DNA of 64,000 nucleotides from Bdellovibrionales bacterium (GTDB taxonomy: Bacteria > Bdellovibrionota > Bdellovibrionia > Bdellovibrionales > Bdellovibrionaceae): positions 905,626-969,625 of the forward strand of contig JAFEAQ010000011.1 of the NCBI GenBank assembly GCA_018266295.1. Direction: 5' to 3'. Of this stretch, positions 1 to 64,000 are shown one piece after another (the first letter of the stretch is position 1; the number at the start of each line of letters is the position of its first letter). A model generated the notes under the pieces. That model had not been told where the DNA came from and made no database searches. It saw nothing but the letters and a program-made list of their open reading frames with translations. A program made the position numbers and the translations under genes.

Positions 1-2252
<2,252 letters not shown>

Positions 2253-2416
2253 GGAAAAACTTGTAGCTTAAAAGGTTTTGGATTGCGAATAGAAAATGGC
2301 GACCCTTGGAATGTAAGGGGTTTTCATATTCTCTCCGCATCGCGCAAATTTTAGCCGCTCTGCTTAATTTTCGAACATTTTACGGAGTTATGTGTTCCGA
2401 GTGACGCTTTACTCAT

Positions 2417-2445
2417 TTGACTTCCCTAGTCGAGAAGCCTAGATC
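2417..2445 (+). promoter_or_regulatory. Candidate promoter for the chalcone-isomerase-like gene
   Basis: TTGACT at 2417-2422 matches a sigma-70 type -35 box at five of six positions. Seventeen bases downstream is TAGATC at 2440-2445, a weak -10. It lies about 30 bases upstream of the AGGAGGT ribosome site of the next gene, in the divergent gap 2253-2473. Prediction from sequence only. Confidence 0.35.
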
Positions 2446-2473
2446 CATGCGAGCTAAAACTCTAGGAGGTTTT

Positions 2474-3118
2474 ATGAAATCAGCTTTGATCGCTTTGACG
2501 GCTATTTTGTCTCTTGGTCTCTCTGCAAACGCAGCTCTTTTGAAACTCGATCCGGGTCAAAAATCTAATAACGGTGTCACTATCTCCACCGGCGGCACAG
2601 CCACAATTGATGGCAAGGATTTCCAACTGACGACGGTCGGTTCGGGACTTCGCAGCAAAAAAGTTCTCGTAGCGAACGTAAAAGTTTATGTGGCGCAACT
2701 ATTGGTGAGCAATCCGAACTCATTTGTCCGCAAAGACGCTGATGCCCTGAAATCCTTAGAGGACAGCCAAACCGTGGCAATGCAGCTTTCTTTCTTGCGC
2801 TCTGTGGAGGCTGATAAAGTGAAGGTTTCTTTCCGTGATGCTTTTGATGCAAACAACGTCGACATCAACAATCCAGCCATCAAGCAACTCTTGGCTGCGG
2901 TTGAAAAAGGTGGCGATGCGACTGCAAACGGCACTTTGACTTTCGTTGCGAACAAACACTCTGACGGCACTGAAACTTTGATCTACGAAGACACCGCGGG
3001 CAAGCAAGTGACTGTTAAAGGCGATAAAGGTCTGACTCACGATGTGTTCTCTATGTGGCTCGGTAACCCAGCTGACGACGGCATCGCTGCTTTGAAAAAA
3101 TCTCTTCTTCAGGAATAA
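2474..3118 (+). CDS. Secreted chalcone-isomerase-like protein
   Basis: 214 residues. The start is placed at ATG 2474 because AGGAGGT lies at 2464-2470 and the protein then begins with a clean signal peptide (MKSALIALTAILSLGLSANA). The mature part carries the pattern of the bacterial chalcone-isomerase-like family (Chalcone_3 type): GSGLRSKK...VANVKVYVAQL early and LTHDVFSMWLGNPADDGIAALKKSLL at the end. In bacteria these domains bind small hydrophobic ligands or have unknown roles, and isomerase chemistry is not implied. It is followed by a lipoprotein gene after a 3-base gap, so the two are probably co-transcribed. Confidence 0.85.
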   Translation: MKSALIALTAILSLGLSANAALLKLDPGQKSNNGVTISTGGTATIDGKDFQLTTVGSGLRSKKVLVANVKVYVAQLLVSNPNSFVRKDADALKSLEDSQTVAMQLSFLRSVEADKVKVSFRDAFDANNVDINNPAIKQLLAAVEKGGDATANGTLTFVANKHSDGTETLIYEDTAGKQVTVKGDKGLTHDVFSMWLGNPADDGIAALKKSLLQE

Positions 3119-3121
3119 AAA

Positions 3122-4036
3122 ATGAAACAAGTATTATGTATCGCTGTTTTTGGTTTGTTGTTCTCGGGTTGTGGCATGATCGACATGCCATCGAAGATGG
3201 ACAAGACAAACGAGAACATGGAAAAGATGATCGACAACATGAACCACACAAATGACGGAATTGATCAGCAAAAACAGCTGATCCCTTTCGAAAATTTGTT
3301 GAAGCCTGAAAACACCGCGAATCTTTTCCCGATTCCGACTCGTATGATGCCTTATGGAAAGAAACTTGCTGAAGCGATTCCTTCTCAGGATTTCGTCGAG
3401 CTTGCTTACCTATGGCTCAAAGAAATCGACGAAGTTCTTCCGGCTCATAAAGTCGATGCGAGCGGTAACGAAATTCCTTACACTCAAGATGAGATCCTCG
3501 ACATCAATCACGACAAGACGGCCGTTTTGATGGCGTTGCAGGTTGTGGCGGGTTTCTTGCCTCAGAAAGCGATCCAAGAAATGATCGAGAGCCAGGTTTA
3601 CAACTCTGGCCGCTACGAGAACACAGTTTACTCGATCTTGATGTTGCGTGTGCAATTCACTCGCGACGTTTTGCTCGATGCAAGCTTGCTGTCGAAGCCC
3701 CTCGATAATTCCGGCAAAGTGGCTCAGGCTGTGGAGTACAATAAAAACATCGATTTCATCGCGAAGTTGCCATTTGCTGGCAAGATTGCCTTGAAAACGA
3801 CAGGTTTTATTCCGACAGAAGACAGCCCCGTTGAGCAACTCGATACAGGTGTCGCTTTGAAAAACTGGCAGCGCATTCAGCGTTCTGCAGAACGTGATTG
3901 CGATGTAACTACTCGTGGTGTTGAACCAAAGACCGGCGACGCTGCAAAAGATCAGCAGCTACATCAAGCAGAAGTGAATCAGTACAATCAAGCGTTGTCT
4001 GATATTCACACGTTCATTAATTCTTGGTCGCACTAG
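3122..4036 (+). CDS. Putative lipoprotein, unknown function
   Basis: 304 residues. The N-terminus MKQVLCIAVFGLLFSGCGMI is a lipoprotein signal with lipobox LFSGC, so it should be lipidated at the cysteine and membrane anchored. Residues about 25-50 are Met/Asn/Asp rich and helical, and the rest is mostly helical without a recognised motif. It follows the chalcone-isomerase-like gene by 3 bases and is closed by a strong terminator, making a two-gene secreted/lipoprotein operon. I do not recognise the family beyond a likeness to Bdellovibrio-restricted lipoproteins. Confidence 0.85.
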   Translation: MKQVLCIAVFGLLFSGCGMIDMPSKMDKTNENMEKMIDNMNHTNDGIDQQKQLIPFENLLKPENTANLFPIPTRMMPYGKKLAEAIPSQDFVELAYLWLKEIDEVLPAHKVDASGNEIPYTQDEILDINHDKTAVLMALQVVAGFLPQKAIQEMIESQVYNSGRYENTVYSILMLRVQFTRDVLLDASLLSKPLDNSGKVAQAVEYNKNIDFIAKLPFAGKIALKTTGFIPTEDSPVEQLDTGVALKNWQRIQRSAERDCDVTTRGVEPKTGDAAKDQQLHQAEVNQYNQALSDIHTFINSWSH

Positions 4037-4056
4037 TTTTTTAGAATCGAAAAATG

Positions 4057-4087
4057 AAACCCGCGTGATGAACGCGGGTTTTTTTAT
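4057..4087 (+). terminator. Intrinsic terminator, probably bidirectional
   Basis: AAACCCGCG (4057-4065) pairs with CGCGGGTTT (4073-4081), followed by a T run. The stem can extend by a T-A pair to leave the loop GATGA, which recurs in two other terminators here. It lies between the lipoprotein gene and the convergent glutaredoxin-like gene and can serve both strands. Confidence 0.9.
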
Positions 4088-4088
4088 T

Positions 4089-4433
4089 TTAATTCGCTGG
4101 CGGGTTGTATTTTTTCAAATCAGCAAAGCCCCCGATGAGTTTTCCCCTGTGGAAAACTTGCGGAAAGGTCGGCCAGCCGGACCAGAGTTTGATCGCTAAG
4201 CGCTGTTTCCATTTAGAAAAATAACTGCCGTGCTCGATGTAGTGAAATGGAATGCCTTTATCGAAAAGATATTTACGGGCTTTCTTTACGACCGGGTTTT
4301 GAGCCATGCCGACGATCACCCACTCGTGAGTCGCAATAGCTTTTTCAACTTCTGCAACGATCTCAGTGTGAAAGCCTTCAATGGCTTTGAGGGCGTTGCT
4401 GTCGATGCGGTTTTCGCTCATGATGTTTCTCAT
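4089..4433 (-). CDS. Glutaredoxin-fold protein lacking the active-site cysteines
   Basis: 114 residues. The C-terminal half has the glutaredoxin cis-proline region and GG turn (WPTFPQVFHRGKLIGGFADL), normally involved in glutathione binding. The position of the usual CPYC or CGFS site reads MAQNPVVKKA, and the protein contains no cysteine at all, so thiol-disulfide exchange is impossible. From memory, similar Cys-less monothiol-like proteins exist in other Proteobacteria. Possible roles are binding or scaffolding, which is inference. The gene starts 9 bases after the ABC exporter gene ends, so the two are probably one transcript. The start could instead be the second ATG, five codons in (MSENRID). 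Confidence 0.85.
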   Translation of the reverse strand: MRNIMSENRIDSNALKAIEGFHTEIVAEVEKAIATHEWVIVGMAQNPVVKKARKYLFDKGIPFHYIEHGSYFSKWKQRLAIKLWSGWPTFPQVFHRGKLIGGFADLKKYNPPAN

Positions 4434-4442
4434 AGTACTCCC

Positions 4443-6170
4443 CTACTGAAATTGTCTTTGTAATAGTTGATAGTAAAGCCCTTCCGGCTTGGCGACAAGC
4501 TCGTCATGGGTGCCTCTCTGCACAATACGGCCTTCGTGGACAACGAAAATCACATCCGCGTTCTTCACGGTGGCCAGACGATGGGCAATGACAAGTGTGG
4601 TGCGATTCACCATGAGTCTTTGCAAGGCTTCTTGGACCAGATACTCGCTCGCCGTATCGAGATTGCTGGTCGCTTCATCGAGGATCAGCATCTTTGGGTT
4701 CTTCAAAACCGCGCGCGCGATGGCCACGCGCTGCTTTTGCCCGCCGGAAAGCTGCAGACCTTTTTCGCCGACACGGGTTTGGAATCCTTCAGGGAAACGC
4801 TCTATGAATTCGAGAGCGTTCGCGGCTTTTGCGGCTTCTTCAACCTCTTGCTTCGTCGCATTTGGTTTTCCGTAGCGGATGTTTTCTTCGATGGTGGATG
4901 AAATCAGAATCGGCTCTTGTGAAACCATCCCGATCTGCTCGCGCAGCCAGCCTGGTTTCAACGAGCTGAGCTTCTCACCGTCCAAAAGAATTTCTCCGGA
5001 GCTGGGTTCATAGAACCTTGGCAAAAGACTCGCGATCGTGGTTTTACCGCTGCCTGAAGAGCCGACCAGAGCCACCACTTGCCCCGGATGAATTTGCAGA
5101 TCAATCCCTTTGAGCACTTCAATATCTTGACGAGAAGGATACTTAAATCCGACGCTATTAAAACTCACTTCACCGCGGAATGTGTCGAGCGTGCGGCCCT
5201 CGTCAACAACGGCCGGAGTTCTCTCCAGGATTTCAAACACGCGCTGACTGGCTCCGATGCCGGCCATCATGTCACCCCAAAGACTCGCAAGACTGCCGAC
5301 ACCGATTGCAACGAGCATCAAGTATAACAAGAACTGAGTAATATCCCCGATCGACAAGTGATCGAGAACGACCTCACGGCCTCCATACCACAACACGAAA
5401 GAAATCGCGCCCAAGCCCACGATCATCGCGATTGTCATGAAAATAGCAATCGCACGAATACGGAGGCGAACAAATTTGAGTGCCACTTCCATCGCTTCGT
5501 TGTAGCGGCTCGTTTCGTTGGCTTCTTGAACAAAGGACTTCACCGTACGTACACCCGAGATCGTCTCATCAGCGACGATGCTGGCATCTGCAAGGGCTGC
5601 CTGGGATTCTTTCGAGTACTTACGAATGTTTTTACCAAAGATCGCCGTCACGAGCGCGATTGGCGGAATCAATACCAGCATCAGCGACGACAGCTTCCAT
5701 GAAGTATAAAACATAAATGCGAGTCCGCCGACGACTTGGCCCAAGTTGCGCAAACCTTGCGATACATTCACGCTCACGGTGTTTTGCAAAGTCGTGCAGT
5801 CCGAAGACAGGCGGCTCATTAGGTCCCCGGTGCGGTTAAAATCAAAGAATGACACTTCTTGTGAAAGGATTTGGCTGTAAAGGCGTTTGCGCAGGCGGAT
5901 CACCATGCGCTCACCGCTCAGGGTGAAAAGATAATAGCGCGCACTCGAAGCAATGCCTTGCAATGTGAACGCGGCAAAGAGTCCCAGCACCACCGGCAAA
6001 AGCAAATCCATGCGCTTCGGCTGAAGAACATTGTCGACCATCCAGCGCACCATCTGCGGATACGCAAGCCCAGCACCACTGGAAAGGATCAGGAAAATCA
6101 AACCCCAGATCAGAAATTTAATTTCAGGTTTCGCAATAGAATAGAGTCGGTTCCAAGTGGTATTCTTCAT
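4443..6170 (-). CDS. MsbA-like ABC exporter, fused permease and ATPase
   Basis: 575 residues, a half-transporter expected to homodimerise in the inner membrane. Residues 1-310 hold about six transmembrane segments of the type I exporter fold. The ATPase domain carries Walker A GSSGSGKTT (near residue 365), Q-loop VSQEPILI, signature LSGGQKQR, Walker B MLILDEAT and H-loop AHRLAT. Length and order match MsbA/lipid-A and multidrug exporters; the substrate cannot be read from sequence. The Cys-less glutaredoxin-like gene follows closely. No sign of truncation. Confidence 0.93.
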   Translation of the reverse strand: MKNTTWNRLYSIAKPEIKFLIWGLIFLILSSGAGLAYPQMVRWMVDNVLQPKRMDLLLPVVLGLFAAFTLQGIASSARYYLFTLSGERMVIRLRKRLYSQILSQEVSFFDFNRTGDLMSRLSSDCTTLQNTVSVNVSQGLRNLGQVVGGLAFMFYTSWKLSSLMLVLIPPIALVTAIFGKNIRKYSKESQAALADASIVADETISGVRTVKSFVQEANETSRYNEAMEVALKFVRLRIRAIAIFMTIAMIVGLGAISFVLWYGGREVVLDHLSIGDITQFLLYLMLVAIGVGSLASLWGDMMAGIGASQRVFEILERTPAVVDEGRTLDTFRGEVSFNSVGFKYPSRQDIEVLKGIDLQIHPGQVVALVGSSGSGKTTIASLLPRFYEPSSGEILLDGEKLSSLKPGWLREQIGMVSQEPILISSTIEENIRYGKPNATKQEVEEAAKAANALEFIERFPEGFQTRVGEKGLQLSGGQKQRVAIARAVLKNPKMLILDEATSNLDTASEYLVQEALQRLMVNRTTLVIAHRLATVKNADVIFVVHEGRIVQRGTHDELVAKPEGLYYQLLQRQFQ

Positions 6171-6282
6171 ACCTGCATCGTCCTGCTAAAAGGCTGACGA
6201 GACAACGCCTTTAACCGACGCCTATCGTAAATATATTTAAGACAAAGCGCAGCTTAGTCCGAATCTCGGAAGTCAATTCTGA

Positions 6283-6303
6283 AAAGCGACCTGGTACCTT
6301 TTA
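6283..6303. repeat. Diverged copy of the stop-codon-associated repeat
   Basis: Contains GACCTGGTACCT directly beside the stop codon of the cpaF gene. It matches the two stronger copies at 21932-21959 and 47462-47489 at about 15 of 20 aligned positions, including the core GACCTGG and ACCT. As in those copies it abuts the end of a minus-strand gene. Confidence 0.45.
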
Positions 6304-7410
6304 GGCGGCTTTATTGAATTTGGATTGGGGGAATGGGAGCTTGTTGTCGATGATCTCGCTCATGAAGGACGGGATATAGCCCGTTGGCTCGAGTTTGCCA
6401 TCGAGAGTGCCGTCTGCTCTGCGAGTCATGCGGGACATCTGGAAGATGTGGCGCACGTCATAGTTTCCATCTGGCAAGATTCCCAAAACTTCACTGATCG
6501 CGCCGATACGGCGTGAACCGTCTGAGTAACGAGACACTTGAATAATGATTTCAATCGCGCTCACCACTTGTGAGCGCAAAGCCTTTTCGCTGATCTGCGA
6601 ATCCCCGCCCTGAGCGAGAGCTTCAATGCGCACGATACCGTCTTCTGGTGAATTCGCGTGGACTGTGCCCATGCAACCTTTATGGCCGGTGTTCATTGCG
6701 TTCAGCAATTCCAAAGCTTCGGAAGAACGAACCTCACCAACGATGATGCGGTCCGGGCGGAGACGTAAAGAGCTCTTTAAAAGATCTTTGATCGTCACTT
6801 CACCCTTACCGAGTTCATTGCCTTGGCGAGTTTCAAACATCACAACGTGATCGTAGTCCACTTGCAATTCGCTCGAGTCCTCGATCACGATGATACGCTG
6901 ACCTTTTGGAATGCGCGTGCAGAGAAGGCTCAGCAACGTAGTTTTACCAGAACCGGTACCACCGCTGACGATAATGTTTTTACCCAGGAACATGCAGATA
7001 TCCAAGAAACGCGCGCCATCTTCACTGATTGCGCCGAATTTAATGTAGTCTGCGAATGAAATTTTATTGTTGGTGAATTTACGGATGCTCACCGTCGTGC
7101 CCTTACGGGAAACCGGCGGAATCACCGCTGCGATACGCGAGCCATCCGGCAAGCGTGCATCGAGGCGCGGATTTTCGTCGTTGATACGACGGCCGACACT
7201 TTGAGCGATACTGTTCACAGCGGCACGAAGGGCATCTTCGTCGGTGAAACTCACAGGAACTCTTTCGAGTTTGCCTTTGCGCTCAACGAAAATTTCTTTG
7301 TGACCGTTGATGAGGATCTCAGACACCGTCTTGTCTTCCAAATACGGCAAAACCGGACCCAAATTGTTCCGGATTGCATCTTTGAATACGTTTGACGGCT
7401 CCATCGACAT
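6301..7410 (-). CDS. cpaF: CpaF/TadA-type secretion ATPase
   Basis: 369 residues, cytoplasmic hexameric ATPase of the type II/IV secretion superfamily that powers Tad/Flp pili or related machines. The sequence shows an N-terminal domain (residues 1-130), Walker A GGTGSGKTT at 150-158, Asp box IEDSSELQ, Walker B-type RPDRIIVGEVR and His box GCMGTVHANSPEDG. It lacks the long N-terminal extension of some CpaF proteins. No other tad gene (pilin, TadB, TadC, CpaC) is adjacent; the partners upstream are a cupredoxin-like protein and a 93-residue protein. It may serve a Tad system encoded elsewhere. The start ATG gives MSMEPS; the second Met is also possible. Confidence 0.93.
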   Translation of the reverse strand: MSMEPSNVFKDAIRNNLGPVLPYLEDKTVSEILINGHKEIFVERKGKLERVPVSFTDEDALRAAVNSIAQSVGRRINDENPRLDARLPDGSRIAAVIPPVSRKGTTVSIRKFTNNKISFADYIKFGAISEDGARFLDICMFLGKNIIVSGGTGSGKTTLLSLLCTRIPKGQRIIVIEDSSELQVDYDHVVMFETRQGNELGKGEVTIKDLLKSSLRLRPDRIIVGEVRSSEALELLNAMNTGHKGCMGTVHANSPEDGIVRIEALAQGGDSQISEKALRSQVVSAIEIIIQVSRYSDGSRRIGAISEVLGILPDGNYDVRHIFQMSRMTRRADGTLDGKLEPTGYIPSFMSEIIDNKLPFPQSKFNKAA

Positions 7411-7419
7411 TGAAAACCT

Positions 7420-7926
7420 CTAGTTCGAAGCGGGTTTACGCTCGGAATCTGAAGAATTAGAAATCACAATTACGCGGCCTTGAACCGCAGTTTCTGGACA
7501 CTGATACGAGAACACACCATCCGCTTTTGGATTCAAATTGAAAACGCGTTCTTGGCCATACACGGTATTGTGATGTTCAGAGAAAGCATCCAAAACGAAG
7601 CTGACGTTTTTATCTTTTTGGTTCACGTTCACAACGTGAATGCGGTAGCTATTACCCTTCTTCACGCGGATTGTGTCTGGCACGAAACCTTTTTCAGTAT
7701 TAAGAATCACGATATCCTGAGTCGGCTCAACGCTGTCGAAAACCTGGCCAAAGAGGCTTTGGGTTTCATCCGTCGTTGTGCTTGCAGGCAAACGGCTTTG
7801 ATCTGTCACGCGATTGAAATCGAGTTGTCGGCGAGACAAATCCACTTCCCAGGCGCGAGTCACTGGAGTGATCAGCAATAAACTAGTGCAAATCGCTGCT
7901 GCGATCTTGGAATTCAACGAATTCAC
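7420..7926 (-). CDS. Exported cupredoxin-like domain protein
   Basis: 168 residues from a GTG start at 7926. That start is preferred because TGGAGGTT lies about six bases upstream and the product begins VNSLNSKIAAAICTSLL, a signal peptide ending near TRA-WEVD. Residues about 60-160 look like a cupredoxin sandwich: VILNTEKGFVPDTIRVKKGNSYRIHVVN, then FSYQCPETAVQGRVIV, where the Cys stands at the type I copper position. The usual His/Met after it are replaced (CPETAVQG), so copper binding is uncertain. It overlaps the upstream gene by 44 bases and precedes cpaF by 9, so it is in the same operon and could belong to the periplasmic side of that system. Confidence 0.75.
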   Translation of the reverse strand: MNSLNSKIAAAICTSLLLITPVTRAWEVDLSRRQLDFNRVTDQSRLPASTTTDETQSLFGQVFDSVEPTQDIVILNTEKGFVPDTIRVKKGNSYRIHVVNVNQKDKNVSFVLDAFSEHHNTVYGQERVFNLNPKADGVFSYQCPETAVQGRVIVISNSSDSERKPASN

Positions 7927-8164
7927 GAGCAACCTCCATTGCAATGTAGTTAACAGCTCTTGAGTCCATCATGTGAAGTTTTTGAACAAGGAGAGATTGA
8001 TTCCCCTGACAAGAATTAACGACTTCCATGGCTTCAATGACCAATTGAGGATTTTCTGCCATTTCATTAGTGACTTGTTCCCAGTCCATTTTTAAAACCG
8101 GATCAATCGCACCAATTGTATAAAGAGCATCAAATACCGCTTGAAGATCACCTTGTAAGAACAT
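7883..8164 (-). CDS. Small cytoplasmic protein, first gene of the cpaF run
   Basis: 93 residues with start at ATG 8164, chosen because AGAGAGG sits five bases upstream; an ATG at 8182 in frame lacks a ribosome site. The product (MFLQGDLQAVFDALYTIGAI...) is acidic and helical, with no signal peptide. No family was recognised. Its 3' end overlaps the cupredoxin-like gene by 44 bases, so translation is probably coupled. Position suggests a role beside CpaF, by context only. Confidence 0.75.
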   Translation of the reverse strand: MFLQGDLQAVFDALYTIGAIDPVLKMDWEQVTNEMAENPQLVIEAMEVVNSCQGNQSLLVQKLHMMDSRAVNYIAMEVAREFVEFQDRSSDLH

Positions 8165-8261
8165 AAGAGCCTCTCTTTCCAAAATCCATTTCGGAATCTG
8201 AGGAACTTATCGGTGTGTGCGTGGAGAACTTGAGCCATTCTGAGACGAAAAACAGCTGCAC

Positions 8262-8292
8262 AAAATAAAAAGGCCGGAGAGCTCCGGCCTTT
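8262..8292 (-). terminator. Intrinsic terminator of the 8318-8929 gene
   Basis: AAAGGCCGGA (8269-8278) pairs with TCCGGCCTTT (8283-8292) around a GAGC loop. On the minus strand it is followed by TTTATTTTG, the U tract, so it terminates the minus-strand gene ending at 8318. Confidence 0.88.
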
Positions 8293-8317
8293 GATCTAGC
8301 TATTGTGTTTTAGCAAA

Positions 8318-8929
8318 TTACTTTTTCTTTTTAGCGTCTTCTTCCGCTTTTTTCGCCTCGGCTTCAGCCTTGGCAACATCGCTCAGGACTCTCGACGCGA
8401 GCTCTGAAGGTGACTTGTGCACACTCATAGTACGGAGCTTACGCTCATTGATCGCCTCTTTGCTCATCTCGATCTTAGCATCGGCGATGGTCTTGATCAC
8501 TCGACGTTCGTGCCCCTCTTTTTCAGCAAACGGCTTAAAGTCGGCAACTACGTTTTCAAGGAAGATCGCATAGGTGTTCTGAACGACTGGCTTAAAGGCC
8601 TTAGGGTTTTTCAACGCACCAATAGCCTCTTGCACCAGAGCGTCCATCGTCGTCTCCCATTGGTCATTTTCATCCAACTCATTGCGCAGCGGAGTGATGA
8701 CTTTTTCTACCATTCCGTCATCATTTGGGCGCGAGTAGACGGCCTGAACTGCCTCTTTTAAGATTTCGACAGATCCGTCTTTTTTGAACTCTTTCACTTT
8801 CTTTTTGGCCAGATCGTTCATTTGATCTAGGTCCTTCAAAGTCAATTGAGAGTACGTAAACAGCAATCCCGCTGAAGAAACGGATGTCCACAATAAGCCT
8901 GTAAGAATAAATAGGAATAAATTTTTCAT
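8318..8929 (-). CDS. Exported helical protein with Ala/Lys/Glu-rich tail
   Basis: 203 residues. A signal peptide (MKNLFLFILTGLLWTSVSSA) is followed by a helical protein. The last 25 residues are a low-complexity charged helix (EAEAKKAEEDAKKKK). No catalytic motif was recognised. It is monocistronic between a divergent DsbA-like gene and its own terminator. Such tails are often envelope spacers or peptidoglycan-spanning helices, which is inference. Confidence 0.8.
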   Translation of the reverse strand: MKNLFLFILTGLLWTSVSSAGLLFTYSQLTLKDLDQMNDLAKKKVKEFKKDGSVEILKEAVQAVYSRPNDDGMVEKVITPLRNELDENDQWETTMDALVQEAIGALKNPKAFKPVVQNTYAIFLENVVADFKPFAEKEGHERRVIKTIADAKIEMSKEAINERKLRTMSVHKSPSELASRVLSDVAKAEAEAKKAEEDAKKKK

Positions 8930-9012
8930 GCTTCTAGTGTAAGCAGACTCATTCGGAGTGAAAAGAAAGAAACTCTCTTCCGGACCTGGACCTTAGTCCT
9001 TCCTTTTGCCCT

Positions 9013-9041
9013 AACGCAGTATCTCAAAAACTGCGTTTTTT
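9013..9041 (+). terminator. Orphan plus-strand terminator or attenuator in a leader
   Basis: AACGCAG (9013-9019) pairs with CTGCGTT (9031-9037), followed by a six-T run. It faces plus, but no plus-strand gene lies upstream; the neighbour at 8929 is divergent. It sits about 90 bases before the TTG start of the DsbA-like gene. An earlier small hairpin GGAC-CTTA-GTCC lies near 8986-8997. It could end a small RNA or act as an attenuator in the leader of that gene. Confidence 0.6.
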
Positions 9042-9130
9042 GATTCAGAGCCCCTTGAGTTTATGTAAGAATCAGAGTGTTTTAACGAAATAACAATTTA
9101 TGTAATTTCATTTAATCGTGGAGGATTCCT

Positions 9131-9928
9131 TTGAACAAATTAGCATTGATCGCACTTTCTGCGATGGCATTCGTACTCACTAACTGTGCCCCATCTGCAA
9201 AACAAATTAAGGACGCTGTCGAAAAAGATCCAAGCATCGTTTTCGTTGCGATCGAAAAGTACCCAGACCAATTCATCGAAGTGGTGAATAAAGCTGCTCA
9301 AGAAGCTCAAAGAAAATCTCAAGACAAAGCCATCGCCGAAGAAACTAAAAAACGTGACGAAGAGTTCGCAAATCCTTTGAAGCCAGTGATCGAAGACGGC
9401 CGCGTTATCTTTGGTAACAAAGACGCGAAAGTAACAATCGTTGAATACTCTGATTTCGAGTGCCCATACTGCTCAAAAGGTTTCCAAACTATTAAGCAAG
9501 TTCGCAGCGAATATCCAAATGATGTTCGTATCGTATTCAAGCACTTGCCTTTGGATTTCCATCCTCAAGCAATGCCAGCTGCTAAGTACTTCGAAGCGGT
9601 TGCAAGACAAGATGCTGCTAAAGCAGAAAAGTTCCATGACGCTGTTTTCGAAAACCAAGGCGAACTTCGCGCTAAAGGTGAAGAGTTCTTGAAAAACACT
9701 GCTAAAAAAGTTGGCGCCGACATGAAGAAATTGGATAAAGATCTGAAAGATCCAAGCCTCATGACTCGTATCAACGCTGATATGGAAGAAGCTAAGAAGT
9801 TCAACTTCTCTGGAACTCCAGGCTTCTTGATCAACGGTGTTTCTCTCCGTGGCGCTTATCCTTACCCAGAATTCAAAACGATCATCGATCGTCACTTGGG
9901 TAAAACTGACGAGACTAAGAAACAGTAA
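9131..9928 (+). CDS. DsbA-family thiol oxidoreductase lipoprotein
   Basis: 265 residues with a TTG start, fixed by TGGAGGATT upstream and by a lipoprotein signal (MNKLALIALSAMAFVLTNCA, lipobox LTNC). Residues about 20-85 are helical and charged. From about 95 a DsbA/thioredoxin domain begins: AKVTIVEYSDFECPYCSKGF holds the CPYC active site, and GTPGFLING is the cis-proline region. It resembles BdbD/DsbA-like proteins (thioredoxin_4 type) that form or isomerise disulfides in the periplasm. The rest of the oxidation partner (DsbB/VKOR) is not nearby. Long gene leader with an unexplained terminator. Confidence 0.9.
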   Translation: MNKLALIALSAMAFVLTNCAPSAKQIKDAVEKDPSIVFVAIEKYPDQFIEVVNKAAQEAQRKSQDKAIAEETKKRDEEFANPLKPVIEDGRVIFGNKDAKVTIVEYSDFECPYCSKGFQTIKQVRSEYPNDVRIVFKHLPLDFHPQAMPAAKYFEAVARQDAAKAEKFHDAVFENQGELRAKGEEFLKNTAKKVGADMKKLDKDLKDPSLMTRINADMEEAKKFNFSGTPGFLINGVSLRGAYPYPEFKTIIDRHLGKTDETKKQ

Positions 9929-9951
9929 TTCGGCCCAAAGCTGAAAAATAA

Positions 9952-9978
9952 AAAACCCGGTGATGAACCGGGTTTTTT
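9952..9978 (+). terminator. Intrinsic terminator, DsbA-like gene
   Basis: AAAACCCGG (9952-9960) pairs with CCGGGTTTT (9968-9976), with extra T residues after. With the extra T-A pair the loop is GATGA. It is symmetric enough to serve also the convergent gene ending at 9987. Confidence 0.9.
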
Positions 9979-9986
9979 TATGTCTT

Positions 9987-11396
9987 TTACTTACAAGCTG
10001 CCGTTCCTTTATCGGGCTGACACTTCAAAGCCTTCTGCACTTCTGGCTCAGCGAGGTACACTTTATTCACCCGCTTGGCCCAGCCCGGATGCTTCTCACT
10101 ATCCGCGCTTTGATCCAAGCTAAAGAGTGCTTCGGTGGAAACCGTTTCACAGCCTGCGGCCTTCATCTGCTTTAAAACCATTTCTTTCTGATCTGCTTGA
10201 TAAGAAGGACATTCAGATTGCAAACCTAGCAGCTGGGCCTCAAAGGCCTGCTTCTGTGCCTTCGCCGGATCTTTTTCCTCAGCGAGTTTTCCAGACATAA
10301 TCTGCGCCGACATCCAATCGGCAAAGGCCTCTTGCATAAAATGAGCCTGATCATCACCGTCGTTTTCAGCGCAAAGATTTTCCTCTTGCCCGTCTTCATA
10401 ATCACGCACTGTATTTTTCAAGCGAAGCAGCTCTCCATTGTCCGGGTCCGCCCCTTCTCTTTCCAGGCCGGCAATATAATTTTCAAGGTCCGCTCTTTTA
10501 TCGGCATTCGTGCGCAGCTTAAGCCCCATAGATTGAGGTTTCTGCAAACATTGAATCGCTTCAGCAAAGGGATTTTTCGAAGCAGGGATGGGATCTAGGA
10601 CAAATTTTTCCGTCGCCCACTTACTGTCCTTCAGGCTTTCTTGGCCGCCAGAATCATTCACCAAGGCCAGGGATGAAAAGCACGAATCAATCGAATGACC
10701 CAACTCATGCGCGATCACAGACATCAACACCATATCGGGCATTCCAAGGAGCTGAGGGCAAAGCTGCATCTTATTGCCACTCGGAATATACTTCGCATTT
10801 GGCAAAACGCAGCCCTCTTCAAGGAACTCTTCTTCGCTCTTTGGACGGAAACTGGTCCATTGAACTTTTTCGACTCTTTTAATCATGTTATCGATGTATT
10901 TTGCGTTCTTAGAATTTCTTCTGGATTTTAAAACATTCACCATGCGCTGCTGAACGTCTTGCCCGATACGCTTCGCCCGTGCGTCTTCTTGGGCAAAGAC
11001 CTTATCGTATTTCTTCCCGTCAGGGCCCACGAGGAGTGACGGAGTCGCAAACGGATCCTGATCCGCGATTGTCTCGTACTTCTTGGCTTTTCCGTGAACA
11101 GAAAGACAGCCTTCGACATTGTCCTGCAAATAGAGAAGATTGTAGTTGATCAACTTACGTCCGGAAGAATCCTGATAGACATAAATTTGCTTTCTATTGG
11201 CATTTAGCGGCTCACACATATTAAAGAAGTCGCAGGCTTTACCGGACTCGAACGAGCACTTCGGCGCGCTTCCTGTGAGGCTCATAGCCTCAAGAGCACG
11301 CTGAATGCCTTGGAGTTTCATAACGGCCGCTTCTTCGGCATTCATCCCCCAGGCATTTAAACTCAGAAATAAAATCAGCGTTGTCAGATATCTCAT
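9987..11396 (-). CDS. Secreted putative zinc metallopeptidase
   Basis: 469 residues with signal peptide MRYLTTLILFLSLNAWG. The central motif VIAHELGHSID is HExxH, and QEAFADWMSAQ about 120 residues later supplies a Glu that could be the third zinc ligand of a gluzincin. The mature protein has about a dozen cysteines, fitting disulfide bonding outside the cytoplasm. No propeptide or family could be named, so peptidase activity is inferred from the motif and export. Gene 11402-11782 ends 5 bases upstream, so the two are one transcript. Confidence 0.85.
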   Translation of the reverse strand: MRYLTTLILFLSLNAWGMNAEEAAVMKLQGIQRALEAMSLTGSAPKCSFESGKACDFFNMCEPLNANRKQIYVYQDSSGRKLINYNLLYLQDNVEGCLSVHGKAKKYETIADQDPFATPSLLVGPDGKKYDKVFAQEDARAKRIGQDVQQRMVNVLKSRRNSKNAKYIDNMIKRVEKVQWTSFRPKSEEEFLEEGCVLPNAKYIPSGNKMQLCPQLLGMPDMVLMSVIAHELGHSIDSCFSSLALVNDSGGQESLKDSKWATEKFVLDPIPASKNPFAEAIQCLQKPQSMGLKLRTNADKRADLENYIAGLEREGADPDNGELLRLKNTVRDYEDGQEENLCAENDGDDQAHFMQEAFADWMSAQIMSGKLAEEKDPAKAQKQAFEAQLLGLQSECPSYQADQKEMVLKQMKAAGCETVSTEALFSLDQSADSEKHPGWAKRVNKVYLAEPEVQKALKCQPDKGTAACK

Positions 11397-11401
11397 GGTG
11401 C

Positions 11402-11782
11402 TTACTTCCCGCTTTTAACGATCACTTGTTGAATCTTTGAAAAGGCCATCGCTATCCGCGCAAATTCTTTTCCTTCAGCGCAGGCATGGATCTCTTTCTT
11501 TTTTCCGTTGTCATCAAGGGTGTAGTTGTATTGATTTTCATAGCAAAAGCGGCGCTTTTCATTGGGCATCTTCGCCAGCGTCTTGAGCGATGGCTGAACC
11601 TGCGAAACGAGCTTTTTAGGCACGGGAACGTCATTGAAGAATATCTTACCGGCACCTTCAACACGAATCACGTCTTGCTTACGAAAGCCCAAGTGATTAG
11701 ACACGTAAAGAGTCATCTCGGTTTTCGCTTCAGCAAAAGCAGCACCAATCAGAATGAGTATAAAGACAATAGCAGATTTCAT
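11402..11782 (-). CDS. Small exported protein upstream of the metallopeptidase gene
   Basis: 126 residues from ATG 11782, chosen because AGAGGG lies just upstream and the product then starts with signal peptide MKSAIVFILILIGAAFAEA. An in-frame start 21 codons earlier would bury that signal. It carries two cysteines and basic segments; no family recognised. The 5-base gap to the metallopeptidase gene suggests a functional pair such as inhibitor, chaperone or partner, but nothing in the sequence proves it. Confidence 0.78.
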   Translation of the reverse strand: MKSAIVFILILIGAAFAEAKTEMTLYVSNHLGFRKQDVIRVEGAGKIFFNDVPVPKKLVSQVQPSLKTLAKMPNEKRRFCYENQYNYTLDDNGKKKEIHACAEGKEFARIAMAFSKIQQVIVKSGK

Positions 11783-11790
11783 TGAGCGCC

Positions 11791-11810
11791 CTCTAGATTC
11801 TATTCTAGAG
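11791..11810. promoter_or_regulatory. Palindrome next to a start, possible operator
   Basis: CTCTAGATTCTATTCTAGAG has 7-base arms CTCTAGA/TCTAGAG around six bases. It begins 9 bases upstream of the ATG of the 11402-11782 gene. It could be an operator or a leader hairpin; the protein binding it is unknown. Confidence 0.4.
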
Positions 11811-11852
11811 AGTCTCTGCACTACGAACAAGCCGATCCTGACCAAAGACCGC

Positions 11853-12587
11853 TTAGAATTTTACGGGCAGAACTTTATCGCTCAACACGGCTTCCACAGG
11901 ACTGAGGTCAACGATAAACGGAGAAATCTTTAGCCCTTTTTGAGACGCTTTTCTAAGCAGTTTTCCATACTCAGGATCGATCTCGTCCGCCGGAGAAAAC
12001 TCAGTGCAATCGCTACGCTGAATTGTGAATAGAATCTCAGCTGTATGCCCCTGATCCATCAAATCCATGAGCTCCTGCAAATGCTTCTGGCCCCGCGTGG
12101 TTTCAGCGTCCGGAAACATCGCAAGCTTCCCTTCGGCCAAAGTCACGTTCTTCACTTCAATAAAATGTTTTTTATCTGAGTTCTTTTTAGAAAGCGCAAA
12201 GTCCAAACGGGTCTCAGCCGAGATTTTGTACTCAGGCTTTACTTCGTCAAAGCCCGCCCAGTGCTGCCAGTTTTTCGGTAGTTTTCCACTGTCTTGTCCC
12301 ACAAGACTCATCAGAGTTTCACGGACAACGGTGTTAGGTGTTGACGTATTCACTCCAACCCAAGAACCGCTCGGTGCTTTAATCATCTCCAAAGTTTGTT
12401 TCAATTTTCTTTCGGGATTGTCACTATGAGAAAACAGACAAAGCGCGCCGGGATTGTTTACGCTTTTCATGCTGCCGGTGTTCGGCACATGGGCCGTCAA
12501 CGTTTCGCCCTTCCACTCGATATCTGCAAAAAAACGCTTATAACGCTTTAAAAAAACACCTTCATCTAAGGGGCGGCTGTATTTCAT
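11853..12587 (-). CDS. sfsA: SfsA family protein
   Basis: 244 residues, the usual SfsA length. Recognisable segments are FFADIEWKGETLTAHVPNTGSMKSV near the N-terminus, the central SAETRLDFAL and FIEVKNVTLAEGKLAMFPDAETTRGQKHL. The D-ExK arrangement (RLDF...EVKN) looks like a PD-(D/E)XK nuclease fold. E. coli SfsA is known as a sugar fermentation stimulation protein with proposed DNA binding, but its biochemical role is unclear. It stands divergent from corA with a 70-base gap. Confidence 0.95.
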   Translation of the reverse strand: MKYSRPLDEGVFLKRYKRFFADIEWKGETLTAHVPNTGSMKSVNNPGALCLFSHSDNPERKLKQTLEMIKAPSGSWVGVNTSTPNTVVRETLMSLVGQDSGKLPKNWQHWAGFDEVKPEYKISAETRLDFALSKKNSDKKHFIEVKNVTLAEGKLAMFPDAETTRGQKHLQELMDLMDQGHTAEILFTIQRSDCTEFSPADEIDPEYGKLLRKASQKGLKISPFIVDLSPVEAVLSDKVLPVKF

Positions 12588-12657
12588 ACTATCTCCCGGA
12601 AAGCCCTAAATTGACATAAGCCCTGGGGCGGAGCAAGCTTTTAGCCAGCGAGGACGC

Positions 12658-13584
12658 ATGAAACGATTTGAGCATCAATGGCAAGACTTTAAATGGATTG
12701 ATATCGAAGGACCGAGCCAACAAGATTTCGTAAATCTAGCCAGCGAATTCAACATACCGCTACATCCCCTGGCCAACTGCTTGGATCCCGAGCATTTGCC
12801 ACGTGCGGAATTTTTCGAGGGCACCGCATTTTTCATTTTGCGTAACCACGACTCCAATGCCAAAGAGTCTGCTTTTACGATGCAGGCCCTGACCACCAAA
12901 CTGGTTTTTGCCGTCGGCGAAAATTATGTCATGACGATTCACCGCGGCCCGATTGAAACGGTCACAGACCGCCGCGAGAAATGCAATTTCGAAAATCTCA
13001 CAAAAACTAATTTTCTGCATAACATGATTAACGGCGTGATCCTTAGTTTTGATAGACCCATTGAAACCCTCGAAAGCAAAACCGAGGTGATCGAAGGCCG
13101 TGTCTTTGCCCTCCGCCGCCGTAATATCCTCAGAGAAGGCTACAAGCTCAAGCGTCAAGCCTCGACCTACAGGAAGGTCTTTAAATTCACGCTGGACCTG
13201 CTGATGAAGCTGAAAATCCGCACGGACTTCCCGATCGACGACGTGAGTGAAATCCGCGAGCCCCTTGATCGAATGATTTTCTATACGGACAATATCTATG
13301 AAGAAATCACGGGTCTGTTGAACCTGCATCTGTCATTGATGTCACAAAAAACTAACGAAGCCTCGTTCAAAACCAACGAGATCATGCGCATCCTGACCGT
13401 CGTATCGATCTTCTTCCTGCCGCTGAACTTTATTGCCGGCATCTACGGCATGAACTTCGAAAACATGCCGGAGCTGAAGCACGAGCATGGTTACGTCACG
13501 ACACTCGGAGTGATGTTCTTTATCGCCGTTGCAATTCTTGCGTGGATCTACCGCAAGGGCTGGCTCAAAAAAGAAGACCTCTAG
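12658..13584 (+). CDS. corA: CorA family divalent metal ion transporter
   Basis: 308 residues. A large cytoplasmic N-terminal domain (about 1-240) is followed by two transmembrane helices with the signature YGMNFENMPEL at the end of the first, the GMN selectivity motif of Mg2+/Co2+ channels. The C-terminus YRKGWLKKEDL is the typical basic cytoplasmic tail. It should form an inner-membrane pentamer. The start ATG is preceded by GAGG. A TTGACA at about 12613 could be its -35 box. Single-gene unit. Confidence 0.95.
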   Translation: MKRFEHQWQDFKWIDIEGPSQQDFVNLASEFNIPLHPLANCLDPEHLPRAEFFEGTAFFILRNHDSNAKESAFTMQALTTKLVFAVGENYVMTIHRGPIETVTDRREKCNFENLTKTNFLHNMINGVILSFDRPIETLESKTEVIEGRVFALRRRNILREGYKLKRQASTYRKVFKFTLDLLMKLKIRTDFPIDDVSEIREPLDRMIFYTDNIYEEITGLLNLHLSLMSQKTNEASFKTNEIMRILTVVSIFFLPLNFIAGIYGMNFENMPELKHEHGYVTTLGVMFFIAVAILAWIYRKGWLKKEDL

Positions 13585-13626
13585 TTTTTAACCAGAGGCC
13601 TCGTATAAATCCTTTATGACATCTAC

Positions 13627-13647
13627 TTCCGACCTGGATGGTCGGAA
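13627..13647. terminator. Hairpin between convergent genes
   Basis: TTCCGACC and GGTCGGAA form an 8-base stem around TGGAT. It lies between corA and the convergent metallopeptidase-like gene but has no T run on either strand, so it may be a Rho-linked or stabilising hairpin rather than an intrinsic terminator. Confidence 0.4.
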
Positions 13648-14667
13648 CTAAGTGCCCGGCAACTTAATCAATTTCCACCAAGGGTCTTTAAACTGATTCA
13701 TAGAAATAGAGTTCTTATCCGTCACCCACTTGTTGCCCAATTTGTTAATACGGAAAGAAACCGACAACTGGAAATTATTATTACGGATGCCGATATCGTT
13801 TTTGTATTGGCAATTGTTGGAAACGTTGCCCGTGATTTGCACCGTTAAATAGTCGCCTTTGTCTTTGATCTTTTCCCAATGAAGGTTATGGAACAAAGAG
13901 CCGCGCGGAGTTCTTGTGATGAGTTCCAAATCAGGGATTGGCAAAATTGGTATTGGAATCGTGAACACCTCGCAGTGAACTTCACGAGCATAGATGCTGC
14001 TGATATCCAAAACTTCGTCGCCAACACTCAAAAGAACCTGCGGGAAGCCGTTCAGCAAGTTCGTATTCAAAACACTTGCCGAGATCTCGTTCGGAGACCA
14101 AGGAATCAACGGAGTAGAAATGAACTTCTGTTGTAATAACAAAGAAACGCGCACTCCGAGCAAATCAAGCTCTTCATGGCTGTGGTAACCTTGATGATGC
14201 CCAAGTTCGTGAACCAAGATCGCCACTGCTTCCGGAATACTTACAGGATCCCAGCTATCGCTGTCACCTTTTGTGTAAAGCAAATCGCTGTTAATAAAGA
14301 TCGGGCTACCGACATCGTTACCGGTCTTAGCAACGCGTACATTGCCGTCGATCATAAAGAAGCCTGGATTTTGCTTTTCAGAAGAGAATGACAACTGTTT
14401 TGCCGCGCGCTCTTGCGGAAGAGCACGATAGATTTGCAACAACAAGCTGCCTTGTTCCGGCGAAAGCTTGCAGGCCGCAGAACTTAAGCAAAGCTGAAGA
14501 TAAGTATCGAGCTTTTCGTACGCGTAAAGAACATTCTTCTCGGCGATACCGCCACCGTTATTCACGAAAGTGCCGGCAAATGAAGTCATACTCGCCAAAG
14601 AGATCACGGCACCTAGCAAGCAACCGTGGACAAGCTGATTCCATTTTCTCAATTCAAACTTAACCAT
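13648..14667 (-). CDS. Secreted putative metallopeptidase with HELGHH motif
   Basis: 339 residues. After a basic start, a signal segment (CLLGAVISLASMTSFA) ends near residue 31. The motif ILVHELGHHQGYHSHEELDLLGV holds HExxH plus further His/Glu that could be the third zinc ligand. The rest shows beta-rich segments and four or more cysteines. Peptidase activity is inferred. Its ATG overlaps the last codon and stop of the upstream TIGR02147 regulator gene (ATGGTTAA), so expression is coupled to that regulator. Confidence 0.85.
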   Translation of the reverse strand: MVKFELRKWNQLVHGCLLGAVISLASMTSFAGTFVNNGGGIAEKNVLYAYEKLDTYLQLCLSSAACKLSPEQGSLLLQIYRALPQERAAKQLSFSSEKQNPGFFMIDGNVRVAKTGNDVGSPIFINSDLLYTKGDSDSWDPVSIPEAVAILVHELGHHQGYHSHEELDLLGVRVSLLLQQKFISTPLIPWSPNEISASVLNTNLLNGFPQVLLSVGDEVLDISSIYAREVHCEVFTIPIPILPIPDLELITRTPRGSLFHNLHWEKIKDKGDYLTVQITGNVSNNCQYKNDIGIRNNNFQLSVSFRINKLGNKWVTDKNSISMNQFKDPWWKLIKLPGT

Positions 14668-15433
14668 TTTCTTCCTCCGTTGTGCTCTGAAGTTTTGTGA
14701 GAGGGAACAGCTGAAAAGAGAGTGTGTAGACTTCAGAAGGCTCCCCAGTTTCTAGCAGATCGTTAATTTTTTTACGAGTTTTTAATAGGATCTGTTTCAC
14801 CGCTGATAATTTTTCTAGATTGGCTGCGACAGTAACCGAGCTAAACTCACGAAAATCAACCGGGACATTATGCAGAGCCTCTTCTGCTAAGCGCAGGTTT
14901 TGGCTGTGATGTTTGCGAATCGCCGCCGAGGGAATATCCGTGGTCGTGGCCAAGTCGCGTCCCGTTTGCACAAGACGACCATGAGCTTTTCTCACAAGTT
15001 TTAAACGCTGCAGTCTCTCAATGGCATCTTCTGCTTCTTCGACTTTAATTCCGAGACGCTCTGCGATCCACTCGGGACGCGCTTGATTGTTTTTGATGTT
15101 CGCAAGATTGAGCACAGCTACATAATGCCAGTCGGCAATAAGTCGGAACACATCTTCTTCAAGAACCGTCTTATCATCTAATTCCCGAGGACGATTCACA
15201 TTGTCTTTGTAATCATTCCAGAGTTTCTCTTTTTCAACTGGGGACACCAGTAATTTTTCCATGACCTTCCCAAGATTCGTCTTAGAGAGGCTGCGCTTGT
15301 CAGCAAGAACATCAGACAGAGTCGTCGCGCCGATACCTAGATCACGAGCGAAGGCACGCAGAGAATAAGAAGAGTTGCGAGTCTGTCTTCTGGTGAGTTC
15401 TTGTAATAATAAATTCTTAATCGTGATTTCCAT
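14660..15433 (-). CDS. TIGR02147-type putative regulator
   Basis: 257 residues from ATG 15433, which starts MEITIKNLLLQELTRRQTRN. An upstream in-frame start would translate through a palindrome and is unlikely. Residues about 15-50 look like a helix-turn-helix (YSLRAFARDLGIGATTLSDVLADKRSL), and the middle resembles the DUF4423/TIGR02147 domain known mainly from Fibrobacter and Bdellovibrio. It overlaps the secreted HELGHH gene by 8 bases and is divergent from a small secreted protein gene, so it probably controls one or both. The hairpin abutting its start codon leaves no normal ribosome site. Confidence 0.85.
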   Translation of the reverse strand: MEITIKNLLLQELTRRQTRNSSYSLRAFARDLGIGATTLSDVLADKRSLSKTNLGKVMEKLLVSPVEKEKLWNDYKDNVNRPRELDDKTVLEEDVFRLIADWHYVAVLNLANIKNNQARPEWIAERLGIKVEEAEDAIERLQRLKLVRKAHGRLVQTGRDLATTTDIPSAAIRKHHSQNLRLAEEALHNVPVDFREFSSVTVAANLEKLSAVKQILLKTRKKINDLLETGEPSEVYTLSFQLFPLTKLQSTTEEENG

Positions 15434-15456
15434 AGGACCGGTATATCCCGGTCCTA
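15433..15456. promoter_or_regulatory. Perfect inverted repeat abutting a start codon
   Basis: TAGGACCGG and CCGGTCCTA are perfect 9-base arms around TATATC. On the minus strand the last base of the repeat is the A of the regulator's ATG. It could be an operator for autoregulation or an mRNA hairpin that blocks ribosome loading. Confidence 0.6.
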
Positions 15457-15483
15457 CGGCGAAAAGCAAGCGCGTCGGAACGA

Positions 15484-15522
15484 TTTGTCCCGACTTCCAG
15501 GATCGGTACACAATGTCCCGAT
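15484..15522. promoter_or_regulatory. Direct repeats of TGTCCCGA, candidate operators
   Basis: TTTGTCCCGA at 15484-15493 and AATGTCCCGA near 15512-15521 are nearly identical, 28 bases apart. A third, weaker copy (ATATCCCGG) lies inside the inverted repeat at 15443-15451, 42 bases from the second. They sit in the gap between the TIGR02147 regulator and the divergent secreted protein, the expected place for its binding sites. Confidence 0.4.
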
Positions 15523-15657
15523 AGGGGGCTAGACAGCCGCGAGCGTTTCAAATATTTCTCTGCATGTTCCCGCAAGGGAGACTTTTTAAAAACAAAACAC
15601 TGCGAGAAAAAAGTAGTGTCAAAAAATCACCGAGTGAAATCGGTAAGGAGAAATAAA

Positions 15658-16170
15658 ATGAAAAAAATGATCTTGGCTATCGCGATGGTATTAGGTGCTT
15701 CATCTGCTCACGCGTTCACAGCTCCAGCATGGGCTTGCTCTTTGAGCTTCAAAGGTGAATCTCAAGGTTTGAAAGTCATCGTTGGTAACTACTCTTTCGA
15801 CGGGAAAGGTGACCTTCTTTGCGTAACTCCAACGGGTCAAGTTGCTGACTACCCTGTAACAGTCACAATGGAAGCAAAGAAATTCTCTCCACAAGTTGCT
15901 TTGGGCCACATGAAAGTTGCGGGTCAAGCTGTTGAGTTCTCTTTATTGAACCTGAACCCAGAAGACGTCTTGGGCACATACTACGTAGCTCAAGGTCAAG
16001 CAGCCGTTGCTGGTGGTGTTGGTGTGATCGCAGCTACTAAAGTTGGTTTGCCACAGTTGGCTCTGCAAGTATCTTTGCAGTTCGCTCGTGGTTTGGGCGT
16101 GAACTTGGGCCTTAGCAAAATGACTATTGCTTTGGATCAAGAAGCAGCTCCAGCACCAGCTCCGAACTAA
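15658..16170 (+). CDS. Small secreted protein, unknown function
   Basis: 170 residues. The start at 15658 is set by AAGGAG just upstream; the product begins MKKMILAIAMVLGASSAHA, a signal peptide. The mature chain has hydrophobic and Gly/Ala/Val-rich beta segments (VAQGQAAVAGGVGVIAATKVG) and ends EAAPAPAPN. Codon choice is strongly biased toward C- and T-ending codons like other highly expressed genes here, which suggests high expression. A hairpin (ACCGA-GTGAAA-TCGGT) sits directly before the ribosome site. It has its own terminator. Family not recognised. Confidence 0.8.
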   Translation: MKKMILAIAMVLGASSAHAFTAPAWACSLSFKGESQGLKVIVGNYSFDGKGDLLCVTPTGQVADYPVTVTMEAKKFSPQVALGHMKVAGQAVEFSLLNLNPEDVLGTYYVAQGQAAVAGGVGVIAATKVGLPQLALQVSLQFARGLGVNLGLSKMTIALDQEAAPAPAPN

Positions 16171-16212
16171 TCTGATTTAGTGCATAATTAAGCGGCGGAA
16201 GTCGCTAGAAAT

Positions 16213-16258
16213 AGAGCCGAAGAGGGTTTCAAGCGTCCCCCTTCGGCTCTTTTCTTTT
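16213..16258 (+). terminator. Intrinsic terminator after the small secreted protein
   Basis: AGAGCCGAAG (16213-16222) pairs with CTTCGGCTCT (16241-16250), followed by TTTCTTTT. It separates the secreted gene from the E2 gene. Confidence 0.88.
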
Positions 16259-16380
16259 GTGGCACGAGCTTTCGCTCTATGACCCGCAGCATAAAGCGAT
16301 GCAATTAGCAGCCCCTGAGCATAGAACCATAGGGTTTAAATCACTATGAATTCTTTAAAATCGAAGGGAGCAATCTCAGC

Positions 16381-18048
16381 ATGGCAACGGATGTAAAACT
16401 TCCAGAATTAGGCGAAGGCGTCACTGAAGGTGAATTGGTTAAATGGTTGGTTCAACCAGGTGACAGCGTAAAGGCAGATCAGCCGATCGCTGAAGTTATG
16501 ACTGACAAAGCTACTGTAGAAGTTCCGACTCCAGTTGCAGGCACAGTCAAAGAATTGAAATTCAAACCGGGCCAAGTTGTGAAAGTGGATTCTGTCATGA
16601 TCACTCTTGATGGCGCGGGCGCAGGCGCAACTGCGAAACCTGCGACGACAGCTCCAGCGGCACAACCGGCTGCAAGCAAACCAGCTCCGACAGCAACAGC
16701 TGCTCCAGCTTCAACTGGTGGAGGCGCTGCGACTCCTGTAAAACTTCCTGAATTGGGCGAGGGCGTGACTGAAGGCGAACTCGTAAAATGGTTGGTAAAA
16801 CCAGGCGATGCTGTAAAAGCAGATCAACCTGTTGCTGAAGTGATGACTGACAAAGCGACTGTTGAAGTACCAACACCTATCGCGGGCACTGTGAAAGAAC
16901 TGAAATTCAAATCTGGCGACGTTGTTAAAGTCGACAGCGTGATGTTGATCCTTGAAGGTGGCGCAGGCGCAGCGAAAGCAGCGACTCCAGCTCCTACAGC
17001 GCAACCAGCAGCGGCTAAACCTGCTACGACGGCGGCTTCTATGTCTGTTCCAGCAGCAGCGCACTTAAACTTCGGCGCAGCGGCTTCTAACGGCTCTACA
17101 ATCTACCCGCCTGTTGCGGATTCTAAAGTTTTGGCGACTCCAGCGACTCGTCGTTTGGCTCGCGAAATGGGCGTTGATATCAATGGCATGACAGGCACAG
17201 GTCTCGCAGGCCGTGTGACTCGTGAAGATGTATTGGGTGCTAAAGGTGGCGGTATGGGTGCAGGCGCAACTCGCGCAGGTGCGGCAATGCCGGCTCAAGC
17301 TCCAGGCGTGACGATTCCTCGTCCAGCTTATCAAGGTGGCCAAGGCGTTGAAGAGCGCGTTCCACTCATCGGCATCCGTCGCAAGATCGCTGAAAACTTG
17401 CAACGTTCTAAGCAAATCATTCCTCACTTCACTTTGATGGATGAAGCCAATGTGACGGAGCTCGTTGCTTTCCGTGAGTCTTTGAAAGACTACGCAGAAA
17501 AGAACGGCACTAAGATCACTTACTTGCCAATCGTGATGAAAGCATTGATCGCGACTATTCGCGAGTTCCCAATGTTCAACGCTTCGATTGACGACGCCGC
17601 TTCTGAAATCGTTTACAAAAAATACTTCAACATCGGTTTCGCAGCAGACACTCCTCAAGGCTTGGTTGTTCCTGTGATCAAGAACGCCGACCAAAAAACC
17701 ATCGTTGAGTTGTCTAAAGAGATCTTGGATCTTTCTAAACGCGCTCGCGATGGCAAGTTGAAACCAGACGAAATGAAGGGCGCAGGCATCACCATCACGA
17801 ACATCGGTTCTGTAGGTGGTACGTACGCAACTCCTGTGATCAATCACCCTGAAGTGGCGATCTTGGGCATGTACAAAATCGACGAAAAACCGGTTATCAA
17901 AAATGGCCAGTTAGCAGCGATCAAAGTCATGAACTACACAGTGACTTGTGATCACCGTTTGATCGATGGCGCGGTTGCGGCTCGTTTCATGAAGTCATTC
18001 CTTGAGCGCATTCAAAACCCTGGCCGTCTAATGATGGACATGGTGTAG
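16381..18048 (+). CDS. 2-oxoacid dehydrogenase E2, two lipoyl domains
   Basis: 555 residues, dihydrolipoyl acyltransferase core of a 2-oxoacid dehydrogenase complex, most likely pyruvate dehydrogenase. Two tandem lipoyl domains carry the DKATVEV site, with lipoyl-lysines at about residues 43 and 158, separated by Ala/Pro/Thr linkers. A peripheral-subunit binding domain follows (ATPATRRLAREMGVDINGMTG, about 258-290), then the catalytic domain with CDHRLIDGA near residue 525. The two lipoyl repeats are also close at DNA level. The E3 gene follows after 10 bases, but no E1 gene is adjacent. AGGGAG lies upstream of the start. Confidence 0.93.
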   Translation: MATDVKLPELGEGVTEGELVKWLVQPGDSVKADQPIAEVMTDKATVEVPTPVAGTVKELKFKPGQVVKVDSVMITLDGAGAGATAKPATTAPAAQPAASKPAPTATAAPASTGGGAATPVKLPELGEGVTEGELVKWLVKPGDAVKADQPVAEVMTDKATVEVPTPIAGTVKELKFKSGDVVKVDSVMLILEGGAGAAKAATPAPTAQPAAAKPATTAASMSVPAAAHLNFGAAASNGSTIYPPVADSKVLATPATRRLAREMGVDINGMTGTGLAGRVTREDVLGAKGGGMGAGATRAGAAMPAQAPGVTIPRPAYQGGQGVEERVPLIGIRRKIAENLQRSKQIIPHFTLMDEANVTELVAFRESLKDYAEKNGTKITYLPIVMKALIATIREFPMFNASIDDAASEIVYKKYFNIGFAADTPQGLVVPVIKNADQKTIVELSKEILDLSKRARDGKLKPDEMKGAGITITNIGSVGGTYATPVINHPEVAILGMYKIDEKPVIKNGQLAAIKVMNYTVTCDHRLIDGAVAARFMKSFLERIQNPGRLMMDMV

Positions 18049-18058
18049 GAGATAACAC

Positions 18059-19501
18059 ATGCAAAATTTTGACGTAGTAGTTATCGGTTCTGGTCCTGGT
18101 GGTTACGTAGCAGCGATTCGCTCGGCTCAACTCGGTTTTAAAACCGCAGTTATCGAGCGCGAGTTCATCGGCGGCGTGTGCTTGAACGTTGGTTGCATCC
18201 CTTCGAAGGCGATGATCACAGCGACCCACCTTCTTCACAAGGCTCAGCATAACTTTAAAGACATGGGCCTGAATATCAAAGGCAGCATCGACGTAGACAT
18301 GAAACAACTCGTGAAATGGAAGCAATCTGTTTGCGATAAAATGTCTGGCGGCGTGAATCAGCTTTTGAAAGGCAACACAGTGACTGTTCTTCGCGGCGAT
18401 GCGGAGTTCAAGTCTTCTAAAGAAATCACTGTGAAATCTTCTTCAGGCACTGAGTCTGTTCAAGCAAAATACTTTATCGTAGCTACGGGTTCACGCCCGA
18501 TTGAAATCCCTGGTTTCAAATTCGACGAGAAAGACGTTGTATCCTCAACTGGCGCATTGGCTTGGGATGAAATTCCTAAGCGTGTTGTGACGATCGGTGG
18601 CGGTTACATCGGTCTTGAGATCTCTTCGTACTTGCGTAAGCTTGGCTGCGAAGTGACCGTAGTTGAAGCACAAAGCTCGCTCTTGGCGGGTGTTGTCGAT
18701 CCAGACTGCGCACAAATCGTGACTCGTAAGCTTGATAAATCCGGCGTGAAAATCATGTACGGCGCAAAAGCAAAAGGTCAGAAAAAAGTAAAAGACGGTT
18801 ATGAAGTCACTGTTGAAGTAAATGGCAAAGAAGAAACAATCAAGTGCGACAAGATCCTTGTGACTGTGGGCCGCCGTCCAAACGGTGACCAAGCTAACTT
18901 GAAAGCTGCAGGCATTGCAGTGGACGAGCGTGGTTTCGTGAAAGTCGATGCTCAACGCCGCACGAATGTTCCAAATATCTTTGCGATCGGCGATATCGCT
19001 GGTCAACCGATGTTGGCTCATAAAGCTTCCCACGAAGGTATCTTGGTGGCTGAAGTTCTTAAAGGTTACAACCGCGTTTACGATGCGAAAACAGTTCCAG
19101 CTGTTGTGTTCACAGATCCAGAAATCGCAGCAGCCGGTATGACTGAGGCTGAAGCGAAGGCAAAAGGTTTCAACGATTTGAAAATCGCGAAATTCCCATT
19201 CGGTGCTAACGGCCGCGCAGTCAGCATGATGGAAACAGAAGGTTTCGTGAAAATGATCGCGGACGCTAAGACCAATGTGGTATTGGGCGTTCACATCGTG
19301 GGCCCTGAAGCTTCAAACTTGATCTCTGAAGCCGTTCTCGCAATCGAAATGGGCGCACGCCTTGAAGACATCGCGCTTTCTATCCATCCTCACCCTACTT
19401 TGGGCGAAACAATGATGGAAGCTGCTGAAGCAACTTTGGGCCACGCGATCCACATCATTCAAAAGCCGCTGACAAGCGCTAGTAAAAACGCTCACGCTTA
19501 G
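18059..19501 (+). CDS. lpdA: Dihydrolipoyl dehydrogenase (E3)
   Basis: 480 residues, FAD flavoprotein that reoxidises dihydrolipoamide with NAD+. The sequence shows FAD-binding GSGPGGYVAAIRSAQLG, the redox disulfide GGVCLNVGCIPSKA, NAD-binding GGGYIGLEI, and the catalytic His-Glu HPHPTLGET near the C-terminus. It lies 10 bases behind the E2 gene with an AGGAGATAAC ribosome site, so both are translated from one mRNA. The gene ends at a strong terminator. Confidence 0.97.
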   Translation: MQNFDVVVIGSGPGGYVAAIRSAQLGFKTAVIEREFIGGVCLNVGCIPSKAMITATHLLHKAQHNFKDMGLNIKGSIDVDMKQLVKWKQSVCDKMSGGVNQLLKGNTVTVLRGDAEFKSSKEITVKSSSGTESVQAKYFIVATGSRPIEIPGFKFDEKDVVSSTGALAWDEIPKRVVTIGGGYIGLEISSYLRKLGCEVTVVEAQSSLLAGVVDPDCAQIVTRKLDKSGVKIMYGAKAKGQKKVKDGYEVTVEVNGKEETIKCDKILVTVGRRPNGDQANLKAAGIAVDERGFVKVDAQRRTNVPNIFAIGDIAGQPMLAHKASHEGILVAEVLKGYNRVYDAKTVPAVVFTDPEIAAAGMTEAEAKAKGFNDLKIAKFPFGANGRAVSMMETEGFVKMIADAKTNVVLGVHIVGPEASNLISEAVLAIEMGARLEDIALSIHPHPTLGETMMEAAEATLGHAIHIIQKPLTSASKNAHA

Positions 19502-19524
19502 TTCGTAGTTTAAAAGTTAAAAAC

Positions 19525-19556
19525 AAAGGCCCGGTGATAAACCGGGCCTTTTTTTA
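19525..19556 (+). terminator. Intrinsic terminator after lpdA
   Basis: AAAGGCCCGGT (19525-19535) pairs with ACCGGGCCTTT (19541-19551) around GATAA, with a long T run. It also overlaps the end of the convergent gene at 19554. Confidence 0.92.
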
Positions 19557-20765
19557 TTTTCTCAAACTAAAGACGGCCGAACATTTTGCGCCTTCATAAG
19601 AGACTCGATGGAATGTTTCTATGAAAGATTCCTGAGTCAGGTCAAAGGATCGCATCTCTTGCGAAAAGAAATTCTTTTCCAAGAATGCTTGAGCCAGATC
19701 GGCTTCAGTGCGATTGCTGTACTGCCAACGCGAAATCCAATCTTTTGGCCGACGCAGACTGGTTGTAAAGGCCTCGGCCATTCCGATCCCGAGGCTTCCG
19801 GCGGCATAAGAGTTCATCCAATTAAAACTGTCTTTAAAATCGCGTACTTTCTCGGCCCAGCGTTCTTTCTGTGGAACCAAAGCCTCCTGCTGCACAGCTG
19901 TCCGCGGTTTTAAATCAGGATATTGAGCACTCACGAGTTCCAATAGCTGTTTTGCCTCTGGCTCTGGACGGCGGCCGAGTTCAAAAATCGTATGATAGCG
20001 GACCAAGGAGTCAGCATCCTTGAGACCCTCTTTATAAACGGCAAACACTGATGGATCTTTGATTTTCCCTAAGGCAGAGATCGCATAAAGCCTTGTCACA
20101 ACATACAAAGAACGCAGCGACGACTCTGCCAAGGGCACGATTTCTTTTTCTGTTCTTCCTAAGAGAGCAAAAGTGGCCTCCGCTTTTTCTGCATGATGAA
20201 CGCTGCTGAGACCCGCTTTAATCATGGATTGAATGTTTTTATCTTTAAAATCAAAATTGACCAGCATCTTGTAAGCCGCTGCACGGACCATGGAATCTTT
20301 TGATTTAATCGCAAGTTTAAAAAGCTCCAAACAATGTGGCCGATCACAATTCTGCAGGCTTCCAACCATTTTACGCAGAGGAAATGGACTTTGGATGGCA
20401 CTGTAGACTCGAATAAAAGAATCCGTAAAACCTGGAAAATCAGCGAAGCGACCGTAGTTGTGAATCAAAACGTCCCTGGTAATGTGTTGTAGGTGATTTC
20501 TGAGCGAACCATTGAGACCTTGAGTAGAGATCGGATAGCCGGGAACTTTGGTTTCTTGCAGGATGATGAATTCCGCCAATGAGAGTGCCGCGGGATCTGT
20601 GCTTTCTAAAAGACGTTCGGCGGCTTCGTATTGTCGATCGGACCGCTTCTCAGACAGGCCCACCAAAATAGAGGACATTGTCGGCTCGAAAGCCCCCAGA
20701 GCGGGAGCCGCCAGGGCTTTTCCGAAAGACAAGAAAATCATCGCGAACACAAAGGCTCTTTTCAT
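19554..20765 (-). CDS. Exported HEAT-like helical repeat protein
   Basis: 403 residues from ATG 20765, set by AGAGGAGG upstream and by the signal peptide MKRAFVFAMIFLSFGKALAA. The frame is open 68 codons further upstream, but that part lacks a ribosome site. Residues about 90-290 contain repeated helix pairs such as DSMVRAAAYKMLVNFD, VVTRLYAISALGKIKDP and SLVRYHTIFELGRRPEP, resembling HEAT/PBS-lyase repeats that bind proteins. No enzyme motif. Its end overlaps the lpdA terminator. Monocistronic. Confidence 0.82.
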   Translation of the reverse strand: MKRAFVFAMIFLSFGKALAAPALGAFEPTMSSILVGLSEKRSDRQYEAAERLLESTDPAALSLAEFIILQETKVPGYPISTQGLNGSLRNHLQHITRDVLIHNYGRFADFPGFTDSFIRVYSAIQSPFPLRKMVGSLQNCDRPHCLELFKLAIKSKDSMVRAAAYKMLVNFDFKDKNIQSMIKAGLSSVHHAEKAEATFALLGRTEKEIVPLAESSLRSLYVVTRLYAISALGKIKDPSVFAVYKEGLKDADSLVRYHTIFELGRRPEPEAKQLLELVSAQYPDLKPRTAVQQEALVPQKERWAEKVRDFKDSFNWMNSYAAGSLGIGMAEAFTTSLRRPKDWISRWQYSNRTEADLAQAFLEKNFFSQEMRSFDLTQESFIETFHRVSYEGAKCSAVFSLRK

Positions 20766-21085
20766 AAGGCCTCCTCTTGCCTTTTTGAGGTGCAAAGGCG
20801 AGACCTCGTAAGGACAAAGAAAACGGACCTGCAGTATCAAAAAATAAGACAGTGACGTAACTGGGAAAACGGGAGCGCAAGAACGCGCGAAAATTTTCCC
20901 GATTGTTGTCCGGGGCAACTTCGCCTGTTCCTGGCATTGGAAATGCGGGCGGCAATCGCTTTCCAGCAAAAATCTATATCCTAGATACCAAAGAAGATAT
21001 GAAGGGCCGAGTTCAGCTGATCCTAATGATCTCGCTGGCTGGCAGCCCTCCCGATCTTGTCGGCGTCGATGTAAATTGCAAATAA
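20766..21085. other. Gap upstream of the HEAT-like gene, no confident gene
   Basis: About 320 bases that should contain the promoter of the minus-strand HEAT-like gene. A 60-codon plus-strand frame at 20903-21085 has no ribosome site and no protein-like composition. The stretch 20960-21080 has several short complementary segments (GGCCGAG with CTCGCTGGC, and GCCGA with TCGGC) and runs into the terminator at 21086, so a plus-strand small RNA is conceivable but unproven. Confidence 0.3.
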
Positions 21086-21120
21086 AAAAAAAGCCCTGGC
21101 TGCGAAGTCAGGGCTTTTTT
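21085..21120. terminator. Bidirectional intrinsic terminator
   Basis: AAGCCCTG and CAGGGCTT form the stem core around GCTGCGAAGT, with A runs on the left and T runs on the right. It suits the minus-strand gene ending at 21155 and any plus-strand transcript from 20.9 kb. Confidence 0.88.
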
Positions 21121-21154
21121 GATTGAAGAATGTATTAAGAACAAGGGATTGAAT

Positions 21155-21658
21155 TCAAGAAAGTCGATAAACGATTGGTGGCGTGAATTTATGAAACTCT
21201 TTTCTCGTCTCAGGCGTCAACTTTCGAAAGGCTTGTGGCGAAATCACAAACTGTTTCTTACCCATTGAATAAACCATGGAAACAGCTTCACCAACGATTT
21301 CAAGCGAGTTGTTTCTGAGAGACCCGATAGCGGCTGCACCAACGTGGCCGTTCATAGCAAATTTGCTACCGGGTAGTCTCTTTTGAGCCCATTGGTCAAC
21401 TTCGGTTTTGAGGTGAATCATGGCTTTTACGCCCGCATCGACCTGATCAGAAGGAAATGCAGCGATTCCACTGTCATTGGAGAATTTGATAACTCTTCCA
21501 CCAAATTTATCAACAGCCTTTATGGATAACTCGCTGAATTCTTGTAGAACTTCTAGAACAGTTTGCGGAGAGTTACTTCTATAGAAACTTCCAAAATTTG
21601 TAAGATCAAAGAGGGCGACAAAATACTCTTTTTGTTCAGACATGGCCTGAGCTTGCAT
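21155..21658 (-). CDS. Stand-alone class III nucleotidyl-cyclase-like domain
   Basis: 167 residues that are almost entirely one adenylate/guanylate cyclase homology domain. FVALFDLTNFGSF and VIKFSNDSGIAAFPS align with the two metal-binding Asp segments, and both Asp residues remain. The later dG.aVN.AaRL segment reads EIVGEAVSMVYSMG, so the Asn and Arg that stabilise the transition state are Ser and Met. Activity is therefore doubtful unless partner residues are supplied. No sensor, HAMP or signal peptide is fused. AGGAG lies five bases before the ATG. Monocistronic. Confidence 0.8.
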   Translation of the reverse strand: MQAQAMSEQKEYFVALFDLTNFGSFYRSNSPQTVLEVLQEFSELSIKAVDKFGGRVIKFSNDSGIAAFPSDQVDAGVKAMIHLKTEVDQWAQKRLPGSKFAMNGHVGAAAIGSLRNNSLEIVGEAVSMVYSMGKKQFVISPQAFRKLTPETRKEFHKFTPPIVYRLS

Positions 21659-21869
21659 ACGAACTCCTAACGCTTTTAGTTTTGTTTGCAGTCGACCTGG
21701 TCATTCGACAGTAATGAAAGGAATCGTCAGCCCATATGTCTGACAGTTAGACTAAGCATTTCTGAAAAGAAGGCTCCGTGCAAGCATGAGAATGGCGCAT
21801 CAAAACCAAATACTTTCGAGCAAGCAACTGGTCACAAACACACAGACTTGCTGTTCCAGACAATACTTT
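21659..21869. other. Gap between cyclase-like gene and Asn-rich gene terminator
   Basis: Presumed promoter region of the minus-strand cyclase-like gene. A 110-codon plus-strand frame over 21686-22018 lacks a ribosome site and overlaps the terminator and the 3' end of the Asn-rich gene, so it is not accepted. No other gene seen. Confidence 0.4.
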
Positions 21870-21905
21870 TAAAATTAAAAAGGCCCGCTGTGAAAGCAGG
21901 CCTTT
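21870..21905 (-). terminator. Intrinsic terminator of the Asn-rich protein gene
   Basis: AAAGGCC (21879-21885) pairs with GGCCTTT (21899-21905); on the minus strand the hairpin is followed by TTTAATTTT. The 28-base repeat at 21932-21959 lies between it and the gene. Confidence 0.85.
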
Positions 21906-21931
21906 GGAAAAGCGGTATTAATTCGAAGCGC

Positions 21932-21959
21932 CGCGTCCGGAAAGAGGACCTGGCACCTA
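21932..21959. repeat. 28-base repeat, copy A, supplies the TAG stop
   Basis: Matches the copy at 47462-47489 at 25 of 28 positions, including GGACCTGGCACCTA. The CTA at 21957-21959 is the complement of the stop codon of the Asn-rich gene, so the repeat contains the stop. A small GTCC/GGAC stem can form inside it. Confidence 0.75.
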
Positions 21960-24218
21960 TTGCTGGCTTGGATCTTCCGTCAAATCTACGCAAGCCAAAT
22001 CAGTCATGCGTTGCTTGATTCTCAGAGCCCAGTCGCGGGTGTAGCTCTTCACCAAGCCGTCTTTGATCGATGCGATAGTTGAAGGGATGTCTTTGTTGTA
22101 AGCCGCTGCTGCGACGGCCGCCTTCGAGTAACCACGGCACATTTTTACGAGGGGCGCGTCTTCAGAGCGGTTGTCGTAAACATAGGGCTCAATCATGTTA
22201 CAGAAAGCATCGGACGCTGCCAAATGGTCGATCGCAGCTGTCCAGTGGTTCCACACGTCTGTTAACTCGCGACAAACGTTGTCGTGTTCTTTCGTGCCGA
22301 GTGGCAGAGTCTTCAAGTTGAAGTTAACCAAGTTCTTTGCAGTCTGGGTATCCGCGTCTATCTGCTTTTTATTAATTTGGTAATAAGCCGGGTAAGTCGG
22401 AATCGTCTGACCTGACTTCGTCATTTTGTACGCACGAGAACGGAGGGATGTTAAACCGTCGTTGAAACGATTCACTTCAGCTCTGTGCAAACCATTCACG
22501 TATTCAAACCACTTCAACACTGGTGAAGAAGAGATGTAGCCGTTTTGGAAAAGACCACGGCGAACTTTACCCACTTCAGAGTCGATTTCAGACTGAGTGA
22601 TCACGTTCGCATAAGCTTGGAGCTTATCCAAAGACTTCGTTACACGGTCCGCTTGGTATTGCTTCTGATTCAAAGAAGACAAACGAGCTTTGTACTGGCC
22701 GTATTCTTTGTTTGAAGCCAAAGACTTCTCAACACCGTCTTGAGCGAGTTTCACGAGTTGCTTCGCTGTTGTGCCCGATTGCTCGATCGTCTCAAGGAAA
22801 GATTTTGAAGTCTGCGCACACGTATTGAAGTTTACTTTACCCGAGAATTGGTTCGCAGCCACTTGCTCGAGGCTCTTCATCGCCATCATCGCGCTTGTTT
22901 TCAACGCTTGAGCTTGCGGTACGTTTGAAGAACCGTAAACCAACATCGCCTGATCAAGGCTCGCCATATACTGTGACACGTAAGAGTTTTTATCTTTCGT
23001 CATCACAGCCAATTGAACGCCCATAGAGCAAATCTTCAAAGGATCTGTCGTGCTCGTAACGAACTGTTTACTCATTTCAAGCTGGCTACGAGCCGCTGAA
23101 ATAGTCGTGTTAATTTCATTCGCGGCAGCATCGATCGCATTCTTACGGTCCACCAAGCTATTAGAGCCGCCTGAAAGGCCACTGATCTTCGCACTAAACA
23201 GTCTTTGTGAAGCCGTCAAATCCGTCGTGATCTTAGAGATCTGTTCCTGACGTGACTTAATTAGGAATTTATACTTCTGATCCAAACGAATGAATTGGCA
23301 GGTATTCTCTACGATCGCACGGCGAACATCCGCCTGGTCAATCTTCACCGTGTTCTCTTCGATGATCTTCGTCATGCTGCTGACAGCACCTGTGATCACG
23401 CTGCCACCCACGATGAATGGAACAGCCGCGGCACCACCCGTTGTAAGGGTTGCTGCCATCAAAGCATACGGAGTCAAGCCGTTGATAACATCATTAATAG
23501 AAGTCGCGATTTGGCCGGCACTCATGCTCTCGCGACATTCTTTTCTGAGAAGATCCGTTTGCGCAAAAGAGTTCGCAATCGAAGTCGCGGCACGAATCGC
23601 GATATCCACGCGGTTTGAAATATCCGCCGCCGTTTCAGGCTGGATGGTGTCCGGATTCTCTACATACCCACGGAGGTCCTTCACCGCGTCGGCAACTGCT
23701 TTGTTGTTATTAATGATACCTTGAACGTCGACCTTAGAATCACCCGCGCAAGCCGGTGAAGTCACAGCGGAGTTCAATGCATTTACTGCGCTCAAGATGT
23801 CGTTATAAGGAACGCTCTCGAACAAGTTACACTGGAAATCATCGCTGATTCTCGATTTAGAAACAGACTGATAACCGTCCGTATTGCCGCTACGGTTTCT
23901 ATTCCCGTTGTTATTGTTATTATTACGGTTCTGATTGTTATTGTTGTTGCGATTCTGGTTGTTATTATTATTGCCGTTCTTGTTCTGATTATTATTGTTA
24001 TTACGATTGCCGTTGTTGTTATTACCGGAACCGTCTTCAGGACCGAAGAGCTCATCAATCAGACTTTTGTTCACGTTCGATGTTTCAATAGGAAGAATCC
24101 CCGCATCGTTAGGATTCGATGTGGGCGCGGCAACGGCCGGCTTGATCTGTAAACTTAACGACATAAGGATGGCCATACCCATTCGGCTACCACGTACTAC
24201 AAATTGGGAACCCTTCAT
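21957..24218 (-). CDS. Large exported Asn-rich protein
   Basis: 753 residues. The first 31 residues form a signal peptide (MAILMSLSLQIKPAVA-A). Residues 66-112 are a low-complexity tract of N5 runs broken by QNR and GNR. Beyond it, a long helical region holds a hydrophobic stretch near 255-285 (ALMAATLTTGGAAAVPFIVGG) that could be one or two membrane or buried helices, coiled-coil segments, and about ten cysteines. The family is unrecognised; I think it is Bdellovibrio-type specific. The last codons (DPSQQ) run directly into a repeat that supplies the stop. Surface or periplasmic location is inferred. Confidence 0.85.
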   Translation of the reverse strand: MKGSQFVVRGSRMGMAILMSLSLQIKPAVAAPTSNPNDAGILPIETSNVNKSLIDELFGPEDGSGNNNNGNRNNNNNQNKNGNNNNNQNRNNNNNQNRNNNNNNGNRNRSGNTDGYQSVSKSRISDDFQCNLFESVPYNDILSAVNALNSAVTSPACAGDSKVDVQGIINNNKAVADAVKDLRGYVENPDTIQPETAADISNRVDIAIRAATSIANSFAQTDLLRKECRESMSAGQIATSINDVINGLTPYALMAATLTTGGAAAVPFIVGGSVITGAVSSMTKIIEENTVKIDQADVRRAIVENTCQFIRLDQKYKFLIKSRQEQISKITTDLTASQRLFSAKISGLSGGSNSLVDRKNAIDAAANEINTTISAARSQLEMSKQFVTSTTDPLKICSMGVQLAVMTKDKNSYVSQYMASLDQAMLVYGSSNVPQAQALKTSAMMAMKSLEQVAANQFSGKVNFNTCAQTSKSFLETIEQSGTTAKQLVKLAQDGVEKSLASNKEYGQYKARLSSLNQKQYQADRVTKSLDKLQAYANVITQSEIDSEVGKVRRGLFQNGYISSSPVLKWFEYVNGLHRAEVNRFNDGLTSLRSRAYKMTKSGQTIPTYPAYYQINKKQIDADTQTAKNLVNFNLKTLPLGTKEHDNVCRELTDVWNHWTAAIDHLAASDAFCNMIEPYVYDNRSEDAPLVKMCRGYSKAAVAAAAYNKDIPSTIASIKDGLVKSYTRDWALRIKQRMTDLACVDLTEDPSQQ
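23883..24023. repeat. Low-complexity Asn-codon repeat within the gene
   Basis: Codes residues 66-112 of the Asn-rich protein: repeats of about eight codons of the type NNNNNQNR. Both AAC and AAT codons are used, so it is a protein-level repeat that can still slip in length. Confidence 0.85.
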
Positions 24219-24485
24219 AATAGAACTCCTTTGAACGCAAAATGATTCAGGTCCAATGGATGCACGGAAGGTGCCACAACCAATTCGTTTTTAGCTGTCT
24301 ACGGGACATCATGGCTGTCTCAATCTTAGACAGGGGCCTAAAATAGGCGCCACTAACACCCCTGGGAACCAATTTCGTCAGATCTGGCATGCCAGTTCGA
24401 ATATAGAGGCGGTTCGTGAGAAAGCGTCCCGGCCGATGTTTTGCTTTATTTAAAAGTAAGTACTGTTTTAGGAGCAAAACCAGCC

Positions 24486-25040
24486 GTGAGAACATTTTTA
24501 GAATTTCAGCACCATATAGAATTACACCGAGAACGCGTTATTAAGTTAGGCCTGACCCTCGCTCAACACCAGTTTCCCCGCCTGCACCGCGGGATTCTAG
24601 CGGATTTCCTAGCCTTACATGATTTTTCAAAGACCATCGTCTCCCGATCTCAGCTTCCTCAGTTTAATTACTCTCACCGCGATTTGCCGGTACAGAGACT
24701 TTATACCTTCTATGGCCGCACTCCAAAAACTGAGAGCGAAATGCAGCGTTTGATGGACATTATTACCGATATCAACGACATCGATAAAAAAGTCGGCGAA
24801 GATTTCTTTGCCAAACACCCGCAGCTTTCCTGGGGTGTTCAGGAAGATTTCTATACTATTGAAAGAGTCGCAGACCTTGTCGATCGCAGCCTGGATCCCA
24901 TGGCCGCTGAAGAATTTGGTCATTCGATGTTGCTGGCAAGTGAATACATTGATGACCCTTACATGTCTCGGCTTTCTTTGTGGCTTGAAAGTCATTACCC
25001 GCAGATCACAAAAAATCTCAGTTTCTCGACTGTTTCATGA
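24486..25040 (+). CDS. HD-like helical protein, unknown function
   Basis: 184 residues from a GTG at 24486, 11 bases behind AGGAG (24470-24474); an upstream ATG frame start has no ribosome site. The protein (VRTFLEFQHHIELHRERVIKLG) is helical and contains ADFLALHDFSK, reminiscent of an HD-type metal site or of the DUF5662 family, but the other ligands are not clear. No signal peptide. It is followed by thpR after 12 bases and is probably co-transcribed with it. Confidence 0.75.
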   Translation: MRTFLEFQHHIELHRERVIKLGLTLAQHQFPRLHRGILADFLALHDFSKTIVSRSQLPQFNYSHRDLPVQRLYTFYGRTPKTESEMQRLMDIITDINDIDKKVGEDFFAKHPQLSWGVQEDFYTIERVADLVDRSLDPMAAEEFGHSMLLASEYIDDPYMSRLSLWLESHYPQITKNLSFSTVS

Positions 25041-25052
25041 TATTGATAAGGA

Positions 25053-25670
25053 ATGAAGAAACTATTTCTTGCGATTGCGACCCAAGAAGGACTTGAGCCC
25101 TCAGGTCCTCAAATCATAAAAAAATTAAGAATGAATGCGGATCAACGCGATCTCGACATTCGCTGGGTGCCGCTGGAAAACTACCATGTGACATTGGTTT
25201 TTCTGGGGAACACCCCCGAAGACAAGCTTCCGGAAATTGAAGCGATCATGCATGAGAGCGCTTCCGCCACCTCTCCATTTCAGCTAAAAATTTCTGATAT
25301 TGGTGCTTTCCCGGATGAGTTTTCTTCGCGCGTACTTTGGTTTGGAGTGCAGAACTCGCGCACTCTACGAGCGCTACAAGATAACCTGTCACAAAAATTC
25401 AGAGATCATCACTATCGCCTCGAGGACCGTGCTTACTCTCCGCACTTGACAATCGCGCGGCTTCGCAACCCGCACAAAACAAAAGACATGATGTCGCCTT
25501 TTCGGCGAAAGAAAATCGGTAAAGTCAGTGTTTCAGAAATTGTTTTGTATGAAAGTGTCGGCTCGGCACCCTTTCCGGTTTATAAGCCACTCCTGAGAGT
25601 GCCTTTAACCGGAGAGCCCGTAAATTTGGACGAAGACTCTAGCGAGAATTCTTTTTCAGAAGCTGAGTAA
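25053..25670 (+). CDS. thpR: RNA 2',3'-cyclic phosphodiesterase (2H family)
   Basis: 205 residues, LigT/ThpR family, which opens 2',3'-cyclic phosphates on RNA ends. Two HxTx motifs are visible: YHVTLVFLG near residue 45 and HLTIARLR near residue 132, the catalytic pair of the 2H fold. The last 20 residues (VNLDEDSSENSFSEAE) are an acidic extension. The gene overlaps the convergent exported-protein gene by 32 bases at the 3' ends. Cytoplasmic. Confidence 0.93.
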   Translation: MKKLFLAIATQEGLEPSGPQIIKKLRMNADQRDLDIRWVPLENYHVTLVFLGNTPEDKLPEIEAIMHESASATSPFQLKISDIGAFPDEFSSRVLWFGVQNSRTLRALQDNLSQKFRDHHYRLEDRAYSPHLTIARLRNPHKTKDMMSPFRRKKIGKVSVSEIVLYESVGSAPFPVYKPLLRVPLTGEPVNLDEDSSENSFSEAE

Positions 25671-26298
25671 GCGCTGCCTGATCCTGCTGCTCCGGAGAAG
25701 AAGCTTTGCCCTCTAAATAGAGCAAATTTCTTTGCGCGCGATCATTGATAAACGTATTGTCTGAACGAGCCAGCACACGTTTGAGTGTCTCGGCTTGGCG
25801 GATAGACTCGACAGCCTGCCCCCGAATGATTTCTTCTTGCGTAGTCAAACGGCCTTCATGTGTTTCCGGAATCGGCGCCGTCGCAATAGCCTCGAGACTT
25901 TCTTGCGCTTTCGCCAACGTGCTTTCACCCAAAATATAAACAGACAAGAATCTTTGATCGCCGTTCAGGTTCGGATTTAAAGCATTTTGTTGAAGGCTCG
26001 GAACGTCGGACTCTTGCATCTTGTCGGCCAATTCCTTTAAACGCTTCTGCACTTCTTCCGGGTGATCGTTCAATTGAGACATCGCAGCCGCTTCTTCCTG
26101 AACTTGGGCTGCGAAGTTTTCAGCGGGCTTTACAGCCACCGGCCTCACGCTTTGAGAAGCGCTCACAGCAGCAGGAGAAGAGGTGGAGTTTGTCGCGTGC
26201 GCCAAAGGGCTGTTCGTTTCAATCTCATGCAGATTGCGCCAGGCCGTGCCCACCGCAATCAACAATCCTACTATCACCACTGCCTGAAGCTTCTTCAT
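25639..26298 (-). CDS. Exported or membrane-anchored protein, HEAT-like tail
   Basis: 219 residues. An N-terminal hydrophobic segment (LQAVVIVGLLIAVGTAW) is an anchor or uncleaved signal, followed by a Ser/Ala/Pro-rich linker (about 35-60) and a helical domain. Its ATG overlaps the stop of the metzincin-motif gene by one base (TAATG), so translation is coupled. Function unknown; by context it may assist the peptidase-like protein. The 3' end overlaps thpR. Confidence 0.82.
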   Translation of the reverse strand: MKKLQAVVIVGLLIAVGTAWRNLHEIETNSPLAHATNSTSSPAAVSASQSVRPVAVKPAENFAAQVQEEAAAMSQLNDHPEEVQKRLKELADKMQESDVPSLQQNALNPNLNGDQRFLSVYILGESTLAKAQESLEAIATAPIPETHEGRLTTQEEIIRGQAVESIRQAETLKRVLARSDNTFINDRAQRNLLYLEGKASSPEQQDQAALTQLLKKNSR

Positions 26299-27635
26299 TA
26301 CTTCACCTCAAAGGCGTCGTAAAGAGGCACATTCACCATTTGAGTGTACTTGCCACCGTCAAAAGCAGATTCAGAACCGTCAGTATTTCTTTGATAGATC
26401 ATACCGTCGTTTTTAAGAACCAATGTTTTTCCGCCAAGCAAAGCAACGCTCTGAACTTGGGCGTCCCATTTTTTACCAACGGAAGTCACTTGCTGGTTGT
26501 CACCATTCACAGAGTACACATCGCCGTTGCTAATCAGGAAATACCCTTGCTCGCCTGTTGGCAAAGTCGTCGCCGTTCTATCAACAGTGATTTGCAACTG
26601 ACTTGGGCTATTCCAAGCGCCGCGTGGAAAGTTGTAAGTCACAAGCTGGTTAGAACCCGTCACGACGGCCACGTAACGTTTTTGATTGCGGTCATACTCT
26701 TCAAAGTCCTTGAGTGAACCCATTTGGCTCATGCCCAAAAGTTTGAAGTAAGAGTAATCGTCGTTGATGCTTGGATGAGAACCGTTGAGTTCATACAAAT
26801 CCAAAGCGACTGCTTGCAGGCCATTGAAGATCGCTGCACCGAAAGAAGTGCGCTTCAAACGACCCACGAAGTCCGTACCTTCACGCTGAAGTTTATTAGT
26901 TCCGTCGAAAAGCACCGGCCCATGGCTGTCTTCGAGAGCCACAACCGCTTCACGCTTTTGAATTGGAGATTGGTTGAACACGAAGTTCGTGCGGCCCATC
27001 GCCATCAAACGTGCCATGGCTTTATAAACCGGATGGAAGTTCTGACCGGCAACGCTCACACGTGCATAGTATTCCATCTCAATCGCGTGCGAACCCGCTT
27101 GCGCATAGTTCTGGTCACAGCCGTCAAGATTAGCGCCCATGTACGGGCCTTGATTACAAGGATAGTGACGATAGCCTGCTGTGTGGCGTGCTTCATGAAT
27201 CACGGTGCCTACGCGGCCCAAAGTCGACAACTTCGCCCAACCGTCTTGCATCGTGAAATAGCCCCAGCGGTTGTAAGCTGTTGCATAAGGCACGTCATTG
27301 CCACGGTTCATACCGCGCGTTTGTGATTTCATCCATGCGTAGTACTGATCCGCTGGAACGTAACCTTTGATAAGTAAGTTCGAAGCCCCCACTGCGAACT
27401 GACCTTGTTCAATGATTTGCAAATCGTTGAACAATTTTTTTGAATCCACGTTGCTATTGCAAAGCTCAACACCGCCAAAAGAATTAACGTCGACTTCAAA
27501 GTCGCTTGTATATTTCTGAGCTTGTTGTTGAGTGATGCAGGCAAAGTCTTTATCTGCGTAAGGCATGTCGGCTGCGGAAGCTTGAATTGTGGCAAATGCC
27601 AAAGCCCCCAAAAGCCCCATAGTTGCTAGTTTCAT
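26298..27635 (-). CDS. Secreted protein with a metzincin zinc motif
   Basis: 445 residues from ATG 27635, with signal peptide MKLATMGLLGALAFATIQASA; upstream in-frame codons are rejected because AGGGGGG precedes this start. Residues about 160-170 read HEARHTAGYRH, an exact HExxHxxGxxH zinc motif. The Met-turn of metzincins could be AIEMEYYAR or a later Met, not certain. The C-terminal 180 residues have short beta repeats (GYFLISNGDVYSVNG, TLVLKNDGMIYQRN) like propeller blades. It is the first gene of a two-gene coupled unit. A secreted peptidase is the likely role. Confidence 0.85.
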   Translation of the reverse strand: MKLATMGLLGALAFATIQASAADMPYADKDFACITQQQAQKYTSDFEVDVNSFGGVELCNSNVDSKKLFNDLQIIEQGQFAVGASNLLIKGYVPADQYYAWMKSQTRGMNRGNDVPYATAYNRWGYFTMQDGWAKLSTLGRVGTVIHEARHTAGYRHYPCNQGPYMGANLDGCDQNYAQAGSHAIEMEYYARVSVAGQNFHPVYKAMARLMAMGRTNFVFNQSPIQKREAVVALEDSHGPVLFDGTNKLQREGTDFVGRLKRTSFGAAIFNGLQAVALDLYELNGSHPSINDDYSYFKLLGMSQMGSLKDFEEYDRNQKRYVAVVTGSNQLVTYNFPRGAWNSPSQLQITVDRTATTLPTGEQGYFLISNGDVYSVNGDNQQVTSVGKKWDAQVQSVALLGGKTLVLKNDGMIYQRNTDGSESAFDGGKYTQMVNVPLYDAFEVK

Positions 27636-27745
27636 AGTAAATCCCCCCTCGCACTCAACTTTAGTCGGGTGTTCGATGAAGGCAATAAAAAGCGCCTTTT
27701 GCTTTCGCGTCATTGGCTGAAATTCACACGCTTTCGTCACAGACC

Positions 27746-27766
27746 GGGGTCAGATGTGCAGCGCAC
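27746..27766. repeat. Truncated REP-like palindrome
   Basis: GGGGTCAGATGTGC is followed by AGC and GCAC, the start of the opposite arm, after which symmetry stops. The shape resembles extragenic palindromes moved by RAYT-type transposases. No such transposase is in the window. Confidence 0.35.
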
Positions 27767-27807
27767 GCCCAGTAAGTGGCACAACGATGGCCGTCAGTAG
27801 CTGGGGT

Positions 27808-27826
27808 TCGGGGACAGAGTCCCCGA
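27808..27826 (-). terminator. Hairpin downstream of the sensor kinase gene
   Basis: TCGGGGA and TCCCCGA form a 7-base stem around CAGAG. It is 60 bases past the stop of the minus-strand kinase gene. No T run, so a weak candidate for transcript end or stability. Confidence 0.4.
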
Positions 27827-27885
27827 TTATCAGGATGTAGAAAAAAGTGCGGAGCCATCCAAATCAAGGGAGCCAGAACAGAAAC

Positions 27886-29085
27886 CTAGGAAGGTCTGAG
27901 GAAATACCTAAGGTTCTTGCGTCCCTGCGCCTGGGTCTTGAGCGGCACAGAGATCTTAATCTGAGCGCCATCCACACCATTGGTGAAATAGACACGGCCG
28001 CCGAGGGTTTGCACTCCATTCCACACAAGGAAGAGCCCCATGCCTGTGCCATCAAAGGCATCGAAACGATAGTTTGCAATAGATTTCAAAATTGCTTCCG
28101 GGAAGCCCCCGGCATTATCCGAGATCACGAAAGCATCGCTGTCGCAGAACACGCGAATCACCGGATGCGAGATCTTATTCCGGCGGAATGCGTGGATCGA
28201 GTTCATCATAATGTTGAACAAGATGGATTTCACCAAAGCCTTCTCGGTGACCATGCGAAGGTCACCGCGCGCTTGCAGCTCGATACTGCGCGACTGCAGG
28301 CTCAGCGTTTCTCCGACTTCAATGACAATATCACGAACCGAGAACTCTTCTTTCTTTTGATCCTGCAAAGCCACCACTTGGTTAAGTCCCGTCACCGCTC
28401 GATTGATGTTCATGAGTTGTTTTTCGAGACTGTCTACCAGGATGCTGAGCTCCGAGTCGTTCTGCGGGATTTTTTGCTTTAAAAGATCCGTATAGAGACG
28501 CGGAGCCGACAGCATGCTTTTGATGTCATGGACGATCGTCGCCGCCTGTACGCCGATAATACCGAATTTGCGAATGAGTTCTTCGCGGTATGTTCTGTCC
28601 GCCGTAAAAAAGTTATGGCACATCCATGCAACCACGGCCGCGGAAACAGTCGTTGTCACCAGATCCATCGGCTGCGATTCATACATCCACCGATAGACTT
28701 CATCATAGCGATAGATCGAAATGCCTAAGAACGCCGCTGTTCCGACAATCAACAAAATGTTAAAAGGCTTTCGCGGCACCGGAAATAAAAACGAGTATGC
28801 CAAAATCATTTCAATGTATGAAAACACATACCATGGTGAGAAGTACTGCCCATGGATATTTGAAACAATGATGTGAATCCCCACCATAATATTCGGCCAG
28901 AGACCATATGGATTCATTGGGTACCAAATACAAATACCGAGCAACCAGATTTGCAAAATGACTTTGGTGCCGAGATAAAGTTCTCGGCCTTCGAGTACAG
29001 CAGGGTATTCTTGGAAAGTGACAAGGGTGGAAATAACAAAATAGAGCCAGAGACCTACGATGCTGGCTTTTTTATATTTTTCCAA
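27886..29085 (-). CDS. Membrane sensor histidine kinase
   Basis: 399 residues. The first 165 residues hold about five or six transmembrane segments with almost no loop domain, so the signal is probably read in the membrane. The kinase part has an H-box VHDIKSMLSAPRL (near residue 188), N-box FNIMMNSIHAF, G1 ISDNAGGFPEA and G2 GTGMGLFLVW. The H-box spacing and HD start are like HisKA-type kinases. It sits 8 bases after the response regulator gene on the same strand, so they form a two-component pair. Confidence 0.9.
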   Translation of the reverse strand: MEKYKKASIVGLWLYFVISTLVTFQEYPAVLEGRELYLGTKVILQIWLLGICIWYPMNPYGLWPNIMVGIHIIVSNIHGQYFSPWYVFSYIEMILAYSFLFPVPRKPFNILLIVGTAAFLGISIYRYDEVYRWMYESQPMDLVTTTVSAAVVAWMCHNFFTADRTYREELIRKFGIIGVQAATIVHDIKSMLSAPRLYTDLLKQKIPQNDSELSILVDSLEKQLMNINRAVTGLNQVVALQDQKKEEFSVRDIVIEVGETLSLQSRSIELQARGDLRMVTEKALVKSILFNIMMNSIHAFRRNKISHPVIRVFCDSDAFVISDNAGGFPEAILKSIANYRFDAFDGTGMGLFLVWNGVQTLGGRVYFTNGVDGAQIKISVPLKTQAQGRKNLRYFLRPS

Positions 29086-29093
29086 AACTTCTC

Positions 29094-29765
29094 CTATGGC
29101 TCGAAAATATAGCCAACACCACGAACACCTTTGATCATGGTTTTAAAGAAGGGAGCTTTCTTACGGAGATTTGTCAGATGAGTATCCAGGGTATTATCGG
29201 CAACATTCATCGAGCCCCAAATAGCTTGCACCAACTTGTCGCGAGACACGACTTGATTTGTGGCTACAATGAGGACATCTAAAATTTTAACTTCAGTTGA
29301 AGTCAACATGATCACATCAGGACCGCAGCGGAAAACTCTTCTTTCGCGATCCAGAGACCAAGCATCATTCGACTTACGAGCGAGAACTTCTTTCTTTTTC
29401 TTTGTCTCTAGCAAAGCAGCCTGAACTTTAGTCAACGCTGTCTCAAGAGAATAAGGTTTTTCAAGCACATCGAAAACTCGATGCGAGAATGAATCGACGG
29501 CGATTTTTTTATCGAGACGTGCACTGATGAGAATGACAGAACACCAAGGCATGTTGTTCGCAATCCAACTTGCAACATCGTGCCCATTGCCATCATTCAA
29601 GAAGTAATCAATAAGCACGCAATCGAATTCTTTTGTCTTGAGAATTTGCAGAGCAGAGTTCACGCCTTCAGCGGACACAATATCATAGCCAGCACCAAAA
29701 GCAGCAGTTTGCGCTTTGATAAACTCGCGATCGTCGTCAATCAAAAGTAGCGTCGGTAAACTCAT
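29094..29765 (-). CDS. OmpR/PhoB-type response regulator
   Basis: 223 residues from ATG 29765. The receiver domain has the acidic pair LLIDDDREF, phospho-acceptor CVLIDYFLND and KPYS lysine. The C-terminal half is a winged helix (LTSTEVKILDVLIVATNQVVSRDKLVQAIWG ... VRGVGYIF). Thr/Ser position reads VILISAR. It precedes the sensor kinase gene by 8 bases, with the regulator first. No clear ribosome site is seen; an upstream TTG at 29804 also lacks a good one. Targets unknown. Confidence 0.92.
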   Translation of the reverse strand: MSLPTLLLIDDDREFIKAQTAAFGAGYDIVSAEGVNSALQILKTKEFDCVLIDYFLNDGNGHDVASWIANNMPWCSVILISARLDKKIAVDSFSHRVFDVLEKPYSLETALTKVQAALLETKKKKEVLARKSNDAWSLDRERRVFRCGPDVIMLTSTEVKILDVLIVATNQVVSRDKLVQAIWGSMNVADNTLDTHLTNLRKKAPFFKTMIKGVRGVGYIFEP

Positions 29766-29848
29766 GTTCAAAAAAATATATATGAACCAAAGTTCTTCGC
29801 GCAAACTTAATTTTGATTATTTACACGAAAGTATAAATACTTGAGTTT

Positions 29849-30268
29849 TTATTGAGACATCATGATGATCGCTTCGCCTTTTACAACAGTCTCACCAGTT
29901 TGCTTTTTCGCAGTGGTATCGACAGTTGCAATTCCTTTTTCTTTGCGAAGACCAGTTATAGTCAATTCTATGTTTACAACATCATCAATGAAAACTGGAT
30001 TAACAAATTTCAAGTTTTGTCCGAGATAAACCCCACCTTGTCCAATTTTTTCATTCAATGCACGCGAGATCAATGCACCAACGATCATGCCGTGGGCGAT
30101 GCGACGACCAAAGCGAGTGGTTTTTGCATAATTATCATCGAGATGAATAGGATTGAAGTCGCCAGACATTTCAGCAAACTGACGAACCATTTGGTCAGTC
30201 ACTTTCACTTCCACATTTGCCTTAAATCCGACTTCTTTATCTCTACCGTTATTACTGAGGGTAACCAT
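29849..30268 (-). CDS. MaoC-like (R)-enoyl-CoA hydratase
   Basis: 139 residues, a single hot-dog fold. SGDFNPIHLDDNYA and RRIAHGMIVGALIS carry the Asp-His catalytic pair of R-specific enoyl-CoA hydratases (PhaJ type), which hydrate trans-2-enoyl-CoA from fatty acid breakdown. It could also act in polyhydroxyalkanoate supply, which cannot be told from sequence. Monocistronic between the regulator and the PhoH-like gene. Confidence 0.88.
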   Translation of the reverse strand: MVTLSNNGRDKEVGFKANVEVKVTDQMVRQFAEMSGDFNPIHLDDNYAKTTRFGRRIAHGMIVGALISRALNEKIGQGGVYLGQNLKFVNPVFIDDVVNIELTITGLRKEKGIATVDTTAKKQTGETVVKGEAIIMMSQ

Positions 30269-30323
30269 GCTTAACGAGCCTTTCTCATTTTTTTTGACAG
30301 GCTCTTATAGAAAGCTAAGAAGA

Positions 30324-30351
30324 TGCAACAGGCAAGTCTTTGCCTGTTGCA
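30324..30351 (-). terminator. 12-base perfect hairpin after the PIN-PhoH gene
   Basis: TGCAACAGGCAA and TTGCCTGTTGCA are perfect arms around GTCT. It lies 44 bases past the stop of the minus-strand PIN-PhoH gene. The following TCTTCTT is a weak U tract. Confidence 0.6.
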
Positions 30352-30394
30352 AAAAGAACACATTTTTGATTTTTTCTTGATGCTATTGCTCTAA

Positions 30395-31714
30395 TTACAG
30401 AATATTCGCTGCCAACTCTGCAAGCTCGGAACGCTCACCCTTCGTGAGAGTTACGTGTCCAGCAATTGGATGGCCCTTAAAACGCTCTACTGCGTAGGTC
30501 AGACCGCTATTCGCTGAGTCAACGTAAGGGTTGTCGATCTGATAAACGTCGCCCGTCAGAATCACTTTTGTCCCGCGGCCCGCACGGGTCACGATCGTTT
30601 TGATCTCATGGGGAGTTAGGTTTTGCGCCTCATCCACAATTAAATATTGTTTAGGAATACTTCGACCACGAATATATGTCAGAGGTTCGATATTCAACAT
30701 CCCCTGATTGATCAACTCTTGAGCTCGGCCGGAAGCTTTTTTGTCAGCTCCCATTAAGAATTCAACGTTGTCGAAAATCGGCTGCATCCATGGATTGAGC
30801 TTCTGTTCAATGTCCCCCGGCAAGTAACCAATGTCTTTACCCATTGGAAAAATTGGGCGCGACACCAAAAGCCTTTGAAAGCGGCCTTCGTCCAAGGTTT
30901 TAAACAAACCCGCAGCTAAAGCCATCAAGGTCTTCCCTGTTCCCGCTTTGCCCACCAGTGAAACAAACAGAATGTCATCATTCAACAAACTGTCGAGAGC
31001 AAAGGCCTGCTCGACGTTGCGGGCGTGAACGCCCCAAATGCTGTCCGACGGATTGATCAAAGGAATGATCGCTTGATCTGCTTGCGAGTAGCGGCCGATC
31101 GCTGAGTGATTCGGATTCGAAGCATCTTTCATGATCACGTACTGATTCGCATAAAGCTTTGCGCCCTCTGGAACGTACTTTTTATCTTTGTAGAAAGCAT
31201 CGATGCGCTCTGGAGAAATCTCGAGCTCAAGGTAGCCTTCGTACATGTCTTCTTGAGAAACATCCGTCGGCTCATAGTCTTTGGCGAAGATGCCGTAGAC
31301 GTCGGCCTTAATACGCAGATTGATGTCTTTTGTGATCAATTCTACTTTTGTACGGGGATGTTGCTTCTGCAAAGCAAGAGCCGTGTTCAAGATTCTATTA
31401 TCTGCTTTGGCCTGATCAAACTCCGGAGGCATCCCTCCGAGCATCAAGTCCGTGCTGATATAAACGACCGTTTCGCTGTTATCAAGCTGCACTCCTTGAG
31501 CCAACGAGCCTTTTGCTCTGAGCACGTCCACGAAGCGGCTAAACTGACGGGCATTTCGACCGTTCTCGCCTTGGTCACGTTTGAACTTATCAACTTCTTC
31601 AATGACGGAAATAGGAATATGGACGTCTGCTTCGCCGAAGCGAAGAATTGCCTGAGCATCGAAAAGAATGACATTGGTATCAACGACAATTTTTCTGCGT
31701 TTGGATTTACTCAA
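30395..31714 (-). CDS. PIN domain-PhoH ATPase fusion
   Basis: 439 residues. Residues about 8-140 are a PIN domain (KIVVDTNVILFDAQ, ISVIEEVDKFK, DNRILNTAL), a Mg-dependent nuclease fold with its acidic residues present. From about 230 on a PhoH P-loop ATPase follows with Walker A GKAGTGKT, SRPIFPMGKDIGYLPGD and Walker B YLIVDEAQNLT. PhoH2-type proteins with this order are RNA helicase/nuclease enzymes, some linked to toxin-antitoxin modules; no antitoxin gene is adjacent here. GGAGG precedes the start. Confidence 0.93.
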   Translation of the reverse strand: MSKSKRRKIVVDTNVILFDAQAILRFGEADVHIPISVIEEVDKFKRDQGENGRNARQFSRFVDVLRAKGSLAQGVQLDNSETVVYISTDLMLGGMPPEFDQAKADNRILNTALALQKQHPRTKVELITKDINLRIKADVYGIFAKDYEPTDVSQEDMYEGYLELEISPERIDAFYKDKKYVPEGAKLYANQYVIMKDASNPNHSAIGRYSQADQAIIPLINPSDSIWGVHARNVEQAFALDSLLNDDILFVSLVGKAGTGKTLMALAAGLFKTLDEGRFQRLLVSRPIFPMGKDIGYLPGDIEQKLNPWMQPIFDNVEFLMGADKKASGRAQELINQGMLNIEPLTYIRGRSIPKQYLIVDEAQNLTPHEIKTIVTRAGRGTKVILTGDVYQIDNPYVDSANSGLTYAVERFKGHPIAGHVTLTKGERSELAELAANIL

Positions 31715-31861
31715 CTTTTACCCTCCGTGGATAGCCTACTTCGAAAATGAATCAGGCCTTAAGTCTATTCGACAATAAGGCCTGGCTAATGTCCACGAAA
31801 AGGTTTCAAGATTATTGGTTAAAACAAAACCAAAAAATTTCGGCCGTCAGCCGAATAAGCA

Positions 31862-32368
31862 TTACGAGATGTTTGAAACGAGAATGTCACCGTCGTCTTT
31901 GCGAAGACCCGCACTCACGTTTTCGATGAACTTAACAAAATGATGAAGCGCAACATCGTTCACGGTGCCTTTTACAAACTGAGCCCCATGGCGGATCACA
32001 GCTTCGTCATCCAAGCGGCGAGAATTCAACACAGAGACTGTGAACGGAAAGTAAGTCGTATGATTAAGATATACGCGGAATGCGACTTCCTCCCCTTCGA
32101 GGAAGGTCCCCTCTTGAAGTTCGAGATCGAAAGCGATTCCATTTTCTGAGATATCATACAGAGTCACTTTCATGAGACCCTTTTCAGGAAGGACCACGTA
32201 AGCACCCACAAACTCAGTCAGGATCGTTCTTTTGACTTCACGGCGATCCTTATTGAGCATTTCTTCACGAGCCACCGTCATATCCAATACAGGAGCGGCC
32301 AGCTGTTTTGATTTTTCTGAAGAATTCTGATGCTTTACGCGACTTGTGATATCAATGACCTTTGCCAT
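31862..32368 (-). CDS. PilZ domain c-di-GMP receptor protein
   Basis: 168 residues from ATG 32368, behind GGGGGT. A basic, Ser-rich N-terminus (about 45 residues) precedes a PilZ domain. RREVKR supplies the RxxxR motif and DISENGIAF the D/NxSxxG motif, the two c-di-GMP contacts. The partner is unknown. It stands alone between the PhoH-like and TonB-like genes and could read signals from the GGDEF enzyme at 39-40 kb, which is inference. Cytoplasmic. Confidence 0.88.
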   Translation of the reverse strand: MAKVIDITSRVKHQNSSEKSKQLAAPVLDMTVAREEMLNKDRREVKRTILTEFVGAYVVLPEKGLMKVTLYDISENGIAFDLELQEGTFLEGEEVAFRVYLNHTTYFPFTVSVLNSRRLDDEAVIRHGAQFVKGTVNDVALHHFVKFIENVSAGLRKDDGDILVSNIS

Positions 32369-32467
32369 TTTACCCCCGATGACAACAATCACTTTTCGGC
32401 AGAAATCGTTTCAACTTTAGCCGTCATCCTTGGATTTTGGTCCAGGATCGTTTTATAGTGAGACAAG

Positions 32468-33364
32468 ATGAGCATTTTGCGCGCTTTAATCCTCAGCTTG
32501 ATTGTGCACTCTCTCTTGGTCCTTATCTTGGACAAAGGGGCGCCTTATTTTGAGCCAAAACATGTTGATATCACGACCATCGACTTGGTTGAAAAGCCCG
32601 AAACTCCCGCACAAAAAAAAGCTGAAAAGAAAAGCAAAAATGACCGCCAGATTATTCGCCAGGCGTTGGCTCCGAAAGAAGAGCTGAAGGAAGATGACAC
32701 CGATCTTGCGCGCTTTCTTTCTGCCGACAAACAGCGTGTCCGCAAAGAGATGCAAGCGGCGGCAAGTGGCATGACTCAAAATCGCGCCGCCGGTCAGAAA
32801 GACCCTTCAGAATCCAAAGAAGAAAAGCTCAAGCAGCAAAAAGATCCGCGCAAGGAACGTCCGAAGGACTACGATCCCGAGGGAGTCGACATTGCTAAAA
32901 ACCTGAAAGAGTATGCACAAAGTGTGCAGGATGCTCCGTCCACCATGGGGGATGCGCTTCCACAAGACGTGTCCATCGGTAGCTTCACGGCACTCAATAC
33001 CGATCGCTACATGTATTACTCATTCTATGCGCGCATCGAAGAGCTCGTTCGTTTCCGTTGGGAAAGCCGCGTTCGCTCCGTCGTCGACTCGTTTGACCGC
33101 AATTATATCTTGAGCGTTGTCGGCCGCCGTAACTGGATTACAGCCGTTGATATTTGGCTCACAAAAGATGGCCGCTATCACTCTGCGCATATTTTGAAAG
33201 AGTCCGGCATTCAACGTTTTGACCAAGCCGCCGTTTTGGCTTTCAAAGAGGCCGCCATGTTTCCGAATCCCCCTCAGGACATGGTCGAGGACGATGGCTT
33301 TATTCATCTCAAATATAGCTTTAATGTCAGCTTCAGACCCTCGGCCGTCGTCCAATCTGAGTAA
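32468..33364 (+). CDS. TonB/TolA-like envelope-spanning protein
   Basis: 298 residues. One N-terminal transmembrane helix (LRALILSLIVHSLLVLIL), a charged Lys/Glu/Pro periplasmic linker of about 130 residues (ETPAQKKAEKKSKND...), and a C-terminal TonB-like domain (about 200-295) with RYMYYSFYARIEELVRFRWESR and VDIWLTKDGRYHSAHILKESG. TonB proteins pass inner-membrane energy to outer-membrane receptors. No ExbB/ExbD genes are adjacent. The barrel and aminopeptidase genes follow on the same strand, so it heads an envelope operon. Confidence 0.88.
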   Translation: MSILRALILSLIVHSLLVLILDKGAPYFEPKHVDITTIDLVEKPETPAQKKAEKKSKNDRQIIRQALAPKEELKEDDTDLARFLSADKQRVRKEMQAAASGMTQNRAAGQKDPSESKEEKLKQQKDPRKERPKDYDPEGVDIAKNLKEYAQSVQDAPSTMGDALPQDVSIGSFTALNTDRYMYYSFYARIEELVRFRWESRVRSVVDSFDRNYILSVVGRRNWITAVDIWLTKDGRYHSAHILKESGIQRFDQAAVLAFKEAAMFPNPPQDMVEDDGFIHLKYSFNVSFRPSAVVQSE

Positions 33365-33429
33365 GACCTAGCTCCAGTCCAGAGGCGAATACGCTCTTTT
33401 TTCATTCTGAGTTTTGTTATCCTGAGAGT

Positions 33430-34002
33430 ATGAAAAAGACTCTGCGAATACTGCCATTTCTGATGTTGTTTTTACTGCCGATGGGCGCGCACGCGATGTT
33501 TACTGAAGTCGGTCTGACCTATGGTCGCAAAAAAACCACTTTCGATGCCAATAATAATTACGACTCTGAAACGACAACCGCGTCCGTGTCTTTCTATTTC
33601 GCAGAAAAGCTCGCGCTTGAATTGAGTTACACTGAAGCCACGGGAATTCAGAATCAACAGGCCTCCGCTGCAGATACTCCTCGCACGATTTATCAAAAAA
33701 CTCAGATTATAGGCGCCGACCTCATCGTGGTTTTTGCTGATAAGAAAGCCCTGTTCCAGCCTTTTATTAAGGGCGGGATGGCGCAGATCTCACGCCGCCA
33801 AGAAATCAAAGACGGCAACTTCCCAACTCAGGTGCTTGAGCCCGATGTCGCCGTGGCTCCTAGTTACGGCTTAGGGATCAAGATTGCCCTCACTGATACC
33901 TTCGGCTTGAAGGCGAGCTACAGCGTTTGGCAAACGCCAATTGGTGGTGGCGCCAAGACCAACGACGACGCGGTCTCTGCGGGTATCACATGGATGTTCT
34001 AA
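33430..34002 (+). CDS. Outer-membrane beta-barrel protein
   Basis: 190 residues with signal peptide MKKTLRILPFLMLFLLPMGAHA. The rest alternates hydrophobic and polar residues in strands (TEVGLTYGRKKTTF, TTASVSFYFAEKLALELSY, GLGIKIALTDTFGLKASYSVW) and ends in aromatic ITWMF, as outer-membrane barrels do for BAM recognition. It looks like an OmpW/OprF-style 8-stranded barrel. The end overlaps the next gene by 13 bases. Confidence 0.85.
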   Translation: MKKTLRILPFLMLFLLPMGAHAMFTEVGLTYGRKKTTFDANNNYDSETTTASVSFYFAEKLALELSYTEATGIQNQQASAADTPRTIYQKTQIIGADLIVVFADKKALFQPFIKGGMAQISRRQEIKDGNFPTQVLEPDVAVAPSYGLGIKIALTDTFGLKASYSVWQTPIGGGAKTNDDAVSAGITWMF

Positions 34003-35033
34003 GGGCCGCTGCGGCTGTCTTGAGTGCCGTGCTACTGTCTTCATGCCAAATCAATTATATTGTTAAATCCGCTTACAATCAGTTTTCGATGATGAATTCT
34101 CAGGTCTCGCTGGATGAGGCGCTGAAGGATCCAAAGCTCACTGACGAACAGAAACGCAAAATTCAGCTCGCCCAAAAAGCGCGTGAGTTTGCTGAGACCG
34201 AACTTGCACTGAAGCCGACAAAGAACTACACGAAGTTTGTTTTACTCGATCGCCCTTATGTCACTTACGTAGTGAGTGCCGCACCAAAATGGAAACTCGA
34301 AGCTTACAAGTGGCACTACCCGATTGTGGGCTCAATGCCTTACAAAGGTTTCTTTAACGAAGAAGATGCTAAAAAAGAGCAAGAGAGCTTGAAAGAAGAA
34401 AACCTCGACACTTACATGCGCGGAGTTTCTGCTTACTCAACACTCGGCTGGTTTAAAGATCCTTTATTGTCGTCCATGTTGCAGTACAAGGACTATGACC
34501 TCGTCAATACGATTATCCACGAAACCGTTCACGCCACTTTGTACATCAAGCACGAAGCAGACTTTAATGAGCGCATGGCGGTCTTTCTCGGCAACAAGGG
34601 TGCTGAGATGTTTTACTTGAAACTGGAAGGGCCGAACTCTCCGACTCTGGCGACGGTTAAGAATGAAAACGGTGATGATAAGCTTTTTTCGACATGGCTC
34701 TCTGTGAAATTGAAAGCTCTGCAGGCGTGGTATGAAAATCTGCCGAAAGACCAACAGATTGAAGAAAAGCGTCAAGAGCAGTTCAAACAGCTGCAAGAGG
34801 ATTTTAAAAAGGAACTTTTGCCACAGCTTAAAACGGATACTTACAAAAAATTCCAGGATATCAAGCTCAACAATGCGCGCTTACTGGTGTACCGCACTTA
34901 CATGCAAGATCTTGGGGATTTCGAAAAGCTCTATGACAAAGTCGGCGGGGACTTTAAGAAATTCGTCGATGAATGCAAGAGCCTCGAAAAAGAAAAAGAT
35001 CCTGTGGAAGCTCTCAAGAAAAAGATCGAATAA
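33990..35033 (+). CDS. Predicted aminopeptidase lipoprotein (PF10023-like)
   Basis: 347 residues from ATG 33990, inside the last codons of the barrel gene. The N-terminus MDVLRAAAAVLSAVLLSSCQ is a lipoprotein signal with lipobox LLSSC. The body matches the predicted aminopeptidase family: REFAETELALKPTKNYTKFV, LDRPYVTYVVSAAP, WHYPIVGSMPYKGFF, YSTLGWFKDPLLSSML, and the zinc motif IIHETVHATLY with ADFNERMAVF supplying a later Glu. The C-terminal third is charged and helical. It is the last gene of the operon, with a terminator 14 bases after. Confidence 0.9.
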   Translation: MDVLRAAAAVLSAVLLSSCQINYIVKSAYNQFSMMNSQVSLDEALKDPKLTDEQKRKIQLAQKAREFAETELALKPTKNYTKFVLLDRPYVTYVVSAAPKWKLEAYKWHYPIVGSMPYKGFFNEEDAKKEQESLKEENLDTYMRGVSAYSTLGWFKDPLLSSMLQYKDYDLVNTIIHETVHATLYIKHEADFNERMAVFLGNKGAEMFYLKLEGPNSPTLATVKNENGDDKLFSTWLSVKLKALQAWYENLPKDQQIEEKRQEQFKQLQEDFKKELLPQLKTDTYKKFQDIKLNNARLLVYRTYMQDLGDFEKLYDKVGGDFKKFVDECKSLEKEKDPVEALKKKIE

Positions 35034-35046
35034 TCTTTTAAAAAAT

Positions 35047-35077
35047 AAAAAGCCCGTTCTCCAAGGACGGGCTTTTT
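35047..35077 (+). terminator. Intrinsic terminator of the TonB-like operon
   Basis: AAAAAGCCCGT (35047-35057) pairs with ACGGGCTTTTT (35067-35077). It lies between convergent genes and can work on both strands. Confidence 0.92.
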
Positions 35078-35109
35078 CAATTTCAACTAGAATTTAGGCT
35101 GCAATAGAA

Positions 35110-35322
35110 TTAGGTTTCACGAGAGTAAAGCCACCCTCGCCAGTGATCACGAAGAAGTTCTTTCGATTTCTCGAAGCTTCGCATCGCTGGGCGTACGGGA
35201 GCCTCCATTTCTGTGTCTTCGATCTTTGCCATGATTTTGTCATGTAAACGATCGAAGTATGCTTGGTTATTTGGGAGTTGCACTTCTTCAAGTACTCCAC
35301 CCAGTAATTGCTTTCTGTTCAT
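35110..35322 (-). CDS. Small protein coupled to ECF sigma factor, possible anti-sigma
   Basis: 70 residues without a membrane segment or cysteine. The text MNRKQLLGGVLEEVQLPNNQ then FDRLHDKIMAKIE is helical and resembles the N-terminal part of anti-sigma proteins. Its ATG overlaps the sigma gene's TGA by four bases (ATGA). Sigma/anti-sigma pairs are usually coded this way, so it is a candidate soluble anti-sigma, but the zinc-binding His/Cys set of ZAS domains is absent. Confidence 0.75.
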   Translation of the reverse strand: MNRKQLLGGVLEEVQLPNNQAYFDRLHDKIMAKIEDTEMEAPVRPAMRSFEKSKELLRDHWRGWLYSRET

Positions 35323-35936
35323 CCTTCGGCCTCCGCATATTGGTTGGTTTCGACCAAGAAGCCCCCGACCTCCTCCGTCCAGGACTTCAAGTCTTGTTGT
35401 TCATCAAATACTTCGCGAAGTTTCATCAGAGCATGACGATAGTTCGCTTTTGCAGTGTCATAAGGGCAACCCATGATCTCCGCAATCTCCTTGAAACTGA
35501 GATCCTCGTAAACACGCAACACCAGCGCTGTTCTTTGTCTGTCAGGGAGTTTGTCCACTTCTTCCTGCAGCATACCCGCTACAGCTCCGTGAACCATGCC
35601 ACTTTCGGCTTCAGCACCGACAGCAAGTTGAACATTCTCGATGTCCATCATGTTTTTACGAGAGTCGCGGATTCTGTTGCGTGCATTGTTCACCGCGATT
35701 TGGAAGAGCCAGCTTTTGAAACTCGCTCTGCCCTCAAAGCTGTGAAGCTTTTCAAATGCCTTGATGAAGCTTTCCTGCACTACATCTTCCGCCGTATCGA
35801 GATCCTTTACGAATCTCAAACTCATTCTCAGAAGTCCTTTCTGATGTCGCTTTACAAGTTCAGAAAAAGATCGTCTGTTACCAGCCTTCACTTCTTCCAC
35901 CAGCTCAAGATCCGTTTTCATAAGATCTCGCAACAT
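35319..35936 (-). CDS. ECF-type RNA polymerase sigma factor
   Basis: 205 residues. Region 2 spans about 12-85 (LVKRHQKGLLRMSLRFVKDLDTAEDVVQESFIKAFEKL, FKSWLFQIAVNNARNRIR) and region 4 spans about 120-180 (LPDRQRTALVLRVYEDLSFKEIAEIMGCPYDTAKANYRHA). The order and length fit the extracytoplasmic-function group. AAGGTGA lies six bases before the start. It precedes the 70-residue candidate anti-sigma gene. The regulon and signal are unknown. Confidence 0.93.
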   Translation of the reverse strand: MLRDLMKTDLELVEEVKAGNRRSFSELVKRHQKGLLRMSLRFVKDLDTAEDVVQESFIKAFEKLHSFEGRASFKSWLFQIAVNNARNRIRDSRKNMMDIENVQLAVGAEAESGMVHGAVAGMLQEEVDKLPDRQRTALVLRVYEDLSFKEIAEIMGCPYDTAKANYRHALMKLREVFDEQQDLKSWTEEVGGFLVETNQYAEAEG

Positions 35937-36442
35937 ATAGACTCACCTTCTAGGAGTTTCGGTTAATGGGAGCTTCCCCCCTTGTGACCCCTTGCTAAGT
36001 TATTGTGCAAGAGCAGTGCCGTGTGCTTTAGAGCCACAATGACTCTAAATATTTGAAATTGTTTACCTTTTAATGATTTCTTGGGTCTAATATAAGAGAA
36101 ACTTATGCATGATGATTTTCGAGCAGAAACGCATACTTCACGCGGGTAACCTATACTGGCACGCATAATATGTTTCATGAAATGAATAATAAAGCAGGAC
36201 TTTGGGCTCGTCTGCATGGTGCAAAAAGTAGTGGCCACTAGAGCCTTTTTTTCACTGGAGTCATGGTGACAAAACCCTTGAATCCGCACACAGGCAAAGG
36301 CTCTTTTAGGCCACTCGCCGTCTAAAAAATCATCGCAGCCTGCAATTCACAGAGGCCGAAAGTCCGTCTCGGGCCGATTAATGAGATTTCAAGGGAGCTG
36401 TTTGGGCTCGAAGGGGCATGTGCCTTGCATTCATAGATCCGT
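35937..36442. other. 506-base gap with a large stem-loop
   Basis: Holds the promoter side of the ECF sigma gene and the leader of the next gene. AGAGCCTTT at about 36241-36249 can pair with AAAGGCTCT near 36297-36305, followed by TTT, giving a long terminator-like stem-loop facing plus. No frame here has a ribosome site; a 108-codon minus frame at 35963-36289 is not protein-like. It may hold a small RNA. Confidence 0.4.
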
Positions 36443-37792
36443 ATGAATAAAGCTCTCATTTCTTTAACTACATTCGCTTTGATTCAACTCTTGCCTCTCG
36501 CAAGTTTCGCGCAGATGACGTGCGAAAAAGTGTTTCATATTGAGACAAAGACATCCTCAAAGAAAGTATCTAAATTCACAGAGAAGCTTGCGGGATCTCT
36601 CCGCGAGCTTAAAAGCTGGGATGATGTCTATACTGCGAAGACAAAACCCACTTGGGAAGACTATCAAACTCTGGCGACACTCATATCTAAGCTCGAAACA
36701 CAGCTAACAGCAAAAGGTCAAACGCAGCTTCCGAGTCATGAAATAGAGTATTTAAAAGCTGAGTTGCAAGCTTGGGCTTTGCCTTATCACCGCATGGCTA
36801 AAAAGCTCTCTGAAAGGCCTTTGGCTGAAGAGGAAATCAATTTCATAGATAGGAACTATGCATTCTTTAAACTCCAACAACGAGTCAATGAACTCGTCGG
36901 TTTGAATGTCTTTCCGGACTATTACATAAAACAAGTTCCGCCAGATACCGCGTTGATAGAACAAGGCACTCAAACCGTCAGCAACTTAAAAGCGGCGCAA
37001 GGGAAATTGCTCTCTACAACCGGATACAAAAACCCCTCTGAATTGCGAAAGGCCCTCAAGAACCATTCCAAAGCCTATTCGGAGACTCTGAATATGGTCG
37101 ACGACAAACTGGTCATCGCCATCCACCGTCCTGAAAATGCACGTTTTTGGATTCCTTTGGCTGGCTTTCAAAATCAACGTGTCACAGGTAGTTCTAATGG
37201 GTCTTTCAACCCTGACTATAGAAACCAAGTCGAATCTCAGCTTACTTTTCAAAATACTGAGACCTACTCGAAACAAAGCGTCCGCTATATGCCTAATTAT
37301 GGCGAGGTTCGCCCTGAAGCAGGAACGACATTGTTCGAGCCTAATACTGGTGCCGACCGCTATGGTTCGGATCTTTGGATTGTTAAAAAATCTCTCTACG
37401 AGAGCCGTGCAAGCTGGACTCCTCGAGACTCATTTGGGCAACCCCGTGTCCCCAACTTTGAAGCCGCGACTTCTTGGGATCATATGTTTGTACCTTGGAC
37501 CTCGCGAGAACTCATGGTTCCCTATGCCGTGGGAGACAAAACCGATATTCGCGGAAGCAGATTCACACCTGGTGTGACCGGAGCTAAGTTTCCCCTGAAG
37601 GGACACAGTTATGGTAGCAATTATTTCGAAGCACAGATTTGGGGACCACTCTCTTTGAATGACATTGAAGCCTTTCACTTCAAAGTAAACCCACCAAGCA
37701 GAGAGCTTTACGACTTGCTTATCTCAAAAGGTATTAAGGTCTACGATGAGCGCACTTTGCCGGCCAAAATCTATACCTTCGAGGCAGAATAG
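36443..37792 (+). CDS. Large exported protein, DUF3626-like C-terminal part
   Basis: 449 residues with signal peptide MNKALISLTTFALIQLLPLASFA. The first 190 residues are helical. From about 270 the text RYMPNYGEVRPEAGTTLFE, DRYGSDLWIVKKSLYESRASWTPRDSFG and NYFEAQIWGPLSLNDIEAF resembles the DUF3626 family, whose catalytic nature is uncharacterised (toxin or ADP-ribosyl-type enzyme has been considered, by my recollection). This assignment is by eye. No ribosome site precedes the ATG. The gene stands alone. Confidence 0.8.
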   Translation: MNKALISLTTFALIQLLPLASFAQMTCEKVFHIETKTSSKKVSKFTEKLAGSLRELKSWDDVYTAKTKPTWEDYQTLATLISKLETQLTAKGQTQLPSHEIEYLKAELQAWALPYHRMAKKLSERPLAEEEINFIDRNYAFFKLQQRVNELVGLNVFPDYYIKQVPPDTALIEQGTQTVSNLKAAQGKLLSTTGYKNPSELRKALKNHSKAYSETLNMVDDKLVIAIHRPENARFWIPLAGFQNQRVTGSSNGSFNPDYRNQVESQLTFQNTETYSKQSVRYMPNYGEVRPEAGTTLFEPNTGADRYGSDLWIVKKSLYESRASWTPRDSFGQPRVPNFEAATSWDHMFVPWTSRELMVPYAVGDKTDIRGSRFTPGVTGAKFPLKGHSYGSNYFEAQIWGPLSLNDIEAFHFKVNPPSRELYDLLISKGIKVYDERTLPAKIYTFEAE

Positions 37793-37825
37793 CATCGAAC
37801 TCATCGATAGGTCCCTTTGGCACAC

Positions 37826-38644
37826 TTAGCGATATTTCAAGAACCACTTCGTGATGAGTTCCGGCGCTTCGCTCAGCCACTGGTGATATGCCAGAGCATC
37901 AATCTGCATATCTGTCGGAATCCCCGCTTCTTTAAGTCGTGAGTGATACGACAACATTGTCGTCACAGGTACCACGTTATCAAGTGCCCCATGCAAAAAG
38001 AATGTCGGCGGATGATTCGACGGCAAGTCCCTTGGAATGATACACAGCGGGCCGCCACAGGTGGCGTAAGATGCAGATTCAATCGCGAGGGCCTTGAAAA
38101 CTCCCGGAAAACTCACAGCCATGCGACTTGAGTGATAACCGCCGCTAGAAATTCCCGCCGCGAAAAGTTTATCCATGTTGAGAGGGCCGAACTCGCCAGT
38201 TCTCATTTTATTGAGGATCTCAGTCACGAAATAAAAATCTTCTGAAGTTTCGTAGTCAACACCGACGATGTTTGTTTCCCATGCGACACGTGCGAGAGCG
38301 CGCGGAGCAATCACTGCAAAGCCATGATCCATCAGGCTTTTAATCAGACGGATCTCGTTAAAGCCGCCAAAAGGCATAAGTTCGCCACGATCAAACTCTA
38401 CCGCAAAAAAACTGCCTTGATAAATAATCACCGTCGGCCAACCACCTTTTGGTGGATTTCCCTGGGGAATACCGAACTTCACATCGCGAGTGATATCTTT
38501 ACCTGTGACAGCCAGCGTTTGGTACGGACAATGAATCACCGCGGGGAAACTCGAATCCACAGTACAACCCGAGCGTTTCGCTGCAGCCGCTTGAGCATTT
38601 GATACAACCATCATCAAAACCAGAGAAATAATCGCCTTTGTCAC
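37826..38644 (-). CDS. Exported alpha/beta hydrolase (depolymerase-like esterase)
   Basis: 272 residues with signal peptide MTKAIISLVLMMVVSNAQA. It shows a poly(hydroxyalkanoate) depolymerase/feruloyl-esterase style fold: nucleophile elbow GISSGGYHS near residue 167, acid HGALDNVVP, and His in LAYHQWLSEAPEL. Cysteines at 27, 39 and in YATCGGPLC suggest disulfides. Substrate could be a polyester, ester or lipid of prey, which is inference. Single gene. Confidence 0.86.
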   Translation of the reverse strand: MTKAIISLVLMMVVSNAQAAAAKRSGCTVDSSFPAVIHCPYQTLAVTGKDITRDVKFGIPQGNPPKGGWPTVIIYQGSFFAVEFDRGELMPFGGFNEIRLIKSLMDHGFAVIAPRALARVAWETNIVGVDYETSEDFYFVTEILNKMRTGEFGPLNMDKLFAAGISSGGYHSSRMAVSFPGVFKALAIESASYATCGGPLCIIPRDLPSNHPPTFFLHGALDNVVPVTTMLSYHSRLKEAGIPTDMQIDALAYHQWLSEAPELITKWFLKYR

Positions 38645-38739
38645 CGCAACCTCACTGATTGTGTTGTACCCGTGTTGAAAGCCATAATCCAGTCAGATTT
38701 CAGACAGAGTATTCCGATCCGTTCGAATCGGGATATTAT

Positions 38740-38943
38740 CTATTTATGATTCTCAGGTCTATTGCGATCACAGAGTTCTTGAGCGTTCGGCTCATTTTTT
38801 CTGCAGGCCTTACCAATCTCATCCCAACAGCCTCCGCCCTCGGCACAATCACCTATTGGGTCTGGAAAAATGAAATCGAAAGCTACCACGAGAATAAAAA
38901 TAGAAAGTATTGAAATGCCGAACCACTTCAAAAATTTTTTCAT
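38740..38943 (-). CDS. Small membrane-anchored Cys-containing protein
   Basis: 67 residues. One transmembrane helix (FGISILSIFILVVAF) is followed by a Cys-rich tail with four cysteines (DCAEGGGCWDEIGKACR...ELCDR), probably disulfide-bonded in the periplasm. Its ATG overlaps the upstream gene stop by four bases (ATGA), so translation is coupled. Unknown function. Confidence 0.75.
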   Translation of the reverse strand: MKKFLKWFGISILSIFILVVAFDFIFPDPIGDCAEGGGCWDEIGKACRKNEPNAQELCDRNRPENHK

Positions 38944-39209
38944 TTGCGAGTGCGGGAGCAGTCTTTGACGGCTTTTTCGAATTTGGTGTAAGTCAGTTGC
39001 TTGGCTTGCATATTCGCGACGGCGCAGTCGATGGTGACTTGCGAATAGTCTTCGCAGAACTTTTCGGCTTCTTTTTTCTTGGTACTATCCCACCAGAGTT
39101 TGGTTTTAAGATCTTGTGCGCACTCACTAACCGTACGCTGATCATTTCCCTGCTGAGCAAAAGAGGTGAGGGAGAAAAAAAGGCTGATAATCAAGATTGA
39201 AGTCTTCAT
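38940..39209 (-). CDS. Small secreted Cys-containing protein
   Basis: 89 residues from ATG 39209 behind GAGGGGAG; the longer in-frame start would precede the signal. The product has signal peptide MKTSILIISLFFSLTSFA and a mature part with four cysteines spaced through a helical chain (ECAQDL, EKFCEDY, DCAVANM, KDCSR). It is coupled to the 67-residue gene. It lies 34 bases past the end of the DgcB-like gene and may belong to its transcript. Confidence 0.78.
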   Translation of the reverse strand: MKTSILIISLFFSLTSFAQQGNDQRTVSECAQDLKTKLWWDSTKKKEAEKFCEDYSQVTIDCAVANMQAKQLTYTKFEKAVKDCSRTRK

Positions 39210-39243
39210 TTTTTCTCCCCTCAATAAAAATTGAAAGATAGAA

Positions 39244-40179
39244 CTACTGAGCGATGGTGACGCGGTTACGGCCGCCCTGCTTAGAAGCGTACAAAGCTTT
39301 ATCCGCGCGATCAAAGAGTTCAGACCATTCAGCATCACTTGTGCTTTTTGTCACAACACCCAATGAGATCGTGACCGGAATCACTTTGCCTTCGTACACA
39401 AAAGCGTGCGTCTCAATCGTCTGACGAATACGCTCAGCGATTTCACTCGCCATCTTCGCCGTACCACCTGACAAGATCAGAACAAACTCTTCACCACCAT
39501 AACGGGCAAAGTAGTCATTTGAACGGATAAGCTTGTTGGTCACAATGCCTGAAAGCTCTTTCAACACGAAGTCGCCGGCGGGATGGCCGTGACCGTCGTT
39601 GATTTTCTTGAAATGATCGATATCGAAAACAATCACACTCATCGCTTCGTTCAGAAGCTCAGAACGTTTTACGGCCTCAGGGCCTTTTTCCAACAACGAG
39701 CCTTTGCTATAAGCACCGGTCAAAGCATCACGATTGGCTTTTTCGTAGAGAGACTGATTCGTAAGAGCCTCGATGTTTCCTGTCTCGAGGAACTTGAAAA
39801 CAACGTTGCCCGTTTTGATCTGGTCATTATTCTTTAATTTGCATGGAGCGAGTGGCGGTAACGCCTGACCATTGACGATGGTTTTGTTCGTAGATCCCAA
39901 ATCGATGATAGAAACTTCACCACCAACGATGGCAAACTTCGCATGCGAGCGGCTTAAGCTCTTGTCATCAATATACACTTGCGTCTCGACAGATCGGCCG
40001 ATCACAATATCGTTCGAAGAAATTGGGTACTGTTTTCCAACGTATCCCGGAGGACCAATCAAAACCACAACAACGGGAGGTGCCCCGTCCGCAGCTTGAA
40101 TACGGCCTTTAAAAGTGTCCGAGCTAACTACGCTCGTCTTCTCTGATACATCTCTTGAGTCATCATCGTGATTCATCAT
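39244..40179 (-). CDS. dgcB: FHA-GGDEF diguanylate cyclase, DgcB-like
   Basis: 311 residues. Residues about 50-130 are an FHA domain (VIGRSVETQVYIDDKSLSRSHAKF, DLGSTNKTIVNG), a phosphothreonine reader with Arg, Ser, His and Asn in place. Residues 140-310 are a GGDEF domain with active site RYGGEEFVLIL and an I-site RSND five residues before it, so it should make c-di-GMP under product inhibition. The N-terminal tail (DDDSRDVSEKT) includes a threonine. In B. bacteriovorus the FHA-GGDEF protein DgcB (Bd0742) is known to be needed for prey invasion; the match is by architecture and memory of the tail. Confidence 0.88.
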   Translation of the reverse strand: MMNHDDDSRDVSEKTSVVSSDTFKGRIQAADGAPPVVVVLIGPPGYVGKQYPISSNDIVIGRSVETQVYIDDKSLSRSHAKFAIVGGEVSIIDLGSTNKTIVNGQALPPLAPCKLKNNDQIKTGNVVFKFLETGNIEALTNQSLYEKANRDALTGAYSKGSLLEKGPEAVKRSELLNEAMSVIVFDIDHFKKINDGHGHPAGDFVLKELSGIVTNKLIRSNDYFARYGGEEFVLILSGGTAKMASEIAERIRQTIETHAFVYEGKVIPVTISLGVVTKSTSDAEWSELFDRADKALYASKQGGRNRVTIAQ

Positions 40180-40261
40180 AACAGCACCCAGTATAAAGCC
40201 CCTCGGACTTTGAAGACAATCTTGGTCTCATCAAGAATTTTTTTGCTAGTCTTTCGCTTAG

Positions 40262-40291
40262 GGTCCGGTGGAGGCTTTATGACGCCGGACC
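40262..40291. other. Hairpin in the gap between phosphoesterase and cyclase genes
   Basis: GGTCCGG and CCGGACC form a 7-base stem, and the next bases GCCGGTCC could form an alternative pairing with GGACC. It lies between the calcineurin-like gene and the DgcB-like gene on the minus strand and has no T run. It may be a leader structure. Confidence 0.35.
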
Positions 40292-40316
40292 AAATGCCGG
40301 TCCTGTTTCCAGCGTT

Positions 40317-41432
40317 CTAGGAAACAGCAACATCTTCCTCGATACGGTGATAACCACGCCATTCTTTTAAACGGCCCCGTGGTCGTCCGCCATCTTCGGG
40401 ATATTCAATTAACACATATGTGAGTTTGGTGATCTTACCTAAGGAAACGATATCCAATGAGGTCAACTCGGTCCATGTTCCCGTATTAAAGTATTCTTTA
40501 TCTGTGGACCACTGACGATATTGGTAAACATGAGTATGGCCGAAGATCACCGTGTGGACGCGTTCGTCCCCCAACACACGGCGAGCGGCCTCACTCAAAT
40601 CCGGAAAGATCGCACTCTCAAGAATAACCTGCAGAATACGTTTAAACGGCCAGTTACGGCGTGGATCTTTCACCACCAATGTTTTTGCAAAATAAATAAT
40701 CAACGAGAAGAACGAAGACACCAACATACGTGTCTCATTAAACATTGCCCACTTCACCATTTTCGAGAAGGGACGAATCTTATCTACGTGTGGATACTTG
40801 TGCTTCACCTTCAAAACAAGCTCGACAAAGAAGTGCGAACCAAACGGCAGATTCAAAATCGGCTCCGCCAAGTCCTTCTTCAAGAAGAACTTCTTTGGAT
40901 CCATACGGTTCGCCGCTTCGTGCATGTGACCATGCTCAATATGAACACCATCAAAGAAGTAAACGATGTTTTTATAACGAATCGGAGTTCCGACCACTTG
41001 ATTTAAGTAAGCACGGCACGCGGGCCACAGCATCGCCTGATCATGATTGCCAACGATATAGGTTACAGAGTTGCCGGGTTTTGCGGCAAACTCCGCCATC
41101 GCTTTAAAGACTTTCTCATGGCCTTTAATGATGGACTTGATAACCTCAAGAGCGACGTTTTCAGTAATCACCGTCAAGAAGTGGCCACGATAGTCCACTT
41201 GCAGGCAATTGAGGAAGTCCCCGTTGATAATCAACTCGACCTCGTAATCACGATAAATACCAGAAGAGTAATAATGAATGAACTCAACGAGTTTTTCAGA
41301 GAAATAAAATTCTTCGAGGGAGTTAATACCGCCGTTTTCTAGAATACGGCCTTTGCCAAGATGCAAATCACTAATAACGACTTTAATCTTTTTAACAGCT
41401 TGAGCGGTTTCAACTGAAGTGACTTGTTCCAT
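40317..41432 (-). CDS. Calcineurin-like metallophosphoesterase
   Basis: 371 residues with the five metallophosphoesterase motifs in order: SDLHLGKG, INGDFLN, VGNHDQ, EHGHMHEA and FGHTHV. This fold cleaves phosphoester or pyrophosphate bonds, for example UDP-diacylglucosamine (LpxH), though the long middle (about 190-300), which includes hydrophobic stretches (LVSSFFSLIIYFA), is unlike LpxH. It could bind membranes. It follows the coiled-coil gene by 2 bases and precedes the DgcB-like gene by 137. Confidence 0.88.
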   Translation of the reverse strand: MEQVTSVETAQAVKKIKVVISDLHLGKGRILENGGINSLEEFYFSEKLVEFIHYYSSGIYRDYEVELIINGDFLNCLQVDYRGHFLTVITENVALEVIKSIIKGHEKVFKAMAEFAAKPGNSVTYIVGNHDQAMLWPACRAYLNQVVGTPIRYKNIVYFFDGVHIEHGHMHEAANRMDPKKFFLKKDLAEPILNLPFGSHFFVELVLKVKHKYPHVDKIRPFSKMVKWAMFNETRMLVSSFFSLIIYFAKTLVVKDPRRNWPFKRILQVILESAIFPDLSEAARRVLGDERVHTVIFGHTHVYQYRQWSTDKEYFNTGTWTELTSLDIVSLGKITKLTYVLIEYPEDGGRPRGRLKEWRGYHRIEEDVAVS

Positions 41433-41434
41433 GT

Positions 41435-42649
41435 CTAATCAGCTTTCTTTAAAGGAACGATGTTCTCCTCTTTAACCTCTAAGTTGCTCAAAGCCAAGCG
41501 CAATGCACGCACCGTGCGTTTAAATTGTTCTTGGTTCGCATCAATCGTCTTGTTGAGTTCGAGAACTTTACTTCTGTAATTATCCAATTCGCTCTGAAGA
41601 TGATCAATTTTTCTCTTCAGCTCGAGAATATTCTCATCCTTAGCCCTAAGCAGCGCTGTCTTTTCTGCTTTGACGAGTTCTAGACGATTTTCCAATTCTC
41701 TTTCACGAACGCGGATTTTCTTGAAATCAGATTTAAGACGAGTCTCAAGCTCTTCAATCTTTTGTCGAGCTTTACCAACTTCGGTTTCTTTGTACTGCAG
41801 AGTCCCTTTGACGATAATCAACTCGTTTTGTAACGAGTCCGAAACTTCTTGCTTCTCTTTTTCGAGAGCAAAAATTCTAGCCGTCAACTCCTCAGAACGA
41901 TTGCGAATGATATCACCGGCTGACGCCAGCTCTTCGTTTTCAAGGCGGTACTTTTCCACTTCTTTTTCAAGTTCAAGAATACGCTGTTGTGCGAGCTTCA
42001 GGCTTTCAGCCTGAGCCAATGTTGCATCTCCCGACGCATAAACACTTCCACCCGACATGCCACCGGCTGCCTGACGTGGATCACGCAATGAACCAAAACT
42101 GATTTTCGGGGCCACACTCGTTTGCGCTTTCGGCTGGCGATTTGCAAAACCCTCCACGGCCACTGTTCTTTCAGAGTCAGCAGTGCTGGCTTCGGAAGAT
42201 TCGCCATCCAAAGAATCAAAACCACTGGCTGAACTATCAAGCTCTTGGATATTCATCGTTTTATCGTCAATGCCCGATGGATTCGATTCTTCTTCTTCAG
42301 CCGCCATAACCGGTGGCTCCATTGCAGAACCCAGAGAATCTTCGCGGAACTCTTCGACATCAGGAATTTCTTCAAGGTTGGCCGGGCTATCAACACCGGG
42401 CTCTTTCATCTGTTGCCAGAGACCGGCAACGTGAGAGTTCTGTTCATCAACACGATTTTCTTCTCCGCCGAAACCGACGAGGAATTCGTCATCGCTTTGA
42501 ACGCCGCTGCGTTCATCATCCAGAAATAAAGATTCCGCGGCACGTTTTCCATGCTGCGTAGGTTGATCGCTAATCTCTTGAACATCGTTCATGAGCGATT
42601 CGATCAAGTCATCTTTAGGTGTCTGTTTCTTCGTTTTTTTCTTAGCCAT
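41435..42649 (-). CDS. Acidic linker plus coiled-coil cytoplasmic protein
   Basis: 404 residues. Residues 1-185 are acidic and unstructured, with short motifs DKTMNIQEL and SERTVAVEG that look like possible phosphothreonine sites. Residues about 210-385 are one long coiled coil (KLAQQRILELEKEVEKYRLENEELAS ... ELKRKIDHLQSELDNYRSK). No transmembrane segment. Its stop is 2 bases from the phosphoesterase start. A scaffold or polar-localisation role is possible, and its Thr motifs would suit an FHA partner such as the DgcB-like enzyme two genes away; this is inference only. Confidence 0.82.
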   Translation of the reverse strand: MAKKKTKKQTPKDDLIESLMNDVQEISDQPTQHGKRAAESLFLDDERSGVQSDDEFLVGFGGEENRVDEQNSHVAGLWQQMKEPGVDSPANLEEIPDVEEFREDSLGSAMEPPVMAAEEEESNPSGIDDKTMNIQELDSSASGFDSLDGESSEASTADSERTVAVEGFANRQPKAQTSVAPKISFGSLRDPRQAAGGMSGGSVYASGDATLAQAESLKLAQQRILELEKEVEKYRLENEELASAGDIIRNRSEELTARIFALEKEKQEVSDSLQNELIIVKGTLQYKETEVGKARQKIEELETRLKSDFKKIRVRERELENRLELVKAEKTALLRAKDENILELKRKIDHLQSELDNYRSKVLELNKTIDANQEQFKRTVRALRLALSNLEVKEENIVPLKKAD

Positions 42650-42754
42650 GACTTAAGATAACTATCGGAAAATAGAGGAGCTTTCTTTATGAATTCCCTC
42701 GAACGCAAGTCGAAATTCAGGCTTTGGTCTAGGACTTTCTCAGAGTGAGACAAG

Positions 42755-42820
42755 GACAAAAGAAAAACCCAGGCTTGGGGGGAAAGCCTGGGTTTAGGGG
42801 GTGAACTTGGGGGGAAGTTC
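42755..42820 (-). terminator. Double hairpin terminator with C6 loops
   Basis: AAACCCAGGCTT (42765-42776) pairs with AAGCCTGGGTTT (42784-42795), followed on the minus strand by TTCTTTTG. A second hairpin GAACTT/AAGTTC (42803-42820) lies next to it, and both have loops of six C on the minus strand. No previously listed minus-strand gene ends near; the 33-codon gene at 43081-43182 is the only upstream candidate. Confidence 0.8.
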
Positions 42821-43080
42821 GTTTGTTACTTAATACCTATTGCAGGCGGCATGCCAGCGGATGCGACCTGCGATCGCAGAGTTACAGAGCGAAAATTCTC
42901 AGGGTGAAACACGTGCCGGAGCGAGCGACAAAGATTGCTAACACTTGTACTAGTTAGGAAAAGCGCTTCTGCAGAATCCAGATTTGAACTCTTAGGTCAG
43001 GATTTAAAGTCCCATCCCTGGTCCTAAATTACAGAGTAACTAGAACACGTTCAGAGTTTTATACAGATCTCAATACTTGC
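42821..43080. other. Gap between small gene and double terminator
   Basis: About 260 bases with no frame having a ribosome site on either strand. If the 33-codon gene and the double terminator share a transcript, this is its long 3' untranslated part. TCTGCAGAA occurs here and a similar TGCAGAAGC in the leader, so parts of the transcript could pair. Function unknown. Confidence 0.35.
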
Positions 43081-43182
43081 TTAGAGCAGTTCTTTGAGGA
43101 TTTTCAGGATCAACAAAATTAATCCTAAAACCTGCTTTAAATTTCTTAAGAAACGCCGATACGATACTTGTTGGGGTATCAT
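43081..43182 (-). CDS. Small cationic hydrophobic peptide, 33 residues
   Basis: ATG at 43182 is preceded by AAAGGAG, spaced five to six bases, and the frame closes with TAA after 33 codons. The peptide starts MIPQQVSYRRFLRNLKQ and ends in an Ile/Leu/Val helix with interspersed Lys (LGLILLILKILKELL), net charge about +5. Such peptides are typical of type I toxins or small membrane regulators. The mRNA leader can fold GGACTC with GAGTCC, hiding most of the ribosome site. No homology search was possible; the expression claim rests on the ribosome site and context. Confidence 0.6.
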   Translation of the reverse strand: MIPQQVSYRRFLRNLKQVLGLILLILKILKELL

Positions 43183-43183
43183 A

Positions 43184-43215
43184 GGACTCCTTTGAGGTTA
43201 AGACCTGAAGAGTCC
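43184..43215 (-). promoter_or_regulatory. Hairpin that hides the ribosome site of the small gene
   Basis: On the plus strand GGACTC (43184-43189) and GAGTCC (43210-43215) pair, with an inner AGGT/ACCT stem (43195-43206). On the minus-strand mRNA three bases of the GGAG core are inside the outer stem. This resembles translational control of type I toxins. Confidence 0.5.
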
Positions 43216-43219
43216 ATCC

Positions 43220-43260
43220 AAAAGCGATCCTGCAGAAGCAGTGGTCGCTTTTGCATTTTT
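43220..43260 (+). terminator. Orphan plus-strand terminator over the small gene leader
   Basis: AAAAGCGA (43220-43227) pairs with TCGCTTTT (43245-43252), with an inner CTGC/GCAG stem and GCATTTTT after. It faces plus, while no plus-strand gene lies upstream. A plus-strand RNA ending here would be antisense to the leader of the 33-codon gene. Confidence 0.6.
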
Positions 43261-43411
43261 AGCGCCGTCGTATTGAGTCAACTGCTTTCAAATGGCATCC
43301 GGAAATTAAATAAGCGGAACGAATCCCGGAATACGTATCTCTGATTGAGATTTCGATAGTTTCCAATGCCGGGCCTCATCTTAAGTCCAGGGATGCCGAT
43401 AAATATAAACA

Positions 43412-43885
43412 ATGAGCCGTCCGGTGGAAGTCCTCGCAAAAATCTTTAGTGCAGTTGTTAAGAGCCTTTTCGTCAGCGGGGTCATGTTCATCATTTTCTT
43501 CTCGATCGTGACCGGTGGCTTTCCGCCCGACTTTCGAAAAATCAGCCGCGCTTTCGGCGGCGTCCAAGAACTGCACAAGATGTCGCACCAACCGAGTATG
43601 AAATCCACGAATGAAATTTCTCCCGCAGGTTTTGACGACGAAAAAGATGTTGCCGACTTAGAAGCTTACAATCGCAAGCGCGCCAAGCTGGGTGAAGATC
43701 TCTTCGGCCAAGGTAGCGGCTCTCAAGATGAAGAAGAGGGCCGCATTGTTCCCATGCGACAAATTAGTTCTGTGGATCCGAATGAAGAACTCAAAAATCA
43801 ACTGCGTGATATGCAACAAGAGATCTTCCGTCTGCAACAACGTGTGAACGAACTCGAAGAGCAAACTACAAAAACCAAACGCTAG
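43412..43885 (+). CDS. Single-pass membrane protein with C-terminal coiled coil
   Basis: 157 residues. A transmembrane helix near 15-33 (VVKSLFVSGVMFIIFFSIV) is followed by an acidic middle (FDDEKDVADLEAYNRKRAK) and a coiled coil at about 125-155 (ELKNQLRDMQQEIFRLQQRVNELEEQ). No clear ribosome site is seen; TATAAA at 43404-43409 is close to the ATG. Unknown function, maybe an inner-membrane scaffold. Confidence 0.75.
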   Translation: MSRPVEVLAKIFSAVVKSLFVSGVMFIIFFSIVTGGFPPDFRKISRAFGGVQELHKMSHQPSMKSTNEISPAGFDDEKDVADLEAYNRKRAKLGEDLFGQGSGSQDEEEGRIVPMRQISSVDPNEELKNQLRDMQQEIFRLQQRVNELEEQTTKTKR

Positions 43886-44026
43886 AACTGTTCTCCAAAG
43901 ATCCACCATTATCCCAAAGCTCCCTTCCGCAGAATGGTATCAATTCCTCGCAGGTCTATTGTCTACAATGAGCTTTCCTATGAATACGCGTAGGTGGTTT
44001 CTCGCTAAGCTAGTTCATAGCGAAGC

Positions 44027-44782
44027 ATGAAAAAACACCTCTGCAATCAACTGGGCATCACTCTCATCGAAGTTTTGATTTCTCTTGGCGTTACTGCGTT
44101 TTTGACAGCAGTGATTATGCCCTTCATTTTCCGTCAAATGGAGGAATTTGAATCCGAAAAGATGTCGATGGCAAGAATCTCCCTGCAGCTGCAAGTTGAG
44201 CGCTACCTTTCTAATCCCAACATCAAAGGTTTTGCTGTCTATACCTTAGATGCAGATACGAATTTAAAAAATTGCGTGATGGGCACAGGCGCCTGCCAAC
44301 AAGTAACGAACCAGGGCTTTTCTCTCTACGATTCCGCTCAGTCGGTCATCGCGGGTCCCGGACCTGCCAATCCCGCCCGCTTCGATAGAACCGGCGCGCC
44401 CTGCACCTCGGGACCTCGCTGCATCTTTGAAATCTGGACAACCTATTCCACTCTTTGCGAGGGCGGCGCACCTTCATGCCTCCAGGCCATGAGTGTAACG
44501 GCTTCCTACACTGTTCAACAAAGCCCCACGGCAAATACCGGAACGACTCGGCAAATGCGTCCGATTCAGAGCCCTCTCATTCCCATTCAGAGAAAACAAA
44601 GCAATGTGCCGCCCTTTAAAGTCACGAGCTACAATGCGCCCGGAATTTTGGGGGTTCATCAACTATGTATGATGACTGCACTTCAGATTGGTCCTTCGTG
44701 TGCGCTGACTGGGAATTACAATCAGAACTGGGTATTAACAGGCGCATCTTGTGAAACCGCCATTTGCTTTGATTTCCTGTAG
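44027..44782 (+). CDS. Type IV pilin-like protein, canonical prepilin motif
   Basis: 251 residues. The N-terminus LGITLIEVLISLGVTAF fits the prepilin peptidase site (G then I at +1) with Glu at +5, followed by the hydrophobic stem. The globular part has many cysteines (CVMGTGACQQ, CTSGPRCIF, CEGGAPSC) and ends AICFDFL. It is unlike a major pilin in length and is probably a minor pilin or pseudopilin. Its paralogue follows after 8 bases, so they form a pair. Confidence 0.88.
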   Translation: MKKHLCNQLGITLIEVLISLGVTAFLTAVIMPFIFRQMEEFESEKMSMARISLQLQVERYLSNPNIKGFAVYTLDADTNLKNCVMGTGACQQVTNQGFSLYDSAQSVIAGPGPANPARFDRTGAPCTSGPRCIFEIWTTYSTLCEGGAPSCLQAMSVTASYTVQQSPTANTGTTRQMRPIQSPLIPIQRKQSNVPPFKVTSYNAPGILGVHQLCMMTALQIGPSCALTGNYNQNWVLTGASCETAICFDFL

Positions 44783-44790
44783 GAGATTTT

Positions 44791-45609
44791 ATGAACGTCA
44801 CACGCTTTAAAATATTTGAGAATGACGGTCAGGTCTTGATCCAAGTGCTCTTGGCTATGGGAATCTTTGCCTTTCTCATCGCAAGCTTTATGAGCATGGT
44901 CAGTTCTCAACGAAAAGACATTAAGTACAATCAAGCGCTCACTGCCCGCGGTCTACTAGAGCTACGCCTTGAAAAGTATCTGACCAACTCTGCGGCTCTT
45001 GATAAAACTCGCAAGCTGACCTCTTTTGAAGGCAACGTTAAATTTAATGCGTGTTACTCTTCAACCGGAACTGTTTGCACGCAAACTCTGCAGCCGGCAG
45101 GTTTCCAACTAGTAGACCCTAATGGCACTGTTGTCGCCGGCGGCTCACCCGATGCGCCGATTCGTTACAACTCGCGCGGAGAAATCTGCCCTGCTGTGAG
45201 CGACGACTGTCTCTTTGAAGTATTCTCTTATTTTACGGCCGCATGCCCTGGCGGAACAGCCACTTGCTCGCGCCCTTCAAGCTTTAATGCCACCTATACG
45301 ATTCAGCAAGCCGCGGGCGCAAATCCACTCGGTGGTCTTGTCATGAAGACTTTTACGAGCTCACTGGTACCAGTGGGATCTCCTCCGTACAACTTGGTGC
45401 CATATACTCGCTCTTTTGCTGATGGCACCGGGACTTTCCCGATTGGCGCGCATGATTTTTGTGTTTTGAATCAGTATATTTATGACGGCGACGGCGTCGG
45501 TAATTGCATGGTGACCGGCGCGAAGAAAGACATTTGGACCATCACCATTCAAGACGAAGGCGACGCCCAGGTCCAAACCTGCGGCGTGCTCTGTATCGAT
45601 TTCTTGTAG
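44791..45609 (+). CDS. Pilin-like paralogue with Gln at +5
   Basis: 272 residues, paralogous to the gene before it (shared ...PSSF/VTA, YTIQQA, CIDFL end and Cys-spaced core). The N-terminal helix GQVLIQVLLAMGIFAFLIA follows a Gly cleavage site but has Gln where +5 Glu is normal. A missing Glu5 is seen in tip pseudopilins such as GspK, so this could be a tip subunit, a reading by analogy. The pair ends before a convergent coiled-coil gene. Confidence 0.85.
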   Translation: MNVTRFKIFENDGQVLIQVLLAMGIFAFLIASFMSMVSSQRKDIKYNQALTARGLLELRLEKYLTNSAALDKTRKLTSFEGNVKFNACYSSTGTVCTQTLQPAGFQLVDPNGTVVAGGSPDAPIRYNSRGEICPAVSDDCLFEVFSYFTAACPGGTATCSRPSSFNATYTIQQAAGANPLGGLVMKTFTSSLVPVGSPPYNLVPYTRSFADGTGTFPIGAHDFCVLNQYIYDGDGVGNCMVTGAKKDIWTITIQDEGDAQVQTCGVLCIDFL

Positions 45610-45627
45610 TGAAATCTAACTAGGAAA

Positions 45628-46323
45628 CTAGCGCTGAACTGTGCGAAGAACTTTTTCGGTCTTCTTGCGAGCCACGTTGGCTTTGTCAGCACGTTTTCGG
45701 GCTTTAGCCGCGCGCATTTGAGCGGCCTTCACTTTCGCCTTTGATTGCATTTGCGCCATCTTTAGTTCGCGATTGGCTTGCGCTAAACGGTGTTCAACGT
45801 CGCGGGCATCGGTTTCGGCATCTCTGACTTCGGCATTGGCTTGCTCGACGTTTTTGTACTGTGCTTTGACCTCATCATGAACGCGCTCAACTTCTTGTTG
45901 CTTGGCCTGTTTGCGCGCTTTCACTTCATCGCGTTTTTGGTAGAGCTTTGCTGTTTTCTGCTTAGTGAGTTCGATTTGTTTGTAAGCTTCTGCTTTTTGA
46001 ACTTCGAGAGCTTTGATTTGTTTTTCAAGGTTTGCGCTTTCAGCGTTGGTCTTCTCTGCTTCACGACGGGCATTCTCAGCCTCGCGAGAAGCTTGGGCAT
46101 TGGCCGCCTTCGCCTCATTCATTTTTTGGCGATATTCTTCTTTCATTTTGGCGTGACGTTTCTTATCTTCGGCAGCTTGTTTTTTTGCTTCCTCAGCATC
46201 CGCGCGCGCACCGTCGACATCGGCAATGGCTTGCTCCGCATCCATTTGCACATCAATGCTATCGTAAGCGTATGTGGCGCTTGCAAAAAATAAAATCGAA
46301 AGAGCGTACAGCACTGGCTTCAT
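45628..46323 (-). CDS. Exported long coiled-coil protein
   Basis: 231 residues from ATG 46323, behind AAGGAGG, with signal peptide MKPVLYALSILFFASATYA. The rest is a nearly uninterrupted Ala/Lys/Glu coiled coil (EAEKTNAESANLEKQIKALEVQK ...) with a basic C-terminus (KARKRADKANVARKK). No enzyme motif. Such periplasmic helices can span to the peptidoglycan or scaffold; function unknown. It is convergent with the pilin pair. Confidence 0.83.
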   Translation of the reverse strand: MKPVLYALSILFFASATYAYDSIDVQMDAEQAIADVDGARADAEEAKKQAAEDKKRHAKMKEEYRQKMNEAKAANAQASREAENARREAEKTNAESANLEKQIKALEVQKAEAYKQIELTKQKTAKLYQKRDEVKARKQAKQQEVERVHDEVKAQYKNVEQANAEVRDAETDARDVEHRLAQANRELKMAQMQSKAKVKAAQMRAAKARKRADKANVARKKTEKVLRTVQR

Positions 46324-46560
46324 GTCGTGCCTCCTTGTCCCAAAGTGATACACGTGAAGAGCTTAGTTACTGATTTTAAAGAGCAAAAATCATACTCACC
46401 AGCGCCCTTTAAAGTGTTCCCTAGTTCTGTACTCTGTCGATATCACGGGTTTTGAGTGAAACTTCATCAGTTTGCTTTGAGACGCGTACACAGACAACCA
46501 CAGCGCTCGATTTAGAAACCATTCTTCTGACGATTATAGATTGTACAATGGAACAGCTAG

Positions 46561-47328
46561 CTAATCATATCGCGTGTACTTCCGTTTGACTGCATCAGTG
46601 GTCACTTCAAAAATCTCGATACCTGACCAAGTGTCACATTCCGAGCACACCGCGGAAGAATTAAAAAACATACGATCGTTGATTTCATAAGCAAAAATAT
46701 CGTCCATCCTATTCCACCCTCCCGTCGGCAAACTAAATACTTTTTTCCCAACGAGTATTCCCACACGTGGCTCTGAGACTTGATTTGCCGATAGCCCCTG
46801 GAGTTGATATATCGCAATATTAATCTTTCGGTTTTTATAGGAAATTTCGATGAGTTTTTTCAAATCATAGATAGGAGATGGCGACAGAGATAGCGTTGGA
46901 ATAAAGTCTTCGTCACGAAAGATTTTATCAGTCTTAGAAATTTCTTTTTTATTAGAAACGACTTTGACCTTTGCCTTCGAGTAATTTTTAACCTCGACTC
47001 CAGTAATTCCCAAATAAAACTTTTCGAGATCACCACACTGAGAGGAGGATAATATTTCCGTTGCTTGAAACTCAGTTTTTTCTCCATAGTGTTCATCACT
47101 TGGATCGCCACCTATAGGTTTACTAACAAAACTATAATTCTTCCCTGCACTCACAACGCATTTTTCAGAAGTTCCATTTTTAACGAGAGTCACCTGCGTA
47201 CCTTTTTTGATAACTTCATCAAAGCAGTACTGCTCGTTTGTACATCTTCTAACATTATGAAAGGTTAGTTCCGTCGCAAAGCTGTGCAAGGAAAACAGTG
47301 TTAACAAAGCCCCTATAATTTTATTCAT
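46561..47328 (-). CDS. Exported protein with conserved cysteines, unknown
   Basis: 255 residues with signal peptide MNKIIGALLTLFSLHSFA. Six cysteines (NVRRCTNEQYCF, KCVV, SSQCGDL, VCSECDTW) suggest disulfide folding outside the cytoplasm. It is beta-rich in the second half. Base composition is A/T richer than its neighbours (many AAA, TTT codons), which may indicate recent arrival, though the effect is modest. No family recognised. Single gene. Confidence 0.8.
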   Translation of the reverse strand: MNKIIGALLTLFSLHSFATELTFHNVRRCTNEQYCFDEVIKKGTQVTLVKNGTSEKCVVSAGKNYSFVSKPIGGDPSDEHYGEKTEFQATEILSSSQCGDLEKFYLGITGVEVKNYSKAKVKVVSNKKEISKTDKIFRDEDFIPTLSLSPSPIYDLKKLIEISYKNRKINIAIYQLQGLSANQVSEPRVGILVGKKVFSLPTGGWNRMDDIFAYEINDRMFFNSSAVCSECDTWSGIEIFEVTTDAVKRKYTRYD

Positions 47329-47404
47329 ATCCTAAATCATACCAACGAATATTAGCTAAAGTAGATATTTGTTATTCCAGGATGAGACCTTTGGCCAATG
47401 AGAC

Positions 47405-47444
47405 AACAAAAATAAAAAACGCCCCCGGTTTCCCAGAGGCGTTT
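47405..47444 (-). terminator. Intrinsic terminator of the PfkB kinase gene
   Basis: AAACGCC (47417-47423) pairs with GGCGTTT (47438-47444); on the minus strand TTTTATTTTTG follows. The second 28-base repeat lies between it and the gene. Confidence 0.87.
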
Positions 47445-47461
47445 CAAAGATTTTATCACTG

Positions 47462-47489
47462 TGCGTCCGTAAACAGGACCTGGCACCTA
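47462..47489. repeat. 28-base repeat, copy B, supplies the TAG stop
   Basis: Identical to copy A (21932-21959) at 25 of 28 positions, with the same GGACCTGGCACCTA end. CTA at 47487-47489 is the complement of the stop codon of the PfkB kinase gene. Confidence 0.75.
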
Positions 47490-48395
47490 GATCGAAATAA
47501 CTTTCTTGTATTCAGCCATGCGTTTTTCGATATCAGCGATGGTTGTTTTCGCCAACGCTTTCACGCTGAAGTCTTGGATCGTGTGGCTGGCAAGGATGCT
47601 GCCGTTGATGCAAGCTTGTTTCATATCTTTCACAGTTGGCTTGCCTGGGCGGCTTGCCAAGTAACCGAAGAAGCCACCGGCAAATGTATCACCAGCACCT
47701 GTTGGATCTGTCACTTTCGCGATTGGGAAAGCCGGAAGAACAAAATAACCTTCTTCCTTCGAGAACATGATGAAACCATACTCACCGCGCTTGATCACAA
47801 CAGCTTTTGGACCAAGCTCAACGATTTTTGCTGCCGCTTCAATCGCGTTACCAGCACCTGTCAGCATTTCTGCTTCCGTTTCGTTGATCAAGATCACATC
47901 AACCTTCGCCAAAACCTTCAAAAGGTCTGCATTGGCGATATCGATCCAAAGATTCATTGTATCCATGCCCACGAATTGTGGGTTTTTAACTTGGTTCAAA
48001 ACTTCGAGCTGCAAAGCAGGAACGATGTTTGCCAAGAATACGAATGAAGAATTTTTATAACTTTCTGGCAATTTCGGATTGAAGTGTTCAAACACGTTGA
48101 GTTCAGTTCTCAGCGTCTTTGCTTCGTTCATGTCGCCTTCGTATTTGCCTTCCCAGTGGAATGTCTTACCAGGAACTTTTTCAAGTCCTTCGAGATCTAC
48201 GCCACGGTCTTTGAGAAGCTTGTAATCAGCTTCTTCGTAATCTTCACCAACAACACCGACAACACGCACTTTTGCGTAGAGGCTCGCCGCCAAAGAGAAG
48301 TAATTCGCCGAACCACCCAGAGCGCGATCTACGCGTCCTGAAGGAGTTTCGATGCTATCATAGGCTAGGCTGCCCACCACTAAAATGTCGCTCAT
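47487..48395 (-). CDS. PfkB/ribokinase family sugar or nucleoside kinase
   Basis: 302 residues from ATG 48395, which overlaps the rlmN 3' end by 38 bases; an in-frame TTG further up lacks support. The family pattern is clear: GGSANYFSLAASL near the start and the ATP/anion hole DPTGAGDTFAGGFFGYL near residue 245. It phosphorylates a hydroxyl of a sugar or nucleoside; adenosine- or ribokinase-like subfamilies are possible. Co-transcription with rlmN is likely by the overlap. The stop codon comes from a repeat. Confidence 0.9.
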   Translation of the reverse strand: MSDILVVGSLAYDSIETPSGRVDRALGGSANYFSLAASLYAKVRVVGVVGEDYEEADYKLLKDRGVDLEGLEKVPGKTFHWEGKYEGDMNEAKTLRTELNVFEHFNPKLPESYKNSSFVFLANIVPALQLEVLNQVKNPQFVGMDTMNLWIDIANADLLKVLAKVDVILINETEAEMLTGAGNAIEAAAKIVELGPKAVVIKRGEYGFIMFSKEEGYFVLPAFPIAKVTDPTGAGDTFAGGFFGYLASRPGKPTVKDMKQACINGSILASHTIQDFSVKALAKTTIADIEKRMAEYKKVISI

Positions 48396-49530
48396 TTGTG
48401 CCACCAATTTTTGAGTTAGAAATATCCATTGTTTCTGGTCTGTCTTTAACTGTCGTCAGCTGACCGCAGGCTGCGTAGATATCGCGGCCCATGGTTCTGC
48501 GCAACAATACGTGCGCGCCCAAGCGGATCAATTCCGTGTGAAACTTCTGGATTTGCTCGTCATCAGGACGCTCAAAACCTGAACCCGGATGTTCATTGAA
48601 AGGAATGATATTGATCTTGCTTGGAACGTCTTTCAAAAGTTTCACGAGTTCTTTTGCGTGCTCCATTTGGTCTGTTACGCCTTTCAACAAAACGTACTCG
48701 AAAGTAATTTTGTCTTTCGTAACTTTGCAGTATTCACGGCAAGCATCGAGAAGTTCTTTGATGTTATACTTCTTATTGATCGGCATCACGCGAGAACGGA
48801 TCTCGTCGTTAGAGCCATTCAAGCTCACTGCCAAACGCACGCGTGCATCAGACACCAGCTTAATTTGCGGCACAAGGCCTGAAGTTGAAACTGTGATCTT
48901 ACGGCGTGAAAGCATCATGCCCCAAGGGTTCGTCAAAACTTCGATGGATTTAAAAACCGCTTCTGGATTATCAAGGGGCTCGCCCATCCCCATGAACACG
49001 ATATTCGAAATACGTTGGCCTTCTGCCAAACGATCGTGAACTTGCATGAACTGACCGACGATTTCTTCTGTCGTCAAACGGCGCTTCAATTTTTGCTTGC
49101 CCGTGAAGCAGAATTTGCAAGCCATGTTGCAACCCACTTCCGAAGAGATACACAAAGTCAGACGGTCGTCAGACGGAATCAATACCGCCTCAACGCTGTT
49201 ACCTTGTTTCATGTCGAAAAGAAATTTCTGAGTGCCATCGACGGATTTGAGATGTTTCAAAACCGGTGGCAAATCAAAGCTCAAAATATCCGGCAATTCA
49301 GCGCGGAAGGCTTTCGAAAGATTGCTCATCTGCTCAACGTCCGTCACACGCTGCTCATAGACCCATTTAAAGATCTGCTGTGCGCGGAACTGTTCTTTTC
49401 CGAGACCTTTTAAGAAGCTTTTTAAGTCTTCTAAAGTCATCGAATAAAAGTTTACTTTTCCTGTGGGAGTGGTCGTTTCGAGAAACTTGGGTTCAATTGC
49501 GGACGAATCATTTTCGTATGCGTTGAACAT
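48358..49530 (-). CDS. rlmN: Dual-specificity rRNA/tRNA methyltransferase RlmN
   Basis: 390 residues from ATG 49530 behind AAGGAG; a longer frame to 49773 has no ribosome site. Radical-SAM enzyme that methylates C2 of A2503 in 23S rRNA and A37 in tRNA. The CxxxCxxC cluster motif is CNMACKFCFTGKQ, the Gly-rich segment is FMGMGEPLDN, and the second catalytic Cys is in YAACGQL near the C-terminus. Its 3' end overlaps the PfkB-family kinase gene, so the two are co-expressed. Confidence 0.95.
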   Translation of the reverse strand: MFNAYENDSSAIEPKFLETTTPTGKVNFYSMTLEDLKSFLKGLGKEQFRAQQIFKWVYEQRVTDVEQMSNLSKAFRAELPDILSFDLPPVLKHLKSVDGTQKFLFDMKQGNSVEAVLIPSDDRLTLCISSEVGCNMACKFCFTGKQKLKRRLTTEEIVGQFMQVHDRLAEGQRISNIVFMGMGEPLDNPEAVFKSIEVLTNPWGMMLSRRKITVSTSGLVPQIKLVSDARVRLAVSLNGSNDEIRSRVMPINKKYNIKELLDACREYCKVTKDKITFEYVLLKGVTDQMEHAKELVKLLKDVPSKINIIPFNEHPGSGFERPDDEQIQKFHTELIRLGAHVLLRRTMGRDIYAACGQLTTVKDRPETMDISNSKIGGTNERHFSGGQPSL

Positions 49531-49805
49531 AACTTGAGTCTCCTTCTTGCTTGCTACAGCATTTTCAAAAGGTTTGTTTGAAGTCATTTTTTCAAAGAGG
49601 CAAGAACTTACAATAAGTTGTATTGAAACGCCAGAGATAGCGTTGAACGCTCGAACTTTTCCTTTTTTTTCATAGATAAACTGTGAGCGGTTGAAAGTGG
49701 CGTGCTCCACGAAGAACCCGCAAACCTCAAAGTGTTTGCTCCCATTTCTCAAAATTTCTCTCTCACTCTTCATTAGTGTTTCCGATAAGTTAACTAGAGG
49801 GAACC

Positions 49806-52800
49806 ATGCAACTCAGGTACGTTATCGGACTCGTTCTAGTCGGACTATCTTTGCTAATTCAAGAGTCCTCGCTGCGCGCGGCGATGATCCCTTTCGCCTT
49901 TTGGAAAAAATCCGGGCCAGCAACCTGCACTTTCTCTTCTAACACGACGGTGACCGCCGCCAACGTAGCGACCTATTCAAATTGCATTTGGAGTATCGGA
50001 GCTGGGGTGACTGTCACCATCAACTATCCTGGCGCAATCGGAATTTCGGGATTAACGATGACCTCTACCAGTACTCTCACCCAAACTGGTTGCACCACTA
50101 CCGGATGCGGAGCCGTGATCTACCTCTTAATTTCCGGCAACGCGACAATCCCTAGCGGCGCAAAAATCACCGCTGACGGAACTGGATATCTCGGCGGTTA
50201 TCAAACAGGTTCTGATAGTGTCACGAATAATGCGACCACAGGTCGGACTTTGAATAACGCTACCGGCGCCGGAGCCACCGCCGGAGGATCTTACGGAGGC
50301 TGGGGAGGATGGAACTCCAGCAAGGCGACCAATGTGCCACCCCCTCCCTATGGACAACCGAAAGGCCCCCTCTCTTATGGCAGTGGCGGCGGCGGAAGTG
50401 CGGCCGCGAAAAAAGGCGGGAACGGTGGTGGAGTCATCGCTCTCCTCGTCAATGGCGACTTAACCATCGATGGCAATGGAAGCACTCCAGCGATCAGTTC
50501 CAATGGTGGCAGCGCTCAATGTGGCGGTGGATCTGGCGGATCTATTTATATTTCGGTGATGGGTACTTTTTCCAGCTCGAGCAGCGGGGTTCTTGTGGGT
50601 GCCAGTGGTGGCACCGGCGGAGGCACTGCAACTTGTGGCTCCGGCAATAACTCCGGTGGCGGCGGCGGCGGACGAGTTGCGATCAACTATTCAACTATCA
50701 GCGGCACCCTATGGTCAGGAAGCATTCAAACCTATGGCGGAACAAGCACCGGTGGCGCCGCGTATGCCGGCGGCTCCGGCACCGTTGTGATCAAAGGTCC
50801 CAGCGCGACCTACGGCGACCTCTATGTTAACGGCAGCAACAACTCCACTTACAAGATCAACGGAACACCCATTGGAGCGTTTGGTCGCATCACCTCTGTC
50901 ACCTCAAGCAGCGTCGGATTTTCAAGCTTATATTATGCCGTTGGCACATCCGATTACTCCGCTGGCGCGAATCTCGTACCAGATACGGATGCTTTGTCTA
51001 TCAGTCAAAACGCCATCACGACCTACTCTGCATCCAGCATAAGTGTGGGCAGTGGCGATCTGACGACTTTGACTTCCGTTGGAAAAATGTGGGGAGTCTA
51101 TGACAACAACAGCACCGTCTATGATACGATCTACATCTCAGACTCCGTCATCGTTCATGCCGCTGTGCTTGTTGCGGCGAACTCAATCAATGTCAGCAAC
51201 ACTGCGACACTCGTAGCTTCGACAATCTCTGCAAACTACGTGTACTTGAATGACACTTCTGTGCTGTCACCGTTTCCAGGGGACACCAATTACATTGGTC
51301 GACTCAAGATTTCTGCCGTCGCACTGACGGTAGCCTCTGGTGCCAAAATCTCGGCAGATGGACTTGGATATTTGGGTGCCGGGGCCTCGGGATTGCTGGG
51401 TACAAACTCACAGTTCAAAGGCATGACATTTAACTTTGTCACCTCTGCGGGCTCGGATAAAGATTGCGGCGGATCCCATGGGGGCCTTGGTGGATACTGG
51501 GCAGATCCCAGTTGGGCGACGATCATTCCGGGCCCCGCTTACGATAGCATCTCTCAACCGACAGAAGCCGGCGCCGGCGGCGGCACCGATACAATGACAG
51601 ATATAGCAGGTAATGGTGGCGGGACTATTATCATCAGCGTTAGCCAGCTTTCGGTTGATGGACTCATCAGTGCGAAGGGTAATACTGGCGGCGGCACCGG
51701 CGCGGGCGGTGGTGGCGGAGCCGGCGGAACTATCAATATCTCGACGAGCACGTTCACCTCTGCTTCGACTGGCACCGTGCTCAATGCTTCCGGCGGAGCG
51801 GCCACTAACAATGGTGGAGGTGCCGGCGGGCGCATCGCCATTTCGTACAGCACTTTGGGCGGCACCATGGCTTTTACCCCGGCAAAAATCACCGCGAATG
51901 GTGCTGCAGGCTTTGACTCCGGCACTGCTGGAGGAGCCGGCACAGTCTTCACCTATAAGCCCGGAACTTCCACTGATGGGGATCTCTATGTCATGGACAA
52001 TAGCTTCTCAAATTTCAGAGGGTCTCTCACGGCGCCTTATGGATTTATCTCTTCGACAACGGCGAGCACAATCACAGACAGCGGACTGACAACTTATGCT
52101 CGTGATTTCTATTTCACCAAAGCGCAAGTGGTCGGAAAAGTCATCGCGGTTGGGGTAGAAGGCACAACCGCTCTGACTGAATTCACCATCACAGATTACA
52201 ATGCTTCAACCGGAGTGTTCACCGTTTCTGGTGGCAGCGCCGCGGGCCTAACCGTCGGAAATATGTGGATCATCAAAGGATTCAACACTCAGTACGACAA
52301 TGTGAATTTCTATGGCACCGGAAAGTTCGATGCTCCTTACTTGAAAGCCAACAACACTATAAAAACTTACTCTAGCGCCAACGTCTACGCTCGAATTATG
52401 CGTTTAGATGCCGCCACAATTGACTTTTCAGCCGGCGCAATCTCCCTCGATACCTGGTTATCTAATGGCCCGATCCCACCCAAGCCTTTAGTTATCAATG
52501 CCACAACGATGAATATCGGTACAAACTCTTCAATTGATCTCACCGGCAGCGGTTATGTCGGAGGATTCTGTACCTATAATATCAACAATGGCCGAGAAGG
52601 CTTCTGCAACAATACGTCTAACACGGGTTACACTCAGGGAAATACCACAACCGGTGGCTCGGGCTCTTATTCCGGCGGCTCTGGAGCCGGTTATGGTGGT
52701 ATGTATTCCACCAACACCCCCGCATCTCCTGCTGGGGACGCTCTAGCGCCTACGACTTTTGGCTCTGGAGGCGGCGGAGACTCGACCAACACATCTGCTT

Positions 52801-53483
52801 GGGGCGGATCCGGTGGAGGCGTGCTTTCTCTGAATGTCAGTGGCACTCTGACGATCAATGGCTATATCAGCGCGGCCGGCTCACCTAGCGCTGCCAGTGC
52901 TGGCGGCGCTAGCGGCGGCGGCGGCGGCAGTGTTTACATCAGCGCGGATACCATCACTTCATCGAGCTCCAGCTCAGATCTCGTCGACGCATGGGGCGGC
53001 TGGCTCGACACCAACGCTGTAACGAATGCCTGCGCCGGCGGTGGCGGACGCATCGCTATTTATTACAATACAATGGCAGGAACTTTCGGCAACGGAGACC
53101 TCTCTGCAAATGGCGGTATCAGTAAAATCAATACATGCCACGGCGGTGCCGGCACAGCCTTTGTCAAAAAGAACTCAGATTCTGGGGGTCAGTTGACTCT
53201 CTGGAACTACGATCGCGTTCCAAACTATCTACCAACTCCTTTACCGGCGTATAATGTAACCTTTAAGTCTATGTCGATCCTAAATGCTGCCGTCGGGAAA
53301 ATGATGTCGAGTGCGTATGCCTATAACTTTGGAACCACAGGCACGGTCTATGTCGACGGAACTTCGACACTTTATATTCCGAATGACCAATCGAATGTTC
53401 CACCATACAACAACGCCGTGCCGGTGGGCACGTGGTTCAACGTTTTATCCGGAAAGAAAACCGGTAACATCACTGAGTACTAA
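49806..53483 (+). CDS. Giant Gly/Ser-rich modular secreted protein
   Basis: 1225 residues behind AGAGGG. The N-terminus MQLRYVIGLVLVGLSLLI is a signal segment. Three modules of about 230-270 residues repeat at roughly 105-345, 500-735 and 895-1165. Each begins with AKI(T/S)ADGxGYLGG-like text, has Gly-rich loops (GGGGGGRVAINYSTISG, GGGAGGRIAISYSTLGG, CAGGGGRIAIYYNTMAG) and ends with a GGAGT(A/V) strand. This is beta-helix-like surface architecture. No anchor is seen, so secretion or outer-surface display is inferred. The 3' end overlaps the convergent gene by 4 bases. Confidence 0.85.
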   Translation: MQLRYVIGLVLVGLSLLIQESSLRAAMIPFAFWKKSGPATCTFSSNTTVTAANVATYSNCIWSIGAGVTVTINYPGAIGISGLTMTSTSTLTQTGCTTTGCGAVIYLLISGNATIPSGAKITADGTGYLGGYQTGSDSVTNNATTGRTLNNATGAGATAGGSYGGWGGWNSSKATNVPPPPYGQPKGPLSYGSGGGGSAAAKKGGNGGGVIALLVNGDLTIDGNGSTPAISSNGGSAQCGGGSGGSIYISVMGTFSSSSSGVLVGASGGTGGGTATCGSGNNSGGGGGGRVAINYSTISGTLWSGSIQTYGGTSTGGAAYAGGSGTVVIKGPSATYGDLYVNGSNNSTYKINGTPIGAFGRITSVTSSSVGFSSLYYAVGTSDYSAGANLVPDTDALSISQNAITTYSASSISVGSGDLTTLTSVGKMWGVYDNNSTVYDTIYISDSVIVHAAVLVAANSINVSNTATLVASTISANYVYLNDTSVLSPFPGDTNYIGRLKISAVALTVASGAKISADGLGYLGAGASGLLGTNSQFKGMTFNFVTSAGSDKDCGGSHGGLGGYWADPSWATIIPGPAYDSISQPTEAGAGGGTDTMTDIAGNGGGTIIISVSQLSVDGLISAKGNTGGGTGAGGGGGAGGTINISTSTFTSASTGTVLNASGGAATNNGGGAGGRIAISYSTLGGTMAFTPAKITANGAAGFDSGTAGGAGTVFTYKPGTSTDGDLYVMDNSFSNFRGSLTAPYGFISSTTASTITDSGLTTYARDFYFTKAQVVGKVIAVGVEGTTALTEFTITDYNASTGVFTVSGGSAAGLTVGNMWIIKGFNTQYDNVNFYGTGKFDAPYLKANNTIKTYSSANVYARIMRLDAATIDFSAGAISLDTWLSNGPIPPKPLVINATTMNIGTNSSIDLTGSGYVGGFCTYNINNGREGFCNNTSNTGYTQGNTTTGGSGSYSGGSGAGYGGMYSTNTPASPAGDALAPTTFGSGGGGDSTNTSAWGGSGGGVLSLNVSGTLTINGYISAAGSPSAASAGGASGGGGGSVYISADTITSSSSSSDLVDAWGGWLDTNAVTNACAGGGGRIAIYYNTMAGTFGNGDLSANGGISKINTCHGGAGTAFVKKNSDSGGQLTLWNYDRVPNYLPTPLPAYNVTFKSMSILNAAVGKMMSSAYAYNFGTTGTVYVDGTSTLYIPNDQSNVPPYNNAVPVGTWFNVLSGKKTGNITEY

Positions 53484-53812
53484 ACCTCTGGCTTTTTATC
53501 GTCATCGCGAAAATGATTTCTGAGTTGCCTGACAAAATCCCCTAAAACTTGCGCAAGTGCCCCGAGCTGCCACTCCCGTGGCCAGCCGCGAATGTGCTGC
53601 TTACGAAAAGCGGATTCTGAGCTGAAAAGTTTTTTATCAAAAGTGGCCCCGACCACCGAAACATGAAACTGCTCGCCTTCGTCGCTTATGACGACCCGGG
53701 CACTCCCCGCCACAGGCGATTCATCCAAAAGTTTTTGTGAGACTTTTTCGGCTTGGTCTGTGACCTCTTGACGAGGTTTGAAACCGCGATACTGCAAACG
53801 TTCTAGATCCAC
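53480..53812 (-). CDS. Small basic protein, possibly HPF/RaiA-like
   Basis: 110 residues with a charged surface. The middle RVVISDEGEQFHVSVVGATFDKKLFSSESAFRK and helical end LGDFVRQLRNHFRDDDKK vaguely recall the hibernation-factor fold, but signature residues are not sure. No signal peptide. It lies 50 bases after the heptose kinase gene and its 3' end overlaps the giant surface gene. Call kept tentative. Confidence 0.7.
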   Translation of the reverse strand: MDLERLQYRGFKPRQEVTDQAEKVSQKLLDESPVAGSARVVISDEGEQFHVSVVGATFDKKLFSSESAFRKQHIRGWPREWQLGALAQVLGDFVRQLRNHFRDDDKKPEV

Positions 53813-53862
53813 GCGATCCTCCTACGAGCGAAGACGCGCGGAATTAAGGGACAGGTTAATTT

Positions 53863-54876
53863 TTATGAGTGAACTGTCTGAATATATTCAATGAGCTCAG
53901 GAATTTCGCACGGAACGCAACCGACTTTGCCAACAACGACACCGGCCGCGAAGTTCGCGATGGTGCAAGACTTCACCAGTGGCAATTTGGCAGCCACTCC
54001 CAATGAAATTGCTGCGATCACAGTATCACCAGCCCCCGTGACATCGAAGACCTTACGAGCAAAAGTTGGAACCTGATCCACTTTATCACCCGAGAAGATC
54101 GTCATGCCCTCTTTACCGCGGGTCAAAACCACTTCTGTGGCGCCGGTTTTCTTCTGAATCGCACGGCCCACTTCAAGAATCTTATTCGGGTTCTCGCGAA
54201 GGTCGTCGAATTTAAGGCCCGAAAGCGCCAGCGACTCTTCATAGTTTGGTTTTACGAGGTCCACTCCATAGTAGAACTCCGCAGGGTTCGCGCGAGTTGG
54301 ATCAACTAAAAGTTTCTTTCCATGCTTTTTACAAATTTCCGCAACCTGTTTCACCAGTTGCTGTGAAACAACGCCCTTGTTGTAATCCTGAAGGACTACC
54401 ACATCGGCCTCATCAATCACTTCATTGATTCTGTGAATAACTTTCGCCTCGGTTTCAGGTGAAAGGTACTTCACCATTTCGTAGTCCACACGCACGATGT
54501 GGTGAGGACCCGTCATAATACGCATTTTACGAGTGGTTGGTCTGCGCTCAGAGTGAACCATGTAATCCCAAGATACATGGGCTTTGTGGCAGATCTCCTG
54601 CAAAGTCGTTGCGCCCACATCGCGGCCGACCACACCGACCATCATCGGAATCCCGCCAAGGCTTGCGACGTTTTGTGCAACATTGGCCGCCAACCCCAAA
54701 CGTTTGTCTTCTTCAGTTACGGCCAATACCGGAACCGGAGCCTCAGGACTAATGCGGCGAACATCACCCATCACGTACTCATCCAAACCAACGTCACCGA
54801 TGATAAGGACTTTTTTGCCCTTAAAAGCATTGAGAGTTTGAATAAGATCCTGGCGCTGTTCTGTTCCGATATTCAC
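53863..54876 (-). CDS. hldA: D-beta-heptose-7-phosphate kinase (HldE kinase domain)
   Basis: 337 residues, ribokinase fold, the N-terminal half of E. coli HldE. GDVGLDEYVMGDVRRISPEAPVPVLAV is the signature start and FDVTGAGDTVIAAISLG the ATP site. It phosphorylates heptose-7-phosphate at C1 for ADP-heptose, the precursor of LPS inner core. The adenylyltransferase domain is absent here and must be a separate gene. It could also be named rfaE1. Upstream of the small HPF-like gene, same strand. Confidence 0.93.
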   Translation of the reverse strand: MNIGTEQRQDLIQTLNAFKGKKVLIIGDVGLDEYVMGDVRRISPEAPVPVLAVTEEDKRLGLAANVAQNVASLGGIPMMVGVVGRDVGATTLQEICHKAHVSWDYMVHSERRPTTRKMRIMTGPHHIVRVDYEMVKYLSPETEAKVIHRINEVIDEADVVVLQDYNKGVVSQQLVKQVAEICKKHGKKLLVDPTRANPAEFYYGVDLVKPNYEESLALSGLKFDDLRENPNKILEVGRAIQKKTGATEVVLTRGKEGMTIFSGDKVDQVPTFARKVFDVTGAGDTVIAAISLGVAAKLPLVKSCTIANFAAGVVVGKVGCVPCEIPELIEYIQTVHS

Positions 54877-54967
54877 GGGCTGACTCCCTTGTAGAAATTT
54901 CAGTTTTTAACCACTTTCTTAAAGGTAGGCCATACTTTTTAGTACGGCAATGTGTTAAAAGAGGCCC

Positions 54968-55837
54968 ATGCGCAAAACGACCTCTAAATTTTCGGGCCAA
55001 TTCCAGAATCTGATCTATAAGCCGGGCTATATTTCGAAGGCCGAGCGCTCTGAAATCTTAGCTTATTTGGCAACTTTGCACCCGATCTGGGAAATGCGCT
55101 ATTCCAAGCACAACCCACCCCCTGCGGATCAACAACAACGCCGGTTACTGCGTCCGGTGTACTGGCTTGGGAACTGGCAATTTGCCTGCTTGAATTATTA
55201 TCATCCACCAAAGGGTTTGTACCATCGCTGCGTCTCGGCCGAACCCTATCCGCCGGTTCTCGCCAACCTCGTCCACAATATCGAAGCGATGGTGAAAAGC
55301 GAGTTTGATCCCAAAGACGTTCCGCGCGGCTGGCACCTCAACACCTGCTTGATTAATTTTTACGGCGATCAAATCAATGATGGAAAACGTATTGATTGCG
55401 CGCGCGTGGGTGAGCACAAAGACTTCGAGCCCGGCCCCGTTGCCTCGGTTTCATTCGGCGAGAAAGCTCTGTTCCAATTCGTGAAAAGTCATGGAACTCA
55501 GTCTCAGAGCAACGTTATCTTGCAGCAATGGCTCGAAGACAGTTCGTTACAGATTTTCGGTGGCGATAAATTTAAGAAACAGTTATTCCACCGCGTCCAA
55601 CGAGTGGAAAAGAAGAGTGATGACGTGTTCAAACTCAATGTCACAGAGTTTGAAACTCGCAGAATCAACTTCACTTTCCGCTATGTTCCTGATGAGCATA
55701 TCCAACCGTTTTTCAAGCTTCCGCCTGAGGCCCAAGAAGACACTTTGGAGTACATGCAAACTCTTGCTCAAAACTCGTCCTTCTTCCAAAAACACGTTCA
55801 ACTTTGGCAACAAAGAAGCGCCGAAAGAAAAGCCTAA
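54968..55837 (+). CDS. AlkB-like 2-oxoglutarate/Fe(II) oxygenase
   Basis: 289 residues. Catalytic core: CLINFYGDQINDGKRIDCARVGEHKD (HxD first ligands at EHKD), GPVASVSFGEKALFQF, LFHRVQRVEK with distal His, and RRINFTFRYV with the 2-oxoglutarate Arg. This order is AlkB-like, so demethylation of nucleic acid is likely, though the N-terminal half differs from E. coli AlkB and the substrate is uncertain. Monocistronic, divergent from hldA. Confidence 0.85.
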   Translation: MRKTTSKFSGQFQNLIYKPGYISKAERSEILAYLATLHPIWEMRYSKHNPPPADQQQRRLLRPVYWLGNWQFACLNYYHPPKGLYHRCVSAEPYPPVLANLVHNIEAMVKSEFDPKDVPRGWHLNTCLINFYGDQINDGKRIDCARVGEHKDFEPGPVASVSFGEKALFQFVKSHGTQSQSNVILQQWLEDSSLQIFGGDKFKKQLFHRVQRVEKKSDDVFKLNVTEFETRRINFTFRYVPDEHIQPFFKLPPEAQEDTLEYMQTLAQNSSFFQKHVQLWQQRSAERKA

Positions 55838-55968
55838 CGCCCTGGGTTTAGCCGTCCCGACCTTTGCATAGAACCCTCTAGAACCACTGAGTCAAACCGT
55901 TTTACCGATGGACTCCGAGTTTTTACACCATTAGGATGACTCCGTGTGATTTTAAGGAGTTAGATCAA

Positions 55969-57246
55969 ATGGAAATGCACAAATCAGAAGCTCATTTAGA
56001 TGGTCCTTTGTTCAAGAACGCTCTTCAAACTGTCGAAGAAGCGGCGAAACTGATCAACTGTGATCCGAATGTTTTAGAACGTCTCAAAAAACCACGCCGT
56101 TGCGTGACTGTTAGTATTCCTGTTCGTATGGACGACTACTCTGTGAAAGTTTTCACAGGCTACCGCGTTCAGTACAATGCGACTCTCGGTCCTTACAAAG
56201 GCGGTATCCGTTATCATCAAAACGTAGATCTTCCAGAAGTTGTGGGTCTTGCGGCTTTGATGACTTTTAAAAACTCTGTTCTTGGTTTGCCTCTCGGCGG
56301 AGCTAAGGGTGGCGTTTGCGTAGATCCGAACACTTTGTCTCGCACTGAAAAACAAAATCTCACTCGCCGTTATGCTTCTGAGATTTCTAGCTTCGTTGGT
56401 CCAACAAAAGATATCCCAGCTCCAGACGTGGGCACAGATCCACAAACTATGGCATGGTTCATGGACACTTACTCTCAAGAGCAAGGTGGCTATGCACAAC
56501 CGGGCGTTGTCACTGGTAAGCCAGTTGAAATCGGCGGTTCCCTCGGCCGCAACCACGCAACAGGCTTGGGTGTGGTTTACACTGCTGAGAAAGCTTTCGA
56601 AAAAGTCGGCATGAAAATGGCTGGCTCTACGATCGCGATTCAAGGTTTCGGTAACGTAGGTTCTTTCGCAGCTTTGTTTGCTCACCAACGTGGCGCTAAA
56701 ATCGTTGCCATCAGCGACGTGAGTGGCGCGATCTTCAACGGTGATGGCTTGAACATCCCTGAGATCATCGAGTTCATCAAAACGAATAAAGTTTTGAAAG
56801 GCTACCCAAAAGCTCAATCATTGACGAACGAAGAACTTCTGACTTTAAAAGTCGATGCTTTGTTCCCTTGTGCGCTTGAAGGCCAGATCGACATGCACAA
56901 CGTTGAAAACGTAAAAGCAAAAATCATCGTTGAAGGCGCGAACGGTCCTGTTTCTGTGAACGCAACGAAAGTTCTTCACAAGAAAGGCACTTTCATCGCT
57001 CCAGACGTTATCGCCAACGGTGGCGGTGTGATCGTTTCTTACTTCGAATGGGTTCAGGACATCATGTCTTTGTTCTGGGACGAAGAAGAAGTGAACAACC
57101 GTTTGAAAACAATCATTCACCGCGCATTCGACGTGGGCTTCAAGTTCCACCAAGAAAAGAACGTAGATATGCGTTCTGCGGCGATGGCCGTTTCTGTACA
57201 ACGTCTTGAAAAAGCTATGTTGCTCAGAGGTCTGTACCCACGCTAA
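55969..57246 (+). CDS. gdhA: Glutamate dehydrogenase
   Basis: 425 residues from ATG 55969, nine bases behind AAGGAG. Oxidative deamination of glutamate to 2-oxoglutarate and ammonia. Motifs: GPYKGGIRYHQNVDLPEVVGLAALMTFKN, the catalytic lysine region PLGGAKGGVCVDP, and Rossmann GFGNVGSFAALFA. The length matches the hexameric small type. Useful to a predator that burns amino acids, which is inference. pyrD follows after 10 bases. Codon use suggests high expression. Confidence 0.95.
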   Translation: MEMHKSEAHLDGPLFKNALQTVEEAAKLINCDPNVLERLKKPRRCVTVSIPVRMDDYSVKVFTGYRVQYNATLGPYKGGIRYHQNVDLPEVVGLAALMTFKNSVLGLPLGGAKGGVCVDPNTLSRTEKQNLTRRYASEISSFVGPTKDIPAPDVGTDPQTMAWFMDTYSQEQGGYAQPGVVTGKPVEIGGSLGRNHATGLGVVYTAEKAFEKVGMKMAGSTIAIQGFGNVGSFAALFAHQRGAKIVAISDVSGAIFNGDGLNIPEIIEFIKTNKVLKGYPKAQSLTNEELLTLKVDALFPCALEGQIDMHNVENVKAKIIVEGANGPVSVNATKVLHKKGTFIAPDVIANGGGVIVSYFEWVQDIMSLFWDEEEVNNRLKTIIHRAFDVGFKFHQEKNVDMRSAAMAVSVQRLEKAMLLRGLYPR

Positions 57247-57256
57247 ACTGTGGGGC

Positions 57257-58240
57257 ATGATTAAAAAGCCTTGGCTATTACTACCACCACAATGGGCCCA
57301 TGATCTGGGCCCTTTTGGTTTAAAGATCTTCTCCCTTTTCAATTCCGCTCCAATTCCTGAATGGAAATCTTTTACCTGGAACGGTCTTTACTTTAAAAAT
57401 CCTCTCGGCCTTGCCGGTGGCGTTGATAAGAATGCCGAAAGTCTCAATGAATGGTGGGCTCTAGGAGCCGGCTTTGTTGAGGTCGGCACCGTGACTCCGC
57501 GTCCGCAATCAGCCAACCCCGGAAAGATCATGGATCGTGATATGGAACGCCACGCTCTCTGGAATAAGATGGGCTTTCCGAGCTATGGTGCTCATGAGGT
57601 GTTCTTTAATCTGCGTGACTACGAAGAGAAAAAAACTCCGGTCTTCGTGAACATCGGCAAAAACCGCGACACTGCGAATGAAGATGCCGGCGAAGATTAT
57701 CTTTATCTGATTAAACACTTCAAACCCCAGGCTGATGGCTTTGTCGTGAACATCAGTAGTCCCAACACCAAGGGGCTTCGTGATTTGCAAAATAAAGAAG
57801 CACTCACAAAGCTTTTGCAGCCACTCGTTGAAGCCTCGCACTCGGCTCCCATGAAGCCGATTCTTTTGAAACTCAGTCCCGACCTCAATGACGAGAGCCT
57901 CGCAGAAGCTCTCAACGTCGCAGTGGAGCTCGGAATTGATGGTTTTGTGCTGACAAATACCACTCTGTCCCGCCCTCAAGGCATCGATTTCCCCTCTGAG
58001 GGAGGCCTTTCGGGAGCGCCTTTAAAACCCCTTTCCTGCCAAATTCTGCAGAAAAGTTTGCAAATTCTTGGGAAGCATCGCTCTGGAAAGCTCATTATTA
58101 GCGCTGGCGGCGCTATGACCCCAGAAGATGTCTTTGAAAGGTTGCAAATGGGCGCAGATCTTGTTGAAATTTACTCTGCCCTTATTTTTGAGGGCCCTGG
58201 TTTTTTCCGCAATGTGGCAGCGAAATATTCTGGTAGGTAA
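57257..58240 (+). CDS. pyrD: Dihydroorotate dehydrogenase (class 2)
   Basis: 327 residues from ATG 57257. Membrane-associated, quinone-linked oxidation of dihydroorotate in pyrimidine synthesis. Motifs are PLGLAGGVDKNAE, FVEVGTVTPRPQ, VNISSPNTKGLR (the class 2 active Ser region), ILLKLSPDL and the FMN-phosphate loop (SAGGAMTPEDV). The first 40 residues include the short helical extension of class 2. It starts 10 bases after gdhA and its stop precedes the Nudix gene by 5. Confidence 0.94.
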   Translation: MIKKPWLLLPPQWAHDLGPFGLKIFSLFNSAPIPEWKSFTWNGLYFKNPLGLAGGVDKNAESLNEWWALGAGFVEVGTVTPRPQSANPGKIMDRDMERHALWNKMGFPSYGAHEVFFNLRDYEEKKTPVFVNIGKNRDTANEDAGEDYLYLIKHFKPQADGFVVNISSPNTKGLRDLQNKEALTKLLQPLVEASHSAPMKPILLKLSPDLNDESLAEALNVAVELGIDGFVLTNTTLSRPQGIDFPSEGGLSGAPLKPLSCQILQKSLQILGKHRSGKLIISAGGAMTPEDVFERLQMGADLVEIYSALIFEGPGFFRNVAAKYSGR

Positions 58241-58245
58241 GAGGA

Positions 58246-58698
58246 ATGGCAGAGGGTGATGAAAAAACACGCAAAGTAAAGAGCCGTAAGGGTCATTGGA
58301 TCCCTGTGGTTGCCGGCTTTCTGAAAAAAGACGGAAAGATCCTGGTCGGTCAACGACCAGAGAACAACTCTTTGCCTGGCCAATGGGAATTCCCAGGTGG
58401 CAAAATCGAACCCGGTGAAACACCGGAGCAAGCCCTCGTGCGCGAGCTTCAAGAAGAGCTCGGCATTGACGCGGAAGTCGGCGATCTCAAACTTGCTTGT
58501 ACACACTCTTATGGTGATGTCGGCATTTTGATTCTCTTTTACGAAATCCTCTTCTGGAAAGGGCAACCCAAGGCACAACATCATATGATGCTGGAGTGGA
58601 TCCATCCGGAGGAACTCAAACACCGCAACATCCCTGAAGCCAACCGCAAGATCTTGGATCGAATCTACAAAGCACTGGGACTGGAATGGCGAAAATAA
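58246..58698 (+). CDS. mutT: Nudix hydrolase, MutT-like
   Basis: 150 residues. The Nudix box reads GGKIEPGETPEQALVRELQEELGI (GX5EX7REUXEEXGU), complete with catalytic Glu residues. VVAGFLKKDGKILVGQRPEN and WEFPGGKIE match 8-oxo-dGTP diphosphatase MutT, so oxidised-nucleotide sanitation is likely, although other substrates are possible. It overlaps the next glycosyltransferase gene by 13 bases. Confidence 0.9.
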   Translation: MAEGDEKTRKVKSRKGHWIPVVAGFLKKDGKILVGQRPENNSLPGQWEFPGGKIEPGETPEQALVRELQEELGIDAEVGDLKLACTHSYGDVGILILFYEILFWKGQPKAQHHMMLEWIHPEELKHRNIPEANRKILDRIYKALGLEWRK

Positions 58699-59819
58699 TT
58701 TTAGTTACCGAGAAAGTAAACTCCACTTCATGGCCACTGGCTCTGTCACTCAAAGCCCAGCAGCATGAAGTGATCTTTCTCACCAGCTTTGGTGAAGAAG
58801 CCGCCGACACCAACGGCATTCGCTTCATGGCCTATTTCAAAAAATGGTCATTCCTCGAAGCCCTTCGCATCTTGCCGATGATTTTCTCTTATGAGCCCCA
58901 GGTGTTGCATATCATTCTTGATCAGGGGGGCCTCACTCCGGCCCATGCGGTTTTGGCAAGCTATGCGAAATCACATCCTCTGATGGTTTTGACGACTTCA
59001 CTTTTGCAATTTGAAAGACGTCTTCGTACCGGCAGTCCGACCCGTTTACTCCTACAGGAAAGCGACATCGTCACGTGTCCATCCGTGGATTCGCTGGCGA
59101 AATTGCGTGGCATGAGTGTGCGCTCGAAGAAACAAGGCCGTGGAATTTTACCTCCAGCTTTGGATCTCTATGAAAGCACGATGCTGGAGCAGCCTCATTA
59201 TGAGGAAGCCGAATCTGAAATCGTTGCTAGTGAAAACCTGTCTCAGCAGCTCAAAGACGAACCTTACTTCGTCATTCCGTGCTTTGAAAAAAACTTTTCA
59301 GCGGAGAGTTTGTTCTTCCGTCGCCTCGCCCGCATTGCTGAGACTCATTTCGTTGTTTTATGGGGCTCCAATCAAGACTGGCCTCTGCGCAGCCGTAAGC
59401 AATTTGAGACTTGGATGGAGTCTCAAGGTCTCGCCGACCGCTGGATGTTCTCGGGGGCTTTGCCTCGCTCACTGGAGCGTGAGCTTTTGCAAAACACACA
59501 GTGCTTGATTTTGGCTGGAATTAAGCTGAGTCCTCAGGCAATTTCGCAGTTCTACTTAAAAGCCATCCAAAGCAACACGCCTTTGGCACTGGACTCAAAA
59601 CAAGCCAGCGTTCACGCCCATCTATGGCAGAAAAACATCAACTGCTGGATCCTTAATCACGAGTCCCTGGATCGTGAGTTCAGCACGTTCCTGACAAAAG
59701 AAAACTTCCGCCCGCCAGAAAGCCTAAAGGCTAAATTAAGTGAAGATCGTCATTTAACGGATACTCCGCTGAACGAACTCAATCGCCTTTACACCCGCGC
59801 ACTCAGTCAGTTAAAATAA
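58686..59819 (+). CDS. Putative glycosyltransferase, GT-B type
   Basis: 377 residues. The N-terminus MAKIILVTEKVNSTSWPLALSLKAQQHEVIFLTSF and DQGGLTPAHAVLASYAKSHPLMVLTTS look like a GT-B N-terminal Rossmann domain; the C-terminal domain (VIPCFEKNFSAESLFFRRL, FSGALPRSLERELLQNTQCLIL) has the group-1 layout. The usual EX7E motif is not clear, so it is divergent. Its start lies inside mutT, and a second glycosyltransferase gene follows. Envelope polysaccharide or lipid glycosylation is a likely purpose. Confidence 0.8.
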   Translation: MAKIILVTEKVNSTSWPLALSLKAQQHEVIFLTSFGEEAADTNGIRFMAYFKKWSFLEALRILPMIFSYEPQVLHIILDQGGLTPAHAVLASYAKSHPLMVLTTSLLQFERRLRTGSPTRLLLQESDIVTCPSVDSLAKLRGMSVRSKKQGRGILPPALDLYESTMLEQPHYEEAESEIVASENLSQQLKDEPYFVIPCFEKNFSAESLFFRRLARIAETHFVVLWGSNQDWPLRSRKQFETWMESQGLADRWMFSGALPRSLERELLQNTQCLILAGIKLSPQAISQFYLKAIQSNTPLALDSKQASVHAHLWQKNINCWILNHESLDREFSTFLTKENFRPPESLKAKLSEDRHLTDTPLNELNRLYTRALSQLK

Positions 59820-59823
59820 CTGA

Positions 59824-61074
59824 GTGAAGAAAAAGAACACCCTTCCGGAATCTTTGAACATCTGTTTGGTGAGCAATCGCTTTCAGATTCTTAGCCGCTC
59901 GACGGATGCCGGTTTTCTTTGGCCTATTGCCCGCGGTTTAGCGAAGCAAGGCCACAAAGTCACGGTGATCTCTACGAAAAGTCCGATCGGAAAAGCCGAA
60001 ATCAATCGCGATGGCGTTCGCACATTCTATCTTCAGGAAAGCGGCAGCAATTTAAAGAATCTTAAATTCGAAGAAGCGGCTCTGCAAAAATTCATCGAGC
60101 TGCATAAGAGCGAGCCGTTTCACATACTTCACAGCCTTGATAACTCCGGCCGACGTATTGCCCGCAGAAAAGACGAATTTAAGGTCGCTGTTGCCTACGA
60201 TGCCGAAGCCACGCAAATGTCTCAGCTGTTTTCTATTTTAGGGATGAGCCAGGAAACTCTCGGAAGTTTGATCACCACGGCGGTCGCAGTGACTTATAAG
60301 TTCCTGACGACTTATTTCGGTACGGACCGCAAGCTTTTGAAAACTGCTGACGGCGTATTCGTGAACAATCCTCAGCAGCGAATTATCCTAGAGCGCTATT
60401 ATCTCTACCCGGATTTTCATATCTATACTGTGCCTTACGGAATGGAGCTCGGGGATCTTTCCCCGAAAGAGGAGTCCGTCGAATACCGTAAAAAATGGAA
60501 TCTCTCTTCAAATGCCCATGTGGTTGTGACGATTTCAGACATGACCGAGATTCGCGAGCTGCAAAACCTGCTTCGCTCGTTTGAAAAAGTCGCGGTCAAA
60601 AAACCGAATGCTTATCTGATTATTGTTGGTAACGGCCCTTATTTTAAGCAGGTCGAGTTCGAAATGCTGAATTTGGCGCTGGGAAACCGCGTGATTCTAC
60701 CGGGAGCTTTAAGCTCACGGGACCTCATTGAATTTATCCTCATGGCCGACGTTTATGTCGACATGAGTTCCCGCTCTACCGGTTTTGAAGCCAGTCTTAT
60801 TGAGGCCATGGCCCAAAAGAAAGTCATTATCGGTTCCGAAGTCAGCCCGATTGCCAATGTGGTTGAGGACGGAGTGGATGGATTCCTTCTCCGCCCTGCC
60901 GATATCGAGTCCCTCGCGAGTTTATTAATTGAAATCTTCTCCGGCACCATGCCTGCTGAAGAAATTGGCGATAAAGCCCGCCAAAAGGTCATTGATCTCT
61001 TCGATACCCAGAAAATGATCCGCTCTGTCCTCGACGCCTATCGGAAGATCCTCTTAAATACTGGTTTGTACTAA
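59824..61074 (+). CDS. Glycosyltransferase, GT4-like
   Basis: 416 residues from a GTG start at 59824, 4 bases after the upstream stop. GT-B fold: NICLVSNRFQIL, DAGFLWPIARGLAKQGHKVTVIS at the N-terminus, and C-terminal YLIIVGNGPYFKQ, VILPGALSSRDLIEFILMADVYVDMSSRSTGFEASLIEAMAQKKVIIGSEV, the donor-binding E-x7-E type. Retaining group-1 transferase, sugar unknown. It ends the operon with pyrD, the Nudix gene and the other transferase. Confidence 0.9.
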   Translation: MKKKNTLPESLNICLVSNRFQILSRSTDAGFLWPIARGLAKQGHKVTVISTKSPIGKAEINRDGVRTFYLQESGSNLKNLKFEEAALQKFIELHKSEPFHILHSLDNSGRRIARRKDEFKVAVAYDAEATQMSQLFSILGMSQETLGSLITTAVAVTYKFLTTYFGTDRKLLKTADGVFVNNPQQRIILERYYLYPDFHIYTVPYGMELGDLSPKEESVEYRKKWNLSSNAHVVVTISDMTEIRELQNLLRSFEKVAVKKPNAYLIIVGNGPYFKQVEFEMLNLALGNRVILPGALSSRDLIEFILMADVYVDMSSRSTGFEASLIEAMAQKKVIIGSEVSPIANVVEDGVDGFLLRPADIESLASLLIEIFSGTMPAEEIGDKARQKVIDLFDTQKMIRSVLDAYRKILLNTGLY

Positions 61075-61138
61075 CTAAATCGCGTCTTCGCGCATCGGGC
61101 CATAAGGGTTTTTCACTAGTCAGAGCCCCTTTGATCTG

Positions 61139-61144
61139 TATAAT
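61139..61144 (+). promoter_or_regulatory. -10 box that would give a leaderless HU mRNA
   Basis: TATAAT lies 8 bases before the ATG at 61152. Transcription would start near 61150-61152, at the start codon itself. No ribosome site is present upstream of that ATG. A matching -35 is not clear. Confidence 0.55.
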
Positions 61145-61151
61145 TGATTGC

Positions 61152-61445
61152 ATGACAAAAGCGGATTTAATCAATCTTATTGCTGAAAAAGCAGGCATTA
61201 CTCGCGTTAAAGCAGAGACTGTCGTAAACACTATTTTTGATTCCATGGTCGAAGCTCTGATGCGCGATGATCGTATTGAAATTCGTGGTTTTGGTTCATT
61301 CGTGAATCGTCAGTACGATGCTTATAAAGGTCGTAATCCGCGCACGGGTGAAGTGATCAACGTTGAAGAAAAGAAATTACCATTCTTCAAAGTTGGTAAA
61401 GAGCTCAAAGAGGACATCAACAAAGGTCCGAAAAAGAAAGCTTAG
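61152..61445 (+). CDS. HU/IHF-family DNA-binding protein
   Basis: 97 residues starting MTKADLINLIAEKAGITR. The family signature is RIEIRGFGSFVNRQYDAYKGRNPRTGE, including the Pro-bearing DNA-binding arm. HU/IHF proteins bend and compact DNA. The C-terminus INKGPKKKA is basic. No Shine-Dalgarno is visible, and TATAAT lies at 61139-61144, suggesting a leaderless mRNA. HU versus IHF subunit cannot be settled from sequence. Terminator downstream. Confidence 0.93.
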   Translation: MTKADLINLIAEKAGITRVKAETVVNTIFDSMVEALMRDDRIEIRGFGSFVNRQYDAYKGRNPRTGEVINVEEKKLPFFKVGKELKEDINKGPKKKA

Positions 61446-61466
61446 TACTCACTTCATAGTAAGTAG

Positions 61467-61495
61467 AAAAGGATCCCAGAGAGGATCCTTTTTTT
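61467..61495 (+). terminator. Intrinsic terminator after the HU-like gene
   Basis: AAAAGGATC and the complementary GATCCTTTT form the stem around CCAGAGAG, followed by a T run. Confidence 0.9.
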
Positions 61496-61658
61496 ATGTC
61501 TTTTCCCTCTGAAAACCTCTTCTTAAACTGACTTTGTTTCTAATCAAAAATCTATGGAGTGGGCTTAATCCCCGACTTTGCTCGCTTTTTTTTAGGCTAT
61601 TTCTGGCGTTAACTCTTAAAAACTTTCTCCGATAAGTTTGATACTAAAGGGGAGTACT

Positions 61659-63095
61659 ATGAGTTTTTTTAGGAATGTTCGAGCACTCAGTATCACGAGT
61701 GGCGCTCTTATTTTCGCACTTATCGTTGTCGTTGCCGTCACCGTAAAAATCGAAGTGATGATGAACGATGCTCACAATAACAAATTTGTTTCTTTCGGTC
61801 TGGCCAATGACCTCCGCCAAAGCTCACAAGACCTCACTCGCCTGGCAAGAACTTACGTAGTCACCGGCGATTCAAAATACAAAGACCAATACTGGGACAT
61901 TGTGAAAATCCGCTCTGGAGAAAAAGCTCGCCCGGATGGCAGAAAAATCTCTGCGAATGACCTCTTCAAACAACAAGGTTTCACCGACGAAGAAATGGGT
62001 AAACTGACTGAAGCGGCCAACAAGTCCAACACACTGATTGGCCTTGAAGAGAAGGCGATGAAAGCCGTCGAAGCTAAAGACTTCGAAACCGCTCGTACGC
62101 TCATGCATGATGAAAACTATCACAAACAAGTTGAAATCATCATGGGCCCAATCAAAGAGTTCGAGCATTTAATGACAGATCGTACTGATAAAGCCGTTGC
62201 TGACTTTGTTTGGTATGGGAAAGTTTTGCACGTCGTGATTTTGGGTCTGACGCTACTTTTGGGTGCGACTTTCTTCCTGATGAGTCGCGCGCTGAAAGCG
62301 AACATCAAAGTCATCGTAACGAGTTTGCAAACTGTTTCTAGCTCAGTTTCAGAAGCTCTCGGTCAGTTGAATGAGTCCGGCATGAGCTTATCCTCTTCGT
62401 CAACGGAAAGCGCCGCTTCGATGGAAGAAACTGTGGCTTCACTTGAGGAAATTGCCAGCTTGATCAAAACGAATACTGACAATGCTCACGTCGCAGCGAC
62501 ATTAGCTCAGGACTCTCAAGGTGTTGCGACTTTGGGCCACAAAGACATCACAGGTCTCGTTTCTTCCATGAGTGAAATCGCTGCGAGCTCTGTGAAGATG
62601 AAAGACATTATCCAAGTTATCGATGATATCGCTTTCCAAACAAACTTACTGGCCCTGAACGCTTCTGTTGAGGCCGCCCGTGCCGGTGAACAAGGAAAAG
62701 GCTTTGCAGTCGTTGCTGATGCCGTTCGCGCCCTTGCACAAAGAAGTGCAACTTCAGCAAAAGAAATTGGTTCGTTGATCACGGACGTCAACGCTAAGAT
62801 CGATACGGGCACTGACAAAGTGACTGCGAGTGGCGAAGTCTTTAATAAGATTCTCGGCTCTGTGGGCAAGGTTTCAAACCTGAGCCAAGAGATCTCTCTC
62901 GCCGCTCAACAACAACAAACTGGTATTGGTCAGATTTCTACAGCGATGAATCAGCTCGATCAAACATCGCAAGCCAATGCCGCTGCTGCGGAGCAAATCT
63001 CTGCAACGGTGACAGAGCTTAAAGATCAGGGTGTGGAACTCAACCGCCTTGTGATTCAATTATCTTCAATGGTTAGCAACGAAAAATCTGCTTAA
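61659..63095 (+). CDS. Methyl-accepting chemotaxis protein
   Basis: 478 residues from ATG 61659 behind AGGGGAG. One N-terminal transmembrane helix (ALIFALIVVVAV), a periplasmic helical bundle of about 150 residues (4HB-like, NDAHNNKFVSFGLANDLRQ), a second helix (VLHVVILGLTLLLGATFFL), then a signalling domain. The signalling tip reads DDIAFQTNLLALNASVEAARAGEQGKGFAVVADAVR. There is almost no sequence between TM2 and the signalling helices that resembles HAMP. The ligand is unknown. Confidence 0.93.
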   Translation: MSFFRNVRALSITSGALIFALIVVVAVTVKIEVMMNDAHNNKFVSFGLANDLRQSSQDLTRLARTYVVTGDSKYKDQYWDIVKIRSGEKARPDGRKISANDLFKQQGFTDEEMGKLTEAANKSNTLIGLEEKAMKAVEAKDFETARTLMHDENYHKQVEIIMGPIKEFEHLMTDRTDKAVADFVWYGKVLHVVILGLTLLLGATFFLMSRALKANIKVIVTSLQTVSSSVSEALGQLNESGMSLSSSSTESAASMEETVASLEEIASLIKTNTDNAHVAATLAQDSQGVATLGHKDITGLVSSMSEIAASSVKMKDIIQVIDDIAFQTNLLALNASVEAARAGEQGKGFAVVADAVRALAQRSATSAKEIGSLITDVNAKIDTGTDKVTASGEVFNKILGSVGKVSNLSQEISLAAQQQQTGIGQISTAMNQLDQTSQANAAAAEQISATVTELKDQGVELNRLVIQLSSMVSNEKSA

Positions 63096-64000
63096 TTGCG
63101 TTTGAGAAGGGCTGCGTAGAAACCGTCGTAGCCCTCGACATCAGGACGGAGATGGATTTCTTTTACCAAAGACCAATCTCCGTTTTTCTCTTTTAAAAAC
63201 TTCGCAATTTGCTGTTCATTTTCTGACGGCAAGATACTGCAAGTTGAGTAAACCATCAGGCCACCCTTCTTCGTCATTGCAGAATAGCTCGTCAGAATTT
63301 GATATTGCTCTTTATTAATTTGCTCGACGTCTTCAGCGTGCAAACGCCATTTTGCATCGGGATTGCGGCGCAGAACGCCAAGGCCCGTACAAGGCACATC
63401 GAGGAGTACACGGTCCGCCTGCTCTTTCAGACGCTTGATTGTTTTAGAAGATTCAATCACGCGAGTTTCAATATTCGTCGCTCCGGCGCGGCGGGCGCGG
63501 AGTTTGAGCTCGTGCAACTTCCAGTCTTTGATATCCATGGAAATCAAACGTCCCTTGTTCTGCAAGTAAGAAGCGATATGCAAACTCTTACCGCCAGATC
63601 CAGCGCACGCATCGATCACACGTTGGCCCGGTTGCACATCTAGCAAAGGTACAACCATCTGAGAACCGGCATCTTGAACTTCAAACATTCCATTGCGGAA
63701 AGCATCTGTTCTGAAAAGATCTTTACGGTCTTTGACTTTCAAAGCATACGGAACATCGCTCGATACTTTTTCAGCGACGATCTCTTTCGTCGCTAAGGCC
63801 GCGATCACATCATCAGGTGTAGCCTTCAAAGAGTTCACGCGAAGGTAGAGCTCACCGGGCTGATTCATTGCGATCACGGCTTTTTCCCACGAATCGCCGC
63901 CGAGCTCTTTACGGCCAAGCTCATCAATCCAGTCAGGAATAGACTGGCGAATGGCAAAGTCGCCGCTGGCTTCTTTTTCTTTGCGTCTCACGAAATCATA
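63092..64000 (-). CDS. RsmB/NSUN-like RNA m5C methyltransferase, 5' end cut
   Basis: 303 codons are visible and the frame is still open at base 64000, so the start is beyond the edge. The SAM motif is VIDACAGSGGKSLHIA; the catalytic and releasing cysteines lie in LLDVPCTGLGVLRRNPDAKWR and VYSTCSILPSEN. This is the NOL1/NOP2/Sun family, 23S or 16S rRNA m5C enzymes. RsmB usually has an N-terminal NusB-like domain, which could be in the missing part. Its stop overlaps the chemoreceptor stop region by 4 bases (convergent). Confidence 0.93.
   Translation of the reverse strand, partial: YDFVRRKEKEASGDFAIRQSIPDWIDELGRKELGGDSWEKAVIAMNQPGELYLRVNSLKATPDDVIAALATKEIVAEKVSSDVPYALKVKDRKDLFRTDAFRNGMFEVQDAGSQMVVPLLDVQPGQRVIDACAGSGGKSLHIASYLQNKGRLISMDIKDWKLHELKLRARRAGATNIETRVIESSKTIKRLKEQADRVLLDVPCTGLGVLRRNPDAKWRLHAEDVEQINKEQYQILTSYSAMTKKGGLMVYSTCSILPSENEQQIAKFLKEKNGDWSLVKEIHLRPDVEGYDGFYAALLKRN

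Follow-up and report, generated by a model that had tools for sequence, protein, structure and literature searches.

What does a short open reading frame lying between two terminator-like hairpins encode in a Bdellovibrionales genome, and how might its expression be controlled? The window, the whole 64,000-nt stretch of DNA analysed here, carries on its minus strand (43182–43081) a frame that runs from ATG to TAA, is preceded by the Shine-Dalgarno (SD) sequence AAAGGAG (43187–43193) and encodes MIPQQVSYRRFLRNLKQVLGLILLILKILKELL, a cationic, amphipathic/hydrophobic peptide of 33 aa. A sequence-only reading had already pointed to this frame and its ribosome site and had put the net charge of the peptide at about +5, the value that we compute from the translation. 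It had also proposed a type I toxin-antitoxin or a small membrane peptide under regulation that gene calls had overlooked, and comparison across the family described below makes this the best-supported reading. With a probability of about 60%, we consider the locus to be one copy of a gene that is dispersed and self-contained, encodes a small membrane-active peptide, is regulated by antisense RNA and works in the manner of a type I toxin-antitoxin.

Relatives were sought with the DNA of the intergenic space and with the peptide. The DNA search recovered leader and frame elsewhere in the same genome (at 85% and 73%); in other genera it recovered the leader. The peptide-only search yielded two further matches in the same genome (96% and 72%) and matches in many relatives, frequently with several copies each. 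The tblastn-type check suggested by the sequence-only reading thus has a positive outcome, the frame being present in many relatives. From the order Bdellovibrionales, at least 106 unique elements were extracted. A model of the 5' region matched 48 of its 141 genomes (E <= 0.01), the highest number of matches in a single genome being 13, and when 369 genomes of the phylum were searched with this model, the matches were confined to the same order. Named carriers include Bdellovibrionaceae, Pseudobdellovibrio and Bdellovibrio sp. qaytius. The genome of the window holds four elements with an intact frame (in the window and at C4:194,7xx, C11:250,5xx and C8:52,1xx) and a decayed one (C8:46,8xx). 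We conclude that frame, leader and 5' hairpin recur together as a multicopy family, beyond chance. Pattern matches outside Bdellovibrionota (in Reyranella, Burkholderia, Rhizobium, Saccharibacteria and others) and one in a viral contig encode no peptide, and we discarded them as chance matches.

Searches with the peptide in Pfam, NCBIfam, PHROGs, PADLOC and PDB sequences gave isolated weak matches and no relative, placing it in neither a defence system (PADLOC) nor a phage protein family (PHROG), and an Rfam search of the window and 12 family loci gave no relevant match. The family escaped annotation because its genes are about 35–40 codons long and match no known model. One genome, G036, gave no family match with the 5'-region model in the order- and phylum-wide searches; it may be B. 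bacteriovorus HD100, in which case the lack of a copy would account for the family's absence from the published HD100 transcriptome, and the published Bdellovibrio RNA-seq cannot confirm the family.

The peptide is under purifying selection, as judged from substitution patterns. The synonymous bias of change, also proposed earlier as a check, is seen in the pooled comparison of 53 related pairs (pN/pS = 0.43) and between the window copy and its nearest paralog in the same genome (pN 0.03, pS 0.40). Across the family, a variable polar N-terminus is followed by the consensus RRxLxxxKxxLxLxLLxLxILKxLLxL; the peptides have a median length of 39 aa, a mean net charge of +5.7 and an amphipathic/hydrophobic helix (moment z ~2). 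Both the 33 aa of the window copy and the family median fall within the size of type I toxins, which are small, usually hydrophobic peptides of <60 aa.

Not all copies are alike. In several (L021, L077, L095, L113, L117, L070 and L006), the C-terminus of the peptide is altered or cut by a frameshift or an early stop and the leader is well kept. The decayed copy in the genome of the window (L087, C8:46804–46845 and downstream) has lost the peptide frame and retains the sigma54 promoter, the 5' segment TTGGGCTTTCCCAATC, the 3' partner and the 3' module. On contigs C33 and C24 of genome G083, divergent copies form arrays (L031, L032) with spacings of ~0.7–3 kb and a GTGAGTGGCAAAAAGGTACGGCGTAC stretch repeated between copies; this subfamily keeps the antisense motif and an SD hairpin, of a different sequence (GACCCCCACC..GGAGGUC), and has no sigma54 motif.

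Upstream of the frame, the family shares a sigma54-type promoter motif. The GG and GC dinucleotides that define such promoters lie exactly 10 nt apart in 79 of 93 elements, and 11 nt apart in 11 more. The same GG-N10-GC was found at a fixed distance in 22 of the 28 elements of a first set, which had been gathered by peptide or leader DNA similarity, independently of selection by the leader model. In the window, the -24 element GG lies at 43265–43266 (minus strand) and the -12 element at 43253–43254, as the GC of AAAATGCAAA, a sequence conserved in the family before the hairpin; rpoN is present in the same genome. The sense transcript is predicted to start 12 nt downstream of the -12 element, at 43241 (+/-2 nt). 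This position is supported because the 5'-3' duplexes described below begin at the predicted first or second transcript base in almost all elements. The 220 nt upstream of the promoter showed neither a shared motif nor a phased signal for an enhancer or activator, and an activator site may be distant or absent.

The predicted start falls inside a bidirectional terminator-like hairpin, AAAAGCGA...TCGCTTTT (43220–43252), which the terminator scan placed on the plus strand at 43231–43255. Its arms covary across the family (-13.3 kcal/mol with their own partner vs -7.7 when swapped). The earlier proposal of a plus-strand terminator at 43220–43260 therefore holds for the hairpin itself but not for a terminator only, since the sense sigma54 promoter overlies it. 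An RNA started at ~43241 would be without the 5' arm of the hairpin, and a read-through RNA would carry both arms.

The leader folds over the ribosome site, as had been claimed. GGACTC (43210–43215) pairs with GAGTCC in a hairpin at 43184–43215 (minus strand) that masks the SD; leader and start together, a stretch of 56 nt, reach a folding energy of -21 kcal/mol (z -5.0), which none of 200 shuffles matched. Across 91 elements this hairpin covaries, with -10.7 for own partners vs -8.8 for swapped ones and -9.86 as the best of 5,000 permutations. The SD had a mean unpaired probability of 0.22 in 46 predicted transcripts, consistent with mRNA folding that limits ribosome access.

A second, long-range helix joins the two ends of the predicted mRNA. 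In the window, CTGCTTCTGCAG, from the 5' partner region within CTGCTTCTGCAGGATCG (43226–43240, minus strand), pairs with TTCTGCAGAAGCG (42964–42976), a segment ~107 nt past the stop. RNAalifold on a MAFFT alignment returned no consensus structure, the stems varying in sequence and position; for this reason structure was tested by partner swapping, and the first covariance model was sequence-only. Own 5' and 3' partners paired at -28.1 kcal/mol vs -19.8 for foreign ones; none of 5,000 permutations approached the value of own partners (best -21.1), and an earlier set gave 0 of 20,000. At least 11 of 12 gapless pairs formed in 50% of own combinations vs 8% of swapped ones. The predicted transcripts of ~280 nt close with a mean pairing probability of 0.96. 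Removal of the 3' end in silico does not free the SD (unpaired 0.22 in full transcripts vs 0.14 without the 3' end), so activation probably needs a further step, such as 5' processing, standby binding or refolding.

The conserved 3' module includes a hairpin region, AGGACCAGGGATGGGACTTTAAATCCTGACCT (42994–43025, minus strand), which recurs by eye in relatives as CCAAGG..GGGACUUAAAAUCCC..CC(U/G)GG. The paralog at C4:194.5 kb in the same genome (L005, 96% identity over 28 residues) is without this region and has a shorter possible 3' partner (CTTCTGCGAAAGC) nearer the stop. A general pairing of a 3' GGACC with the SD-adjacent GGUCC was considered and rejected as inconsistent across copies, by eye.

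Farther downstream, ~145 nt beyond the end of the conserved 3' module near 42964, the minus strand carries a double hairpin with C6 and C7 loops (42765–42820), GAACTT-CCCCCC-AAGTTC followed by AAACCCAGGCTT-TCCCCCC-AAGCCTGGGTTT and a T tract. The terminator scan called a minus-strand terminator at 42765–42795, and the 91-nt double-hairpin stretch folds at -24.1 (z -4.15). It is probably a terminator, and probably a local one before the 42649 gene. Its two C6-loop hairpins resemble 6C RNA of actinobacteria, which also has two hairpins with C6 loops; unlike 6C RNA, it has no Rfam match, and this terminator-like structure is unique to the window. No significant relative was found in 30 genomes (best E 0.014 outside the locus). 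The double hairpin proposed earlier at 42755–42820 is thus real and a plausible local transcript end, and we rejected it as a conserved part of the system.

On the opposite strand, the frame itself contains a candidate promoter that the sequence-only reading had not described. The family motif, TTTA[AG]-N16-[CT]CGA[AT][AT], takes the form CTTTA-N16-CCGATA in the window (43135–43161, plus strand), where the -35 (CTTTA) is weak. FliA (sigma28) drives the attack-phase programme of B. bacteriovorus, with the consensus TTAAG-N16-CCGATA (PMC3627812). The family motif agrees with the general form TAAA/TTAAG-N15-16-(G)CCGATA, its -35 being one base off the published one (TTTAG vs TTAAG). A pattern search of the flagellin loci in the same genome found the same FliA form, TAAAGTTTTAACGCAATGCGCCGAAAAG, upstream of one of them. 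The motif overlies conserved residues, and codon choice was compared with synonymous resampling: CCGA with TTTA[AG] 15–17 nt upstream occurs in 48 of 99 frames, vs a mean of 7.0 and a maximum of 15 in 500 resamplings. Two adjacent conserved arginines take opposite codons, the first CGG or CGA (85/95) and the second CGT or CGC (60/66; p 5e-29), and neighbouring third positions are likewise fixed. These codon patterns reveal a synonymous constraint at the FliA-like motif. A separate nucleotide-level constraint for which this motif does not account is seen at coding columns 35–36 of the peptide alignment, where Leu-Val is mostly written CTA GTT, CTA being otherwise a minor leucine codon in the set.

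The putative antisense RNA would start at ~43170, over the first codons of the gene, and end at ~43259 at the terminator-like hairpin (43170–43259, plus strand). At ~90 nt it would span start codon, SD and leader, and it is predicted to fold at -36.1 kcal/mol. A T tract (>=5 T of 9) follows the hairpin in 71 of 90 elements in the antisense direction vs 53 of 90 in the sense direction. The sequence-only reading had allowed that a plus transcript might simply belong to the 43412 gene; the one predicted here has its own conserved in-frame promoter motif and so would not simply be part of that gene. Its level would be expected to be high in the attack phase, in free-swimming cells, because FliA drives the attack-phase programme (PMC3627812).

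The closest known architectures are aapA/IsoA and hok/Sok. In Helicobacter and Campylobacter, aapA/IsoA combines a short membrane peptide, several chromosomal copies, a cis-overlapping antisense RNA and an mRNA with SD-hiding hairpins and 5'-3' long-distance pairing (PMC6733600). The present family shares the peptide type, the presence of several copies, the SD hairpins and, as predicted, the long-distance interaction of the full mRNA. It differs in that the 5'-3' pairing closes off the 5' terminus and the SD is masked by a local hairpin, in its sigma54 sense and FliA-like antisense promoters, and in having no Rfam match. Masking of the SD by the 3' end, with activation by its removal, was not seen in our in-silico trimming, which leaves the SD closed and departs from the activation model of hok and aapA. 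As in hok/Sok, the 5' end of a stable folded toxin mRNA would pair with its 3' end and a cis antisense RNA would oppose it; the peptide here is shorter and of different sequence, no overlapping reader frame was seen, and searches of Pfam, NCBIfam and Rfam did not place it in the Hok peptide family or a known RNA family. The SOS-linked tisB/IstR-1 and dinQ/AgrB of E. coli encode amphipathic inner-membrane peptides of 27–29 aa behind a structured 5' leader that limits ribosome access (PMC8309996). The likeness extends to peptide type and structured leader; Pfam and NCBIfam gave no match to the TisB or DinQ sequence families, and those systems are LexA-controlled with antitoxin RNAs located in trans. 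The distinctive feature of the present family relative to known type I systems would appear, from the promoter motifs, to be sigma54 on one strand and a FliA-like promoter on the other.

These parts suggest the following mechanism. Sigma54 RNA polymerase would start at ~43241, inside the terminator-like hairpin, such that promoter-made RNA alone escapes it and read-through RNA from upstream is terminated. The mRNA would hide its ribosome site in the local hairpin, and pairing of its 5' end with the segment past the stop would give a compact, closed molecule of ~280 nt. From the in-frame FliA-like promoter, an RNA of ~90 nt over start codon, SD and leader would end at the same hairpin; it would prevent translation, target the mRNA for cleavage, or both. 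With mRNA in excess of antisense, the peptide would be made and inserted in the inner membrane, and the cell would likely be depolarised.

The strongest rival is a sigma54-controlled small membrane protein of ordinary physiology, such as a membrane-complex regulator or a stress protein, tuned by the antisense RNA and playing no toxin role; we consider it unlikely. Purifying selection, wide conservation and several paralogs per genome would suit such a protein. In Campylobacter, the sigma28-driven CjNC1 and CjNC4 are proposed to oppose sigma54-driven mRNAs in trans, with no toxin function (PMC4626219). They resemble the present arrangement in setting a sigma28 RNA against a sigma54 mRNA, but they act on flagellar genes, with no toxin and no cis overlap. 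A hidden SD, closed ends and an antisense RNA, however, form a costly safeguard typical of toxins (PMC6733600), and family copies are often frameshifted or truncated, as would befit a product that is dispensable or harmful.

That the locus is primarily a structured regulatory RNA, with the peptide secondary or the RNA dual-function, is improbable. The strong covarying structure, closed ends and conserved 3' hairpin fit this idea, as does the decayed copy, which keeps promoter, 5'-3' partners and 3' module without a peptide. But the peptide is kept across genera with pN/pS well below 1, and SD and ATG are retained.

Less probable again is a small mobile DNA element (MITE-like), the complementary ends being terminal inverted repeats and the frame a hitch-hiker. 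The elements are dispersed and multicopy and have no conserved neighbours, their 204 flanking proteins falling into 180 clusters. Conserved ends recognised by a transposase should be alike between copies, yet here both ends change together, with 42 distinct 5' segments among 46 elements; in four loci of genus g7, moreover, one copy sits in the same place with both neighbours conserved. A chance frame between real genes with unrelated terminators, for which its shortness and absence from ordinary gene calls might speak, is refuted by the family, including an own-genome paralog with 96% identity over 28 aa and synonymous-biased change.

Returning to the type I-like peptide gene, a more specific version is a self-toxin timed by the life cycle. 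Sigma54 would make the toxin mRNA and FliA the antisense antitoxin, and the balance of attack and growth sigma factors would gate release of a membrane-disrupting peptide. We put this forward tentatively, as a possibility that we rate below even odds; if true, release could occur, for example, in aborted infection, dormancy or prey exit. In the literature searched, we found neither a type I system whose two arms are driven by opposing alternative sigma factors nor a type I toxin-antitoxin from Bdellovibrio-like predators.

With more than 100 unique elements and up to 13 matches per genome, this is a large and previously unannotated family. Confirmation would link a membrane peptide to the attack/growth switch of the predator and would give an example of an mRNA start placed within a terminator that insulates a dangerous gene. 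The family would then also serve as a natural test set for 5'-3' mRNA locking, one that is rich in covariation and does not depend on hok or aapA.
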